Source: Anagrus nilaparvatae (lineage: Eukaryota; Arthropoda; Insecta; Hymenoptera; Mymaridae). Taken from it: DNA of 64,000 nucleotides. Within the stretch, counting starts at the first letter, position 1. The number at the start of each line of letters is the position of its first letter. This document shows, piece after piece, positions 1 through 64,000 of this stretch. The position numbers and the translations under genes are program-made. The notes below the pieces were generated by a model that was not told the DNA's origin, did no database searches, and was given only the letters and a program-made list of their open reading frames with translations. The stretch lies in the NCBI GenBank assembly GCA_022575985.1, contig JAKSXM010000263.1, forward strand, positions 10,210,001 to 10,274,000, written 5' to 3'.

Positions 1-1885
1 ATGAAACGAATCACAGGCAGTACCCTTAAATTTTACAGCTTGATAACGATTTAGAAGATAAGATTTAATCCATTCAAGGCCGCTATCTCTAATCCCAATA
101 TTGTATAGCTTAACAATAAGTAAATGATGGCTTACCTTGTCAAAAGCCTTAGAAAAGTCAAGGTGTACCACATCCATTTGACCTCCTTTATCAATAACAT
201 TAACAGTATCATTAGAAAAACCAAAGAAACTAGTAGAAATGGACCTGCCCTTCATAAATCCATGTTGGTGATGTGATATGAGATAAGAAAACTTTTCATA
301 CAATATTAAATATAAAATATGATCAAATAATTTAAATATTGCACATACAACTGAAATAGGACGATAATTTTTTATGCCCGAAGGATCACCAGATTTAAAA
401 ATGGATTTGAAAAGGCAAGTTTCCAAATGGGTGGGATATAATCTGACTTAAATGATTTTGAGAATATTAATAAAAGAGGTTAAAGAAGAGAAAACATACC
501 TTAATAAAAGATTCAGGATCATAATCAGGCCCCATAATATTAGAATTTTTAGTGATTCACTAGCTAAAGTAAGGATTTCAACGTTTATATTAAATTCATT
601 TAAAATACATGGAGCAGAAGGTGTAGAATTAAAATATGAAGAGGGCTCAGTAAGTGGATTATATACCGAATTCAAATGTTTAGAGAACATTTTTACAATT
701 GTATTGTTATCATCTGATGAAAAGTCATTTAGATAGTAAATTGATGGAGTAGAAGAGCAATTTTTTAGGCTATAAATATATCTCCAATATACTTTATGTT
801 ATGTGAAAATGAGTTTTCAACTCTATAAATATAGTCTTTATAGCAGGATCTGGAATGAAATTTACATAGGGCTCGAAGTCGTTTAAACTCAATAAAATAA
901 TCAAAATTATCAGTAAATTTCCATTGAGAATGAAATGTTTTCTTTAATAAAATATAATTAATTAAGTCCTTGCTATACCAGTCAGGAAAAGACTTATGCC
1001 GAACCTGAAATGCAGAAACTGTTAAATCAATTAATTCATTCAGTAAAAAATAAAAATTGTAAATACAAATATCAAAAGAATAAAGTTCAAAATTTATGTA
1101 ATCAAACCAATTAATAAAGCTAAGGCAGTAATTCATTAAATCTCCATTCATCTTGTTGAAATTGTACCTTTTAGGGTGATATAAATTGAAATCAATACTA
1201 TCGATGGTAGAAAAAGATACAGAAGAGTGATATTCAGCATCAACTTTTGCTATAAAGTCTTCAGAGTGTAGATAACGAGCTGAACCCAAAGTGGTAAAAA
1301 CTAAATCCAATGTATACGAGTGGTCTAATTTCTTAGGATGATGAGGATGCAGTTGTATAAGATCTAAATATGCTAGTAAATGTAACAAAATATTAGCTGC
1401 ATCACTTGAATGCGATGAACATTTTGGAAGTTCATGTTTAGTTAACGTATCATCATATGACCAAGCAATAAGAGGTAACACATATAAAAAATTTATGATT
1501 TATATACTTGAAAGATAGCAAGTTTATATAATCTGAAAAAAGTTGATATTCTAGAAGTGATGTACTTTGTGGAAAGTAAGAAACCGTAACAATCCATTTG
1601 CATGATGAAGTTAATATTTCTAAAAATAAGTGATAAGACTCTTGAAAATTAATATTTGAGTGAATTAATTTGCATTTAATGTTGTTGATAAAAGCTAGAA
1701 TTACACCACCACCTCGTTCTGATTGATTATTTAATCTATCTTGCCTAAAGATATTATAATTAATTAGATCTAATTCAGAATCAAGAATTGAAGGCGAAAG
1801 CCATTTTTCAGTAAGTGCTATAATATGTGGCATATCTATAAATTGATGTAGATTATTACTTAAAGATCTCAAATTTAAAAAAAAA
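1..1885 (-). mobile_element. Jockey-like non-LTR retrotransposon remnant (endonuclease + RT), runs off left edge
   Basis: Read on the minus strand this is the 5' part of an ORF2. An apurinic-type endonuclease comes first (about 1885-1200), with recognisable stretches such as IIALTEKWLS and RGGGVILAF. A linker with LDLVFT follows, then reverse transcriptase from about 760 down to 1, including GPDYDPESF, HGFMKGRS and DFSKAFDKVSHHLL. The order and motifs fit the Jockey/CR1 group. The reading is broken by frameshifts near 1460 and 520 and by stops, so it is dead. The RT core and 3' end lie outside the window. A poly-A run (about 1877-1893) marks the upstream edge, where the element appears 5'-truncated. 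The family is clear; the clade is less certain. Confidence 0.85.
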
Positions 1886-1917
1886 AAAAAAAATATTATT
1901 AATAATAAATAATTCAA
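765..1917 (-). pseudogene. Endonuclease domain of the Jockey-like ORF2, frameshifted
   Basis: Two overlapping minus-strand reading frames (1917-1453 and 1481-765) together carry one endonuclease domain and the linker to the RT. The first holds the N-terminal half (EKW motif, GGGVILAF). The frame changes at the place where the family has its GDFN-type metal-binding loop, which is eroded to a degenerate stretch ending in AWS. The second holds LDLVFT and the serine-rich stretch before the RT. The poly-T run at the N-terminal end is flanking sequence, so the methionine there is not a genuine start. No activity is expected. Confidence 0.75.
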
Positions 1918-2049
1918 ATTAATAAATAAAAAAAAAATAAAATAAAATATAAAAAAAAAAAAATTATTTATAATAAATAATAATTGAAAAAAAAAATTAA
2001 TAATTAATAAACAAATATTTGTTTTTTACTTTAAAAATAATAAATTATA
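1886..2049. other. A/T-only spacer, no gene seen
   Basis: Runs of A and T with AATAAT-type simple sequence next to the truncated end of the Jockey-like element. Nothing else is recognisable. Confidence 0.7.
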
Positions 2050-2190
2050 GTAGGACGTCCTCAAAGACGTCCTAGAAGTCTCATAAAAAACGTCCTGCAG
2101 GACGTTCCTGAGGATGTCCTTAAGAACGGCCCTGAAAACGTCTTTCAAACGTCTTTCTTCCCGCGGGACGTCCTCTGTTTTATGCGGGTA
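2050..2190. repeat. Cluster of GACGTCC/ACGTC motifs
   Basis: About 140 bases in which AGGACGTCCT and shorter relatives (GACGTCC, AACGTCC, GGATGTCC, ACGTCTTT) recur roughly every 12-20 bases. The cluster is G+C-rich against an A+T background and the core motif is self-complementary, so the stretch can fold on itself. I do not recognise the family. It may be a satellite scrap or the end of an unknown element. Confidence 0.6.
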
Positions 2191-2194
2191 CTAG

Positions 2195-2360
2195 TTTTAG
2201 AAATATCGTTTATAGTCAAATTTTGGATTTGATACGTCATTTTTCGAAATTTTTTTTTCTCCAAATTGTTTACATACAAAATTACCATTAAAAAACACCA
2301 TAATTTTTTTTCTTTTATTCAAATATAATCTTTGGTGTTTTTAGGTATATTTTTTGAAAG
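2195..2360 (+). repeat. Fragment of the 23-28 kb foldback repeat family
   Basis: The stretch around 2203-2240 (ACTAGTTTTAGAAATATCG, then TTATAG and a GGATTTGATAC-like run) matches the tandem units in the arms of the large foldback at 23229-28516 (for example near 27000 and 27430). It is a solitary diverged copy, showing that the family is dispersed in this genome. Confidence 0.65.
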
Positions 2361-2910
2361 ACTTTTTAAAAAATTATATTAACTCAAAAAATAAATGAAT
2401 TTTTTTGCTATTTTTTATACATAATTTTAATTAATAATATAATTTTTTAAAATAATCAATTCTAAATAATTAATTAACAATTTTAGTAATAAAAAATAAT
2501 TAGTAATATACGAGGAATTCCTCGGATAAATAGTACAAAATTATGACGAAGGTCTAAAAAAAAAAATTTTTTTTTGTTAAAACATGTTAAAATTAAATTA
2601 TTCTCCAAATATAAATGTTTTTTATTAATTTTTAAGAATTTTAAGCCAGTTAAAAGCTGCTTAGCAGAAATTACCTTTTAAAAAGGCGTAATAAAATCAT
2701 TAAAAAACGTTAAAAAATAAAAAAGAAGTGTTTTTCGATGAAACGTTTCAATATATTTTTAATCAGATTTATACCACAGGGCGTTATTTCGCGGGGAAAT
2801 TTAAAATTCGCAAATTTCAACCCTAAAGTTTAAAAAAAATAATCAAAAAGCTTGAAACTTAAAAATTTTTTTTTTTCTAAAATCTTTTCTAAAGTGTTTA
2901 AGTTTAATTA
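2361..2910. other. A+T-rich intergenic stretch, no gene seen
   Basis: Mostly A/T homopolymer runs with no ORF, RNA gene or repeat that I can name. A palindromic GAGGAATTCCTC sits near 2512-2523. Confidence 0.6.
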
Positions 2911-2935
2911 ATATGAAAAATAATTAACTCCAACG
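2908..2935 (+). mobile_element. Left piece of a Penelope-like terminal repeat split by an R1-clade insertion
   Basis: AATATGAAAAATAATTAACT and the following bases match the reverse complement of the Penelope terminal region at 14600-14630. The same repeat resumes at 6441 after the inserted element. The last 12 bases (2924-2935) are one copy of the target duplication. Confidence 0.75.
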
Positions 2936-2937
2936 GC

Positions 2938-3225
2938 TGGGCATCGAGCAGGGTGCGACTTCGCGCGGACGTGAGGCGCTGTTTCAAATGCCTGGGCTAC
3001 GGGCATAGTCAGTATGTTTGTAAATGTCCAGACAGAAGCAAGGCGTGCCTTAAATGTGGCGAAGATGGACATAAAAGGGCAGAATGCAGCAAGGATAAGC
3101 CTAAGTTCTTCCTCTGCAAGTCCAGAAAGGATAAGTGCTCCACGGAGCACTATCCAGGAGAGGTAAACTGCCCCAGTTACCGGGAGGCTCTGGCTGTGGC
3201 GAAAAACAAGTGTCATCGGAAATGA
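2938..3225 (+). pseudogene. R1-clade ORF1 (gag-like), C-terminal zinc-knuckle remnant
   Basis: About 95 codons remain, reading in frame from the truncation point to a stop at 3223-3225. They hold three CCHC knuckles in tandem: CFKCLGYGHSQYVC, then CLKCGEDGHKRAEC, then the longer CKSRKDKCSTEHYPGEVNC. This triple-knuckle end is usual for R1-clade ORF1 proteins, which bind the element RNA. The N-terminal coiled-coil and basic region seen in copy 2 (42532-43300) is missing. ORF1 ends just before ORF2, so translation of ORF2 would depend on reinitiation or a similar mechanism. Confidence 0.88.
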
Positions 3226-3252
3226 TCAAAGTTCTCCAAGGGAACATGAGAC

Positions 3253-6117
3253 ATGCCCGGGAAGCTGGTGCAGATTGCCCGCGAAGAAGATTCAAATATC
3301 CTCTTACTAAGCGAGCAATCTTACAACATGAACCACAAGTACTGGGTTTCTGATGACGCTCTCTGCTGCGCCATATGGCTTCGAGGCAGAGCCCAAACGT
3401 CCCTATCCCAGACAGGAAAAGGGAATTGCCATGTTTGGGCCAAGTGCGGAGAAACGACTTATATAAGTTGTTATCTCTCCCCTAACGACAGCTCGGAGGT
3501 GCTCGCTGCAAAGCTAGCCAGCATCGAGAACACGGTACGGGCGGCAACTGGTGGCGTTATCCTTGGCGGAGACTTCAATGCCAGGGCCCTAGAGTGGGGC
3601 ATGCCGACGACCAACCTAAGGGGACAAATGGTACTTGAAATGGCTGCTAGATGCAAACTAGTGGTCCAGAATAGAGGAAACAAGCCCACCTACGAGAGGG
3701 CAGGGTGGGGTATCTCTATCCCAGACATAACCTTCGCAACAGAAGCTGCATCTGGGAGAATAGGCGACTGGAGGGTGATGGATGGCTACAATGGTAGCGA
3801 TCATAACTACATTGCCTTCCGGGTAATGGAAGGAAACTCACAACGTCCTCCCTACAGGAGGCGTCCCCTTGGCTGGAACGTTTCAAAGATCGACGAGGAC
3901 AGATTTGAGGAATACCTTCGAATCGAGTCAGCGTCGATCCCCGCTTGGCGAGGAGGGGCTACAAGCCCACGAGAGGCCGAAACCCTGGTTAAGAAAGTAA
4001 CGTCTCTATTACGCGGGGCTTGCGATGCCTCGATGCCTCGCCGCAGGCCCTGGAAAGGGAGAAAACCAGTGTACTGGTGGACTCCCGAAATAGCTGAGCT
4101 CCGAAAGGAATGCCATAGGACGCGACGAAGGGCCCAACGAGCACGGGACAAACCCGAAGCTGCTGCACACTCCCAGGTACACAAGGACGCCAAACACCGA
4201 CTGGCCAAGGCCATCCGTCAAAGCAAGGCTCAATGTCTGCGTTCATTACGCGAAGACGTAAACAAGGACCCCTGGGGCCTAGGTAACAAAGTCGTAATGG
4301 GCAAATTGAACCGAGGGTCCGACAACATGATGGACGCGGCGTCGACTGAACGGATCGTCGGTGCTCTCTTCCCTGAAAGGCCCATCCGGGAAAACCCGGT
4401 TGAGGTGATATCCAGGGAGGAAGTGCCGCTGTTCAGCGAAGGCGAGATGGTCAAGGCCATAAAGGCCATGAAAAATGGCAAGGCGCCGGGGCCGGACGGG
4501 ATGCTGGCGGAAGTGCTCAAAAGAGCGGTCAAAGTAATCCCTGGTATCCTGTTAAGCATGTTCAATGCTTGTTTGGTGGCTGGAGTATTCCCAAAGCAGT
4601 GGAAGGTGGCACGTCTCGTGCTCTTGAACAAGGGCAAGAGGGGAGCCCCGGACTCTCCATCATCTTACAGACCTTTGTGTATGTTAAATACCATTGGTAA
4701 GGTGATGGAGAGCTTGCTCCGGGTAAGGCTCAGAAGGGCAATCGAGGAGGGCGGTGGTCTCTCTGAGGAGCAGCATGGTTTTCGTGAAGGGCATTCCACG
4801 ATAGACGCCATTTGGCGTGTCGTGGATACCGTAGAGGCTGAGAGGGAAAAGCGGCCTGCAATTCGCAAGGACGTCCTTCTGGTAACGCTGGACGTCAAAA
4901 ACGCTTTCAACTCGGCCAGGTGGTATGACATGATCCGGTCCCTCGAGTACGATTTTCGGATACCCAGGTATCTGGGTAGCGTACTAAAGGATTACCTGCG
5001 GGACCGGAGACTGCTCTACGACACGCTCGACGGTAGGCGTGAAAGGGTTTTGAGTGTAGGCATCGCGCAAGGTTCGGTTCTCGGACCGGACCTGTGGAAT
5101 GCCTTTTACGATGGCTTGTTGCGCGTCCACCTCCCGGAAGGAGTTTCCCTGATCGGGTACGCCGACGACGTGGCCCTGACCATAACTGGCAGGGACATGG
5201 AAGTGACCCAGGAGAGGTTGAATCTAGTCATGAGACGGATCAACCTCTGGATGGGCGATCACGGGCTCCAGCTTGCGATCCCAAAAACGGAGATCGTACT
5301 GCTGACCAGTCGAAGGGTTCCTACCGACTTCGATGTAATTATCGACGACGGCGGAAACCCTCACACGATCCGAACCAGAACATCGGTGAAATATCTGGGA
5401 GTTAAGCTTGATAACAAGCTGACCTTCTGGAAGCAATTTCAGAGGTCGTGTGAAAAGGCAGCGTCGGCCGCATCCTCCCTGTCAAGGCTCATGGCCAACA
5501 TTGGGGGACCCAAACCAGGGAAGCGAAGGCTCCTGATGTCAGTCGTCAACTCTGTCCTGCTCTACGGATCAGAAGTCTGGGCGAAGACCACAGAAACTGC
5601 CAAGTACAGACGAAAAATATCGTCGGTACAGAGGCAGGCGGCAGTGAGGATCGTCTGTGGATACCACACGGTAGAAGAGCGCGAAGTGGCTTCCACTGGC
5701 GCCCGCTTCAACTCTATGAAAGCATGGAAGAAACGATGGAAAAAGAACCAAGAGAAAAATGCCCTGTGGACGCGCAGACTGATCTCAGACCTGCAGGCAT
5801 GGATGGGACGACAGCATGGGGAGTTGGATTTCTACCTTACCCAGTTCTTAACTGGACACGGGTACTTCCGTGTCATGTTGAAGCATTGGCATAAGGTGGC
5901 AACAAAGGAGTGCTTGCACTGTCCGGGCGTGGATGATACAGTAGAGCACACATTTTTCGAATGTGTTAGCTACTTGGAGGGGCGCCCGCCCTTCCCGATT
6001 TGGAGGCCGGAGACGGTGGTCCCGGAAATGCTACGGAGTTCCGAAAACTGGAACAAAGTAGCAGAGTACGTAAGGACCACCATGTTGCAGAAGAAGGAGG
6101 AGGGCTTTCTATCGTAG
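3253..6117 (+). CDS. R1-clade ORF2: endonuclease, reverse transcriptase, C-terminal zinc knuckle
   Basis: A 954-residue protein that would nick target DNA and copy the element RNA. The endonuclease spans residues 1-190, with LLLSEQ (17-22, metal-ligand Glu), GDFN (106-109) and SDHN (182-185). The reverse transcriptase spans about 380-720, with GKAPGPDG, VTLDVKNAFN near 545, AQGSVLGPDLWN near 607 and the catalytic GYADD near 636. Near 887-904 lies the clade's CCHC knuckle (CLHC, then HTFFEC). ATG 3253 is not the natural start: the normal beginning (MIKVLQGN) lies at 3222 in another frame. Comparison with copy 2 shows that copy 1 lacks about 11 bases near 3274, which shifts the frame. Downstream the frame is open to 6117, so this is a young copy. 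Confidence 0.93.
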   Translation: MPGKLVQIAREEDSNILLLSEQSYNMNHKYWVSDDALCCAIWLRGRAQTSLSQTGKGNCHVWAKCGETTYISCYLSPNDSSEVLAAKLASIENTVRAATGGVILGGDFNARALEWGMPTTNLRGQMVLEMAARCKLVVQNRGNKPTYERAGWGISIPDITFATEAASGRIGDWRVMDGYNGSDHNYIAFRVMEGNSQRPPYRRRPLGWNVSKIDEDRFEEYLRIESASIPAWRGGATSPREAETLVKKVTSLLRGACDASMPRRRPWKGRKPVYWWTPEIAELRKECHRTRRRAQRARDKPEAAAHSQVHKDAKHRLAKAIRQSKAQCLRSLREDVNKDPWGLGNKVVMGKLNRGSDNMMDAASTERIVGALFPERPIRENPVEVISREEVPLFSEGEMVKAIKAMKNGKAPGPDGMLAEVLKRAVKVIPGILLSMFNACLVAGVFPKQWKVARLVLLNKGKRGAPDSPSSYRPLCMLNTIGKVMESLLRVRLRRAIEEGGGLSEEQHGFREGHSTIDAIWRVVDTVEAEREKRPAIRKDVLLVTLDVKNAFNSARWYDMIRSLEYDFRIPRYLGSVLKDYLRDRRLLYDTLDGRRERVLSVGIAQGSVLGPDLWNAFYDGLLRVHLPEGVSLIGYADDVALTITGRDMEVTQERLNLVMRRINLWMGDHGLQLAIPKTEIVLLTSRRVPTDFDVIIDDGGNPHTIRTRTSVKYLGVKLDNKLTFWKQFQRSCEKAASAASSLSRLMANIGGPKPGKRRLLMSVVNSVLLYGSEVWAKTTETAKYRRKISSVQRQAAVRIVCGYHTVEEREVASTGARFNSMKAWKKRWKKNQEKNALWTRRLISDLQAWMGRQHGELDFYLTQFLTGHGYFRVMLKHWHKVATKECLHCPGVDDTVEHTFFECVSYLEGRPPFPIWRPETVVPEMLRSSENWNKVAEYVRTTMLQKKEEGFLS

Positions 6118-6402
6118 AGAGCTCTCCTGCCCCTAGGCAGGGGGGAAGGCAGCGGCCAGCTGCCTAGGCTGCGCGTCCCAAACTGAAGTTATACCTAAAA
6201 AGGGAGTTCCGGTCTGGGACAAACAAGCGCGGTGGGTTTAAAGTGTGTTTATCCAGTAAGAATCTGGGGCGTAGCCGGCGACCGCGTTCGCTGGTGGTCT
6301 CCCAGTTGTACACTTTGTACAACTGGGCGGTCATGGAAATTTGCGGGTCTTTAAGGCCCGCAAACACTCCATGGCTGATGTAAGATTCACATATTTCCCT
6401 TA
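6118..6402 (+). other. 3' UTR of R1-clade copy 1 with two hairpins
   Basis: Contains a perfect 11-bp hairpin at 6301-6327 (CCCAGTTGTAC, 5-base loop, GTACAACTGGG). A second hairpin lies at 6340-6363 (TTTGCGGG pairing with CCCGCAAA). Such structures near the end of non-LTR RNAs are often recognised by the element's own reverse transcriptase; that role here is inference. Confidence 0.7.
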
Positions 6403-6440
6403 AAAAAAAAAAAAAAAATAAAATAAAAAAAAAAAAAAAA

Positions 6441-6640
6441 TTGACTCCAACGAGTAAATTTATTTTTGAAAAATGAAAAATGTAGTTATTTGATGCAACG
6501 TTTCAGTATCAATGATACCATCTTCAGGTTTAAAATCTTTCTATATATAATAATTAATATAATTCTATAGTAACAATAATTAAAAAGTTTTTTCCTTACA
6601 ATAGTCAAAAAATTTTTTGGTTATTTTGAGAAGAAGTTCC
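6441..6640 (+). mobile_element. Penelope-like terminal repeat (pLTR) fragment, plus orientation
   Basis: This stretch is the reverse complement of 14430-14625 almost base for base. On its minus strand it holds CTGAAGA, a small hairpin with arms GTATC/GATAC, and then GAAACG (about 6491-6533). That is the conserved core known from Penelope-like pLTRs, which resembles a minimal hammerhead ribozyme. It is the right half of a repeat interrupted by the R1-clade element. Confidence 0.75.
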
Positions 6641-6883
6641 CATGTCAGCAATAATATAAATTCTAATAGAATATGACACATTTTATAATAATATTTTTAG
6701 GAAGAACATCTTATTAATAATAATTTTATACTTAAAATAATATTTATCATAGATAGAAATAATTAAACTAAAAAAAATATATATAATAATGAATTAAAAA
6801 TTTTAGTATCAAAGTGTTTGTATAATGTAAACAAATCAGAAAAAAACTGTTAAGTTTGAAATTGTACAGTAAATTGGTAAAAA
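6641..6883. other. A+T-rich spacer between Penelope fragment and Gypsy LTR
   Basis: No gene, RNA or repeat recognised. Confidence 0.6.
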
Positions 6884-7088
6884 TGTGGCGACCAGCGCCT
6901 CTAGCTCCTATATACAACATGATTGTATTGGTAATACATGTATGTATGTGTTACATCCCGCGTATATACTACGCGAGCTCAAGCAGTACAACTGTACATG
7001 TGGCTTGACACACACCTATTATTATACATGAATAAATATATTGTTACTGTTACGTTCTTAGTACATTTATTTCCCCACATTTCTTACA
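6884..7088 (+). mobile_element. Probable 5' LTR of the Ty3/Gypsy element
   Basis: Begins TGTGGCGACCAGCGCC and ends CTTACA. An AATAAA polyadenylation signal lies at about 7031. It is followed directly by TTAGTGACCCCGACG, a typical Gypsy-type primer-binding/leader start. The start is a guess because no 3' LTR remains to compare: the Gypsy 3' end was lost or displaced by the Penelope insertion. Confidence 0.55.
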
Positions 7089-7359
7089 TTAGTGACCCCG
7101 ACGTGATAAATAATTGCGCAAAAAATTCAAAAGTTTTTAAATAATACAAAAGTTTAAATAAAACTATCAACAATGTAAAAAAACTGTGAGAAAAACATTG
7201 TGCTTTAAAAAAAAAAAGTGTGTTATAAAAATTAATAGGAAAGTGACTAAGAAATAATATTTTTCATTGAAAAATCCTCTTAATTATTAAAAAAGTGCAG
7301 TTTAGTGCTCAATTATTTTATTCTAAAAAAATTAGAAAAAAGGACGCTTCCAGAAAAAG
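7089..7359 (+). other. Gypsy primer-binding site and leader, left part
   Basis: The primer-binding-like sequence TTAGTGACCCCGACGTG (7089-7105) is followed by A-rich leader without coding potential, up to the solo-LTR insertion. Confidence 0.5.
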
Positions 7360-8537
7360 TGTATCATCCCAGGTGTAGGTGTCATAAGAAATAAATAAAA
7401 TATTTAAATACAAACATAGAATATACATGTGTATGTATAAATCCTATAAGAAAATAAAGGAACAGTCATGACTGTATCAAAACGGTATGATATAAGATGT
7501 CGATATAGCGCGCGTAACGATATTTGTATATATGTCATATCGACGTATATAATAGCCATCATGAATTTATCAATATTTAATACATGATAATACAAGTAAC
7601 TGCTTAATTAAAATAATAATATTAAAAAAATGAAATAACTTTTATAAAGGGTTACTTGTATTCACTAAAGGGTTGTAAATAATTTGTATATAGATTTTAG
7701 AATTATATGTATATAGTTGTAAATAAAAATTAGGATTAATTTAAAGATTATAAATATATAAAGTTAAAATATGAAAAAAGCCCTTTTTATACCTTAATTA
7801 GAGCTATAGGGACTTTTTACCAAATTCAGAAAATTAAGAAATAATTAAATATAATTATTTCTTATAAATCTTTATCAAATTACTTAATAATTAAATTTAT
7901 AACAAAATAGATAAGATGATGTAATATAAACCTTAATTAAGGGATAAAAGGTATTCTTTAATTAAATAAAATTATATGTAGAATAAAGTATCAAATATTA
8001 TAAACGTTAATTAAAAAGAATAAATAAATACTTGTAATTTTAAATATGTAAAAAATGTAAAAGATACTTCCAATCCGTTAAGATACATTAGAAGTTTCTC
8101 GAATGTTCTGGAATACTTTTTACAAGTAAAACTTTGTGCAAGTGTGCGTGCCTGGGAAATGGTATGTAAGAGGGGACATTTCACCGGCTCGGCACACTTG
8201 AACAAGGGCGCTCTTGCAAATAGTATACCCCTGTATATATTTGCAAGAATATTCAATAAATATAGATATAATCTTAAAAAAGTTATTTTATATTTAAAAT
8301 ATCACCCACGTCCTAAGTTCAGCCTTTCTATATACTTATTTTATGTATTAAGGTGTCCCTTCGAGATCATCGAGATTTCATGATCGACCCCTGCTGGGAT
8401 AGTTTAAGTATCTGAAGTACAAAGGGCTCTCAGGATCCCTTGTACGGAAGATTGAAATAGGCGGGTAGGCTCTTAAAACTACGAATATTAGGCTTTTATT
8501 TTTATTTTATGTTAACCCCCTTTATGGGGCAATCACA
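7360..8537 (+). mobile_element. Solo LTR (1.18 kb), family shared with 14731-16809
   Basis: Starts TGTATCATCCCAGG and ends TCACA. Its 3' half aligns closely with 15990-16809, sharing GTGCAAGTGTGC, AGAGGGGACATTT, CCTGCTGGGATAGTT, ATCCCTTGTAC, AGGCGGGTAGGCTCTTAA and GTTAACCCCC. Flanks are AAAAG before and CAAGC after, so the target duplication is imperfect. No internal region of the family follows, hence a solo LTR. It sits in the leader of the Gypsy element. The short ORFs inside it are not genes. Confidence 0.82.
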
Positions 8538-8930
8538 CAAGCTTCTATGATTGATCATCAAGAAAGAATTTTTTCACATGGTATGACTCAAAATTTTAAA
8601 ATAAAAAAAAGCAATTAAAAAAAGTATTAACATAACATCTGGCCAGCCGACACGGCTCTTGAAAAAACACAGACTCACATACATATACCAGCTGATCGTA
8701 TACATACATTTCTTCGACTCGCGCGCCTTTATCTTCAGTATATACTATATATACGTGTCGTTCTCAGACTCCCAGCGCACGAGTTTAGATACAGCATATG
8801 TGCATGTATATATGGGTGATTCTCTGACAACTCACACGTAAAGAAAATTTTTATAATATATATGGGTTGTTCCTATATATTATAATACTTTTAATAAGAA
8901 ATATTTGAGGAACATTTAATAAATAATTAA
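8538..8930 (+). other. Gypsy leader, right part
   Basis: A mixed-composition stretch before gag, including a less A+T-rich part at 8640-8790. I see no gene. It probably belongs to the untranslated leader of the Gypsy element. Confidence 0.45.
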
Positions 8931-9860
8931 ATGAGCGAACACAACAATACAAACAGAACTATTGTAACAGAAAACAACGGTGACAGTGCAAGCATAAGCG
9001 ATTCAGACAACGAAAATTTAGACACCGTGGCTTTAGTAGAATCAGAAGAAGAACAAGTATTGGCTACTACTACAAATACTTCCAACATTAAGCTACAACC
9101 GTTTTATGAGTCTGAACCAGAAATGTGGTTCGACCAATCGGAGACATATTTGGATTGTAAAGGAATAACAACCGCCGCAGACAAGTTTAAGATAGTACAC
9201 GCTTATGGGGGTGAAACCATAGTAAAATTCACATATCGATTCAAAAAAGATAAAATACCCGTACTTGATGGTTCGTCGGCGTATGAGATCGTAAAACAAC
9301 AGGTCATTAGCGCATACTCGCAGTCTAAAGAATCTAGACTGCAAGAGTTATATAAAAGCGAAAATTTGGCGGATATTAAACCGCAACAAATGGCCATCAA
9401 ATTAAGGGAAAAAGCGGGCACTGACTTTTCAAAACCCGCACTAAAATCTTTATTTATGTCTTGCTTGCCCACAGAAGTCAGACAAATACTGTGCATATCA
9501 GAAGTCGAGGACCTGCACAAGCTGGCAACGATGGCTGACCGAATTATTTCGACAACCAAAGGACTTACGCATGCGGTAAACAAAATAGAACTCAGCGATA
9601 GCTTGAATATGGCGCAGCTCCAAGAGTAGTTGGAAAAACTTACGGAGCAGGTCAAAATCTTGAGCAATCGTGGAAGGGGAAGTCAACGAGACAATTTCCA
9701 CAACAGAAGCAGGTCAAAATATCAAAACAGGGAATATAAAGGTAAAAATTCACATTTTAATCCAGATTGGTGTTACTGGCACAATAAGTTTAAAGAAGAC
9801 TCCAGCTGGTGCAAAAAACCGTGCACTTGGAATAAAAACGCCAGTAGCCAAAAAAACTAG
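8931..9860 (+). pseudogene. gag: Ty3/Gypsy gag (capsid-nucleocapsid), one stop
   Basis: ATG 8931 opens 232 codons to a TAG at 9627-9629, and the same frame continues from 9630 to 9860 with gag sequence. An acidic N-terminus is followed by a capsid-like region with FYESEPEMWF, a hallmark of insect Gypsy/MDG-type gags that assemble the particle. The downstream part is basic and ends in a short knuckle-like region (DWCYWHNKF, then WCKKPC). The single in-frame stop and a frameshift before the protease make it a pseudogene. No host function is implied. Confidence 0.85.
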
Positions 9861-9883
9861 AAGCGCGTCATGCTGTAGAGGCA

Positions 9884-10207
9884 TTGCATGGCGTAGAAAC
9901 GGCAATAAACCGCCTCATAGTTACGGAAAAAAAGTCTAACAAAAAGTTTTTGGTTGATACTGGGTTGCAAGTCTCAGTACTACCAAAAGACTACGCCAAC
10001 AACAGTCAACCGACTAACTTCACGTTACCTGCAGCAAACGAAACGACCATCAAGACTTATGGAACCAAGAAAATGAAAACTGATTTCAACTTGGGCAGGG
10101 ATATTACGTGGAACTTCTTCGTAGCGGACATCCCACAACCCATTATGGGCGCAGATTTTTTGGCTCATCATAAACTTCTTGTGGACATCCATGGCCAAGC
10201 ACTGTAA
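9884..10207 (+). pseudogene. Ty3/Gypsy aspartic protease
   Basis: One frame carries FLVDTGLQVSVLP, the retropepsin active site (DTG), and the family's closing IMGADFLAHH. The enzyme would cut the Gag-Pol precursor. It lies in a different frame from gag, as expected for a frameshifted pol, but ends at a stop (10205-10207) before the RT. It is therefore separated from the rest of pol. Confidence 0.85.
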
Positions 10208-11680
10208 GACAAAAAAAACCACCACATTTCAAAGGGGAGCGTTGTCAACAGCTGCAGTTATGGCATTTTTGCTGTAAGTAACATAATAGAATCAGAATAT
10301 GATTATATTTTTAAAGAATTTCCAGAAATTATTGGACTGGCTCAAAGTCAAGGCATTGCCAAAACTAAGGTAGCGTACTATATTGTAACAAAGGGGCCTC
10401 CAGTTGCTGAACATCCACGACCACTTGGTCCGGAAAAACGTGAAGCCACTAAAAAAGAGCTAGACCTCTTGCTCAAATGGAAATGGATTCGACGATCATC
10501 TAGCCCATGGGCAAGTCCGATCCATCACGTGAAGAAGTCAAATGGCGATGGTAGGAGATTATCGTTCCCTAAATTCTAAAATAGTTCCAGACAAATATTC
10601 TATACCTAATGCTTTAGACTTTGTTAACATGCTTCATGGGAAAAAGATTTTTTCTACAATAGATTTGGAGCGTGCATACCAACAAATTCCAATGGCCCAA
10701 GAGGACATACAAAAAACCGCCATTAAGTCTCCGTTTGGCAACTTTGAATACCTCGTTATGCCTTTTGGACTGACAGGAGCATGCCAAACTTTCCAAAGAT
10801 ACATTGATGAAGTACTGGGTGGCCTTGACTTCGTTTTTGCATATATTGACGACCTGTTCATCGTATCATCTACAGCTGAAGAGCACAAGAAACATTTAAG
10901 AATCATTTGCGAAAGATTAAAAAAATATGGTTCAATTATTAATAAAAACAAATGTGTTTTAGGTAAACCACAAATCGAATAGTTGGGATAATTGGTAAAT
11001 AGTTCAGGTATACTGCCACAACCAAAAAAGGTCCAATTCATTCAAGATTTTCCAAAACCAACCACGGTAGTGGAATTGCAGTGGTTTTTAGGTATGATTA
11101 ACTTTTACAGAAGGAGCATACCTAAAGCATCTCAAGCCCAAATGCCTCTAATTCAATATACAACAAACAGTAAGAAAAATGACCGTACACCAATTGAGTG
11201 GACACCTGAGGCAGAAGAGGCTTTTAATAAATGTAAAAACGGGTTAGCAGACGCCGCCCTACTTGTTCACCCATCAGTCAAGGCCAAAAGACGACTTGTC
11301 AAGGACGCGTCAGATACGGAAATGGGTGCAGCAATCGAACAAGAATCAGAAGATGGTTTTTGGAAGCCACTAGCTTTTTTCTCGAAAAAATTCAATGAAA
11401 CTCAACTAAAGAAGTACAGTACTTACGACAGGGAGTTGCTAGCAATACGCGAGAGCATAAAACACTTCAAATTTTGGTTAGAAGGGATGGACTTTGAGGT
11501 TCACACAGATCATAACCCGTTAACGTTCGCCTTTGACCAAAAATCAAACTGTGCTTCACTGAAGCAAAGAGGGAAGAGATCTTAGATTCTTAGATTTTAT
11601 ATCGCAGTACACAACAAAAATTGTACATATTCCTGGCCCGGAAAATTCAGTAGCAGATGCTTTATTAAGAATCAACGCTA
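10208..11680 (+). pseudogene. Ty3/Gypsy reverse transcriptase and RNase H
   Basis: The RT region runs from about 10310. It contains STIDLERAYQQIP, VMPFGLTGACQTFQR and the catalytic YIDDLFIVS near 10840, followed by a stop at 10981-10983. The thumb (LGMINFYRRSIPK) and RNase H (STYDRELLAI, FEVHTDHNPLTF) read on from 10992. In-frame stops at 10207 and 10981 and a frame loss near 11580 kill the protein. Domain order PR-RT-RNaseH-IN identifies Ty3/Gypsy. Confidence 0.9.
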
Positions 11681-11685
11681 TTCAA

Positions 11686-13186
11686 ATGCCAACAGAAGTC
11701 GATTACTCAGAACTGTCTGAGGAAGAGCAAAAAGATCAAGATCTTCAAAAATTTATAAAATTGACAACATCTTGCAAATTTGAAAAATTAAATTGGGGTG
11801 GAACTCAGACACTTATTATTTTTGAAACATCAATTGGTAAAATGAGACCATTCATTCCAAAAATTTTGCGGCAACGAATTTTTGACCAAATTCACCGACT
11901 ATCACATCCAGGTGGACAAACAACCTTCAAAATGGTTCAGAAAAGATACTTTTGGCCAAACATGCGAATGGAAGTAATAAAATGGGCAAAAACTTTCATA
12001 GATTGTCAACAGTAAAAAATCAGCCGACAACAAAAAAATAAAGTCAGAACCTTCAAAGCACCAGAAGCTAGGTTTGATCACATTCATCTGGAAATAGTTG
12101 GGCCTATGCCTAGTTCTAATGGATATCAATATTGTTTAACTGTAATAGATCAGTTTCTAAGGTGGCCTGAAGCATTTCCAATTGTAGACACCAATGCTAA
12201 CACAGTGGCTAAAACACTATACAGCGGTTGGATCTGTCGTTATGGGACACCACTTATTTGTACCACGGATCAAGGTTCTCAATTTGAAGCCTTATTTTTT
12301 AAAGCCTTATTACAGTTTGCAGGTTGCCAAAGAGTCCGCACAACAGCTTATCATTCAGCAGCGAACGGCATGGTAGGACGTCTACACCGTGTCATGAAAG
12401 CAGCGCTAATGTGCCTTGGTAAAAAAGAAAATTGGGTTGAACTCCTACCTACAGTCATGCTAGGGCTCAGAGCAAGTATTAGGGAGGACGTCGATGCATC
12501 CCCAGCATAATTCGTGTTTGGAAAAACATTGAGGTTACCAGGCGAATTTTTCTCTTGTGGAGATTTTTCGCCAGATCCTCAAATTTTCATCGAAAGCTAT
12601 CGAGTACACATGCGAGAATTACAGCCTATTCCAGCAGCACATCATCATAAAGAAAAACCTTTCGTTTTCAAGGCACTAGGAGAATCATCACACATTTTCT
12701 TCTAAAGGAAGACACAGGATCGCTTGATAGACCGTATGAGGGTCCTCATAAAGTCATCCAACTAAGGTCAGACGTCGTCTAAGAAATTGAACGCAATGGA
12801 CAGGCAGTAAACGTAACCACCGAAAGGTTAAAACCAGCCTTCACGTTAAGAATCCCAGAAAATGGAACTGATAATCAAAATGCATCAGCAAACTCAAGCA
12901 ATCAAAGTTATCAGTCCAAATCCCACAAATAATAATAATAATCAAAAAACAAGCGAACATGGTAATAAATTACACGGCGACCACAGCTATGCGAAAATAG
13001 TACAAAATTTTCGATAGAACCTACAACAGTTCACAAAAACCAGCCAACAACTACTCAGCCAAAGGGTATATTAACAAAATCGCAAGAAGGGAACACAGCT
13101 CCAGCAATTAGCTCAACTCAAGCAGAAGTTCCATCATCTAGACCGCAGCTAAGAACGTACCCAGCTAAACGAAAAGTAAATATTAC
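11686..13186 (+). pseudogene. Ty3/Gypsy integrase, decayed catalytic triad
   Basis: The HHCC zinc domain is seen at 11890-12020 (H and H around HRLSHPGGQ; only part of the CxxC remains, followed by a stop). The catalytic core starts near 12075. The first acidic position reads Glu (HLEIVGPMP) where the family has Asp. The second is TDQGSQFEA. The third, normally in a VERLHR-type motif, reads VGRLHR, so the catalytic Glu is lost. A stop interrupts at 12508. The C-terminal tail continues, with stops, to about 13186, where Penelope sequence begins. Enzymatically dead. Confidence 0.88.
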
Positions 13187-14440
13187 ACTTTCATCCTGGT
13201 TGTTATTTTTCTTGATTTTATCAGAATTATTCATATCATTTTCAATATAGGTAGGAGGATTTTTTATTCTTACTTGTCTAATAGGTCTTTGATTATATGA
13301 TTCTGGTTTATCAAGATTTTTTGCCGTTTTTTCTTTTTTATATTTTTCATTGATTAATGCATCAATTGGGGCTCTGTGTTCAGAAATTCTAATGCCAACT
13401 TGACGTTTTGATTGGCCAATGTAGGTAGCTGGGCTATCTTGACAATCAAACTTGTATATGACTCCACAGCATTTTTCTTTTTCAAGTTTGTCTTTGGCTT
13501 TGATAACTATGTGGGTGAGGTTGATGACAATCATTGGGATAGCAATAATATTGTGCTTTCTTAGGCAATTAGATAAATTTTTATAGAACCCTTCTACGTA
13601 AGGAATGTAGACTTTGGGTTATGGAAATTTTCATTAAATTTTGATGTTAATGTTCTTTTGTATATCATTACAGTTGTTTTTATTGATGTTATTAATTTTT
13701 CTGTAATGTAAAGTATCATGTCTTTTTTGTATGTACATCAATGAATTTTTTTGGATAACTATTGTTAAGAAGAAACTGTTTGACTACAGAGAGGTTTTTG
13801 TTATGGAAATTTTCATGTGAAAGTAAAATGGCCTTATCTACTAGGCAAAAAACCATTCCAATTTTTTGATGTTTTGTATGTACAGAGTTAAAATTGATGA
13901 ATCTTGAAGAGAAAGTTGGTTTCCTATACCAATCATAAGTTACTCCGTTATTTTCTCTGATTAATAGTACGTCTAAAAAACTTATTCTGTTATTATTTTC
14001 CAGTTCGTAGGTAAACTGAAGTCTAGGATGGTATTATTATATTAACACAGTTTTTGGGAATGGCGTTAATGATGTCATCAACGTAAAGGTAATAAAATGA
14101 TGGTTTAAAATCAAGCTATTTTAGACAGTGCTCTTCTAAGCCAGTCATTACAATATCAGCAAAAATAGATGAAACAGCAGAGCCCATTGGAGAGCCATAG
14201 ACTTGTTTATAATAACATTTATTGAATTGAAAATAAGTGTTATTGGTAAGAAAGTCAATAGCTTCATGTAGTTCATCAAATGGTATGATATTATTCTTCC
14301 TAATTTGATCATATCTTCTATCAAGGCCTTCTCGAACCAATTTAGTAGGTACATTGGTAAAAAGGCTTGTAGCATCAAAACTAACGAAGACGTGGTCATA
14401 AGGGATGTTTATGTCTTGTATTTTACTTAAAATAACCAAA
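13187..14440 (-). pseudogene. Penelope-like element ORF: RT piece and GIY-YIG endonuclease
   Basis: On the minus strand, 14439-14116 encodes RT motifs (FVSFDATSLFTNVP and YKQVYGSPMGSAVS) typical of Penelope-type RTs. Downstream, 13534 to about 13190 encodes a GIY-YIG nuclease (GVIYKFDCQ, then YIGQSKRQVGIRISEH). The region between (14115-13535) is the rest of the RT with frameshifts and stops. The N-terminus is missing: at 14440 the ORF joins an oppositely oriented terminal-repeat fragment. This is a known arrangement for 5'-truncated Penelope copies. The element interrupts the Gypsy integrase tail. Confidence 0.88.
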
Positions 14441-14635
14441 AAATTTTTTGACTAATGTAAGGAAAAAACTTTATAATTATTGTTGCTATAGAATTATATT
14501 AATTATTATATATAAAGATTTTTAGCCTGAAGATTGTATCATTGATACTGAAACGTTGCATCACATTGAATAAATAAATACATTTTTTCAAAAGTAAATT
14601 TACTCTTTGAAGTCAATAATTTTTCATATTTATTA
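14430..14635 (+). mobile_element. Penelope pLTR fragment, inverted relative to its ORF
   Basis: Reverse-complementary to 6441-6640. The plus strand at 14526-14555 reads CTGAAGA, a hairpin (GTATC, ATT, GATAC), then GAAACGTT. These match the strand-break core of a minimal hammerhead: CUGANGA, stem II and GAAA, with a two-base stem III possible through ACGU. Stem I is weak here, so activity is doubtful. Confidence 0.7.
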
Positions 14636-14730
14636 ATAAGCATACGAGTGATAAGAGTTAACAATGATTAAGTTTAACATATAAAAATTTCTCGAGGGTA
14701 CAAATGAAACAAAAATTATTTTTTAAGTTT
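14636..14730. other. Short spacer, nothing recognised
   Basis: An A+T-rich sequence between the Penelope fragment and the next LTR. It could be part of the Gypsy 3' flank but has no diagnostic motif. Confidence 0.5.
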
Positions 14731-14776
14731 TGTAACAACCCAGGTGTAGGCGTTATAAGAAATATATATACGATTT

Positions 14777-15079
14777 AAGTTTATTTTTCCATTCATTTGC
14801 TTTTAAAAGTAATACTGTAGCAGATTCACCACAAATACTTTTACACGTAATTCCATGACGATTTTTAAATTTTTCCAGCCACCTATTGGAAGCTTGGAAA
14901 TCATTTATTTCTGAAATCTTAACGAGTTCTAAAGCTTTTACTTGTAATATTGGGATTAGTTGTTGCCTTACTGCATAAAACCACTCATGCAGATTAGAAT
15001 CTAATTCACAAGTTACTGCCTTGAATCTTTTTTTCGCATGTTTACTTAAACCGTTACTACTCCAATTATTATTTATCAT
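14777..15079 (-). pseudogene. pogo/Tigger-type transposase, CENP-B DNA-binding domain fragment
   Basis: About 100 codons on the minus strand read as the second helix-turn-helix of the CENP-B/Tigger family, which in transposases binds the terminal repeats. Diagnostic pieces are LHEWFYAVRQQLIP and NRWLEKFKNRHGI. There is no DDE catalytic domain, so this is only an N-terminal fragment. It abuts the Jockey RT fragment directly at 15079, with no visible spacer. Confidence 0.8.
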
Positions 15080-15771
15080 TCATGTAAATGCAGAATAGTA
15101 GTGGCCCCAACACAGAGCCCTGAGGAACGCCAAGATTGACGTCACGAGACTCAGATAATGATGTTTTAGAAATCACTCTCAATTGTCTACCCTCAAGATA
15201 GGACTTAAGCCACATGAATGCATTCTTAGAGAAGCCTATTTCTTTTAATTTTTTCAGTAGTTTAGTAGGGGAGACGGTGTCAAACGCCTTACTGAAATCG
15301 AACTGAAGCAGAATGGTAATGAGTCTTTTGCTCATCCCCACTCTAATATCCTCAGTCAATTTCAGCAATGCAGTCTCCGTACTACTATACTGCCTAAAAC
15401 CAGTCTGTAGTGGGCCAAGAATGTTGCCGTTTTTAAGAAACTGTGTGATTTGATCGTGGGCTAATTTTTCTAGTACTTTAGAGAGGAAACATAATAAAGC
15501 AACTGGTCTAAAATCTGATGGTAAGGATGGAATTGTGACCTTTTTTATAGCAACAAGCATGGAAGTTTTCCAAAGTAAGGGAAAAAATTCCAGTTTTAAG
15601 GGATTCATTAAATATCTGAACTAGATAGGGACCAATTGATGGAAGAGATTTTGCAATATTACTGTGGGGAACACCATCAGTTCCCTTTGCCTGCGACTTA
15701 AAGTGAGCAACAGCTAAAACCACATCATTAACAGAAACCTCATGAAATTGAAACCCATTATCCTCTATCAA
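15069..15771 (-). pseudogene. Jockey-like non-LTR reverse transcriptase fragment
   Basis: Minus-strand reading in two frames with one shift near 15580. It includes GTDGVPHSNI, LSKVLEKLAHDQI, GPLQTGFRQYSSTETAL, DFSKAFDTVSPTKLL and GVPQGSVLGPLLFCIYMND. It stops just before the catalytic YADD motif, where the Tigger fragment begins. Only the fingers and first palm motifs remain, so it cannot be active. It differs from the Jockey-like elements at 1-1885 and 17830-19105. Confidence 0.88.
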
Positions 15772-15774
15772 ACA

Positions 15775-15960
15775 TGAGGCCTGCCCTGTTCAGGGCGGGC
15801 ACAAATAAATACACGTAAGGACAGCTGCTCAGACAAAGTGACTCACGTCAAGTCAAAATAAATTTTTTAATAAAGTAACCTCAAAATCCTCATCCTCTTT
15901 CTTTCCTCCTTTTTTTTATTTTTTATTTTATAATTAATTTTTTTTTTTTATTAACAGAAA
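15775..15960 (+). mobile_element. BEL-type LTR fragment
   Basis: Resembles the 3' part of the LTRs at 51557-52225 and 54163-54835: CCTG(C/T)CC followed by AGGGC(A/G)GGCACAAAT, then GCTGCTCAGACAA, CTCAAGTC-like runs, AATAAA, and the closing CCTCATCCTC with poly-T. Confidence 0.7.
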
Positions 15961-16809
15961 CAGACCGGTCGTTGGCAGTGTTTATGGGGTGGTGGTCACT
16001 AGTATACATGTATATGTAGAAATCTTATAAGAAAATAGAGAAACGGTCATGACTGTATAGAAGCACTATAAAGCCCTTTTATACTTTAATTAGGGATATA
16101 GGAACTTTTTTACAAATATTAGAAAATTAAGAAATGATTAAATATAATCATTTCTTATAAGTTTTTATCAAACTACTTAATGATTAGATTTATAATAAGA
16201 TAAATAAGATAATATAATATTAGTTCTAATTAAGGGATAAAAGGTATTTATTAAATGAACTAAATTATATGTATTATAAAATAAAAAACATAAATATTAA
16301 TCAAAAAGAAAAAATAGATATTTTTTATATTATGTATATAAAAAATATAAAAGATACTTCCAAACCGTTGAATATACATTAGAATTTTCCAAAATGTTCT
16401 ACAATACTTGTTTGCTAGTAAAACTTTATGCAAGTGTGCTTGTCTGGGAAATGATATATAAGAGGGGACATTTTAACGTCTCAGCACACTTGACCATGGG
16501 CGTTCTTGTGAATAGTATACCTCTGTATGTATTTGCAAGGATATTCAATAAATATTGAAATAATTTTAACCAAATTCAGTCTTTATATATTTATATTTTA
16601 TATTTGTATTTATTTAGGTGTCTTCGATATCATCTAAATTTCATCAGATCCCTGCTGGGATAGTTAAGTATCTGAAGTACAAGGGCCCTACGCCTATGGA
16701 TCCCTTGTACAGAAGATAGATATAGGCGGGTAGGCTCTTAATCTACGAAGTATAGGCTTTTTATTATTGCTTTTTATTATATGTTAACCCCCATTACGGG
16801 GCAGTTACA

Positions 16810-16907
16810 TTGGCGATCCTGCCGCCATGAACCTAGGAAAATTATATTCAATTCGCTCAGGATCAATCATTTTTTTAAATTAAATTTTCTCTGTATGAAA
16901 AAAAAAT

Positions 16908-16944
<37 letters not shown>

Positions 16945-17290
16945 TTTTGAATATGAATAAAATTGCAGTAGAGAGTAATGAAAATCCAAATTTTACGGAT
17001 GATTGGATAAATTACGAATTGTCAAATAAAAAAATTAAAGAGAAGATAAAATGGTTAATTGTTTAACAGATGAGCAATGGTGGACTATGGTCCACATAGT
17101 AAATGATTTAAAAGATCTAAAGAAATTTCTATGAGGGAAAAATAGTTTATTAAAGAAGTAACAAAAATAAAAAATGAAAATAACTGGTTATATAAACAAA
17201 TTAATTGTCTAAATAACAAAACAAATGAAAGTACACACATAGAGAAGAAAAAAAGGCTGATTTGGGAGAATCGAATAGAAGATTTTTACC
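16810..17290 (+). pseudogene. Primer-binding site and gag start of the LTR element at 14731
   Basis: After the primer-binding-like TTGGCGATCCTGCCGCC comes a (CT)n microsatellite at 16903-16945. An ATG at about 16953 then opens a short acidic reading frame (MNKIAVESNENPNFTDDW), broken by a frameshift near 17055 and by stops. The following TDEQWWTMVHIVNDLKDL in another frame looks like its continuation. It is probably a gag start, but I cannot assign the family. No pol follows. Confidence 0.45.
16903..16945. repeat. (CT)n microsatellite
   Basis: About 20 CT dinucleotides with one GT interruption. Confidence 0.9.
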
Positions 17291-17829
17291 ATAAAAAAAA
17301 GAAATATTTTTTTTTTATAATATAAAAAATACTAAAAATTTTTATTTCAGCAGAAATAGAATGAAAAATTAATTATTCTAAATAAAATTATATTAAAGCC
17401 ATTTAAACATAAATAAAATGATAAAATTTTTTTTGCTAAAAAATTTTTTTAAGCCATTTGGGCAAAAATAATTTATAAAATTTTTATATAAGCATTTGGA
17501 CAAAATTCTCTTTTTGAAAAAATAATCATAAAATTGCATTTTTTTAAAATTATTGGCAATATAATTATTTTTTGGTTTGAAAATTGCCATAAACATATGA
17601 CTTTGCATACCCGTCTGGTAAAATAAAAGAAAAAATAACGCAAAAATAAACGTTTTATTAAAATTAAAATAATTAAATACTCTTATTCTCAACGTGAAAA
17701 TAAGAATTATAAAAATAATCAAATAATTTCAAGTCCAAGCCGTTGAACTTTAAACATAACAAGAGCATTTTTTTCCCTCTAAAATGCTTTTGTCTATTTT
17801 ATCAGATAAAATTATACATCAGGTATTAC
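17291..17829. other. A+T-rich stretch, no gene seen
   Basis: Open frames here are low-complexity Phe/Ile/Asn/Lys translations and show no domain. Confidence 0.6.
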
Positions 17830-19105
17830 ATTCTTTATTCTTTATTCTTTATTCTATCAAAATTAATACAAAATCATTCTATACATAATCTAGTACATTA
17901 CATTATATACAAAAATAAATTCTTGTACCCCAAGAGTCACTATTGTGTCTGTGTAGGGATTGGTTTAGATTTAAGTTAAGTCCTTAAAAACTAAATATTA
18001 AAATAATATAAAATATAATATAATACTAAATCAAGAAAGTTAAAAATATACAATATTTACAGTGAGAATACAAAAAATAGTATTTTAAGTCAGTACCATT
18101 TTTATTCTAGGAGCCAAGATCCCATTTCTTTTTTTTTACTTTATAGCATGTAGAATTATCATTGACTCATAATAAAATTGGATTATACTACATATAGTCT
18201 CTTAAATATGATCTTTTAAATATTATAATTTTAAAAATGAAAAATATATTAGGTTAATTGTAATGTTATTCTTCGTTTTAGAGTTTTATTATTACTAAAT
18301 GTTATTGATTTTATATTATTAGGCAATTTATTAAAATTATTTATAGATACAATGTAAGGGCTTTTCTTATATATGGTTTTAAAAATAGCAGGAAGTGGTC
18401 AATTTTTTTCTAGTTATTTGTTTAGAATTTATATACTTAATCTGTAATCTTTCAAAGTAAAATAATAAGAAGTTATAGTAAAAAGTTGATTAATATTTAG
18501 AAAAGTGGTGTTTTCATCATTAATTAATTTAATAATTTTATTTTCGTATGAATTTAATACTTTTTTGGCAATATTATATGCACAGCCCCATATAGAGATA
18601 CCATATTATACTATACTCATAAATAATGCATAATAAATTATTCTTAGGACTGTTTTATCTAAATGTTTTAATTTATAAAAGATATAGATTAGCTATTTTG
18701 TTCTATTTGATACATATTCAATATGGTTATTCCATTTTAAAAACTGCTTAAAATATACACCAAAATACTTGCATGATTCTGTTCTTCTAATTATTTTACT
18801 ATTATCAGGTAAGCTTGATTTATAACATCCAAAAGTTATGAACAGAGTTTTCTCTGAATTAAGTGTAAGTTTGTTAGTTTGTAACCATTTATTTATTATT
18901 TCTAACCTTTAAATCATAGATGTTTTAGCTCTTTCCCAATTTTTTTCTAAAGAGAAAACTGCAGTATCATCTGCATAAGAAAATATTAGAGATGATATAT
19001 TTAACAAGTTATTGATATACAATACAAATAGAAGAGGTCCCAGGATAGAACCCTGGGGAACTCCAATATTTATATTTCTAAAATCACTTATAGCATCTTG
19101 AATGT
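17830..19105 (-). mobile_element. Jockey-like non-LTR element, 3' half with GAATAAA-repeat tail
   Basis: Minus strand. At 19060-19035 it reads GVPQGSILGPLLF, near 18975 the catalytic SYADDTAVF, then the thumb region (KLTLNSEKTLF, YFGVYFKQFLKWNNHIEYV) down to about 18450. A 3' UTR reaches 17830. The terminus is a GAATAAA/AGAATAA simple repeat (about 17831-17857 on the plus strand as TTCTTTATTC units), a common tail type in this group. Several stops are present. It is 5'-truncated at the RT palm. Confidence 0.85.
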
Positions 19106-20198
19106 ATTATAAGTAAATAAGTAAATTTTTTAATGATGTTATAAAATTTAAAATACAAATTATGAAAAATTTAAAAATAAATAATTAAATGAAAATTGTT
19201 AATAATAAATAAAATTTTTTAAAATAGATTTCAAACAGAAATTATAAATTTAAAATAAAAAATTTTTCAGATTAAAATAATTATAAAAATAGTAATAATA
19301 AAATTTTAAAGTACCGATAAGAATTGCTATACAATCATTAGATTGAAATGTATATATTATGAATGAATGATAGTAAAAATTGTAGTATAAGTTTAAAGAG
19401 ACTTTAGAAAAGGGCTTAATATTAATAATAATAATAGAATTTTAAAAACTTCATGGAAATACCTTACTAGAATTATTTTCTATGATAATATTATTTTCTT
19501 CTTACTTTTATACCGAAGCGCGATCGAAAAAAACGCATTTTCTCCCCGCTGACAAAGATATGGTACATTTTTAACCATGGAAGCAAAAAAAAAAGAAAGG
19601 CCCAGATTTTTTAAAATTTTATTTCGGTAAGATAAAATATTCCGAGACTTCTACGAATTCGGGGATCAGTTTTAATATGGCTGAACATCATTTTCTATCT
19701 GTTAGCTAGTGTTTAAAAAAATTTTTAAGCGCGTTATTATATTAAAAATATCCTAATTTAATTTTATTTATTCGGTTATATCAGTTTTGTACCAGTTCCT
19801 ACTGTTGGAACTTATTATTAGTAGGTGGCAAAAACTCCTTCATACTTAAATTTTGCAATAGATGATTTAGATCGATCACCAGATGGTGAAGTTTTAGCAA
19901 TCCATGAGCCATAACTTCTCATTTCTGGATGCCGAAGGTGCATGAAGATGGAGTAGGATTAAAATAAATGATACTTTGCGCTAAGATAATTTCACTGTAA
20001 TAATATACTATATTAAAAATATTTGTAAGGTTTATTAGAGAAAGTTCATGCTAAATTTATATTTTATTTGCAGGAAAACATAATTGTTTGGTGAATGTAG
20101 TATAGCGCTTACTGGTATTATTAAAGCGTATTCCATTTGTATAGCAAAGGGTTTTTTAAGCAACGCTTAATCAGTTAATCAGTAAATCACTAGTATGC

Positions 20199-20230
<32 letters not shown>

Positions 20231-22532
20231 ATTAAGTAGATTATCGTACAAGATTGTACAAAATTAAGAATTACATATTTTTACAGAAAAGATGCGTGTG
20301 CGCATTATTTAAACCTAAAAAATACATACCAAATAAGTAATATATAATAATTATTTTAATAGTATAAAGACAATTTTAATATTTTAAAAATTGTATAAAG
20401 TATAATACATTATAATATACAGAATTAGTAAGAAAAATTAATGAATTTCATAAGACAATAGGGGAGAGGGACGGGGTTTGGCATTCTTACGGAGGTAGTA
20501 AATAGATTTAAAGGGGCTCATAGTATAAAGAAGAGGGGAGGAGATAAAGAGGGAGGTAAGAGTAGCCTATTATTGTCTTATAAAATTGACAAATATTTCT
20601 ATAAGTACTAGATATAAAATTTACATGGATATTTAACGATTAAACATAAAATGTAAAAAGAGATAGAAAAAATTTAAATTTTCAAGTAATATCTTCGTTC
20701 TTGTTTATTTCTTGGTCTGTCGTTGCGATGAGAATATTTAAATTGATCACACCTTGCTGTGTTTACCATTGTATACTTGATGAAATTATGCGTGTATAAA
20801 TGCGTGTGTAAAGATTATTTATTTAACGTAATATTACAACGGAATTCATGTTTTTGTCGAGTTTTAACAACATACTTATTCTGGCTTATAAATAAAATAA
20901 AATTGTTTAAATAATCACAGGGGTTGGTTTTTGAAAAAAAAAAAAAACAGAAAATCGTGATCAAAAGTTCAAAAAATACATAAATAAAGATATCAATGTA
21001 GAATATGACATAGCAACATAATAAATTTTGGCTTATAAACAAATTAAAATTGTTTAAACAATTAATAATACGACTTTATAAATTAGAAATTCGGATTCAG
21101 TGAGTCAAAATATGTATAATAAAATCAGGTTCTTATCAAAATTTTGAATTGTTTTAGCTACAGGATATTTAACATTTAGATTGTTATCAAATTTTGCAAT
21201 AAATTGTTAATAACAAATAATTGACCACGAATTTTGCAAAACGGATCTCGGATTCGTGTTTAGGGGGTCAAATAACGTAACTTCAGCCATTTTTTTCCAT
21301 AGAGCTTTTATGGCATTAAATAGCATGCCTGACGACAGGACCCAAAAAAACGTTACTTTAGAGGTTAGGCCAAATTTTAAGAAAAATATTATGGCTAAAT
21401 AAAAAGAAAAGTTAAATTTTGTATAAAATACGTAAGAAACAGCACGAAAAATTCCGCAAATTAAACCAAATACGGCAAAAATTAAAAAAATTAAAAAATT
21501 AATAGGTTATTTTTCATTCTTGCTCCTAAAATGGGCATTTTAATTGAGCTAACAAATTACGTACTAAAGTACTGAGGTTAAAGTACGTACAAAAAGGCAA
21601 CTTTAAAAAAAAAAAAATTACCCTCGCATGTTTTTGCATAAAATGGCGCTAATTTCAAAATTGCTCAATTTTAGCGAAAAAATTTGATTTATGGCCAAAA
21701 AAAAAAATATTTTTTTACAAAAATTTAACCTCATGTTCCCGTCATTAAAATACATATTTCCTAAGATTTTCATAAAAATCTGATTGTTTTTGCCCAAGTT
21801 ATTAAAAAAAATTAAAAAATTGGACAAAATTGGATTTTTGGAGGTTAGGATATATTTTAATAGTAACCCTACCCAATTAGTTCCATTCTCTGTCTAATTA
21901 CGAAAATTTTCCATTTTTTTCTTTTTTTTTATGACCATTTTAACCAGAGATATAACAAAATCCGATAGCAAACTTCTTAAAATTTAGCGAAAAAGTAGTT
22001 TTTGCCATATATCTGGCCAAGCGTTCCTCCGGGACACAAAAAAAATCAGATTCCTTCTTACATATGTATATTAAACACAAAAACAAAAAATTGCACTTTC
22101 CTTTTACATCCTTTTTCAGTGATTTTTTTGTCTAATTTGCTTCCACTAAATAGCAAGAACAGGAAATCAAAAAATAAGCTACAAAAAAGTCAACTATAAT
22201 AATCATAATAATTAGATGCCAATTTGTGGTGAAAATAATGAATTTGAAATTGTTGCCAAATTTTCTATTTTTGATAAAAACAGGTTTTATATAGGTATCA
22301 AAAATTATAAGTATAAGCTCTAAGTTTTCAAAAATGGTTAACTCCCCCTTTTCAGTTATTTGTTTGCAATATATGATAATTTAAAGTAAGAGTCCCAAAT
22401 TTAGGAAAATGGTTGTTTGGTTTATTGACAATTACAGAAAGAGTGTTACTGATAAAAATTACGACTTAAAAGGATTAAGAGGTGATTTTTATAATCTAAA
22501 ATAGTATTCTACAAACGCAATAAAAACACCTA
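19106..22532. other. 3.4 kb A+T-rich region without recognisable genes
   Basis: I see no exon, RNA gene or transposon domain. Landmarks are a poly-T run of about 29 bases (20202-20230), a purine-rich G-run stretch (20460-20560) flanked by an imperfect inverted repeat (near 20446 and 20571), and two related ~35-base blocks containing GGCTTATAAA (20883 and 21030). Translated frames are low complexity. Confidence 0.55.
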
Positions 22533-22903
22533 CACTGTAAAAAGTAACTTTCTTAGATTTACAAAAAAAATAGAACTTTTTCGAAAAATTAGTGAATTTT
22601 CAAAAATTTTTTGTAAATATTCGATAAAAATCGTAAATTTACTAAATTTAGTATATTAACGAAAAATTCGAGAATTCTCGATATTTTTTTGTGAATTTAC
22701 GAAAAAAATTGTAAATTCACAACTATTTTTTGTAAATTTTCGAAATAAAATTTAAATTATTAATTTTTCTTGCGAAATCACAAAAAAATTCGAGAATACT
22801 ATACGATTTTTTTCGAATATTTACAAATTTTTTCGAAAATTTACTAATTTTTCGAAATTATTCTAATTTTTTTGTGAATATAAGAAAGTTACTTTTTACA
22901 GTG
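22533..22903. mobile_element. TA-flanked MITE with long terminal inverted repeats
   Basis: The ends are CACTGTAAAAAGTAACTTTC and its complement, flanked on both sides by TA (22531-22532 and 22904-22905). It is 371 bp long with an A+T-rich interior full of TTTTTCGAAAA-like short inverted pieces. A TA duplication suggests mobilisation by a Tc1/mariner-type transposase. No coding capacity. Confidence 0.82.
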
Positions 22904-22905
22904 TA

Positions 22906-23142
22906 CTATTTCTTTAAGACTATAAGAGACAATAGATTTTCCGAAAAAAATTGAAGTCTAATAAAATATTTTAAAATTCTAAAGTTTCTAAATTTTTAAA
23001 CTCGTTAAAATGTTTTATTAATTTTCAAAATTACTCTCGCATCATGTAAAACTTAAGTTGAAATCGAAACAAGATTCACTATTTCAAAATCAAAACGAAA
23101 ATGAGAAAAATCTCGATATTGTCTCGTCTCGTGCACCTTTAC
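22906..23142. other. Spacer, nothing recognised
   Basis: A+T-rich sequence between the MITE and the R1 relic, without a feature I can support. Confidence 0.5.
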
Positions 23143-23228
23143 CTACGAGGCCAAATTGAAGGCGTTTTTTACGTCTAACGTTATCAATAAAACGTCTTGG
23201 CCGTTAATAGACTGCTTTTTTTTTCTTC
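23143..23228 (-). pseudogene. R1-clade RT relic, downstream half
   Basis: On the minus strand about 25 codons read GQDVLLITLDVKNAFNLAS, matching the palm motif of the R1-clade ORF2s in this window (VTLDVKNAFN). The upstream half lies at 28517-28790, on the other side of the 5.3-kb foldback. The foldback therefore landed inside this relic. Confidence 0.8.
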
Positions 23229-23430
23229 CACAGTAAAAAATAATGCACACAATATTACTACCGTGTAGTAATTTTACTACAGTTTAGTAATATTACTACA
23301 GAAATAGTAATTTTACTACAATTTGTAGTAATATTACTACTAGTAGTAATTTTACTATTTCGTAGTAATATTACTACAACTGTATATTACTACAACTGTA
23401 GTAATATTACTACAATTTGTAGTAAAAAAA
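23229..23430. repeat. Left terminal zone of GTAGTAATATTACTAC units
   Basis: Units alternating GTAGTAATATTACTAC and GTAGTAATTTTACTAC, each nearly self-complementary, repeat about eight to ten times. The mirror zone is at 28340-28516. Confidence 0.9.
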
Positions 23431-23436
23431 TAGTAT

Positions 23437-23597
23437 ATATCGTCACGAGTTTCGATACAATGCCTTTATCGTAGTATGGCGAGAAAAGAAAAAATAAACA
23501 AAACAGAGCGCGCAGCGCTCTGTTTTTGTTTATTTTTTTTTTCTCGTCATACTACAATGAAAGGCTTTGTATCGAACGAGTGGCGATATATTTTTTT
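23437..23597. repeat. Long hairpin with GAGCGCGCAGCGCTC apex
   Basis: The arms contain TCGATACAATGC / GCTTTGTATCGA, CGTAGTATGGCGAG / CTCGTCATACTAC and AAAAATAAACAAAA with their complements. They close at an apex of GAGCGCG/CAGCGCTC near 23510-23521. Confidence 0.85.
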
Positions 23598-23734
23598 TTC
23601 AACAATATTCGAATATTCATCGTCTTTTAGACAGAATATAAAACATTACTAAAAAACAAAACATTTTTTTTATACACTTTTTTTATTTTCATATATGTAC
23701 ATTCATTTTTAATACGTTAGAAAAAATGTTACAT

Positions 23735-23824
23735 TTATTTCTGATTATTTATTTTGGCATCGATATCATTATTCTCGTCTATTAATAAATTATCATCTTC
23801 TTCTTTAACATTATTTTCCGCCAT
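23735..23824 (-). other. Possible 29-codon ORF inside the insertion
   Basis: The minus strand opens AAAATGGCGG, a good initiation context, and encodes a short acidic peptide beginning MAENNVKEEDD before a TAA. It could be a first exon or a transposon leader ORF. There is no homology I recognise, and it may be chance. Confidence 0.25.
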
Positions 23825-24659
23825 TTTATGTTTTAAACAAAAACACGCTCATGCGTTACATACAACGGCCACGTTACAACTAAATTTTATTCGGTTCTTC
23901 ATCGAACTTTGATCATGCGCAGTCTCTACCTCGGTCTCTACTATTACGATAATACTTTTATACGTACGAGTAGACTCTATATCGTAAGAGTAGAAGCCCT
24001 GTTGCGATAAAGTACCTTTATTTCATATACTACGGACCGTCTATAAACGATACATATTCGAATAGCGTTGTAAAAAATTATTTTTTTTCCAGCTATATAC
24101 GACTAAATATAGGTTCAGGAGCTCATTTGCGTTTGTATAATACACAATATTAAACGTTTTTTTTTCGTTTTTTAATATTATAAGCTTGTTATACCTGCGT
24201 ATACATTAAACAATAATAATGAAATAATAACTAAAGTTTATATAATATATCGGTAGTTCTTAGCTATTTTTACCCAAGTCTGAGGTCAATGTCTTGGATT
24301 TAAAAAATACCAATTGTACTGTGTTTGGTATGTAAAAATATGGTTACTGGCCAATTTTTAAGGCTCTAGGTGACTTGGTTCCGATTTGGCAGCTGTTTTT
24401 CCAATTTTGATTTTTTTCGAATTCTCAGCCACCCGCTTGCTTTTTATTTTCTAGACGCCCTAAATAAGCCTAAAATACCCTGCCAACTAGCTGGCACTAA
24501 GGTTCCTCAAACAATTAGCTTAATACTTCAATATGCCACAGATATCACCAATTATAAGCATGCAATCATACATACATTTCTATTAATTTTTAAGTTTTTT
24601 TTATTGAATAAAAATTTTGAAACAAATTTTCAAAAAATTAATTATCAGATTCAAGATAT

Positions 24660-25700
24660 CGAGTAAAAACCATATTTTCAAATATAAGTACTTTCATGGA
24701 AATAAATAAGATATTACATCTAATATGAAAAAAAAAAAGTTTTAGATTTTTTGATAAAAAAATTAGGTCTTAATTCGATAATGGTTGTGAAATATCACCG
24801 GTTACAATATTTTCAGATATTAGTACTTTAATGGAATTAAATTAGGTATATTACAATTAAAAAAAAAAAATATTGTAGGTATTTTAATTCTTTTGTTTTT
24901 TTAATTTTGAGAAAACAAATTTTGAAAGAATTCGGTATCAGATCCAAAAAATTACTATAAACGAACTTTCTAAAACTAGTACTCTCAAAGAAATAAATTA
25001 GGTACTACGCACAAAAAGAAAAAAAAAATTAGTGTTTTTTGTATTTTTTTGTGAAAAAAATTTTGGGAAAATAATTTTCAAAAAATTAATTATCAGATTC
25101 GAGACATCGAGTAAAAATCGTACTTTCAAATATAAGTACTTTCATGGAAATAAATGAGGTATTACATCCAAATTAAAAAAAAAAAATAGTTTTTAAATAA
25201 GTCCATAATGGTTGTGAAATATCACCGGTTACAATATTTTCAGATATTCGTACTTTCATAGAAAAAAATTAAGTATTACGTCCTAAAATTAAAAAAATTT
25301 TGGCATTTTTTGTATTTTTTGGCAACAAAAATTTTGAAAAAAAAATTTTGAAAAAATTAAGTATCACGTCCAAAAAAATGCTATAAACGATATTTCTAAA
25401 GCTAGTACTTCCACAGAAATAAATTAAGTACTGCGTCCGTAAAGAAAAAAAAAATTGGTATTTTTTGTATTTTTTTGTGACGAAAATTTTGGGAAAAAAA
25501 TTTTCAAAAAATTAATTATCAAATTCGAGATATCGAGTAAAAATCGTACTTTCAAATATAAGTACTTTCGTGAAAATAAATGAGGTATTACATCCAAATT
25601 AAAAAAAAAAAAAAGTAGTTTGAGATTTTTTGATAAAAAAATTTTTGAAAAAAAAATTAGGTCTTAATTCCATAATGGTTGTGAAATTTCACCGGTTACA
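24660..25700. repeat. Tandem ~430-bp units in the left arm (mirrored in the right)
   Basis: Units starting around 24660, 25100 and 25530 share ATCGAGTAAAAA, TTTCAAATATAAGTACTTTC, AATAAATGAGGTATTACATCC and ATAATGGTTGTGAAAT. The mirror copies occupy 26705-27760. Short half-units with ACTAGTACT and TATAAACGA alternate with them. Related solitary fragments occur at 2195, 51240, 54836 and 56875. Confidence 0.85.
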
Positions 25701-25728
25701 TACACACACACACACACACACACACAGA
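25700..25728. repeat. (CA)n microsatellite; mirrored (TG)n at 26672-26705
   Basis: The left arm holds about 13 CA repeats and the right arm about 16 TG. The length difference is one of the few differences between the arms. Confidence 0.9.
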
Positions 25729-26671
25729 CTTTTTTAAAAACCGGTTTTTTAGCTTTCTGAGGTCCCAAAACGTGCTTATATGCCAAAAAATCAAAAATCA
25801 AAATTTGACCCATCGCAAAGGTTCCTCGTTGAGGAACCAAAATATTTTCTACATAAAGGTAGGTAGTAAAAATTCCCGCCTAATCCGAATCTGACCATAT
25901 TTTTTCGGAAAAACCTCAGGAAAACCCGGAAAATCGAACAAACTAAAGGAAACTGGAAAATACAAATTTCTCAAAAAGCGTCACTTTTTTTTTTTTTTAT
26001 TTTTTTTTACATGTTTTTCCATACTTTTCATGCTGGTAAACTCTTTTTTTGACACATTTGCCTTTTAAGCACTTAAAAATCAATTTTAGGCTCAAAAAAA
26101 TGATTTTGAAAATTGTTCATTTTCTGAATTTTCCGATTTTCTCGCTTTTCCTGATAGAAAATGAAAAATCTGACTTGATTTTCGGATTCCTCGGGAAATT
26201 TTACATTCAAAACCCTCCTGGGTAAAATTTTAGAGGCCTATTTGACGCTGTAAAAAAAAGAAAAACAAAGTAACCTGCTAAAATCAAACATAATTAAACA
26301 TAATTAAATTTTGTAATTTTTATATTTATTGTTTATTTTATTTGATTTTAGCAGGTTACTTTGTGGTTTTTAAGTGCTTAAAAAGTACTGTAAAAAAAAA
26401 TAAAAAAAAAAAAAAAGTGACGCTTTTTGAGAAATTTATATTTTCCAGTTTCCTTTAGTTTGTTCGATTTTCCGGGTTTTCCTGAGGTTTTTCCGAAAAA
26501 ATATAGTCAGATTCGGATTAGGCGGGAATTTTTACTACCTACCTTTATGTAGAAAATATTTTGGTTCCTTAACGAGGAACCTTTGCGATGGGTCAAATTT
26601 TGATTTTTGATTTTTTGGCATATAAGCACGTTTTGGGACCTCAGAAAGCTAAAAAACCGGTTTTTAAAAAA

Positions 26672-26709
<38 letters not shown>

Positions 26710-28516
26710 AACCGGTGAAATTTCACAACCATTATGGAATTAAGACCTAATTTTTTTTTCAAAAATTTTTTTATCAAAAAATCTCAAACTACTTTTTTTT
26801 TTTTTAATTTGGATGTAATACCTCATTTATTTTCACGAAAGTACTTATATTTGAAAGTACGATTTTTACTCGATATCTCGAATTTGATAATTAATTTTTT
26901 GAAAATTTTTTTCCCAAAATTTTCGTCACAAAAAAATACAAAAAATACCAATTTTTTTTTTCTTTACGGACGCAGTACTTAATTTATTTCTGTGGAAGTA
27001 CTAGCTTTAGAAATATCGTTTATAGCATTTTTTTGGACGTGATACTTAATTTTTTCAAAATTTTTTTTTCAAAATTTTTGTTGCCAAAAAATACAAAAAA
27101 TGCCAAAATTTTTTTAATTTTAGGACGTAATACTTAATTTTTTTCTATGAAAGTACGAATATCTGAAAATATTGTAACCGGTGATATTTCACAACCATTA
27201 TGGACTTATTTAAAAACTATTTTTTTTTTTTAATTTGGATGTAATACCTCATTTATTTCCATGAAAGTACTTATATTTGAAAGTACGATTTTTACTCGAT
27301 GTCTCGAATCTGATAATTAATTTTTTGAAAATTATTTTCCCAAAATTTTTTTCACAAAAAAATACAAAAAACACTAATTTTTTTTTTCTTTTTGTGCGTA
27401 GTACCTAATTTATTTCTTTGAGAGTACTAGTTTTAGAAAGTTCGTTTATAGTAATTTTTTGGATCTGATACCGAATTCTTTCAAAATTTGTTTTCTCAAA
27501 ATTAAAAAAACAAAAGAATTAAAATACCTACAATATTTTTTTTTTTTAATTGTAATATACCTAATTTAATTCCATTAAAGTACTAATATCTGAAAATATT
27601 GTAACCGGTGATATTTCACAACCATTATCGAATTAAGACCTAATTTTTTTATCAAAAAATCTAAAACTTTTTTTTTTTCATATTAGATGTAATATCTTAT
27701 TTATTTCCATGAAAGTACTTATATTTGAAAATATGGTTTTTACTCGATATCTTGAATCTGATAATTAATTTTTTGAAAATTTGTTTCAAAATTTTTATTC
27801 AATAAAAAAAACTTAAAAATTAATAGAAATGTATGTATGATTGCATGCTTATAATTGGTGATATCTGTGGCATATTGAAGTATTAAGCTAATTGTTTGAG
27901 GAACCTTAGTGCCAGCTAGTTGGCAGGGTATTTTAGGCTTATTTAGGGCGTCTAGAAAATAAAAAGCAAGCGGGTGGCTGAGAATTCGAAAAAAATCAAA
28001 ATTGGAAAAACAGCTGCCAAATCGGAACCAAGTCACCTAGAGCCTTAAAAATTGGCCAGTAACCATATTTTTACATACCAAACACAGTACAATTGGTATT
28101 TTTTAAATCCAAGACATTGACCTCAGACTTGGGTAAAAATAGCTAAGAACTACCGATATATTATATAAACTTTAGTTATTATTTCATTATTATTGTTTAA
28201 TGTATACGCAGGTATAACAAGCTTATAATATTAAAAAACGAAAAAAAAACGTTTAATATTGTGTATTATACAAACGCAAATGAGCTCCTGAACCTATATT
28301 TAGTCGTATATAGCTGGAAAAAAAATAATTTTTTTTTACTACAAATTGTAGTAATATTACTACAGTTGTAGTAATATTACTACGAAATAGTAAAATTACT
28401 ACTAGTAGTAATATTACTACAAATTGTAGTAAGATTACTATTTCTGTAGTAATATTACTAAACTGTAGTAAAATTACTACACGGTAGTAATATTGTGTGC
28501 ATTATTTTTTACTGTG

Positions 28517-28790
28517 TCCTCAACGATGTAAATAAAAATAGTTATCGTAAACAACACGAATATGATGCCAAACGTTGCGTTAAACTTTAAATGCCCTTCA
28601 AAAAGCCGTGCTAATCCTTGAAGAGGGCTCATTTAACTAAGATTACTTTTCTTAGATTTACCTAATGCGTTCTCTCCATAATCTTGCCATTGCTGTATAG
28701 CATACAAAAAGATCAGTAAGATGAGGGAGTTTCCGGCGCTCCTTCTTTTTCATTTTTAGTAGAACCTCCCATGAAACATATTGGATACAT
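28517..28790 (-). pseudogene. R1-clade RT relic, upstream half
   Basis: Minus-strand pieces GAPETPSSY, SFCMLYSNGKIMERTH and HGFLKGHLKFNA align with GAPDSPSSY, LCMLNTIGKVMES and HGFREGHSTIDA of copy 1, in order. It has stops and frameshifts. The remainder is at 23143-23228. Confidence 0.82.
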
Positions 28791-29229
28791 AAAAAAGACT
28801 TTTATATATGAATTTTAAACTGCTTTTTATATATCACCTTTTTGCTAGTAGGTTAAAGCTTTAAAAATTATTTTAAAAATGATTAAGGTAATCTTTTTTT
28901 TTATCATTTGTAATTTTATATATCATAAAAAGTTTTTTATCTAAAAACATAGAAATAAAAATAAATATTAAACTTTAAGTGAAAAGTTATTTACATAAAA
29001 TAAATTTTTTCACATTTTCTAATTTTAAAATTTTAATGAGCTTAGTCGTTAATATTATTTAGCTGTTTATTATCGCTTATATTATTAAAATATATGTAAA
29101 TCAATTTCGAAAATATTTTCTTGGTTTGAAGTATAAAATTGTTAACCAATTTTTATCTAGCTATATTTATATATTTTAAAAAAATTGATTTATTATACAA
29201 ATTTTCCTTGATATATAAATTTTTTTTAG
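28791..29229. other. A+T-rich stretch, no gene; possible intron end
   Basis: Nothing is recognised until the pyrimidine-rich TTTTTTTTAG at 29220-29229, which would serve as a splice acceptor for the next feature. Confidence 0.5.
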
Positions 29230-29505
29230 ATATTGAATAAAAAATTAAACATGTTTGAAGAATCATTTTTTCTCCACGTTGTTAAACCATTATCTAGAAA
29301 TGGGCTTTATATCAATCCAATTATTGTTTCTCTAACAGATATTGATTATCAAAGCAACAAGGAAAATTCCTTCTTTCTGCATAAATCTACAAGTTTAATC
29401 TATTTTGCAGCAGCAAATTTATTTTGGAAATATCCAAGAAATGAAAACAATGTAAACGAACAAGGTATTGAATCTATGTTTAAAAATTCATCAAAACTAA
29501 TCTAA
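29230..29505 (+). CDS. Possible terminal exon of an unknown host gene
   Basis: An open frame of 91 codons begins right after a good acceptor (TTTTTTTTAG at 29220-29229) and ends at TAA 29503-29505. The peptide is of ordinary complexity, unlike neighbouring Phe/Asn/Lys-rich chance frames. It contains ESFFLHVVKPLSRNGLYINP and IYFAAANLFWKYPRN, with a mixed hydrophobic pattern compatible with a folded alpha/beta segment. No family is recognised and no upstream exon could be found nearby. No AATAAA follows within 200 bases. It may be a real last exon, a gene relic, or a stray exon carried by an element. Confidence 0.4.
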   Translation: MLNKKLNMFEESFFLHVVKPLSRNGLYINPIIVSLTDIDYQSNKENSFFLHKSTSLIYFAAANLFWKYPRNENNVNEQGIESMFKNSSKLI

Positions 29506-29807
29506 TTATAAATCTTTATTTTTAATTTAATTAAGCTTTCAAAAATGTAAAACAAAATTCTTGAAAATATTTTAAGAATTTGATTACAAAAAGAATTAAA
29601 ATTAAAGAATTTTAATTTATCGGTCTATGCAAGTACACATTATCATTCATAAATACAAATGAATGCAACTCTTGAATAATATTATACTGCTTTTTATTTG
29701 TTAGATGTGGTCTCTAAACTGTCGTACATTACATCGACAACATTTTGATACTGTTTTTAAAATTAAAATTATGAATTTTAACTTTAAATTTATGATTTTA
29801 TTATTAA
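29506..29807. other. A+T-rich spacer
   Basis: No gene or repeat seen. Confidence 0.5.
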
Positions 29808-30011
29808 TTTTGAAGAAAAAACTTAGAGAAAAATTGGTCGAATAGCTTTAGAGAGAGAGAATAAGTGTCTTATGGGCATCGTTGAGTTTCGTCTTATGCC
29901 GTAGCTTAGATGGTTAAAGCGTTTACCAGGCGAGTAGAAGATCACGAGTTCGATTCTCGTTGGCACCCGAATGAGACATTTATTTTTTCTCTAAGTTTTT
30001 TCTTTAAAATC
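29808..30011. mobile_element. Small hairpin element carrying a tRNA-like sequence
   Basis: The ends GAAGAAAAAACTTAGAGAAA and TTTCTCTAAGTTTTTTCTTT are inverted repeats that enclose about 150 bases, including the tRNA-like block at 29895-29967. It looks like a tRNA-related non-autonomous element rather than a plain tRNA locus. Confidence 0.65.
29895..29967 (+). tRNA. tRNA-like sequence (anticodon position GGC), probably pseudo or SINE-type
   Basis: Cloverleaf reading: D-arm GCTT/AAGC with A-box TAGCTTAGATGG; anticodon stem TTTAC/GTAGA; loop CAGGCGA; perfect T-arm ACGAG-TTCGATT-CTCGT (B-box GTTCGATTC). The acceptor stem pairs at only five of seven positions, and position 33 is A, not the invariant U. 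Loop geometry gives GGC (Ala) as anticodon. The departure at position 33 and the surrounding inverted repeat argue against a working tRNA gene. Confidence 0.55.
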
Positions 30012-30287
30012 TATAAAATATCTTCTTAGAACCTCTCCCACTTGGATAATTTAGGTTGGCTAAATGTCAAGCTAAGAGCTAAATATCTTTGTGCCTTACA
30101 TATCTATAATATCTTGCAAAACGGAAAACCTGATTATTTAAAATCTAAAATCAATATATATATACATAAGCCAGCCCGTAACTTGCGCCCAAAAAAAATT
30201 CCTCACCTAATAGTTGAACTTAAGAAAACTCCTTTTTACAGTAATTCTTCCCTCATTTATATGATCTCTTTTTGAAACTCAATTACA
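30012..30287 (+). pseudogene. Non-LTR ORF2 C-terminal tail, first part
   Basis: Reads NLGWLNVKLRAKYLCALHIY, then PDYLKSKINI, HKPARNLRPKK and TPFYSNSSLIYMIS. This is the C-terminal domain pattern of Jockey/CR1-type ORF2 proteins (GWLPVK...RNTR...FYS). It is cut at about 30287 by a 3.6-kb foldback, and the reading resumes at 33887. Confidence 0.78.
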
Positions 30288-30679
30288 CACGGGTCCCTTA
30301 AAGAAGCGACAGGTTTATCAAAAATATCGCAAGAATCTGATGATACAAGGTCATTCTGGGGACGATTACCAACAATGATCCATCGAGCTGAAAATCAAAC
30401 CTGCTCCTTTTTTACCGTTTTCGCTATAAATAGCTAGTTTTGGACCGAAAAATTATATTTTTTTGATTATCTTTAAAAATTATTAATAGCTAAATTACTT
30501 AAATAATCATTGAAAATTAAAAAAATATGATAAAAAATGATAATTTAAATTTTATCCCCCCCTCTTTTTGAGCCCACGATAGCCCCGGAATATTTTTTTT
30601 GGCCTCCTTAAAATTGGGATTTTCTTAAATTTCAGTTTTTCTAGTGGATTCAAAGCGCGTTTAAAATTATATTCCAATT

Positions 30680-31290
30680 GATATTCCTTAGCATTTTTTC
30701 CCCAGGAATCCGATGAAACCATTTATTTTAGCTTTTGACCATGTTTTATAGGAGAAAAAATTGATTATCGTTGCGTTTTAGGGTCCAAATTTCAAGGGAA
30801 TCAATTTTAAAAGTTTTGTACTTTTCTGAATAAATTTTTCTGTACGTTGTATACAAAAGGGACAAGTCTATTTTTTCCCCAGGAATCCGATGAAACCATT
30901 TATTTTAGCTTTTGACCATGTTATATAGGAGAAAAATTGATTTTATTGGTTTTTAGGGTCCCAATTTTAAGGAAATTTATTATAAAAGGTTAGCAGTTTT
31001 CAAAATAAGTTTTTCTAAATATTATTTACAAGCATGTCTTGTATATTTTTTCTTCAGGTATCCGATAAAATTATAATTTTAAGGAAATCAGCCATAAAAG
31101 TTTAATAGTTTACCAAATAAATTTTTCTGAATATTATTTACTTAAGAGGCTTATGCAATTTTTCTCCAGGAATCCGATAAGATTATTTATTTTTGCTTTT
31201 GACCATGTCTTATATGAGAAAAATCGATTTTTTTCGTATTTCAGGGTCCCAATTTTAAGGAAATCAAGCATAAAAGATTACAAAATAAAT
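30680..31290. repeat. Tandem units with AGGAATCCGATGAAACC, mirrored at 33125-33510
   Basis: Three to four units of about 190-220 bp in the left arm share CCCAGGAATCCGATGAAACC, TTAGCTTTTGACCATG, TTTTAGGGTCCCAATTTTAA and TTTTTCTGAAT. The right arm carries diverged copies in the same plus orientation, which is unusual for an inverted-repeat element and suggests separate growth of the repeats. Confidence 0.65.
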
Positions 31291-31303
31291 TTTTCTGAAT
31301 GTT

Positions 31304-33111
31304 GATTTTTTCAAGTTTTACTCGAGTTTAGTGAATAGAAAAATAAAAATATTTTGACCTTTTATCGAGTAAAATTTAATTTATTTATTTATGACGTTTC
31401 TACCCCTAGTTCGGGGTCCTTTTCAAACCTATATAGAAATTTTTTAATTAATAATATTACACAAAGTATATAAAATATAGAAAAATATTTGACAATTTTA
31501 AATTCTTACATTTTAAATTATTATTACATGAATATTAGGATGAAAAGGGTCCAGTCATATCATTTCTATAACTCATAAAATGAAAAAAAGCAAGCATTCA
31601 TTGTTTACATAGTGTTGCCATGACGACGCGACTTTGACGTCCGTATGCTTATTGATTACCTATATATATCCATATTTCGTCGATCAATATCTCATAGATG
31701 TCGTTAGTTATATGAATTATTGCAAATAGTTATATTTACTTCACCAATACAAACATTACTACTACATATACACAATTTGAAATTTTCATAAATTTAACTG
31801 TTAATCTACAAACAATTAAAACTCTGTGATAATAGCTTATTAAGACCAATTAATTTTAATTAATATATTAAATAACTTTAAAAATAACTTTCTGTGATAT
31901 TATGTATATATGTTATCGTTAGAGTCCGCTCTCCCGATAAAGTTAACATTAACCAGTTAAAGTTAACTTTAGCGAAGCGTTTTCGTTAAAGTCCATGAAG
32001 GCGATTAAAATGAATAAAAATATAACATTAGCGGCATCATGTTCGTTAAAGTTAACTTTAACCAATCCTTGTTAGTTAAAGTCCATGAAAGCGGTTTCAT
32101 ATAAGAGTTCGAGTTTGTATTATATATTATATACGACTCTCGCTATAAGGTACTCTCAGGGCTTAGGTTAGGCTCATAAAGATATTGTGAAACATCTCTA
32201 TGGTTAGGCTACTCTTTTAAAAATGCATTTCTTAGGATCAGTAACCAATCCTAGTTATAAGACACCCCAAGGGTTAGGTTAGGCTATTTTTTTTTTAAGG
32301 CATTGTCACAGTATTGTTTACAAATTTGCGCATGGGTTCTTAAGCCCACCTTGCCCTAATTCTAGGGAATGCCTTACTGCGTGAAAATGCCTTTAAAAAA
32401 AAAATAGCCTAACCTAACCCTAGGGGCGTGTTATAACTAGAATTGATTACTGGTCCCAAGAAATGCATTTTTAAAAAAATAGCCTAACCTAAATCCTTGG
32501 ATGCCTTATAGCCAGAGTCGTATATAATATATTATGATACAAATTTTTTTTAGTATGCTAAACCGCTTTCATGGACTTTAACTGACAAGGATTGGTTAAA
32601 GTTAACTTTATCGTATACACACCCGTTAATGTTGTATTTTTATTCATTTTAATCGTCTTCGTGGACTTTAACGAAAACGCTTCGCTAAAGTTAACTTTAA
32701 CTGGTTAATGTTAACATTATCGGGAGAGCGGACTTTAACGGTAAAATATATATATTTTTAATTTTAAACAATGACATACGGTAAATATTTATAATTAATT
32801 CACAATTAATCATGTATGTACAAATTAGGTTAATTTCTTTATATATTTTTTTTACAGATTTTTTAATCAGAAATATTAAAATTTTATATTATGACTGGAC
32901 CCTTTACATCCTAATATTCATGTAATAATAATTTAAAATGTAAGAATTTAAAATTGTCAAATATTTTTCTATATTTTATATACTTTGTGTAATATTATTA
33001 ATTAAAAAATTTCTATATAGATTTGAAAAGGACCCCGAACTAGGGGTAGAAACGTCATAAATAAATAAATTAAATTGTACTCGATAAAAGGTCAAAATAT
33101 TTTTATTTTTC
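31304..33111. mobile_element. Penelope-type palindromic element nested in the outer foldback
   Basis: Flanked by a 13-bp duplication TTTTCTGAATGTT at 31291-31303 and 33112-33124, exact. The first 34 bases (31304-31337) are a one-sided tail. Inverted arms follow (31338-31560 and 32888-33111), containing CCTTTTATCGAGTA, TATGACGTTTCTACCCC and AGTTCGGGGTCCTTTTCAAA on the left and the complement on the right. The right arm reads TTTGAAAAGGACCCC, a short loop, GGGGTAGAAACGTC, the hairpin-plus-GAAACG motif typical of Penelope-like termini. It has no RT. A further palindrome lies inside. Confidence 0.82.
31906..32752. mobile_element. Innermost palindrome rich in GTTAAAGTTAACTTTAAC
   Basis: Arms start TCCGCTCTCCCGATAAAGTT and end with its complement. 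Within each arm GTTAAAGTTAACTTTAAC-like palindromes, GTCCATGAAAGCGG and AGGTTAGGCTATTTTT recur with their complements. The spacer (about 32300-32380) is unique. It is a third inverted repeat within the nest, with no coding capacity. Confidence 0.8.
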
Positions 33112-33886
33112 TTTTCTGAATGTTATTTACTACAGAAACTTATGTATTTTTTTCCCCGAAATCCGATGAAACCATTTATTTTAGCTTTTGACCACGTTAT
33201 ATAGGACAAAAATCGATTTTATTGGTTTTTAGGGTTCCAATTTTAAGGAAATTTATTATAAAAGGTTAGCAGTTTTCAAAATAAGTTTTCCTGAATATTA
33301 TTTACAAGCATGTCTTGTATATTTTTTCCCCAAGAATCCGATGAAACATTTAATTAATTATCAAAATATTACGAACGATAAAAAATTAAAATTTATAATT
33401 TAAGGAAATCAATTATAAGAGTTTTTTAACTTTCAGAATATATTTTTCTGAATATTATTTACTAATTAGACTTATTTATTTTTTCCCGAGGAATTCTATG
33501 GAAAAATTTATTTTTTTTATCTGGGCATTTCTTTTGCGAGAAAATCTATTTTTCCTAAATTAACCGATTTTTCCATTTTTTATTTTAATTATGCTTATTG
33601 TGTTAAGAGGGGGGGATAAAATTTAAATTATCATTTTTTATCATATTTTTTTAATTTTCAATGATTATTATTTGAGTAATTTAGCTATTTTCATAATAAT
33701 TTTTAAAGATAATCAAAAAAATATAATTTTTCGGTCCAAAACTAGCTATTTATAGCGAAAACGGTAAAAAAGGAGCAGGTTTGATTTTCAGCTCAATGGA
33801 TCATGGTTGGTAATCGTCTCCAGAATGACCTTGTATCATCAGATTATTGCGACATTTTGCTAAACCTGTCGCTTCTTTAAGGGACC

Positions 33887-34080
33887 CGTATACAGAAAAT
33901 ATTCGATTTTCGTATTCTATTAGCTTCTTTAAAGCTAATTTACATACATATTTATTGGAATTTGAATCACGAGAATCGGGTATTTCTTCGTTGACTCCTT
34001 ACCTTTAATTCCCAATTTAATTCCTTTTCCCAAATTTTTGTAAACTGTTTACTTTGTTTCAAATATCCTTATACCCACAG
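33887..34080 (+). pseudogene. Non-LTR ORF2 C-terminal tail, second part
   Basis: Resumes after the foldback with ENIRFSYSISFFKANLHTYL and LEFESRESG, the SIR...FK..LK..LL pattern that follows the WNS motif in these proteins, then stops. The continuity across 30287 and 33887 defines the foldback insertion site. Confidence 0.7.
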
Positions 34081-34440
34081 ACAATTAACTTTAAATATTA
34101 AATAATTTATTTGAATTTATATCTTTATATTATTATGTTTATTATTGAATTTTATTATTTCAATTTTTTTTTAATTTAACTTTATGTGCAATGCAATTAT
34201 GTTAAATTTATTGTAATTCAAAATTTTGTAAAATATTTATAAATTAAATAATTTAATTAAAAAACAAAGTGACTTTAATAAGCCTAAAAATTTTTTTAAA
34301 TATTTCAATGACAAATTATTGTAAAAAGAATTATTCAAATTACATTATAGGCTGCATCGATAGGGATATATCCGAGTAATTTTGTGCATAATCCAAATTC
34401 AACCTTTATAGTATGAAAAATATTGGCGTGATGATGTTAA
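34081..34440. other. A+T-rich spacer
   Basis: Probably the 3' UTR of the interrupted non-LTR element. No gene is seen. Confidence 0.5.
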
Positions 34441-35956
34441 AAATACACGTATTCCGACAATTTAAAGATCTTTACAGCGGAGGCAATCGCGGGAAAAATC
34501 AGATAATTTTAAAGTAAATAATATTCTACATTAGAGTGTGTCTTAATTTTTATTTTTCGATATTTTTTGGCTCCCCTCATTTTTTTCGAATATTTTGGTC
34601 ATAAAAAACCCCCAGCTTCAAGGATTTTGATTTTCGATTTTTTTAAACCGTGCCGCCAAGCACTTTTGCTTTTCCAAGTTTTCCATTTAAATAGCATGGG
34701 AATTTTGAGTTTTAAGCTATACAAATTTTTACAGAGGTCACAAAGCGTTTTAAAAAGCTAATTTTTACTAGAAAACACTCTTTTAAATGTTTGAAAACAT
34801 GAAAACAGCTATGCATTTATTCCCGAGGTAATGAAAAAATTCTGGGGCTAAAATCGCAAATTTATATGTTGGCCCAATCTTATAAAACAGGGTTTCTCGG
34901 TAATTTTCATTAAATCGTTTTAACCTCAAAAATAAACAAAAAAATTCCTGGTTGTTCTACTTTTTTTGGTCTAAGTGCCACCTTTCAAATACCGTAAACC
35001 ACGTTCTTTTATCATTGATCCATCATCACTATAGGCAATTAACCTGCTGATAATTTTTGACCCGAAATGCCCAATTTTTAAATTTGTTTAAATTGCTGCC
35101 AAAATTGTAATTTTTGACGAAATCGAATTTTTTAGGCCTTAAAATTTTTTGACAAGCTTCAAGTTTCCAAAAATTTTTTACTTGTATCTTTTCTTTTAAT
35201 AGTTTTTAAGATATCGCTTTACAAAGTTAACGATAAAAATTGATTTTTTATTAAAACCCTGAAATGAAGACTCTGACTTTAAATTATCATCGCTGGTTAA
35301 TAATTTATTGAAAAGCAGTGATTAAAAAATTTTTGGAAATTTGAAGCTTGTAGAAAATTTTTGAGACGTATAAACCTCAATTTTTACAGCAATTTAAAAA
35401 AATTAAAAAATTGGTCATTTTTAGTCAAAAATTACCGTTAGGTGAATTGGCTATAGTGATCATTGGTAAAAGAACGTGGTTTACGGCATTTAAAAGGTGA
35501 CACTTGCACCAAAAAAAATAGAACAACCAGAAATGTTGTGGTAAATTGTTGAGGTTGCAGCGTTCTATCGAAAATTACTGAAAAACCCTGTTTTATAAGA
35601 TTGAGCCAACATGTAAATTTGCGTTTTTAGCCCCAAAATTCCCTTTGGAATGAATGCAGGGGTGTTTGCATGTCTTTACAACATATTAAAGTATGTTTTC
35701 AGTAAAAATTAGCTTTTTTAAACGCTATTTGGCTTGTAAAAATTTGTATAGCTAAAAAAATTGAAAATCAAAATCCTTGGAGCTTGGGGGTTTTGTATGA
35801 CCAAAATATTCGAAAAAAATGAGGGGAGCCAAAAAGTATCGAAAAATAAAAATTAAGACACACTCTAATGTAGATTATTATTTACTTTAAAATTATCTGA
35901 CTTTTCCCGCGATTGCCTCCGCTGTAAAGATCCTTACAGTGTCGGAATACGTATTT
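34441..35956. mobile_element. 1.5-kb foldback with diverged arms
   Basis: The ends AAATACACGTATTCCGACA and TGTCGGAATACGTATTT are complementary. Inward, CAGCGGAGGCAATCGCGGGA, AGAGTGTGTCTTAATTTTTA, GGCTCCCCTCATTTTTTTCG and AACCACGTTCTTTTA all have complements in the right arm. The arms (about 34441-35185 and 35325-35956) differ by scattered substitutions and small indels, so this copy is older than the 23-28 kb one. The apex spacer is about 140 bases. No coding capacity. Confidence 0.85.
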
Positions 35957-36785
35957 CAATATATTTTAATGAGCTTGGGGTTTTATGACCAAAATATTCA
36001 ACAGCTAGCTCTAGAAGCTTTGAGTGGTTGCTTCTGTATTTATGTAAGTAGAGTGCAGCAGCAATAGTCTTGCCTTAACTCCACCTATTGTGACTACTTC
36101 TTGACTTCTCTCGTAGCGATCGAAGGCTGTTTTCAATTCCTACAAGCCCATTTGGCTTAAGATTAAGTCCTCAAACCTATCCATGATTGAATTGTCTACG
36201 ACACGAGATATGTTTAAAATATTAGTAAGAGAAATAAACAAGTTGAATTGAATTATAATAAAAATAAAAATAAAAAAAATTTTTTTCATCTTGACTGTAG
36301 CTTTTTGATTAAAATGCTAAAATTGACATATGACGAGACTGTATTATGTGTGTGCACTCTTTGTTTGATAAAAAGTTGAAGAAAAAAAATCTTGAAGTTA
36401 TAAAACAAATAAAAGCTCCATATGACGAGACTGGACTGTAAAATAAAAAAAAAAATTTTTGACTTCGTACTGGAAGCGAGGCCAAACTGTATCGTGTTCC
36501 AAGAAGAGCACGTGTTTTAAATAATAAAATTTATAAAGTCTTGAACTCTTGACATGCGTTGGTTATAAAGAGAGAGATGACGGTTAGCAAAAAAAATAAA
36601 TTTGAATATAGTTACTTTAGATTTTTGATGGTGACGTTATTATCATAAAGTATTGAACCTATGCGTTGACCTTGATTTCCATATCTTGATTTTTGCTCCA
36701 AATTTTTTATCTTGATTTTTGCTTCAATTTTATCTTGATTTTATGATTTTTTTACTAATTATTTTGCCTCTTGAACGATCCGGCT
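35957..36785. other. Unassigned stretch
   Basis: Includes a mixed-composition patch (36000-36190) and a block of ATCTTGATTTTTGCT-like short repeats (36690-36755). No gene could be supported. Confidence 0.45.
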
Positions 36786-37600
36786 CGAAGGACCATGGAA
36801 AATATTGTGGTTTCGGTTACAAATAATACTATTCAAGAAATTAGGCAAGATGAAATATTAACACTTCTGATTTAATTAATAAAATAAAAACGTTTATTCA
36901 ACTGAATAATAAATGTTTAATCACGTTACCTCTCTCACAATATGTAATATAAAAAAATAAAGAACACGAGTTTAACACAGTTTATATAAATATGCATTAA
37001 ATTATGGAATAATTGCACTTTATTACACATATAAATAACAGAAAAAATATGACATTTATATACACTTAAAAAATGTGCTTCTGACAAATTATATAATTGA
37101 ACGATAAAGAAGACGATGTTCGTCATGTTCATCGTGTCGCGAGAATGGCCGTGGCAAGCGAAGGGATTAAAAGAGATTAACTTAATAAACCAAATTAATG
37201 AACAAATAATGCCTCGGTTGATGCCGTCGATCTCACGACTCGAGAAACCGCGAGAATCAAATAAATGGATTTTTAACAATTAAAATCATTTGAAAAAATC
37301 ACAATAACTATACAAATTTTAAATATAAAAGTTTTTTTTTTAAGTTTTTATAAAAAATAATTAATATTTAGTAATTTAATCAAATATTTACAATATAATC
37401 AATTTAAAAAATTAATAGCTATTAAATCAAATAAAGTTAAATATTAATTACATAATGGCTTATAGAATTTCATAAAAACGCGGTTTAATACAAGAATAAC
37501 TAAATACAATTTACAAATACTATATAAAATGAAAAATTTTCATTATTTTATTTTTGTGTTACCACCTGCCATAAGAAATAGTTTTAGACTAATTTATTTA
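36786..37600 (-). mobile_element. Probable BEL/Pao LTR and adjoining primer-type sequence
   Basis: On the minus strand this follows the end of the BEL pol relic. It contains TGTAATAAAGTGCAATTATTC (a polyadenylation signal region) and ends near ATGGTCCTTCGAGCCGG (36800-36783). A GGTCCTTCGAGCCGGA-type sequence marks the start of BEL/Pao internal regions as I know them. The 5' edge is probably near 37575 (TGGCAGGTGGTAACA). The long minus-strand frame at 36935-37279 is not a gene. Confidence 0.55.
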
Positions 37601-37639
37601 CAATTTTTTTTTTTTTTAATTATCAATATCAGTGTCAAC

Positions 37640-40372
37640 TGACAGGGAAACTATTTAGTTGCTGGTAGTAAATCATCTATCAGAAAAACCAGATTTCCAA
37701 CTTGGATATTTTTCACAGGAGTATGCCAACGATAGATTTTCTGTAGATGATGAATATATTCTTTGGACCACCTATTCCAAAAATGATCACGCATATTAGT
37801 GATTAATTTAAAATTGTTAGTCAAAGAGGATTTAGATTGTAAGTCAGAATGAACTTCTGGGTACGCATTTATTAGACCACCTATTAAGAAATGTGCGGGA
37901 GTAAGAAGTAATAAATCGAAAGGATCATTACTTTCGCTCGGAAAAGCGGCCTTGATTTGAGAAACGCTTTTACTTGACAGAAAAATGTAGATATATCTTC
38001 ATAAGTTAGTTGTGGCTCACCTATGATCTTTTTCAAGTGTGACTTTATAGATTTTGCTCCTAATTCCCATATTCCTCCGAAAAGTGGCGAAGATTGTGGT
38101 ATAAAACTCCAAGTTGTATCTTCAGATACGAGAGCATAAGACACCTCCTTATAATGTTAAAGCTTTTGTTAACATATTTACTTATTCAGCAGCGGTACCT
38201 TTGAATTTAGTGGCGTTATCGCTGTACATCTTTGAACAAGGACCTTTTCTGGAGATAAACCTTTTGAAAGCTGCAATAAAACTTTGAGTACACAAAGATT
38301 TAACAACCTCCAGGTGTACTGTCTTGGTCACTAAACAAACAAATATGTAACCTTTAATATATTTAATGCCTCTACCAGAAGATGCTCTTAACCGAAATGA
38401 CCCAGCGTAATCCACATAAGAAATGAGGTTTTAAGAAATCGTTTCTCAGGTTTAAGACGCACTGCGAGAAACTTCTCGCAGTAATGGGTCAACTGACCCA
38501 TTACTTGCCCAGCAGTTCTTGCATGATACTTAGTACAAATCACGCATTTTCTCAGCACTGAACGAATGTAACTCCAACCTCGTAAAATCCAAAACCGTTG
38601 TAATAAAATGTTTCTTGTTAGCTCTTAACCACCATGTAAACATCTCAGATGAGCTTGTTGTACTATAGATTTCGCAATTACTGTATTTTTAGCAACAATA
38701 AAAAGATGTTTTTCGTTATTTATAAGGCAGAAACGAATGACGAACTCGTCCACCTATTCTAATGCAACCTGAATCAAAAAATGGTTTGAATGATAGTAAC
38801 GAAGAGGTTTTTCATATTTTTTTTATTCTTTTTTATTTATTTTATTTTATTTACTTTATTCTCTAGGGAAAGAAGAATGTTGAGATATTTTAGATAGATC
38901 TCTTATATAGAGCAATATCTAATTCTGTATTTCACAAATTTATAGTTTTAGGTAGGTTTGTAGTTTTTAATACTCTTAAGAAATATGCTACAACTTTAAT
39001 TAGCGTATTTACATTAGAGAATCTCTCGAAAAGATCAAAGACTTTACCAGTGACAATAGTGTTTATATTCGATATAGATTTGATTTATCTTAGACTCATT
39101 ATATTCAAATTCTCTTGCGGGCCAAGCTTCATTGGATTGTACTAATCATGTTGGACTTTGCCACCACAAAAAAGGCTTCGAATTCAGGGGCAGCGATACC
39201 TCTTGTTGCAACATCAGCTTGATTGCATTTTTTAGGAACGTATCGCCAATCAATCTGAATTAAAGAATTTTGGATGGAAGCTACCCTATGAGCTATAAAG
39301 GGTTTCCATTTAGACTTAATTAATGTCAAGACCACAGATGAATCAGACTATCCAAAAACATTTACTTTTTCATTTTTTAAGTATAAGCTGGGAATTAGTT
39401 TATTAGCTAATAATACTAAAAGTGCAGCAGCACATAGTTCTAGACGAGGTATATATAATCCTTTAATAGGTGCTACTCTTGTTTTGGCTACTAATAACGA
39501 AGATGTTTTATTATCACCATTTTGCTCTAACGTAAATTACAGCAGCGTATACACTCTCAAAAGTATCTGTGAAGTAATGGAATTCTATTTCAGAGGTTTC
39601 AAAAGTTGATACCGATCGACCAATAGTAATTTCATTTAGGCAAGGTAGAGAAGATCTAAACTCAATTCATTTTTTAGCAATAGAAGTGGGCAATTCAGAA
39701 TTCAATTCAAAATTAAGTAACCAAAGATCCTGTATTAAGATTTTATCATCAATTATAACAGGTGCAAACAATCCGAGTAGATCGAACAACTTTGAAATCT
39801 CAGAAAGTAAAATTCTTTTATTTATATATTCATTGTTTCTTGCTTCTTTACTACCCCTTATATTGAATGAATCTAAATGTGGTGACTAGACTACACCTAA
39901 TGTCGTTACAGAATCAGATTCCTTTATAAATACGTCATTAGATTTTTCAGCAAGAGCAGAACAATTTAGCGAGAGGAAATCCCCCTAAATTTAAAAGATT
40001 TATAAGTTCATTTTTAATTTTTTGAGCTAATCTTTCATCATCTGCACCCTAAAAAATGTCATCTACATAAGTACGTTCATTTCAAGAAACGTTCATTTGA
40101 AGATGCAAGAAGAAAATTACGTCCTTCATCTTCAACTATTTGTTGTTTACATTTTAATGCAAGATAAGGATTACAGGCCTGACCAAACATTACAACTATT
40201 ATCTAATAATCAGTAATTTATTCACTAGGAGAATCTCTCCAAACCATTCTTTACCAATCCAGTCTTCAGGATAAACTTCAATTTGGCGAAACATTTTTAC
40301 TAGGTCTGCCGTGAAAACTATTTTAAAAAATCGCCATCGAGTTAAAATGACCCATAAATGCCATCTTAAAAG
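37640..40372 (-). pseudogene. pol: BEL/Pao pol relic (RT end, RNase H, integrase)
   Basis: Minus strand, in order. RT motif FFKIVFTADLVKMFRQIEVY at 40330-40260. RNase H-side RLELCAAALLVLLANKLIP near 39450 and WRYVPKKCNQADVATRG near 39220. Integrase zinc region (HLRCLHGG, then CVICTKYHARTAGQVMGQL) at 38660-38480. Integrase core WITLGHFG-type start, then HLEVVKSLCTQSFIAAFKRF and YSDNATKF at 38420-38200, PLFGGIWELGAKSIKSHLKK near 38080, and C-terminal FWNRWSKEYIHHLQ and IQVGNLVFLIDDLLPATK at 37800-37650. This order and these motifs are diagnostic of BEL/Pao. Many stops and frameshifts. The RT N-terminus is cut where R1-clade copy 2 begins. Confidence 0.88.
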
Positions 40373-42230
40373 GCATTCCACAGGTCCGGTCCGAGAACCG
40401 AACCTTGGGCAATGCCCACACTCAGAACCCTCTGACGCCTGCCATCGAGCGTGTCGTAGAGCAGTCTCCGGTCCCGTAGGTAGTCCTTTAATACGTTACC
40501 CAGATACCTGGGTATCCGGAAATCGTACTCGAGAGACCAGATCATGTCATCCCACCTGGCCGAATTGAAAGCGTTTTTGACGTCCAGCGTTACAAGAAGG
40601 ACAACTTTGCGAATTGCAGGCCGCTTTTCCCTCTCAGCCTCTACGGTATCCACGACACGCCGGATGGCGTCTATCGTGGAATGCCCCTCACGAAATCCAT
40701 TCTGCTCCTCGGAAAGGCCACCGCCCTCCTCTATGGCTCTTCTCAACCTTGCCCGGAGCATGCTCTCCATCACCTTTCCGATAGTGTTTAACATGCAAAA
40801 GGGTCTGTAAGATGATGGAGAGTCCGTTTCTCCACCTTTACCATTGTTTAAGAGCACGAGACGCGCCACCTTCCACTGCCTTGGAAACACTCCCGCCACC
40901 AAGCATGCATTAAGCATGATTAACAGGATACCAGGGATTATTTTGACCACTAGTTTGAGCACTTTCGCTGGTATCCCGTCTGGCCCCAGCGCCTTGCCAT
41001 TTTTCATGCCCTTGATGGCCTTCACCATCTCGTCCTCACTGAATAACGGCACTTCCTCCCTGGGTATCGCCTCTACCGGGTTTTCCCGGATGAACCGCTC
41101 AGGAAAGAGAGCGCCGATGATTCGTTCGGTCGACACCGCGTCCATCATGTTGTCAGATCCCCGGTTCAACTTGCCCATTACGACTTTGTAACCAAGACCC
41201 CAGGGGTCTTTGTTTACATCCTCGCGTAATGAACGCAGGCATCGAGCCTTGCTTTGACGGATAGCTTTGGCCAGCCGGTGTTTAGCATCCTTGTGTTCCT
41301 GTGAAAGTGCAGCAGCCTCGGGCCTGTCCTGTGCTCTCTGCGCCTTTCGTCGCGTCCTGTGGCACTCCTTGCGGAGCTCCGCTATTTCTGAAGTCCACCA
41401 GTAAACTGGCTTTCTCCCTTTCCAGGGCCTTCGAAGAGGCATAGAGGCGTCACACGCCCCTCGCAATAGAGATGTTACTTTCTTGACTAAGATTTCAGCC
41501 TCGCGGGGACCTGTAGCCTCTCCATGCTAAGCGGGGACGGACGACGACTCCAGTCCTCGTCCATCTTTGGTACATTCCAACCCAAGGGACGCCTCTTGTA
41601 CGGAGGCCGTTTGGAGGTTCCCTCAAGCACCCGGAAGGTGGTGTAATGATGGTCGCTACCATTGTAACCATCCATCACCGTCCATTTGCCGATTCTCCCA
41701 GACGCACATTCTGTTGCAAAGGTTATGTCTGGAATAGAGGCACCCCAACCTGCCCTCTCGTAGGTAGGCCGGTTTCCTCTATTTTGGACCACTAGTTTGC
41801 ATCTAGTGGCCATTTCCAGTACCTTCTGTCCCCTAGGATTGGTCGTCGACATGCCCCATTCTAAGGCCCTAGCTATAAAGTCACCAGCAAGGATAACGCT
41901 TCCAGTTACCGTCCAGACCGTGTTCTCGATGCTGGCCAGCTTTGTAGCCAGCACTTCTGAGCTATCGTTTGGGGAGAGGTAGCAACTTATATAAGTTGTC
42001 TCCACGCACGTGACCCAAACGTGGCAATTGCCTTTCTCTCTTCTGTTCAAGGACGTTTGGGCTCTACCCTGGAGCTATATGGCGCAACAGCCAGTGTCAT
42101 CGGTTAGCCAGTACTTGTGGTTCATGTTGTATGATTGCTCGCTTAGTAAGAGGATATTTGAAGAGGATATTTGACGGGCAATCTGTTCCAACAAAGCACC
42201 AGCTTCCCTGGCTTTATTCATGTCCCTTGT
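40373..42230 (-). pseudogene. R1-clade ORF2, copy 2, broken
   Basis: The endonuclease starts near 42230 (REAGALLEQIAR, then SSNILLLSEQ). It has an in-frame stop near 42078, just upstream of the long frame 42050-41487, and a frameshift near 41510. GDFN is mutated to GDFI, removing a metal/phosphate-contact Asn, so the nuclease would be inactive. From 41466 to 40366 an open frame encodes the linker and RT motifs 0-5 (GKALGPDG, NGFREGHST, VTLDVKNAFN, AQGSVLGPDLWN). The frame's last codons cross into BEL sequence. Confidence 0.9.
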
Positions 42231-43300
42231 TTTCGATGACACTTATTCCTTGCCGCAGCCAGAGCCTCCCGGTAGCTGGGGCAGTTTCCTTCTCCAGCAT
42301 AGTGCTCCGTAGAGCACTTGTCGTCCCTATTCTTGCAGAGGAAACACTCGGGCGTTTCCTTCTGGCATTTGCTTCTTTTATGGCCGTCAACGCCACATTT
42401 GAGGCACGCTTTTCTTCGAACTGGGCCTTTGCAAACATACTGGTTATGTCCATAGCCCAGACATCTAAAACAGCGCCTTGCATTCGCTCGAAGGTGCACT
42501 CTGTTAGAAGCCCAGCCAATTAATTTCACCATCTCCTTCCTAGTTCTGCGGCTTTTTCTTTTTTCTTCTTTTATTCTCTACCTCCTGCCGCTGGTCTGCT
42601 GCTGCTGCAGTTAATTTTTGCTGCTGCTGCTGCTTCTTCTGCTGCTTCTAGTTTTCCTGCTCTTGGTTTCCACGAGCCTCTGCCTCCTTTCTTTCAAAAT
42701 GTTTTTTCTTTTTCTTCTTTTCCTATTTTCTTTAGTCTTTGCTTTTAATGGCTACGAAATTATCATCATCTGGAGAGGAGGTACATGTAGCTGTCCAGAA
42801 GCTACCGTAGCCCCCTCCTGATTCTTATCTTTTGGAGGAGACGCCACCGCGTTAGCTATGGTCTTCCTTAGAGGAAATTTTGGAGTCGTTTTCTCCGCCG
42901 GTTTCTTTTTTGTATTCTCCTTTCCAGGTGGGCTTTGGGACGAAGTCCGAGTCCTCTTCTTTCCTTTTTTAGTCATAGTCCCTTATGCTTTCTGGATAGG
43001 AATATCATTTGTTTTCGCATTTAATATCTCCTGCTGCAGTTCAAAAATTGTCTTCAGTGTGGCTGAATATTTTTCAAACTGATCTATGCCTTTTTTGACA
43101 GTCATATTACATTACTTCTGTACTTTGATTGAGTTTTTCATTTTAGTAATATCCCTCTCCATGTTTGCGTGGATTTCAATGCACGCCCTGTTATATTCCT
43201 TTAACTGCCGCAGATATATTTCCACATTTTCCACCTTCTTGCATTCGTCATTAACGCCAACTTCGCTAAAATTAGGCAACGAACGTGACGTCTGGTCTGA
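42214..43300 (-). pseudogene. R1-clade ORF1 (gag-like), copy 2
   Basis: Minus strand. N-terminal helical region near 43290-43010 (EKYSATLKTIFELQQEIL and neighbours, coiled-coil-like). Lys/Pro/Ser-rich segment at 42976-42752 beginning MTKKGKKRTRTSSQSPPG. Polybasic and Ser/Gln-rich linker containing CTG-type repeats (42597-42650). Then three CCHC knuckles at 42490-42260 (CFRCLGYGHNQYVC, CLKCGVDGHKRSKC, then C..C..H..C). Stops at about 43105, 42985 and 42610. The protein would package element RNA. Confidence 0.85.
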
Positions 43301-43468
43301 TTAGTAGTACATTTAGAAAAAAATTAGTTTAAAGCAGTTTCGAAGACCTGTCTTCTATGCAACCCACACCCACTTCATTAAAATTTATCCTATTTTATTG
43401 TAATAAATTTTTTTTTTTTGTAGCTAATTTGAAAAATATATTAACAATTTTAAAATGTTTCATTGCAG

Positions 43469-43652
43469 ATTTGCTGACTAGTGTTGAATTGGACTTAAAT
43501 AAGTCTTCGGAAAATCACCAAAATCAATATATTTGTAAAAAGAAAAAAATTGAATTAATATCTAAGCCAGTGGGCAAACCTTTACAATCTGATCATTTTG
43601 AATTATATAATGAGCAGATGTGCCATGAACTTAAAGAAAAAATATTAGACAC
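43469..43652 (+). CDS. Possible internal exon of an unknown host gene
   Basis: A 184-base open segment with a textbook acceptor (TTTCATTGCAG at 43458-43468) and donor (AC|GTAAGTT at 43653). The peptide is soluble-looking and Lys/Glu-rich: LLTSVELDLNKSSENHQN, then KPLQSDHFELYNEQMCHELK. It starts and ends in mid-codon, consistent with splicing. No partner exon is visible in the transposon-filled sequence on either side and I recognise no family. It may be a true exon separated by huge introns, or a captured fragment. Confidence 0.45.
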
Positions 43653-43979
43653 GTAAGTTATTACCTAATAACTTGAATATAATTTTGAAAATTTTGTAGT
43701 AGTTAAATAAGAAATTTTATACATTCGATAGTAAATTAATATTATTTTAATTTTAACGACCTTTGACGAATGAAAGATTTTATATACTTTTAATCATCAT
43801 TATACTGCTTTTAACTATTTACATATGAAATACAATGTATTTTCATACTATGTAAAATCAGTTTTTAAATAATTTTAAAAAAATACTAGATCTTTTTGTA
43901 AATAATTTTTATAAACTTTTTTAAGCTAATTAAAGCTTAAAAGGTGCTAATTCTTGAAGAAAAAAATGTCCATCATGTG

Positions 43980-44051
43980 GTCTCCAGGAGGGTTCGAACT
44001 TCTAACCTTATGTTTTAGCCACATACGCGCTACCACTTGCGCCATGGAGAC
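43980..44051 (-). tRNA. tRNA-like block 1 (anticodon position CTA)
   Basis: 72 bases on the minus strand: acceptor GTCTCCA/TGGAGAC perfect, D-arm GCGC/GCGC, anticodon stem TATGT/ACATA perfect, loop GGCTAAA, T-loop TTCGAAC. A-box and B-box are recognisable. Position 33 is G, not U, and the T-stem (AGAAG/CCTCC) is mismatched. Geometry gives CTA (amber-reading), but a working tRNA is doubtful. Confidence 0.55.
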
Positions 44052-44400
44052 GGACACCCCCTAAGACAATCAAACACACTTTTATCCTTCAAGAACGGCA
44101 ACCATTTGGTCAAGTGCCTATGATAAGGAAGAAATTTTATACATTCGATAGTAAATTAATATTATTTTAATTTTAACGACCTTTTACGAATGAAAGATTT
44201 TATATACTTTTAATCATAATTATACTGCTTTTAACTATTTACATATGTAATACAATGTATTTTCATACTATGTAGAAGCAGTTTTAAATAATTTTTAAAA
44301 AAATACTAGATCTTCTTGTAAATAATTTTTATAAACTTTTTCAAGCTAATTAAAGCTTAAAAGAAGCTAATTCTTGAAGAAAAAAAATGTCCATCATTTG

Positions 44401-44472
44401 GTATCCAGGAGGGTTCGAACTTCCAACCTAATGTTTTAGCCACATACGCGCTACCAATTGCGCCATGGAGAC
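44401..44472 (-). tRNA. tRNA-like block 2 (anticodon position CTA)
   Basis: Same layout as block 1. The acceptor 3' strand is TGGATAC, which breaks one pair, and the anticodon stem's 3' side reads ACATT. The T-stem is improved on its 5' side (GGAAG). Probably a diverged pseudo copy. Confidence 0.5.
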
Positions 44473-44821
44473 GGACACCCCCTGAGACAATCAAACACAC
44501 TTTTATCCTTCAAGAACGGCAACCATTTGGTCAAGTGCCTATGATAAGGAAGAAATTTTATACATTCGATAGTAAATTAATATTATTTTAATTTTAACGA
44601 CCTTTTACGAATGAAAGATTTTATATACTTTTAATCATCATTATACTGCTTTTAACTATTTACATATGAAATACAATGTATTTTCACACTATGTAAAATC
44701 AGTTTTTAAATAATTTTTAAAAAATACTAGATCTTTTTGTAAATAATTTTTATAAACTTTTTTAAGCTAATTAAAGCTTAAAAGATGCTAATTCTTGAAG
44801 AAAAAAAATTTCCATCATGTG

Positions 44822-44893
44822 GTCTCCAGGAGGGTTCGAACTCCCAACCTTATGTTTTAGCCACATACGCGCTACCACTTGCGCCCTGAAGAC
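44822..44893 (-). tRNA. tRNA-like block 3 (anticodon position CTA)
   Basis: Acceptor GTCTTCA/TGGAGAC with one wobble. The 5' T-stem is GGGAG. The anticodon arm is the same as in block 1, including G at position 33. Confidence 0.5.
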
Positions 44894-45164
44894 GGGCACC
44901 CCCTGAGACAATCAAACACACTTTGATTTAAAAACTGCTTCTACATAGTATGAAAATACATTGTATTTCATATGTAAATAGTTAAAAGCAGTATAATGAT
45001 GATTAAAAGTATATAAAATCTTTCATTCGTAAAAGGTCGTTAAAATTAAAATAATATTAATTTACTATCGAATGTATAAAATTTCTTCCTTATCATAGGC
45101 ACTTGACCAAATGGTTGCCGTTCTTGAAGGATAAAAGTGTGTTTGATTGTCTTAGGGGGAGTCC

Positions 45165-45236
45165 GTCTCCATGGCGCAAGTGGTAGCGCGTATGTGGCTA
45201 AAACATAAGGTTAGAAGTTTGAACCCTCCTGTAGAC
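45165..45236 (+). tRNA. tRNA-like block 4, inverted copy (anticodon position CTA)
   Basis: Plus-strand copy in the inverted half of the array. The acceptor end is TGTAGAC, with one mismatch. The T-loop has decayed to TTTGAAC. Confidence 0.5.
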
Positions 45237-45476
45237 CAAATGATGGACATTTTTTTTCATAATAAATTAGCTTCTTTAAGCTTTAATTAGCTTCAAAAAG
45301 TTTATAAAAATTATTTACAAAAAAATCTAGTATTTTTTAAAAATTATTTAAAAACTGCTTCTTCATAGTATGAAAATACATTGTATTTCATATGTAAATA
45401 GTTAAAAGCAGTATAATGATGATTAAAAGTATATTAAATCTTTCATTCGTAAAAGGTCGTTAAAATTAAAATAGTA

Positions 45477-45989
45477 TTTCAGTAGTTATCTTATCCGAGT
45501 TGTAAAAGCAAATATAATCTTAAAAAATGTTATCACAAATTTTTGAAGATCATTTTGAGAAACCCAAGCAAGAAATAGAATAATTATTACCCTAATCCTG
45601 TCAATGGAAATCGCAAACTGATCAATACTGACGCGTTTCCAGGCTTTACCACCAAATAATTGTTTATAAAACAAATTGCCCAGATTTACATTTGCTAATA
45701 CTAAGTATACTATTTTTAACCTGCTAAATTCAAATTTTTATTTGAAATTCTTTTTTATTTGTTTATTAATTAATGATAGTTATTTGTTTATAAATTGTTT
45801 AAGCATTCAATTGTTTAAATAGTAAAATATCCAAATTTATATTTGAAAATACTAAGTATACTATTTTAAACCTAATAAATATAAATTTTCTTCTATTAAA
45901 ATGTTAGAAATATAAAAAGCACGCTGTGAAAGTTGAATGTGTATGTGTATGGATCGTATGTTAATTAGTAAGTCACAAATAATGTAAGA
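45477..45989. other. A+T-rich spacer
   Basis: Contains two similar ~60-base blocks with ATACTAAGTATACTATTTT (45697 and 45848). No gene. Confidence 0.5.
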
Positions 45990-47515
45990 ATGCTGTGATA
46001 GAAAACAGATGTACTTCCGCTTATAATCATGTTAGGTAAAGATGACAAGGCTATAAGGATACTGAGTGCCGTAGAAACTGCGGGAGATCTTTTTCCCGGA
46101 CAATACAGGTTTCTCAGGGGAAAGTGAACTATCGATGCCAAAAGCAATATCGTTCAGGTCATCAAGAATGCACTGACAGGAAATCACTACTCGAGAAAAA
46201 TCATGCTATTAATGACCCTCGATGTAAAGAATGCCTTTAACTAACCAAGATGGAGCGATTTCCTGAAAGGACTAAGGAACTTTTAGGTGCCAAAATATCT
46301 ACAAAGAATTATAAGCAGCTACCTGAGCGATCGAGAAATAATCTTTGAAACTGCACAAGGAACAAGAGTGAGTAAAGTAACTGCAGATGCAACTCAAGGA
46401 TCGATCCTTGGACCGGATCTGTGGAACATCATGTACGACCAGGTAATTAAACTTTCAATTCCAGTTGATACTTTTACTTTAGGATACGCGGATGACCTGG
46501 TTATCACGGCATAGATAAAAAAATTGCCAAGGAGAAACTAAATCAGACAATGCATAGGGTCGATTACTGGATGGAAGATCATGGCCTAAGGCTTGCAACG
46601 GCGAAGACTGAGATTGCCTTATGCATCCGTAAATATATTCAGACCATCGTCCCAATATGTTTTGGGGAGAATAGGATAGAAACGAAGGTACAGTTAAAGT
46701 GCTTGGGAATGCTGTTGGACACGAAACTGACCTCCATGACGCAGATTCAGAAAAGTACGGAGAAGACTGACAGTCTCACTACTGGGTTAAGCAAGCTAAT
46801 GCGTGTGGACCTAAGACTGGAAAACGCAGGCTTTTTATGTCGGTCATCCACTCCAAACTTCTGTATGGTGCAGAAGTATTGGCTAACTGTATAAAGAAGG
46901 TCACTTATGCGTCTAAGTTTACGAACGTCCAGAGGCAAGGAGCCCTGCGAATCTCCTGTGTCTATCGCACAGTCTCCTTGGAAGCAACTCTAGTCATCGC
47001 CGGGGTAATCCCGATAGATCTGCTGGCTCTTAAGAGAAAGTATATCTATACAAACAAAGAGAGGGAAGGCATTGACCGCGCAAAGGCTACTTCGCGCCAA
47101 ATCAGCCTAAGGGAATTGCAGGACCGTTGGACCAACTACTCGGAGGGTAAATGGACCAAGAGCTTGATAGGAGAGATATCACCTTGGATAAATAGAGGGT
47201 ACGGGGACATTAATTATTATTGGACCAAATTCTTAAACGGACATGGGCTTTTTTGCTCCTACCTCTTTTGGATTTAAAAGATGAATTACTCTGAATGTTT
47301 ATATCGTACTGGAAAACAAGACACGTCGGAACACATATTCTTAGAATGCGACAAAGGGGCAGTTAAAAAGTTTCAATTAGAAACTAACATTAGCTAAATC
47401 TCATCTAAGAATGTGATTTGCCTGACGCTTCGCAAGGAAGAAGTGTGGTCCGAAATAAGCCAGTATGTGGAGTACATACACTCCACCAAAAAACTTAAAA
47501 TCCAAGGTGTAGGCT
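45990..47515 (+). pseudogene. R1-clade ORF2, copy 3, diverged relic
   Basis: Plus strand, only distantly similar to copies 1 and 2. RT motifs MTLDVKNAFN (46215), PKYLQRIISSYLSDREIIF, TQGSILGPDLWNIMYD and the catalytic GYADDLVITA (46485-46514). Then DYWMEDHGLRLATAKTEIAL, LKCLGMLLDTKL, the C-terminal KLLYGAEVLANC and, after a stop at 47275, a knuckle-like C...HIFLEC (47300-47350). Frameshifts occur near 46510 and 46850. The endonuclease and ORF1 are missing (5' truncation). It represents a different R1-clade subfamily. Confidence 0.88.
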
Positions 47516-48160
47516 AATATTGAGATGTGGTTATCCGGATGACTGTAGGTGTTGCACTAACATGCAATCATTTCTGCACTTACTCCTGATACCGCAATCA
47601 TTCGTAGATGGTAGGATAATATTTAATTATTAACATGGAACATGTTTATAGGGAGGGGGTACTTCAGAACTTGAAAATTAAGGGGGGGGGTCAAATATGT
47701 CCTTTTTAAGTGGTTGGGTCAAATTTGTCCTTTTTAAGGGGGGGGGGGTCAAATAAGACTTACAATAATTAGGAGACTTTGAAAAATCTGGGCTTAAGGA
47801 ATTAGGATAATGCAGGTTTATGGACTTTTAGAATATCTTGGAATAATTCAGGTTTAGGGACTCGGAATAATATCGATTAAGGGACTTAGAATATTTCAGG
47901 TTTAGGGAATCAAAATAGTTTGGGTTTAGAATCTTAACAGCTAGTGAGGTCATAATTACAAATTATAAAATTAGAAAATTGTATTGTAACATTGAGTAAC
48001 ATTTGTATTATACCTAGTCCTCAGCTGGAAGTAAACATGTTCCATGCATTTAGGTTGTGTTTACACAAACCGGTTATTTTTTTATATTATCTATTATCTG
48101 TTTGCTTGTTTATTTATTTATATATTTATTTATTACCTTCCCTTTTGACGATATTGTAAA
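47516..48160. repeat. G-run repeats and degenerate short tandem repeats
   Basis: At 47680-47758 a unit GGGTCAAATTTGTCCTTTTT repeats with runs of eight to ten G. From 47770 to 47940 degenerate ~28-base units built on CAGGTTTAGGGACT and GGAATAAT follow. The rest is A+T-rich; no gene. Confidence 0.7.
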
Positions 48161-48589
48161 ATGAAGTATATTTTTTAGCTAACATATATTTTATTAAAGA
48201 TGACACATAGAGACGGAATTTCATCAGATAGAATGACGGAGTCCTTATCTAGACTAGAGAGTCACTGGATGCAAGTCAAAATATGGAATTCACGAATAGA
48301 ACTAAATTACTTTGAACGTTTCCTGAAATAATGTGAAATTGGTCCTGGGATAGGTTTGCATAAGATAGAAAGAGAGTTGAGTTTTAGCGGGTAAAGGTAA
48401 GGTAAGCCGAGTCCCATATAACTATTAGTTTAGATGCTGAGCAGTATGCGTAACACATTTCTCCTCTTCCTATACAAAAAAAAATAAAATAAAAAAATGG
48501 TAATTGCGTAAATATGAGGAGGTTCACCACGCAAGTTTAATGGACTCGTAATATCCTGGGATAGTGTTCTCGTTGATAATAAGCAGACA

Positions 48590-48830
48590 ATGGTGGCATT
48601 AGAAGAAAATTTGATACGAGAGGAGAATAGGTTAAAAGAAAAAGACGGCGATTATGCTGCGTTATTTACGTGCAACAAGAGTCAAAATTATCAGAAAGGC
48701 ACGAATACAAATACTCACAATAAGAGCAACGAAGAAGGTGAATGTAAAGGTAAAAAGCCTTTTCGTTGTTTTAAATGTTAAAGTTTGGGACATAAAGCAA
48801 AAGACTCTTAAAATAGTATAAATAGAAAAC
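48590..48830 (+). pseudogene. gag: Copia gag fragment with zinc knuckle
   Basis: About 63 codons to a TAA that falls inside the knuckle (C-F-K-C then stop, then SLGHKAKDS in the same frame). The fourth ligand, usually Cys, reads Ser. The upstream part is charged (EENLIREENRLKEKD), as is common before Copia nucleocapsid. Confidence 0.75.
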
Positions 48831-49009
48831 GCAGTTTAATTCTGGCGGCGACCAGACGAAAGTTGTCGGCTTGGTGCAAATACTGAGAGCAGTCAAAAAT
48901 CACTGGCTGCCCGGTACTTTGAGTAATGTATTGTATGTACGGATTTATAGAAAAATTTAATTTTTATTGGTATGTTTACGTTGAATTCCTGTTTAGTTTA
49001 AGGCCAACA

Positions 49010-49740
49010 TGAAGGTGCTAAGGTCAGACAGAGGAGTACATCTGCAACTCAACAAAGCAGTATATGGAACAACGTGGTACTGAACACCAGCTGACAGCAG
49101 GGTATACTCCAGAACAGAATGGGAAGGCAGAGCGTGATAATAGGACAATCTTTGAGAAAGTCAGGACCATGCTGCTGGCTAGTTATGTTCCTAAATTCAT
49201 CTGTACTGAACCAGTCAGTACGGCAGTCTATATTTTAAATTAAGAATCTAGCAATGGTGGAAACGACGCATCTTCTTATGAGCAGTAGATGGACAGAAAG
49301 CCAGCAACAACTCATCTCCGGGTTTTTGGTGTGGAAGTCTACGTTCACATTCCAAAGAATTTCTGAAAAAATTGTATAGGCAAAGCAGTGTCAGGTATCC
49401 TGGTTGAAAATGAATTGGATGTCGTTAAGTACAAAGTCTATATACCAGAAGCTAAACAGTATAAAGCATGATTATGTGCAAGAGAGTTTCTTCAAGGATA
49501 TGGTGTTGACTACAGTCAAACGTTTGCACTGCTGTCAGGTACGATAATGTTAGAATAGTTTTAGCCATTAAAGCTTGTGATGATCTCAAAAGGATGCAAT
49601 TTGACGCCAGGACAGCTTTCCTGTATTGGAATTTAGGAGAAGGCAGATTTACGCAAAGATACAATATATACTTTGTCGACTGAATAAAGTCCTGATTGAT
49701 TTGAAACAAACTCCACGATGTTGTAACAGAACTTTTTCAG
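49010..49740 (+). pseudogene. pol: Copia integrase and reverse transcriptase fragment
   Basis: The integrase core end is readable (VLRSDRG, then LTAGYTPEQNGKAERDNRTI with the third catalytic Glu in KAER), followed by the connector and the start of RT. Interrupted by at least six stops. The YVDD box is not found. Confidence 0.8.
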
Positions 49741-49759
49741 CTTTTAATAGAAAATTATA

Positions 49760-50750
49760 TTTTAAGTTAAGTACTTCTGATAATTCATTGTAAGTAGCGA
49801 ATATTCATAATTGTAATGTTTATTTGTTGGTATTTTTTTGACGATGGACTCATTATGTGTAAGAATATTATTAGGGCTGGACTTAGCTAAATTTATCCCT
49901 GAAGCAAAAATAATCTGCCGCCCCCTTAAGGACAGTGAATCTCGACATTTTCTAATTAAAAAAAAGAAATTAAATATTTTATAGTACTACTTTAAATTTA
50001 AAATATTTTTAAAAGACTACTAATCTGCATTAACTTTAATTACTTAAAAAAATTAGATTATAAATTAAATTTTGTATTCAAGTAAATTTCGTAAATATAT
50101 ATTTTCAAGAGAGTCTCAACTTATTACGAAGCCAACTTTCTTCTAACATTCAACACAGGCTAAGTTTTGTGCAAGGCTATGTGATGTATAAGTTTTTCGA
50201 TATGCTGATTTCAAATTTTTAAGTCCCGACCAAGAGAAAAAAGCCCTAATACCAAAAAACTGTTATTTTTGTTCAATTTTGAAGGTTATTTTGTCATATT
50301 TCATTAGAAACATTTCTGAATGTCCTAAAAATGATATGTAATATGTTAATAAGAATATTTATCGACCCTGAAAACTTACTCCGAATCCCATTTATAGACA
50401 TCTATTGGTCCGATTTTTGCATTTTTTCTATATATAACAAAAGATATTTATCTAATTTGCATAAAAATGACAAAACTAAGGTTTTCGGGGTCGCTGATTT
50501 CAAATTTTTAGGTCCTGACCTCGAAAAATTAGCCCTAACACCGAATCTTTTGGTCAATTTTCAAGGTTATTGCGACTTTTTTCTTAAGAAATGTTTCAAA
50601 TGATGGTTAATATGTTTTTGAGGCCAAGACCTAAATACTCTTAAAAATTGAAATAGAAATGAAGAGTGTTTTTAAAATCATTGTGTCAGAACCAAATAAA
50701 TTTGTAAGGGTAGCGATTTTAAGAAATAGGTTAAAAAGAAAAATTTTTGT
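49760..50750. repeat. Insertion in Copia with a 289-bp direct repeat
   Basis: Two diverged copies of a block starting GCTGATTTCAAATTTTTA at about 50204 and 50493 share AGTCC(C/T)GACC, AGCCCTAA(T/C)ACC and TTCAA(G)GGTTATT. The open frame at 50331-50603 is low in information and I do not regard it as a gene. Confidence 0.6.
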
Positions 50751-51239
50751 ACACCAGAATGAGTAGTACAAGCATTTAGAAAAAGTTTTGGAATGAGTGA
50801 GTTTGATCCATGTAACTCTCGCTGTGTCAGGCTTATTATTACGATCGGGGGATCAGAGTAATAATAAAGAATTACCCATATAGAGAATTAATGGGATGGT
50901 TAATGTTTATTTCTATTGTATCGAGGCCTGATATTACGTTTTTAATAAATCATCTAAGTAGGTTTTTAATTGTTATAAAGAGAATGACTGGCACGTAACC
51001 AAACATGTAGTAAGTAATTTAAAAGGTAGGGGCTCTACGTAGTTTTCTTCAATTTTTTACATAATTTTCTATGCAGTTTTCTACGTGTTCGATTCATTTT
51101 AGGCTTATTTTTTAAAAAAAGTGAAATTAATTGATAATTGAGCATGTAATTGAGTAATTATCACACAAACTTTGCTCTAAGTATAAATTCACCTATATCA
51201 AAAGACTTTTTTCGGGACTTATATTATTATTTTTTTTTT

Positions 51240-51310
51240 TTTTGGTTCCTCAATAAGCACGTTTTGGAACCTCAGGAAGCTAAAAAACCGGTTTTTAAAA
51301 AAAGACTGTA
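51240..51310. repeat. Fragment of the 23-28 kb foldback family
   Basis: AAGCACGTTTTGGAACCTCA and AAGCTAAAAAACCGGTTTTT match 26626-26670 of the large foldback. Confidence 0.8.
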
Positions 51311-51556
51311 TGGGTCGCGGTTCACTAAAGCGTGCATCTTGTTCTTGAACAGAGCAGGAACGAGAGACGGGTTCTCGTTGAATTGCGAAGATGGCGTCAC
51401 CAATCAGGTACGCCAAAGAAAAATAGAAAAATTATAATCAAAATAACATGAATTGTAATAATTACAATTGATCATAGTATAATTTAATAAATTTTGCGTT
51501 TTATTTTAATATTCGTGTCGATTTTTATTAACAACAAATTCGCGTTCTATCTAACT
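51311..51556. other. Spacer, no gene
   Basis: A short G+C-rich patch (51300-51420), then A+T-rich sequence. Nothing recognisable. Confidence 0.5.
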
Positions 51557-52225
51557 AAAAATTTTAAATATAAAATAAAGTACCTGGAATAGTAACTTAT
51601 TCCGGCCAATTAGCGCGCTCGTGGAAAGAGATAGAGAGAGGTAGCGTCCTCTTAGACTTTGGCTGCTCCTAAGCGTCCATTCTCTCTGTAGAGGCTTTGC
51701 TGTAAGCATATAGTGTTTTTGCTGGTCCGCCTAGAGAATTTTTCTTGAGGAAGCTGCTGATAGAGCTGTTCATAATTTTTTCCTTTGGAGTTTTCAACGT
51801 CGTTTGGGTGTGCCTGTGACTGCAAATAGGATTTTGTTTGTGGAAAATACCTGGTGAGAACAGTGAAATTTTGTACTTGGCCAAGGTACAACGCACCTGT
51901 GGCGTGCAAACAGCGGGCTTGAAGCCGTGACTGGACGTGGTCCAGTCAGTGTTAAAGAAATCCAGTTATCTTTTGATTATTTTGTGTGATTGTGTGTGTA
52001 TGTGTGAAAGTGAATTTTTTTTATATTTATCATTCTGAGCAGCGACAGCAAACCTCATAAGCCCTGTCCTTTTTAGGGCAGGCACAAATATTTAAGACGT
52101 AAGGGTGCTGCTCAGACAACAGACTCAAGTCGAGATTTTTAAATAAAGAAAAATAAATAACCTCACTTTTCCTCATTCTTTTTCCATCCTCTTTTTTTTT
52201 TTTTTAAATAATATTTAATAAAAAA
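51557..52225 (+). mobile_element. BEL-type LTR, copy A, with primer-binding site
   Basis: A 670-bp sequence that recurs at 54163-54835. It includes TTATTCCGGCCA, GCGCGCTCGTGGAAAGAGAT, GTCCATTCTCTCTGTAGAGG, the hairpin-prone GGACGTGGTCC, an AATAAA near 52144, and a T-run end. Directly after it stands TTGGTGCCGTAAAACCCGGG (52226-52245), a near match to the common BEL/Pao-type primer-binding site. The antisense open frames in the LTR are not genes. Confidence 0.8.
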
Positions 52226-53130
52226 TTGGTGCCGTAAAACCCGGGAAATTATTACCGTTAAAAGAAACTTGACTTGAGTGTGTGTTTGAGCGGGCGCGCC
52301 CGCGCGGCGTCCCTCGTGTGTTGTATTTTATTTTTTATTTTAATTTTAATTTATTTCTAATTTAAATTTAATTAATTAATATAATAATAATAACAATAAT
52401 AATAATTAAAAAAAAAAAAGCTTTAATTTGCATCATCTCTCTCTTTCTCTCTCTCTCTCTTTTTAATTCTTGAGTTTTTTCTCAAGCGCTACGAGAGACG
52501 GCGTCGCCCCTCTCGATTTTTATTGATAATTTTAATTTAGTTTTAGTTTTAATTTTTTAATTTAATATACATATATATATATATATATATAAAGATTAAA
52601 ATGGACTTTTTTTGAATTTGTGAAAACATAAAGTTTGTTTCAAAAATTATGAATTTTATTTTATACTTCCCTTTAATTTCCCATTACAGCTACACATTGA
52701 TCTCTTTCCAGGGGTGCGTCGCGGCGTCGCGTCTATCTTACGGACTTTGCTACTAAAACACATAAATTGCGTTAGTTTGATAATTTTCTCATATTTTTCT
52801 TTAAATAATTATTTAATTTGATTAGTAATTAATATTTTTTCAGTAAATTTGATAATTTAGATTTTGGATAAATTAAGCTTAATATAACAATAATTTTTAG
52901 ATTGCAAATTTTAATAATTGAGTTATTAATATTAATTTTAAATTTTGTTATCTTCCCTTATACTAACTATAAATTAATATTTTAAAATTTTGATAATTAA
53001 GGCGGCTCTTGAGTTTTCGAAAAAAAAAATAAAATATTTTTTGTTATATCTTTAAATTTAAATTGTTATTAGAATTTGACTTAATTTATTAAAAATTAGG
53101 AATTAGACCCACATAAAAATAATAATAATA
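52226..53130 (+). other. Internal leader of a gene-less BEL-type element
   Basis: A primer-binding site followed by A+T-rich sequence, a (CT)n run (52431-52460), a (TA)n run (52567-52590) and short G+C-rich patches. No gag or pol frame. With LTRs on both sides and no genes, this looks like a non-autonomous LTR element. Confidence 0.6.
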
Positions 53131-53131
53131 A

Positions 53132-53975
53132 CACAGCTGCACAAAAAAAAAAGTTCTGATCCTGTGACAAGACCTACCTACAGGTAAGTTTTTTGATGTC
53201 CTAAAACCGAATCTGAAGTCAGAATTTAGCCTACATCCTCAGATTTTGCCCCAGCTACCCCCAGCCACCCTCTAAACCACCCAAAAAGCAAATATTTTAC
53301 TATGTCCAAAAGATAAAAATAAAAGTACTTTAGTTACGTATTTTGATGTCCTAAAACCGTATCTGAAGTCAGAGTTTAGCCTACACCCTCAGATTTTGCC
53401 CCAGCTACCCCCAGCCACCCTCTTAACCACCCCGAAAATCAAATATTTTACTATGTCCAAATGTTAAAAATAAAAGTACTTTAGTTACGTATTTTGATGT
53501 CCTAAAACCGAATCTGAAGTCAAAATTTAGCCTACACCATGAGATTTTGCCCTAGATACCCAAAGTCAACCTGTAAACCACCCCAGAGGGTAAATATTTT
53601 ACTCTTTGCAAAAGTTATAAATTAAAGTATCTTAGTTACGTTTTTTGATGTTCTAAAAACGAATTTTAAGTCAGAATTTATCCATCATCCATAGTTTTTG
53701 TCCCAGCTAGCATAGTTACCTTCTAAAGTCCACCAGAGGAAGGTTAATTAATCGCTTTAGAATATTACAGCGATATCAGGATGGTGCTAAGAACTTTTGT
53801 TGGAAACAGTAAGCACCTACGAGCATATATGATTACGTATGTTTCGTTACTTAACCTTTCTCTGGTGGCATTTAGAGGATAACTAGGGTAGCTGGGACAA
53901 AAACTAAGGGTTATAGGTAAATTCTGACTTGAAATTCGTTTTCGAAAATCAGAACTTTTTTTTTGTGCAGCTGTG
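53132..53975. mobile_element. Foldback with TIR and internal ~150-bp tandem repeats
   Basis: The ends CACAGCTGCACAAAAAAAAA and its complement (TTTTTTTTTGTGCAGCTGTG) enclose four direct units (about 53190, 53341, 53491, 53642), each starting TTTTGATGTCCTAAAACCG and including GATTTTGCCCCAGCTACCCC. An inverted copy of the last, most diverged unit follows (53855-53960: GGGTAGCTGGGACAAAAACT). No ORF. It is inserted in the gene-less BEL-type element. Confidence 0.85.
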
Positions 53976-54162
53976 CAATAAAATAATTTTTGTACTTATC
54001 TATTTTCAAATTTAATTTATTATTACAATTAGAATTAGATTAAGAAATTATTTGCAACAAAAATTTAGGAAGTTGGCCCTCATAATAAAATTTTTTCTCT
54101 GTTTAATTTTAATTAATTTTAATCGACCCCGAAATTTTAAAATACCCCAAATTAAGGTTTTA

Positions 54163-54835
54163 AAAATTTTAAATATAAAATAAAGTCCCTAGAATAGTAA
54201 TTTATTCCGGCCATTTAGCGCGCTCGTGGAAAGAGATAGAGAGAGGTAGCACCCCCTTAGACTTCGGCTGCCCCCAAGCGTCCATTCTCTCTGTAGAGGC
54301 TTTGCTGTACGCATATAGTATTTTTGCTGGTCTACCTAGAGAATTTTTCTTGAGGAAGCTGCTGATAGAGCTGTTTATAATTTTTTCCTTTCGAGTTTTC
54401 AACATCTTTTGAGTGTGCCTGTGACTGGAAATAGGATTTTGTTTGTGGAAAATACCTGGTGAGAACAGTGAAATTTTATACTTTGTACTTTGTACAATGC
54501 ACCTGTGGCGTGCAAACAGTGGGCTTGAAGCCGTGACTGGACGTGGTCCAGTCAGAGTTTAAGAAATTCAGGTATCTTCTGATATTTTGTGTGATTGTGT
54601 GCATATGTGTGAATGTGAATTTTTTTTATATATATTCATTCTGAGCAGCGACACCAAACCTCATAAGCCCTGCCCTTTTCAGGGCAGGCACAAACAATTA
54701 AGACTTAAGGGCGCTGTTCAGACAACAGACTCAAGTCGAGATTTTTTAATAAAAAAAAATAAATTAACCTCACTTTTCCTCATCCTTTTTCCATCCTCTT
54801 TCCATTTTTTTTTTCTTTTTTTTTTTTTTTAATTT
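54163..54835 (+). mobile_element. BEL-type LTR, copy B
   Basis: A second copy of the LTR at 51557-52225 in the same orientation, about 90% similar by eye. Its T-run end is directly followed by foldback-family sequence instead of a primer site, so it is the downstream LTR. Confidence 0.78.
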
Positions 54836-55035
54836 GGATGTAATGACTCATTTATTTCCATGAAAGTACTTATATTTAAAAGTATGAATCTTACTCAATA
54901 TCTCGAATCTGATAATTAATTTTTTGATCACTAAAAAATACAAAATGTACCAAATTATTTTTTCTTTTTGGACGTAGTATTTAATTTTTTTCTATGGGAG
55001 TACTAGTTTTAGAAACCTCGTTTGTAGTAATATTG
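54836..55035. repeat. Fragment of the 23-28 kb foldback family
   Basis: Shares AATTTGGATGTAAT, TTTATTTCCATGAAAGTACT, ATCTCGAATCTGATAATTAA and GTACTAGTTTTAGAAA with the right arm of the big foldback (27230-27450). Confidence 0.85.
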
Positions 55036-56234
55036 TTATAGACTATTTGCAGATAATCTATAACGGGATATTATATATAAAAATGTCTTATAAAAAAATT
55101 TTTGATTAAAAGTCACGTGTCAGGATTCTAACCCCAACGACGCTTTTTAGATAAAAAGAAACAGTCCACGTGTTTTTTTTGAAGAATATATATATATTCT
55201 AAAGAAGTTATAATTTTTTTTGAAAAATTTTTTTTTTTTTAATAAAATTTAAATTCTTTAATTAATTTAAATGATTAATTTAAATTTCGTCCCCACGTTT
55301 AAGGTCGTGGAAATTCCAGATCCTTCAGTCTGACCATAATGAAAAAGAAAAATTCAATAATTTTTATTTTTAGAGAGTTATAAAAATTTTGAAAGTTTAA
55401 TAAAAAAAATTTTTAATCTTTTACTTACTTTTTTTTTTTTATTGAATCAACTCGAACAGCAAAATAAATTTCTTTTTGGAGAGGATAGTAGATTTAGGTC
55501 GGAGAAGATTCTTTCTTCCCCGTTTTCTTTTTGATAACGAAATACACTCGAAAAAAATTTTTTTGAAATTATTAATTTAATGAAAAAAATAACGAAAATT
55601 AGGTTGATACAAAAATTTAAAAATTATTACAAGTATTGAAATTAAATCAAAAATTACAAAATTTTAAACTCTTTGAAAAATGTGTACACGAGGCGAGGGT
55701 AGCGTAGTAAAAATTTTGACTGCCCGAACTCTTGAATGAAAACAGAATGACCGAGTCTTCCGTCCTCATTCAAGAGATCGGTTCTCTGCCCTCTCCAATT
55801 ATTTTGGGCCCTTGCGTAGGTCAGTGTCCGTTTTCGTAGTGGTCTTCTGACCTACGCGCAGAAGAGGACTGCGTGCGCCTATTAGTAACTTCCCAAACGG
55901 AAGGATGAGATGCATTCATTTTAGTTTTAGTAATTCTTAATCGATGCATTTCCGCCCTCCGTTTAAGAAATTACGTGTACAAAAGAGAACCATACAGTCC
56001 GGCCGGCAAAGTGCCTTTGGAAATGTGTGTTTTTTTTTTAAAAGGAATTTTTTTCTTATTTCTATTACTACATACAGTTTAAAAATTATTTATTTATTAG
56101 CTTTCTCATTTTTTTTTTAAAATTATTTATTTATTTATTAACTTAAAAATTATTAAAAATTATTTATTTATCTATTTATTTATTTATTTATTTATTAATT
56201 AATTTATAAATTAAAAAAAAATCTATTTACTAAC
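55036..56234. other. Unassigned region with a G+C-richer hairpin-prone patch
   Basis: Begins with a small inverted repeat (TATAGACTATTTGCAGATAATCTATA). The patch at 55680-56030 holds GCGTAGGTCAG facing CTGACCTACGC (55813 and 55847), TGAATGA facing TCATTCA, and paired GATGCAT motifs (55910 and 55943). No ORF. It could be a non-autonomous element or a structured RNA. After 56030 it is TTTA-type simple sequence. Confidence 0.45.
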
Positions 56235-56242
56235 TAATTTAC

Positions 56243-56570
56243 GGGTCTACCCGGAACCTACACATTTTAATCTTGCACATCTATTTTCTTACACATTTTA
56301 TTACACGAAAAAAATATTACACATTAAATAAATTAGCAAAATAAATCTTACACAAGTGTAGGAAAATTAATAATTAAATATTTTATATATTTTCATTGTA
56401 AAACAATATGAAAATTATAAAAATATATCAAATATTTAATTATTAATTTTCCTACACTTGTGCAAGATTTATTTTGCTAATTTATTTAATGTGTAATATT
56501 TTTTTCGTGTAATAAAATGTGTAAGAAAATCGATGTGCAAGATCGAAATGTGTAGGTCCCGGGTAGACCC
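56243..56570. mobile_element. hAT-type palindromic MITE with 8-bp target duplication
   Basis: The ends are GGGTCTACCCGG and CCGGGTAGACCC. The exact 8-bp duplication TAATTTAC is at 56235-56242 and 56571-56578. The whole 328 bp folds into one hairpin with A+T-rich arms (TACACATT, TTACACGAAAAAAATATTAC, AAGTGTAGGAAAATTAATAA and complements). An 8-bp duplication indicates hAT-type transposition. Confidence 0.9.
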
Positions 56571-56578
56571 TAATTTAC

Positions 56579-57540
56579 TTGTTTAATTATTCATAAAAAT
56601 TATTTATTTATTTATTATATATTTTTTTTGAAAAATTTTTTTAAATTATTATTAGATTTTTTTTGAAAATTTTTTTTTTTTTATAAAATTTTTTTGAAAC
56701 TTAATTACTTATTAAAAAATTTAATATATTTATATATTTTTATTTAATATTAAAAATAGTTTAAGATAAAAATAAAAAATCGATGGCGCCGACGGGCTGC
56801 GGTGGAAGAAAAATGGCAACCCAAAAATAATTTAGGAATAATTTATTTTCCGCATTCCTTCCATCACAATATCGTAGATTTGATACTTAATTTTTTCAAA
56901 TTTTTTCTAAGAATATGACATATTTGGCATATTGACGTATTAAGCTCATTGTTTGAAGAACCTTAGTGCCAGCTAATTGGCAGCGTATTTAAATTGTAAA
57001 ATTTTTTTTTTTAATTTTTGAATACTTTAAAATTTTTTTCTTAATTTTATAGTTTTTTTAGAACATTGTAAAATAATTATTTTTACTAGCTGATTGGCCT
57101 CGCGATGCTCGGCTTAACCAAATAAAAAATCTTGTGCATTAATTTTTTTATATTTTGATCATATGTGTTTAGTTATAATAAATTTTATCATACATGATTA
57201 AAAAGCAATTCATTTTTACTTAAAAATGAATGAGAACAAAATTAATTTTATACCTCTAAATTTATTAATAAAAAAATGTTATAATTCATATAAAGAAAAA
57301 GTTATATTATTATTTATAAATATGTATAGCTAATGAGGTGTATTTTATAACATTAAGAATTATTAATAATAAATAATAATTTAAAATAGAATATAGTAAT
57401 ATGCAGATTTTTTAACAAAATTTGCATTTTTTTTTCATATTTTAGACAATTTATATTTAAATATTTTCTATTTTCATATTCATGACAACTGATATTGTAG
57501 ACAATCAATATGAATTTTACTCTAGAGTGAAATATTAATG
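56579..57540. other. A+T-rich region with a foldback-family fragment
   Basis: At 56875-56995 TTTGATACTTAATTTTTTCA, GGCATATTGACGTATTAAGC and AACCTTAGTGCCAGCTAATT match the big foldback near 27870. A short patch CTAGCTGATTGGCCTCGCG (57089) resembles element ends but has no partner that I can identify. No gene. Confidence 0.55.
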
Positions 57541-57699
57541 TATAATACTTTATTAATTCGTTCCTTTCATAAATTTAACTTAAAAGATATTATATATTGG
57601 TCAATATGGAACATAAAAATAACAATATAATTATTGCTTTATACAAAAATTTGATGGAAATTATTTGTCAGTCTTATTACTGACCTAAAAGATTTTAAA

Positions 57700-57775
57700 T
57701 GATTTATTTCGGCTCTGTATAGTAGTACGAGCCATCATCAGTAAAGTATACTACTATACTTCTTTAGATAAACCA
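57700..57775 (-). ncRNA. Type III hammerhead ribozyme, left arm
   Basis: Minus-strand mirror of the ribozyme at 58295-58370, with the same core (CTGATGA, GAAA, TC at the cleavage position). Stem III has one G-U wobble (TAAATCA in place of TAAACCA). Predicted cleavage is after the C at 57767 on this strand. Confidence 0.75.
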
Positions 57776-58294
57776 AGATGTTAAACTTTACAAAATACTC
57801 ATTTATATACCTTTAGTAAATCACTTCTCTTTCGAGAGAAATTACAGTTTATGTTCATCACTGTTCAGATAGTACAACACAATATATATACTTATATTTT
57901 GTATAGTTAGTCGAATAACAGTTTAATTACTGAAAAAGTATGACTATATTACTATACACAAAGTAGTACATATAAAATAGACAAACAAAACTGTAATTTT
58001 TTGGAATATTTTAACGAATTAATAAAGTATTATAGTTTAATTTTTTGGCATTGGGTCTTAAATATGCCAAGAAATTACAGTTTTGTTTGTCTATTTTATA
58101 TGTACTACTTTGTGTATAGAATATAGTCATACTTTTTCAGTAATTAAACTGTTATTCGACTAACTATACAAAATATAAGTATATATATTGTGTTGTACTA
58201 TCTGAACAGTGATGAACATAGACTGTAATTTCTCTCGAAAGAGAAGTGATATACTAAAGGTATATAAATGAGTATTTTGTAAAGTTTAACATCT

Positions 58295-58370
58295 TGGTTT
58301 ATCTAAAGAAGTATAGTAGTATACTTTACTGATGATGGCTCGTACTACTATACAGAGCCGAAATAAACCA
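58295..58370 (+). ncRNA. Type III hammerhead ribozyme, right arm
   Basis: Parts in order: stem III 5' strand TGGTTTAT (58295-58302); cleavage-site C 58303; stem I TAAAG (58304-58308) pairing with CTTTA (58324-58328); core CTGATGA (58329-58335); one extra T; stem II GGCTC (58337-58341) pairing with GAGCC (58355-58359); core GAA (58360-58362); stem III 3' strand ATAAACCA (58363-58370). Stem III is a perfect 8-bp helix. The loops of stems I and II share 11 complementary bases. The extra T between core and stem II departs from the consensus but also occurs at 14532 and 6.5 kb. The RNA is expected to cut itself once transcribed. Confidence 0.8.
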
Positions 58371-58504
58371 TTTAAAATCTTTTAGGTCAGTAATAAGACT
58401 GACAAATAATTTCCATCAAATTTTTGTATAAAGCAATAATTATATTGTTATTTTTATGTTCCATATTGACCAATATATAATATCTTTTAAGTGAAATATT
58501 AATG

Positions 58505-58931
58505 ATTTTTTTGTTCATGAATAAGACTTTTGATATATAAAACAGCCGACAATATAGATTGAAATTTTTGTTGTATCTTCATATTGTAAACAGCCAATAT
58601 AAATTTTACTACGCAGTAAAATTTTTTTAATTTTTGTTTTTTTTATTCTTAAATTGCCGATATCTATCTTATTTCAAAGTAAAATTTTTAGAATAATTAT
58701 TAATAATTATTCAAATAAATTATTATTAAAGTTTTTAGAGTTTTTTCATATATCAAATAGCCGACAATATAGATTAAAATTTTTGTAGTTTTTTTATATT
58801 GTATGAAAATAAATATGCATTAAAAAATATACAAAATATACATGAAATATTAAAAAAATTTAACTTTATAGAAAAAATCACATTGTCTGTATAAAAAACT
58901 GCAAAAATATCAATCTATATGATCTGGTGTT
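58505..58931. other. A+T-rich spacer
   Basis: Recurring CAGCCGACAATATAGATT-like phrases (58542, 58769) and diverged relatives (57500, 58600) suggest an old short repeat. No gene. Confidence 0.5.
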
Positions 58932-60310
58932 ATATCTTTCTCTAAAAAACAAATGTCTGTCATCGATTTTTTCCGGCGTACGCGCTGTACTGTTTTAGCA
59001 GCTCTATACTCTCGCGCGTTATTTAATTTTTATTATTATTGAATCCTTTAAAATAATTAATTATTAATAAAATTTTGGTTATTTTTCATTATAATTAAAT
59101 ATAAATAAGAAATATAATAATTTTCTCATTTTATTATACAATCTTCTAAAAATTTCGTCTTCGATTTTATCTAATTAATCCAATCATTTTTGATCTGCAG
59201 TGTCAGCCGCGCGCTGTATAAAAAATTTGTAAAACAATTTTAAATATACACTTTTTAATTTATTATTATAAACTGTTAAAATAAAATAAAACATTACATC
59301 TGTAGATGCGACATAAATAGTATATATGAAAACTCATTTAAGTATTTCGTCATCCTATTATAAAATTTCGCTGTCCAGGACAAAAGAAAAATGAGCGTCA
59401 AAGGTTGAAAAGGGTTCTGGCCCAAGGTGCATAGCACCGAGTATTGAGTATATATTGAGTAATCAATATGTATTTGCATTCATATACGATATATATTTTT
59501 TTCTTGAAATAAATTTTGAAAATAAAAATAATATTGGTTTTTTTTATGATAATATATGAAAACTGATTTGAGTATTTCGTGTATATCCCGATGGTATTTC
59601 GTCATTCAAGTGTAAAATTTCTCCGTCCAGGACAAAAGAAAAATTTATTTCGAGGGATACTAATAAATTAGTATTTGCATTCAGATGCGATATTAAATAT
59701 TTTTTTCTTGAGGTAAATTTCTATCTATCTCTAAAAAACTAATGTGACATAATTTTTCGTTTAATTTATTCGTTTTGTGATTGGTTGCGCTGATTATTTG
59801 ATTAATTATTTAATTAGTTCTAATTTTTATTATCTTTTAAATTACTTAATTATTAATAAAATTTTGTGTAAAAAATACGGAAATAAGAAATACAATAATT
59901 ATTTTATTATACAAACTTCTAAAAATTTCTTCATCTTTATCTATTTGGTCGTTTCATTGAACTTCTGTAGTCTTAGTGACGCGCTGTATACTAATTTGTA
60001 GACAATTTTATATATTAATTTTTTAATTTATAATATATAAACTGTTAAAATAATTATAATTTTTAATAAAAAATGTTTAAACTAATAAAAAATTAATTAT
60101 ATTTGTATGATAACATATGAAAATTAATTTGAGTATTTCGTGATATTATTAAAAAATTTCGTCATTCAGAACAAAAGAAAAATTTATTTTGAGGGATGAT
60201 AAGGATTCTGGTCCGAGGTGTGTAGCACCAAGTAATAATGATATAAATAAATAATGCAATATATTTTTCTTGAAATAAATTTTGAAAATAAAAATAATAA
60301 TGGTTAATTA
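58932..60310. repeat. Diverged tandem duplication of a ~560-800-bp unit
   Basis: 58932-59520 and 59738-60310 share, in order: CTCTAAAAAAC, a GCGCTG patch, ATTATTAATAAAATTTTG, AATAATT, TTCTAAAAATTTC, GCGCGCTGTATA / GCGCTGTATACT, ATAAACTGTTAAAATAA, TTTGAGTATTTCGT, AGGACAAAAGAAAAAT-like and CTTGAAATAAATTTTGAAAA. A partial third copy of the end part lies at 59555-59735. No ORF. The small frames here are not genes. Confidence 0.75.
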
Positions 60311-60559
60311 AAATTATGAAAAAAGTTTATTATTTGAAATTGACATCTGACTGTACAATTGTTTTTATTTGTGAATTAAACCACAGTTTTATTTCGATTA
60401 AACATGAAATCTGAGGGGGTTGGCGCGCTTTAAAGCGCAGGGGGCTTGCCCCGTAGTAAATAAAAAAAACTCAAAAAATTTCATTAAATAGAAAAATGGA
60501 TATCGGCTGTCCTATAAATGAAAAAATAAAAAATTTTAAAAATTTCACAAAATGGTATT
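60311..60559. other. Spacer with a G+C-rich patch
   Basis: GCGCGCTTTAAAGCGC (60423-60438) and GGGGGCTTGCCCC (60440-60452) are short palindromes. Otherwise A+T-rich. Confidence 0.5.
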
Positions 60560-61236
60560 CTTTAGTTTTTTCTTTATTGAAAGGATTAAACCAAAAATAC
60601 ATACTTTTATTGAAATGTTGTAATTTCAACTTTTTTATGCAAATATAGCATTGAAAAATTAGTATTGAATTTAGCAGAAAATAAACCTCAATTTAATTTT
60701 TTTTTCGTATAGTATCCCGTTTCTTAGAAAATTTGAAATAATTGTATTGAATGTAGTAGAATATATACTATTTTTAAAATTGTAATTTCAATTTTTTTTA
60801 TGCAATGATAACATTAAAATATTAGTATTGAATTTAACAGAATAAACTTCACTTACGTGTTTTTGAATATTGACCTATATTATAGAAATGTTCTAATTTC
60901 AAATATTTTTAAGCAATGATAATATTGAAATATTGGTATTGAATTTAGCAGAATATACACCGCAAAAATATTTAATCATATAGAATCAAAAAGATATAGA
61001 ATCATATCCTGTTTTATAGAAATACCATTATTTTAAATGTGTCCATGCAATGATAGCATTCAAATATATGTTTTGAATTTAGCAAAATATAAGCCACTTT
61101 AAATTTTTTTCGAATAGCAGTAGCCTGTTTTATAGTAAATTTGTAATTTCAATGTTTTTATGCAATTATATTATTTAAATATTAGTATTGATTTTAGCAG
61201 AATATACCGTTTTAATGTCGTTAAATATATTTTGCC
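60560..61236. repeat. Minisatellite of ~130-bp diverged units
   Basis: About five units recur around ATGCAATGATA(A/G)CATT and TTAGTATTGAATTTAGCAGAATATA (split here: TTAGTATTGAATTTAGCAG and AATATA), near 60640, 60800, 60920, 61050 and 61160. They are heavily diverged. Confidence 0.75.
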
Positions 61237-61241
61237 CTACC

Positions 61242-61420
61242 GGGCGTAAAACTCGCGCGTAAAGAATTTTCTGCACTCGTTCTACGCCTAGGTAGACAAA
61301 AAATATTGTAAGCACCATGGGCGAAATACTTTAGACACTTGCGTGAACACATATCACTCGTGCCCGGCTTCGCCGAACACTCGTACAAGTGCTTACGCTA
61401 GTGCCAAAACTTTTACGCCC
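61242..61420. repeat. G+C-richer block bounded by GGGCGTAAAA / TTTTACGCCC
   Basis: The inverted ends (61242-61251 and 61411-61420) enclose CACTTGCG, GTGCCCGGCTTCGCC and ACAAGTGCTTACGC, with several short self-complementary pieces. It could be a small hairpin element. No ORF. Confidence 0.5.
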
Positions 61421-61454
61421 TTGATACTTAATAGCCTTAACTTAATTTATATAA

Positions 61455-62648
61455 AATTTGCGTAAACAAATTTTAAAAGTTTTTTTTTGTAGTTGAACAT
61501 AATATTTGCTTGCAAATAGTATTTAAATAAAATATTTTTTCCATAAATAAGCTTATTTATGCAGAAGACGATGATATTAGCCCTCAGGAAGCTCTTTTAC
61601 AGGTTAAAAATCGTTTAAAACGCTGTAAACATATTTTTTAGTATTTCTTGAAATTTTTATTTTAAAAAAATCATAATTAAGTAGTTATGTAAGAAATATA
61701 CCTTTTTTTTATAAAAAATTAATAATTAAAAAATTACAATATGTATGTTCTACTAGCGCGCTAAAACTAAAAAACGTAAAAATGGGCAAAATTTTAAAAA
61801 TTAAAATTTTGAATGAAACATTGATTTATGTCTCATTTTTACATACATATGTTTATTTACTTCAATACTTAATACTTTCTTTGTCTTAATAAATAACAAC
61901 TTTTAAGAAAAAATAATTAATCTACTTTTATTTCAATTTTTCTGATTTCTAAATTTGTACATGCCACCGTTCAGTGCCTAAATTGGGCACAGTAGATTTA
62001 CAGAGTTGAAAAGGCCAATGGGAATAAAAAACTAGACCCTTTTCCAGTCAATTTGAGAAAACCTTTTTAAAAATCTTTTTAAGTTGCCACCATTTTTGGA
62101 CGGAGGGGGGTGGCCGGGTTGAGAAAGAATCGCACAAATATATTTTATAAATTTTTTTTTAGGTTAGTGTGTAAAAAAAATACACAAACATATAATTTAT
62201 TTGTTATTGAAGTTTTATGTAGCATATGCAGTATTGTAGTAAATAAATGTTTTAAATATTGAAGTAAATAATCATATGTATGTAAAAAAAACATAAACCA
62301 ATGTTTCATTCAAAATTTTGCCCATTTTTACGTTTTTTAGTTTTAGCGCGCTAGCAGAACATACATATTGAAATTTAATTATTAATTTTTTATAAAAAAG
62401 AGGTGTATTTCTTATAAAACTACTTAATTGTAACTTTTTTTAATAAAAATTTCAAGAAATACTAAAGAATATGTTTACAGCGTTTTAAACGATTTTTAAC
62501 CATTAAATCAGCTTCCTGTGGGCTAATATCATCGTTTCCTACACAAATATGCTTATTTATGGAAAAAATATTTTATTTAAATACTATTTGCAAATAAATA
62601 TTATGTTTACCTACAAAAAAAAACTTTTAAATTTTGTTTACGCAAAAA
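61455..62648. mobile_element. 1.2-kb foldback with a 345-bp loop
   Basis: Arms 61455-61880 and 62225-62648 are complementary: GCGTAAACAAA / TTTGTTTACGC, GCTTGCAAATAGTATTTAAA, GACGATGATATTAG, CGTTTTAAACGATTTTTAAC, TAGCGCGCTAAAACTAAAAA and ATGGGCAAAATTTT all pair. The loop contains GTGCCTAAATTGGGCAC and a G-run (62100-62110). Arm similarity is roughly 85-90%. No transposase and no target duplication identified. Confidence 0.82.
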
Positions 62649-63590
62649 TACTCGTTTTCGGGTGCTTTTTGAGCTTTTCTCAAAAAGCGCCCTACGGATT
62701 TTTTCAAAATTGAAATTTTTTATATAAAGTAAGTGTACTTGACAAGAATCAATCGAAATTTTGACATCAGAACGCATTTCGGGTTGGAACCCATTAAGGA
62801 CAACCGTGTAGTGAATCGGCCAACGAAAGATATTTAAAAACTAATTGTATTAGGTCAAAGTACACCTAAAAAAATAGGATCCTGAAGTTTTCAGACCTCC
62901 AGATGCCTTCAGCTGTGATTGGCAGCCTATTAATGACAAAAAAAAAGAAGTAAATTTTTAACGACTTTTTAGTCGTCTTTCTGATACTCTCGTGGTAAAA
63001 CTATTCTGTCAAAATGATCTTTCGACCTCTTATTTAAAAGATTAAGCTATATACTTTGAGAAAAAATAACTTTTTGAACTGATTTTAGTGCATCCTTTTG
63101 ATTCGTAGACCATAAACCGTCTAAAATAAATTTTTTTTCTTCTTAAATTTCAACTTTGGCAGCGATTTAAAAATAATTAAGAGATATGCCCATTCTACTT
63201 TTTTTTAACTTATCAAAAATAAAACAAATTTTCATTTGCGACCATCCGCGCTCAAAAATATTTCGGGCAACATGGTCAAATACTTAAAAAACTGAAATAA
63301 CTTTTGCTTTTAATTTTGCGATTTTTCGAAAAAGGACCCTACACAAATGAATAGGAAATGGCCATTCGATCAAATCAGGTGAATTTTTTGTATATTCTAG
63401 ATTTTATTATCCTGAAAAAAAGTCTCCATTGACACAAAGCTCCAAAGTCTCAACTTTGGCTGGTACGGAGCTTGAAAGCTCCATAGCTCTAATACACAGG
63501 CACAAAAAAAAATCATGTACCAGAGGGTAGACCCCCTGATATACGGGTTTTTGGTGGTGCTAAAACCAAATATGGCCATAGAAATGTAAT
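62649..63590. other. A+T-rich region, no gene
   Basis: A small hairpin GCTTTTTGAGCTTTTCTCAAAAAGC (62668-62692; arms GCTTTTTGAG and CTCAAAAAGC) and AAGCTCCAAAG with GGAGCTTGAAAGCTCC near 63437-63482 are the only structures. No exon seen. Confidence 0.5.
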
Positions 63591-63594
63591 AAAA

Positions 63595-64000
63595 CTAGCC
63601 AATTTGTTCCTAGCGCTCCCATCAGCCCCCCAAAGAAGTGAAAATTTTTTTTTTTTTTTAATGAAAATTGAACTATATACTCATGTTTTTTAGGACGCTT
63701 ATATCAAAAATGTATACAAAAAATATTTTTTACCAACGTTTGGCCTTGTAGACGACCCCAGTGCCCCCATTTATTTCCCCCACCTCAAACGGGTAAACAT
63801 ATTTTTATTACAAAAAATAAAACTTAATATGAATTCTTATATTTTTTGGAACGGTGAAACCAAAAATGAATATAAAAAATGTTTTCTACGAATGTTTGGC
63901 CCTGTAAACCGCCCCAGTGGCCCCATTCATCCCCCCAAACGAGTTAAAAATAATTTTATTAGGAAAATTAAAACTCAATGTCTATTCTTATATTTTTACA
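63595..64000. repeat. C-rich tandem repeat of ~175 bp, runs off right edge
   Basis: Units around 63597, 63738 and 63890 share (T)GTTTGGCC(T/C)TGTA, GACC/CGCCCCAGTG(C/G)CCCCATT and CCCCCAAACG, followed by AAAAATA(A)TTTTATTA. No coding potential. The array continues beyond the window. Confidence 0.75.

Follow-up and report, generated by a model that had tools for sequence, protein, structure and literature searches.

A gene-less repeat of Anagrus nilaparvatae that carries a type III hammerhead motif in head-to-head arrays is probably a retrozyme-like retroelement

We analyzed a window of 64,000 nucleotides from Anagrus nilaparvatae (assembly GCA_022575985.1, contig JAKSXM010000263.1, positions 10,210,001 to 10,274,000). 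The window carries a palindromic element with a type III hammerhead motif on either strand, and further copies of this element lie in the assembly, most of those mapped being head-to-head arrays of a repeat of about 494 nt. We consider the element to be probably a non-autonomous, gene-less, retrozyme-like retroelement whose RNA circles are reverse-transcribed at a nicked target from two priming sites.

The type III hammerhead anatomy is complete at both places in the window (Table 1). There are three stems, with stem III open and loops on stems I and II, a core of CUGANGA and GAA, and UH before the cleavage site. All three stems, the CTGATGA and GAAA cores and the 8-bp stem III claimed in the preliminary description were located on the sequence. 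The C that it placed at the cleavage site is C17, and cleavage is predicted after it, at 58303/58304, which we take to be the site by the hammerhead numbering convention. It had also reported a repeat of the motif on the minus strand with a wobble change, and the sole difference between the two copies is indeed one C-to-T in stem III, which turns a G-C pair into G-U. Two features had gone unmentioned. One is an extra U after A9, a single nucleotide beside stem II; De la Pena and Flores reportedly described in 2001 a viroid hammerhead with an extra core nucleotide, at what is said to be the equivalent position. The other is a perfect complementarity of 11 nt between GTATAGTAGTA in loop 1 (15 nt) and TACTACTATAC in loop 2 (13 nt).

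Table 1. Features of the element and its hammerhead motifs, in window coordinates.
Feature	Position	Strand	Basis or remark
Left target-site duplication AGTGAAATATTAATG	57526-57540		exact 15-bp direct repeat abutting the element
Arm 1, unit positions 26-496, end A at 57541	57541-58011	-	alignment to tandem unit
Inversion junction at 58012, then unit positions 475-496 of the plus arm	58012-58034	+	junction table
Arm 2, unit position 1 to ~456 (end B)	58035-58489	+	unit alignment; boundary set by the duplication
Right target-site duplication, 15 bp	58490-58504		direct repeat of 57526-57540
Type III hammerhead, minus copy	57775-57700	-	sequence, descriptor scan
Predicted cleavage, minus copy	between 57767 and 57766	-	sequence
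Type III hammerhead, plus copy	58295-58370	+	sequence, descriptor scan
Stem III 5' strand TGGTTTAT	58295-58302	+	pairs with 58363-58370, 8 bp
C17	58303	+	predicted cleavage between 58303 and 58304
Stem I	TAAAG 58304-58308 / CTTTA 58324-58328	+	sequence
Stem I and loop 1	58304-58328	+	58311-58321 complementary to loop 2
Core CTGATGA	58329-58335	+	second subfamily has G at position 7
Extra T between A9 and stem II	58336	+	0 changes in 73 unit rows
Stem II	GGCTC 58337-58341 / GAGCC 58355-58359	+	sequence
Stem II and loop 2	58337-58359	+	58343-58353 complementary to loop 1
Core GAA	58360-58362	+	directly 5' of the stem III 3' strand (58360-58370 together)
Stem III 3' strand ATAAACCA	58363-58370	+	pairs with 58295-58302

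We scanned the window with a type III descriptor (stem III of at least 5 bp, stems I and II of at least 4 bp, UH, CUGANGA, GAA and at most one extra base). It matched twice, at the plus and minus hammerheads only, and in 0 of 200 dinucleotide shuffles of the window. Rfam gave no hammerhead match in the whole window at the gathering threshold, and none for the element and the bare motif up to E = 10. Covariance scoring had been named beforehand as a refuting test, and on it Rfam gave the motif no hammerhead score, so that the case rests on the anatomy, the shuffle control and the comparison of copies. The score of a curated model is a detection criterion and lies outside the chemical definition of a type III hammerhead. 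RF00008 had no match anywhere in the assembly either, which is weak evidence because the model was equally silent in its 14 control genomes. Our own covariance model, R1, scored the plus and minus copies of the window at 118 and 115 bits, respectively, which is no independent proof because the model was built from these copies. Over 21 fetched loci, R1 found only the element's copies, their opposite strands with weaker scores and a few weak matches. The exact core pattern had 0 matches in viral contigs.

RNA folding, which had been proposed as a check, went against the hammerhead. The best pseudoknot-free fold of the motif, computed with the letters of the minus copy, was a hairpin that replaces stem I, with a predicted energy of -18.5 kcal/mol vs. 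-10.1 kcal/mol for the hammerhead without its pseudoknot. The loop-loop duplex alone is predicted at -12.5 kcal/mol and could offset the competing hairpin. Folded as a circle, a unit of the second subfamily gave -109.6 kcal/mol vs. -74.7 +/- 5.3 kcal/mol for 60 letter shuffles, a weak control from which we draw no conclusion. Judged from the letters, hammerhead activity is likely.

Preservation in other copies, also put forward as a check, was borne out: of the 59 distinct gap-free copies of the motif, 48 have an unchanged core and retain every one of the 18 stem pairs. Where stem pairs were changed, 11 of 18 still pair, all by wobble and with no compensatory double change, and 5 of 12 changed loop-loop pairs still pair. 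Retention of the motif is thus good among these copies. The two subfamilies of the unit differ at 25 of 496 positions. One of these differences lies inside the 76-nt motif, where 3.8 would be expected (P = 0.08), and equally few were counted in 43 of 420 windows of motif length. This single difference falls on position 7 of the core, where CUGANGA allows any letter. Between subfamilies, the ribozyme is not clearly more conserved than the remaining unit.

The preliminary description had treated the element as a palindrome. The palindrome itself is real, with arms at 57573-57950 and 58120-58497 that are 99% complementary, but it is no stand-alone unit; it is a short head-to-head concatemer of the ~494-nt repeat, with aligned arm lengths of 471 and 486 nt. 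A 22-bp inverted repeat that bounds 57541-58034 is the sequence of end A recurring at the inversion junction. That the element is gene-less, as described, held when we looked for a delta-antigen or other gene frame in two tripled reference units, in which the longest stop-free stretch was 60 codons. Delta antigen is about 200 codons long, and an HDV-like agent was rejected for the lack of such a frame.

We searched the whole assembly (488.7 Mb in 393 contigs) for further copies. It holds at least 286 matches to the element (40 of 327 first-look candidates were scored), and a 35-nt core, allowing up to 3 mismatches, occurs 253 times (128 + 125) vs. 0 for the reversed control. From the matches listed, 40 clusters were fetched and mapped, with the window's own as L001, onto a reference unit of 496 columns; pieces shorter than 26 columns were left out, and the arrays have a period of 494-496. 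These 40 clusters are 39 distinct insertions. Two of the clusters, L053 and L054 (C171:71000-72800 and C1:9178700-9180500), carry the same insertion and flanks, either as a segmental duplication or as an uncollapsed haplotype. In another, a stretch of about 1.2 kb (L040:1011-2215) interrupts one unit with a 2-column overlap and is perhaps a nested DNA transposon.

Both orientations are present in 30 of the 39 insertions, and in 29 of those all minus units precede all plus units; the exception, L048, has a small extra flip at the array center. Among the matches listed, 9 further clusters have both orientations within 4 kb, and all 9 are minus-then-plus. This order means that the arrays are head-to-head. 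The outward ends also recur: 23 of the 30 inverted insertions pair end A (unit 494-496) with end B (unit 455-472), whereas one has A with A (L047, where the match at the second end is only 82%), one has B with B, and five have an end elsewhere. The nine insertions of a single orientation lack the 5' part of the unit at one side, and at the other side four of them have end A, four have end B and one ends elsewhere. In several insertions (e.g., L033, L039 and L045), the sequence does not stop at end A but reads through into GTTTA(A), with which the next unit begins, and only then reaches target DNA. Sites A (TATAGTTTAATTTTT) and B (TTTAAGTTAAATTTA) resemble each other, as judged by eye.

Target-site duplications were scored as the longest exact repeat between the flanks, searched 25 nt outward and 12 nt inward. 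A duplication of at least 12 bp was found in 24 of the 39 insertions (range 12-18 bp), with 13 bp as the mode (12 cases), whereas only 3 of 1482 mismatched flank pairs reached 12 bp and none went further. Some of the longer duplications may include shared element letters. By class, 23 of 30 inverted insertions have a duplication vs. 1 of 9 single-orientation ones (L042). Because only one of these nine has a duplication in the test window, they may be the remains of damaged copies and not insertions that were simply truncated. A wider look, which has no control, found longer repeats, separated by filler, in L039 (13 bp), L053 (16 bp) and L058 (14 bp). Inversion points fall at many different places in the unit, and the junctions show gaps of 0 to 76 nt or overlaps of up to 25 nt. 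Several junction fillers repeat neighboring sequence (e.g., L038, L067 and the array on contig C1), and the fillers look like those that end joining would leave.

In one insertion, L039, end B and the 13-bp duplication are separated by TATATGTCAGTTC and a run of A after it. This 19-mer, with at most one mismatch, occurs 169 times in the genome including L039, vs. 4 times for its control, and a poly(A) run follows it in all 5 other places fetched. At least about 97 bp before the tail are common to 4 of these 5 places, and the fifth, L073, shares much less. In L039, an event seen once in the 39 insertions, a poly(A) RNA was probably copied first, before a jump to the element RNA. A full-length LINE helper was sought in about 4 kb upstream of one such poly(A) end, where there was no frame of at least 100 codons.

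We then compared units within and between arrays, counting as long units those of about 380 nt or more and leaving insertions relative to the reference uncounted in the identities. All 19 long units of the C1 array, in either orientation, are 100% identical, with arms of 5506 and 4331 aligned nt, and so are all 6 long units of L035, with arms of 844 and 2050 aligned nt. Identity between insertions is 92.5-99.8%, a difference of 0.2-7.5% (20 insertions). The most divergent pairs within the 15 other insertions that hold two or more long units are 96.7-99.4% identical; these arrays are older or uninformative, and their units resemble one another no more closely than many pairs taken from separate insertions do. 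The C1 and L035 arrays agree with repeated passes over a single circular template. The argument for one template rests on these two arrays, because the other 15 are not more alike internally. Identical units, unequal arms and the 0.2-7.5% difference between insertions together argue for many passes over one template and against self-copying.

These data can be put together as follows. The type III hammerhead, stabilized by loop 1-loop 2 pairing, would make one cut per unit in the array transcripts, and the pieces would be closed to form RNA circles of about 494 nt. At a target with nicks staggered by about 13 bp, the 3' end of one strand would prime at site A (unit ~496 to GTTTA) and that of the other strand at site B (unit 455-472), a AGTTAAATTT-like stretch about 35 nt upstream; dual priming at these two sites is suggested by the anatomy of the insertions. 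Each cDNA would travel round the circle, in some cases for less than one turn and in others for many, and end joining, with small fillers, would then link the ends of the two cDNAs and give head-to-head concatemers. The window copy would have made about one turn from each side, which would make it a palindrome with a ribozyme on either strand. The helper is probably a reverse transcriptase of LINE type acting in trans, the link to LINEs coming from one insertion (L039), whose fusion to a poly(A) LINE-like end would name a candidate helper family. We entertain, as a tentative idea that falls somewhat short of even confidence, the more specific picture of a viroid-like circle on a LINE machine, with two priming sites about 35 nt apart, both reverse transcriptases circling repeatedly and inverted concatemers as the standard product. 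If this were true, obligate dual priming on a circular template would be a distinct mode of insertion. The arrays would be a DNA record of the step by which animal retrozyme circles return to DNA, covering the start of copying, its repeated rounds and priming by both target strands.

Other readings of the same arrays were weighed against this retrozyme-like one. A foldback or MITE-like DNA transposon, moved by a transposase through long inverted repeats and carrying the hammerhead as a passenger, would explain the 99% complementary arms, the 22-bp inverted repeat around 57541-58034 and the lack of genes. We find it barely credible, and rejected it, since ends A and B differ: the outer ends are not mutual inverses, and 23 of 30 inverted copies pair A with B. 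The 22-bp repeat has its explanation in the recurrence of end A at the junction, and arrays of up to 19 long units, unequal arms, variable inversion points and duplications of 12-18 bp, which have no fixed length, are not transposase traits. Near-equal and near-identical arms, like those of the window copy (471 and 486 nt), would also be expected if the first cDNA of a retroelement RNA had folded back and served as its own template. Such a self-copy must mirror the first arm, however, and many insertions have very unequal arms, not only the C1 and L035 arrays, the two youngest seen, which lack mirror-image arms, but also, e.g., L043 (113/1024) and L064 (1847/95). Fold-back copying is therefore very unlikely and was rejected as the origin of the palindrome.

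Amplification through circular or replicating DNA, such as extrachromosomal satellite circles inserted at breaks, agrees with the identical tandem units and with junction fillers resembling those of end joining, and satellite DNA of animals is known to carry hammerheads (PMC2837043). The recurrent ends A and B and the 13-bp mode of the duplications point instead to RNA-templated synthesis, as does L039 with its poly(A) LINE-like 3' end, and we regard the DNA route as unlikely. It could also be that the hammerhead is a dead or never-active look-alike and that the long hairpin is what is conserved. The silence of Rfam, the alternative hairpin in the predicted fold and the lack of excess conservation of the motif between subfamilies all speak for this, but the descriptor found nothing in 200 shuffles, every invariant core letter is present, the one fixed difference between subfamilies sits at the free position 7, and 48 of 59 copies are fully intact, so that a look-alike seems improbable.

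Among known elements, Penelope-like elements encode a reverse transcriptase, often with a GIY-YIG endonuclease, whereas the Anagrus unit has no frame. Twin priming in its usual form inverts part of one linear copy, whereas in the Anagrus element both strands would give complete units, one or several, from two sites that are used preferentially. What LINE twin priming shares with the proposed route is an inverted insert and priming from both target strands (PMC4245944, PMC2912911). Metazoan non-LTR retrozymes are described as having type I hammerheads in tandem units of about 150-450 bp, with RNA-circle intermediates reported (PMC7229834, PMC7761336). Like them, the Anagrus element consists of short tandem repeats that each hold one hammerhead, lacks LTRs and genes, and has target duplications longer than 4 bp (at least 12 bp in 24 of 39), but its hammerhead is of type III order, its unit is about 494 nt, and its arrays are head-to-head with two recurrent ends. 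Plant LTR retrozymes share the type III hammerhead, the non-autonomous state and, if our reading holds, the RNA circles (PMC4918200, PMC7229834, PMC7761336); they have LTRs, a primer-binding site and 4-bp duplications, whereas the insertion maps and duplications of the Anagrus element, with no LTR and longer duplications, place it outside that class. We therefore file it as retrozyme-like, differing from described animal retrozymes by its type III hammerhead, with RNA circles that we infer.

The motif itself has close relatives. The preliminary description had called a type III form in a short gene-less insect palindrome unusual, which calls for some qualification, since atypical type III hammerheads with loop-loop pseudoknots are published from termite and dipteran genomes, and those of toad and termite HDV-like RNAs self-cleave in vitro (PMC7936874). 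In open-licence papers we found no description of head-to-head concatemers as the inserted form of an element with a hammerhead. The published motifs and ours share the type III order, a 5-bp first stem of helix I, a pairing between helix I and loop 2 and their presence in insect genomes. In that paper the pseudoknot is GCCR/YGGC, the termite genomic motifs are isolated and the fly ones 'in preparation' (PMC7936874), whereas the pseudoknot of the Anagrus element is 11 nt and there is no delta-antigen-like frame. If the element is what we propose, type III hammerheads would extend from isolated insect motifs to a high-copy element. Hammerhead pseudoknots in which pairing of the stem I-II region replaces the usual contacts are known, and compensatory mutants showed their importance (PMC3088659); the pairing in the Anagrus motif likewise involves the stem I/II region, and the mutants were of a type II ribozyme. 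The pDo500 satellite of Dolichopoda crickets is, as here, an insect repeat of roughly 500 bp with a hammerhead (PMC2837043). Its hammerhead is of 49 bp and possibly of a double form, the satellite makes up about 5% of one species' genome, and the word 'inverted' is absent from the paper that describes it (PMC2837043).

Several other observations were made in the window and the assembly. Frames of LINE-type reverse transcriptase lie at 3250-6117 (+) and 15069-15620 (-), both with Pfam RVT_1 and the first with an endonuclease domain, and a third, by resemblance only, at 40366-42074 (-). The stretch CGVIYKFDC...YIGQSKRQVGIRISEH at 13118-13618 (-) looks by eye like a Penelope-type GIY-YIG endonuclease, with no Pfam match at 0.001, and an integrase zinc-binding domain (PF17921) at 11563-12015 (+) is probably the remnant of an LTR retroelement. 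Two tRNA-like genes with anticodon CTA (43979-44051 and 44400-44472, both minus) are 421 bp apart, inside an apparent tandem repeat of about 421 bp with weak spaced matches. Full-length COX1 with in-frame TGA is present on contigs C146 and C18, and split COX1 on C244 and C264 is intron-bearing and fungus-like in appearance; one contig bears a COX1 that reads, as judged by eye, in the invertebrate code; because there are several different COX1 genes, the assembly may hold more than one organism. Next to the element, 58528-58800 and 60605-61208 are other dispersed repeats, with several recurrences in L072.
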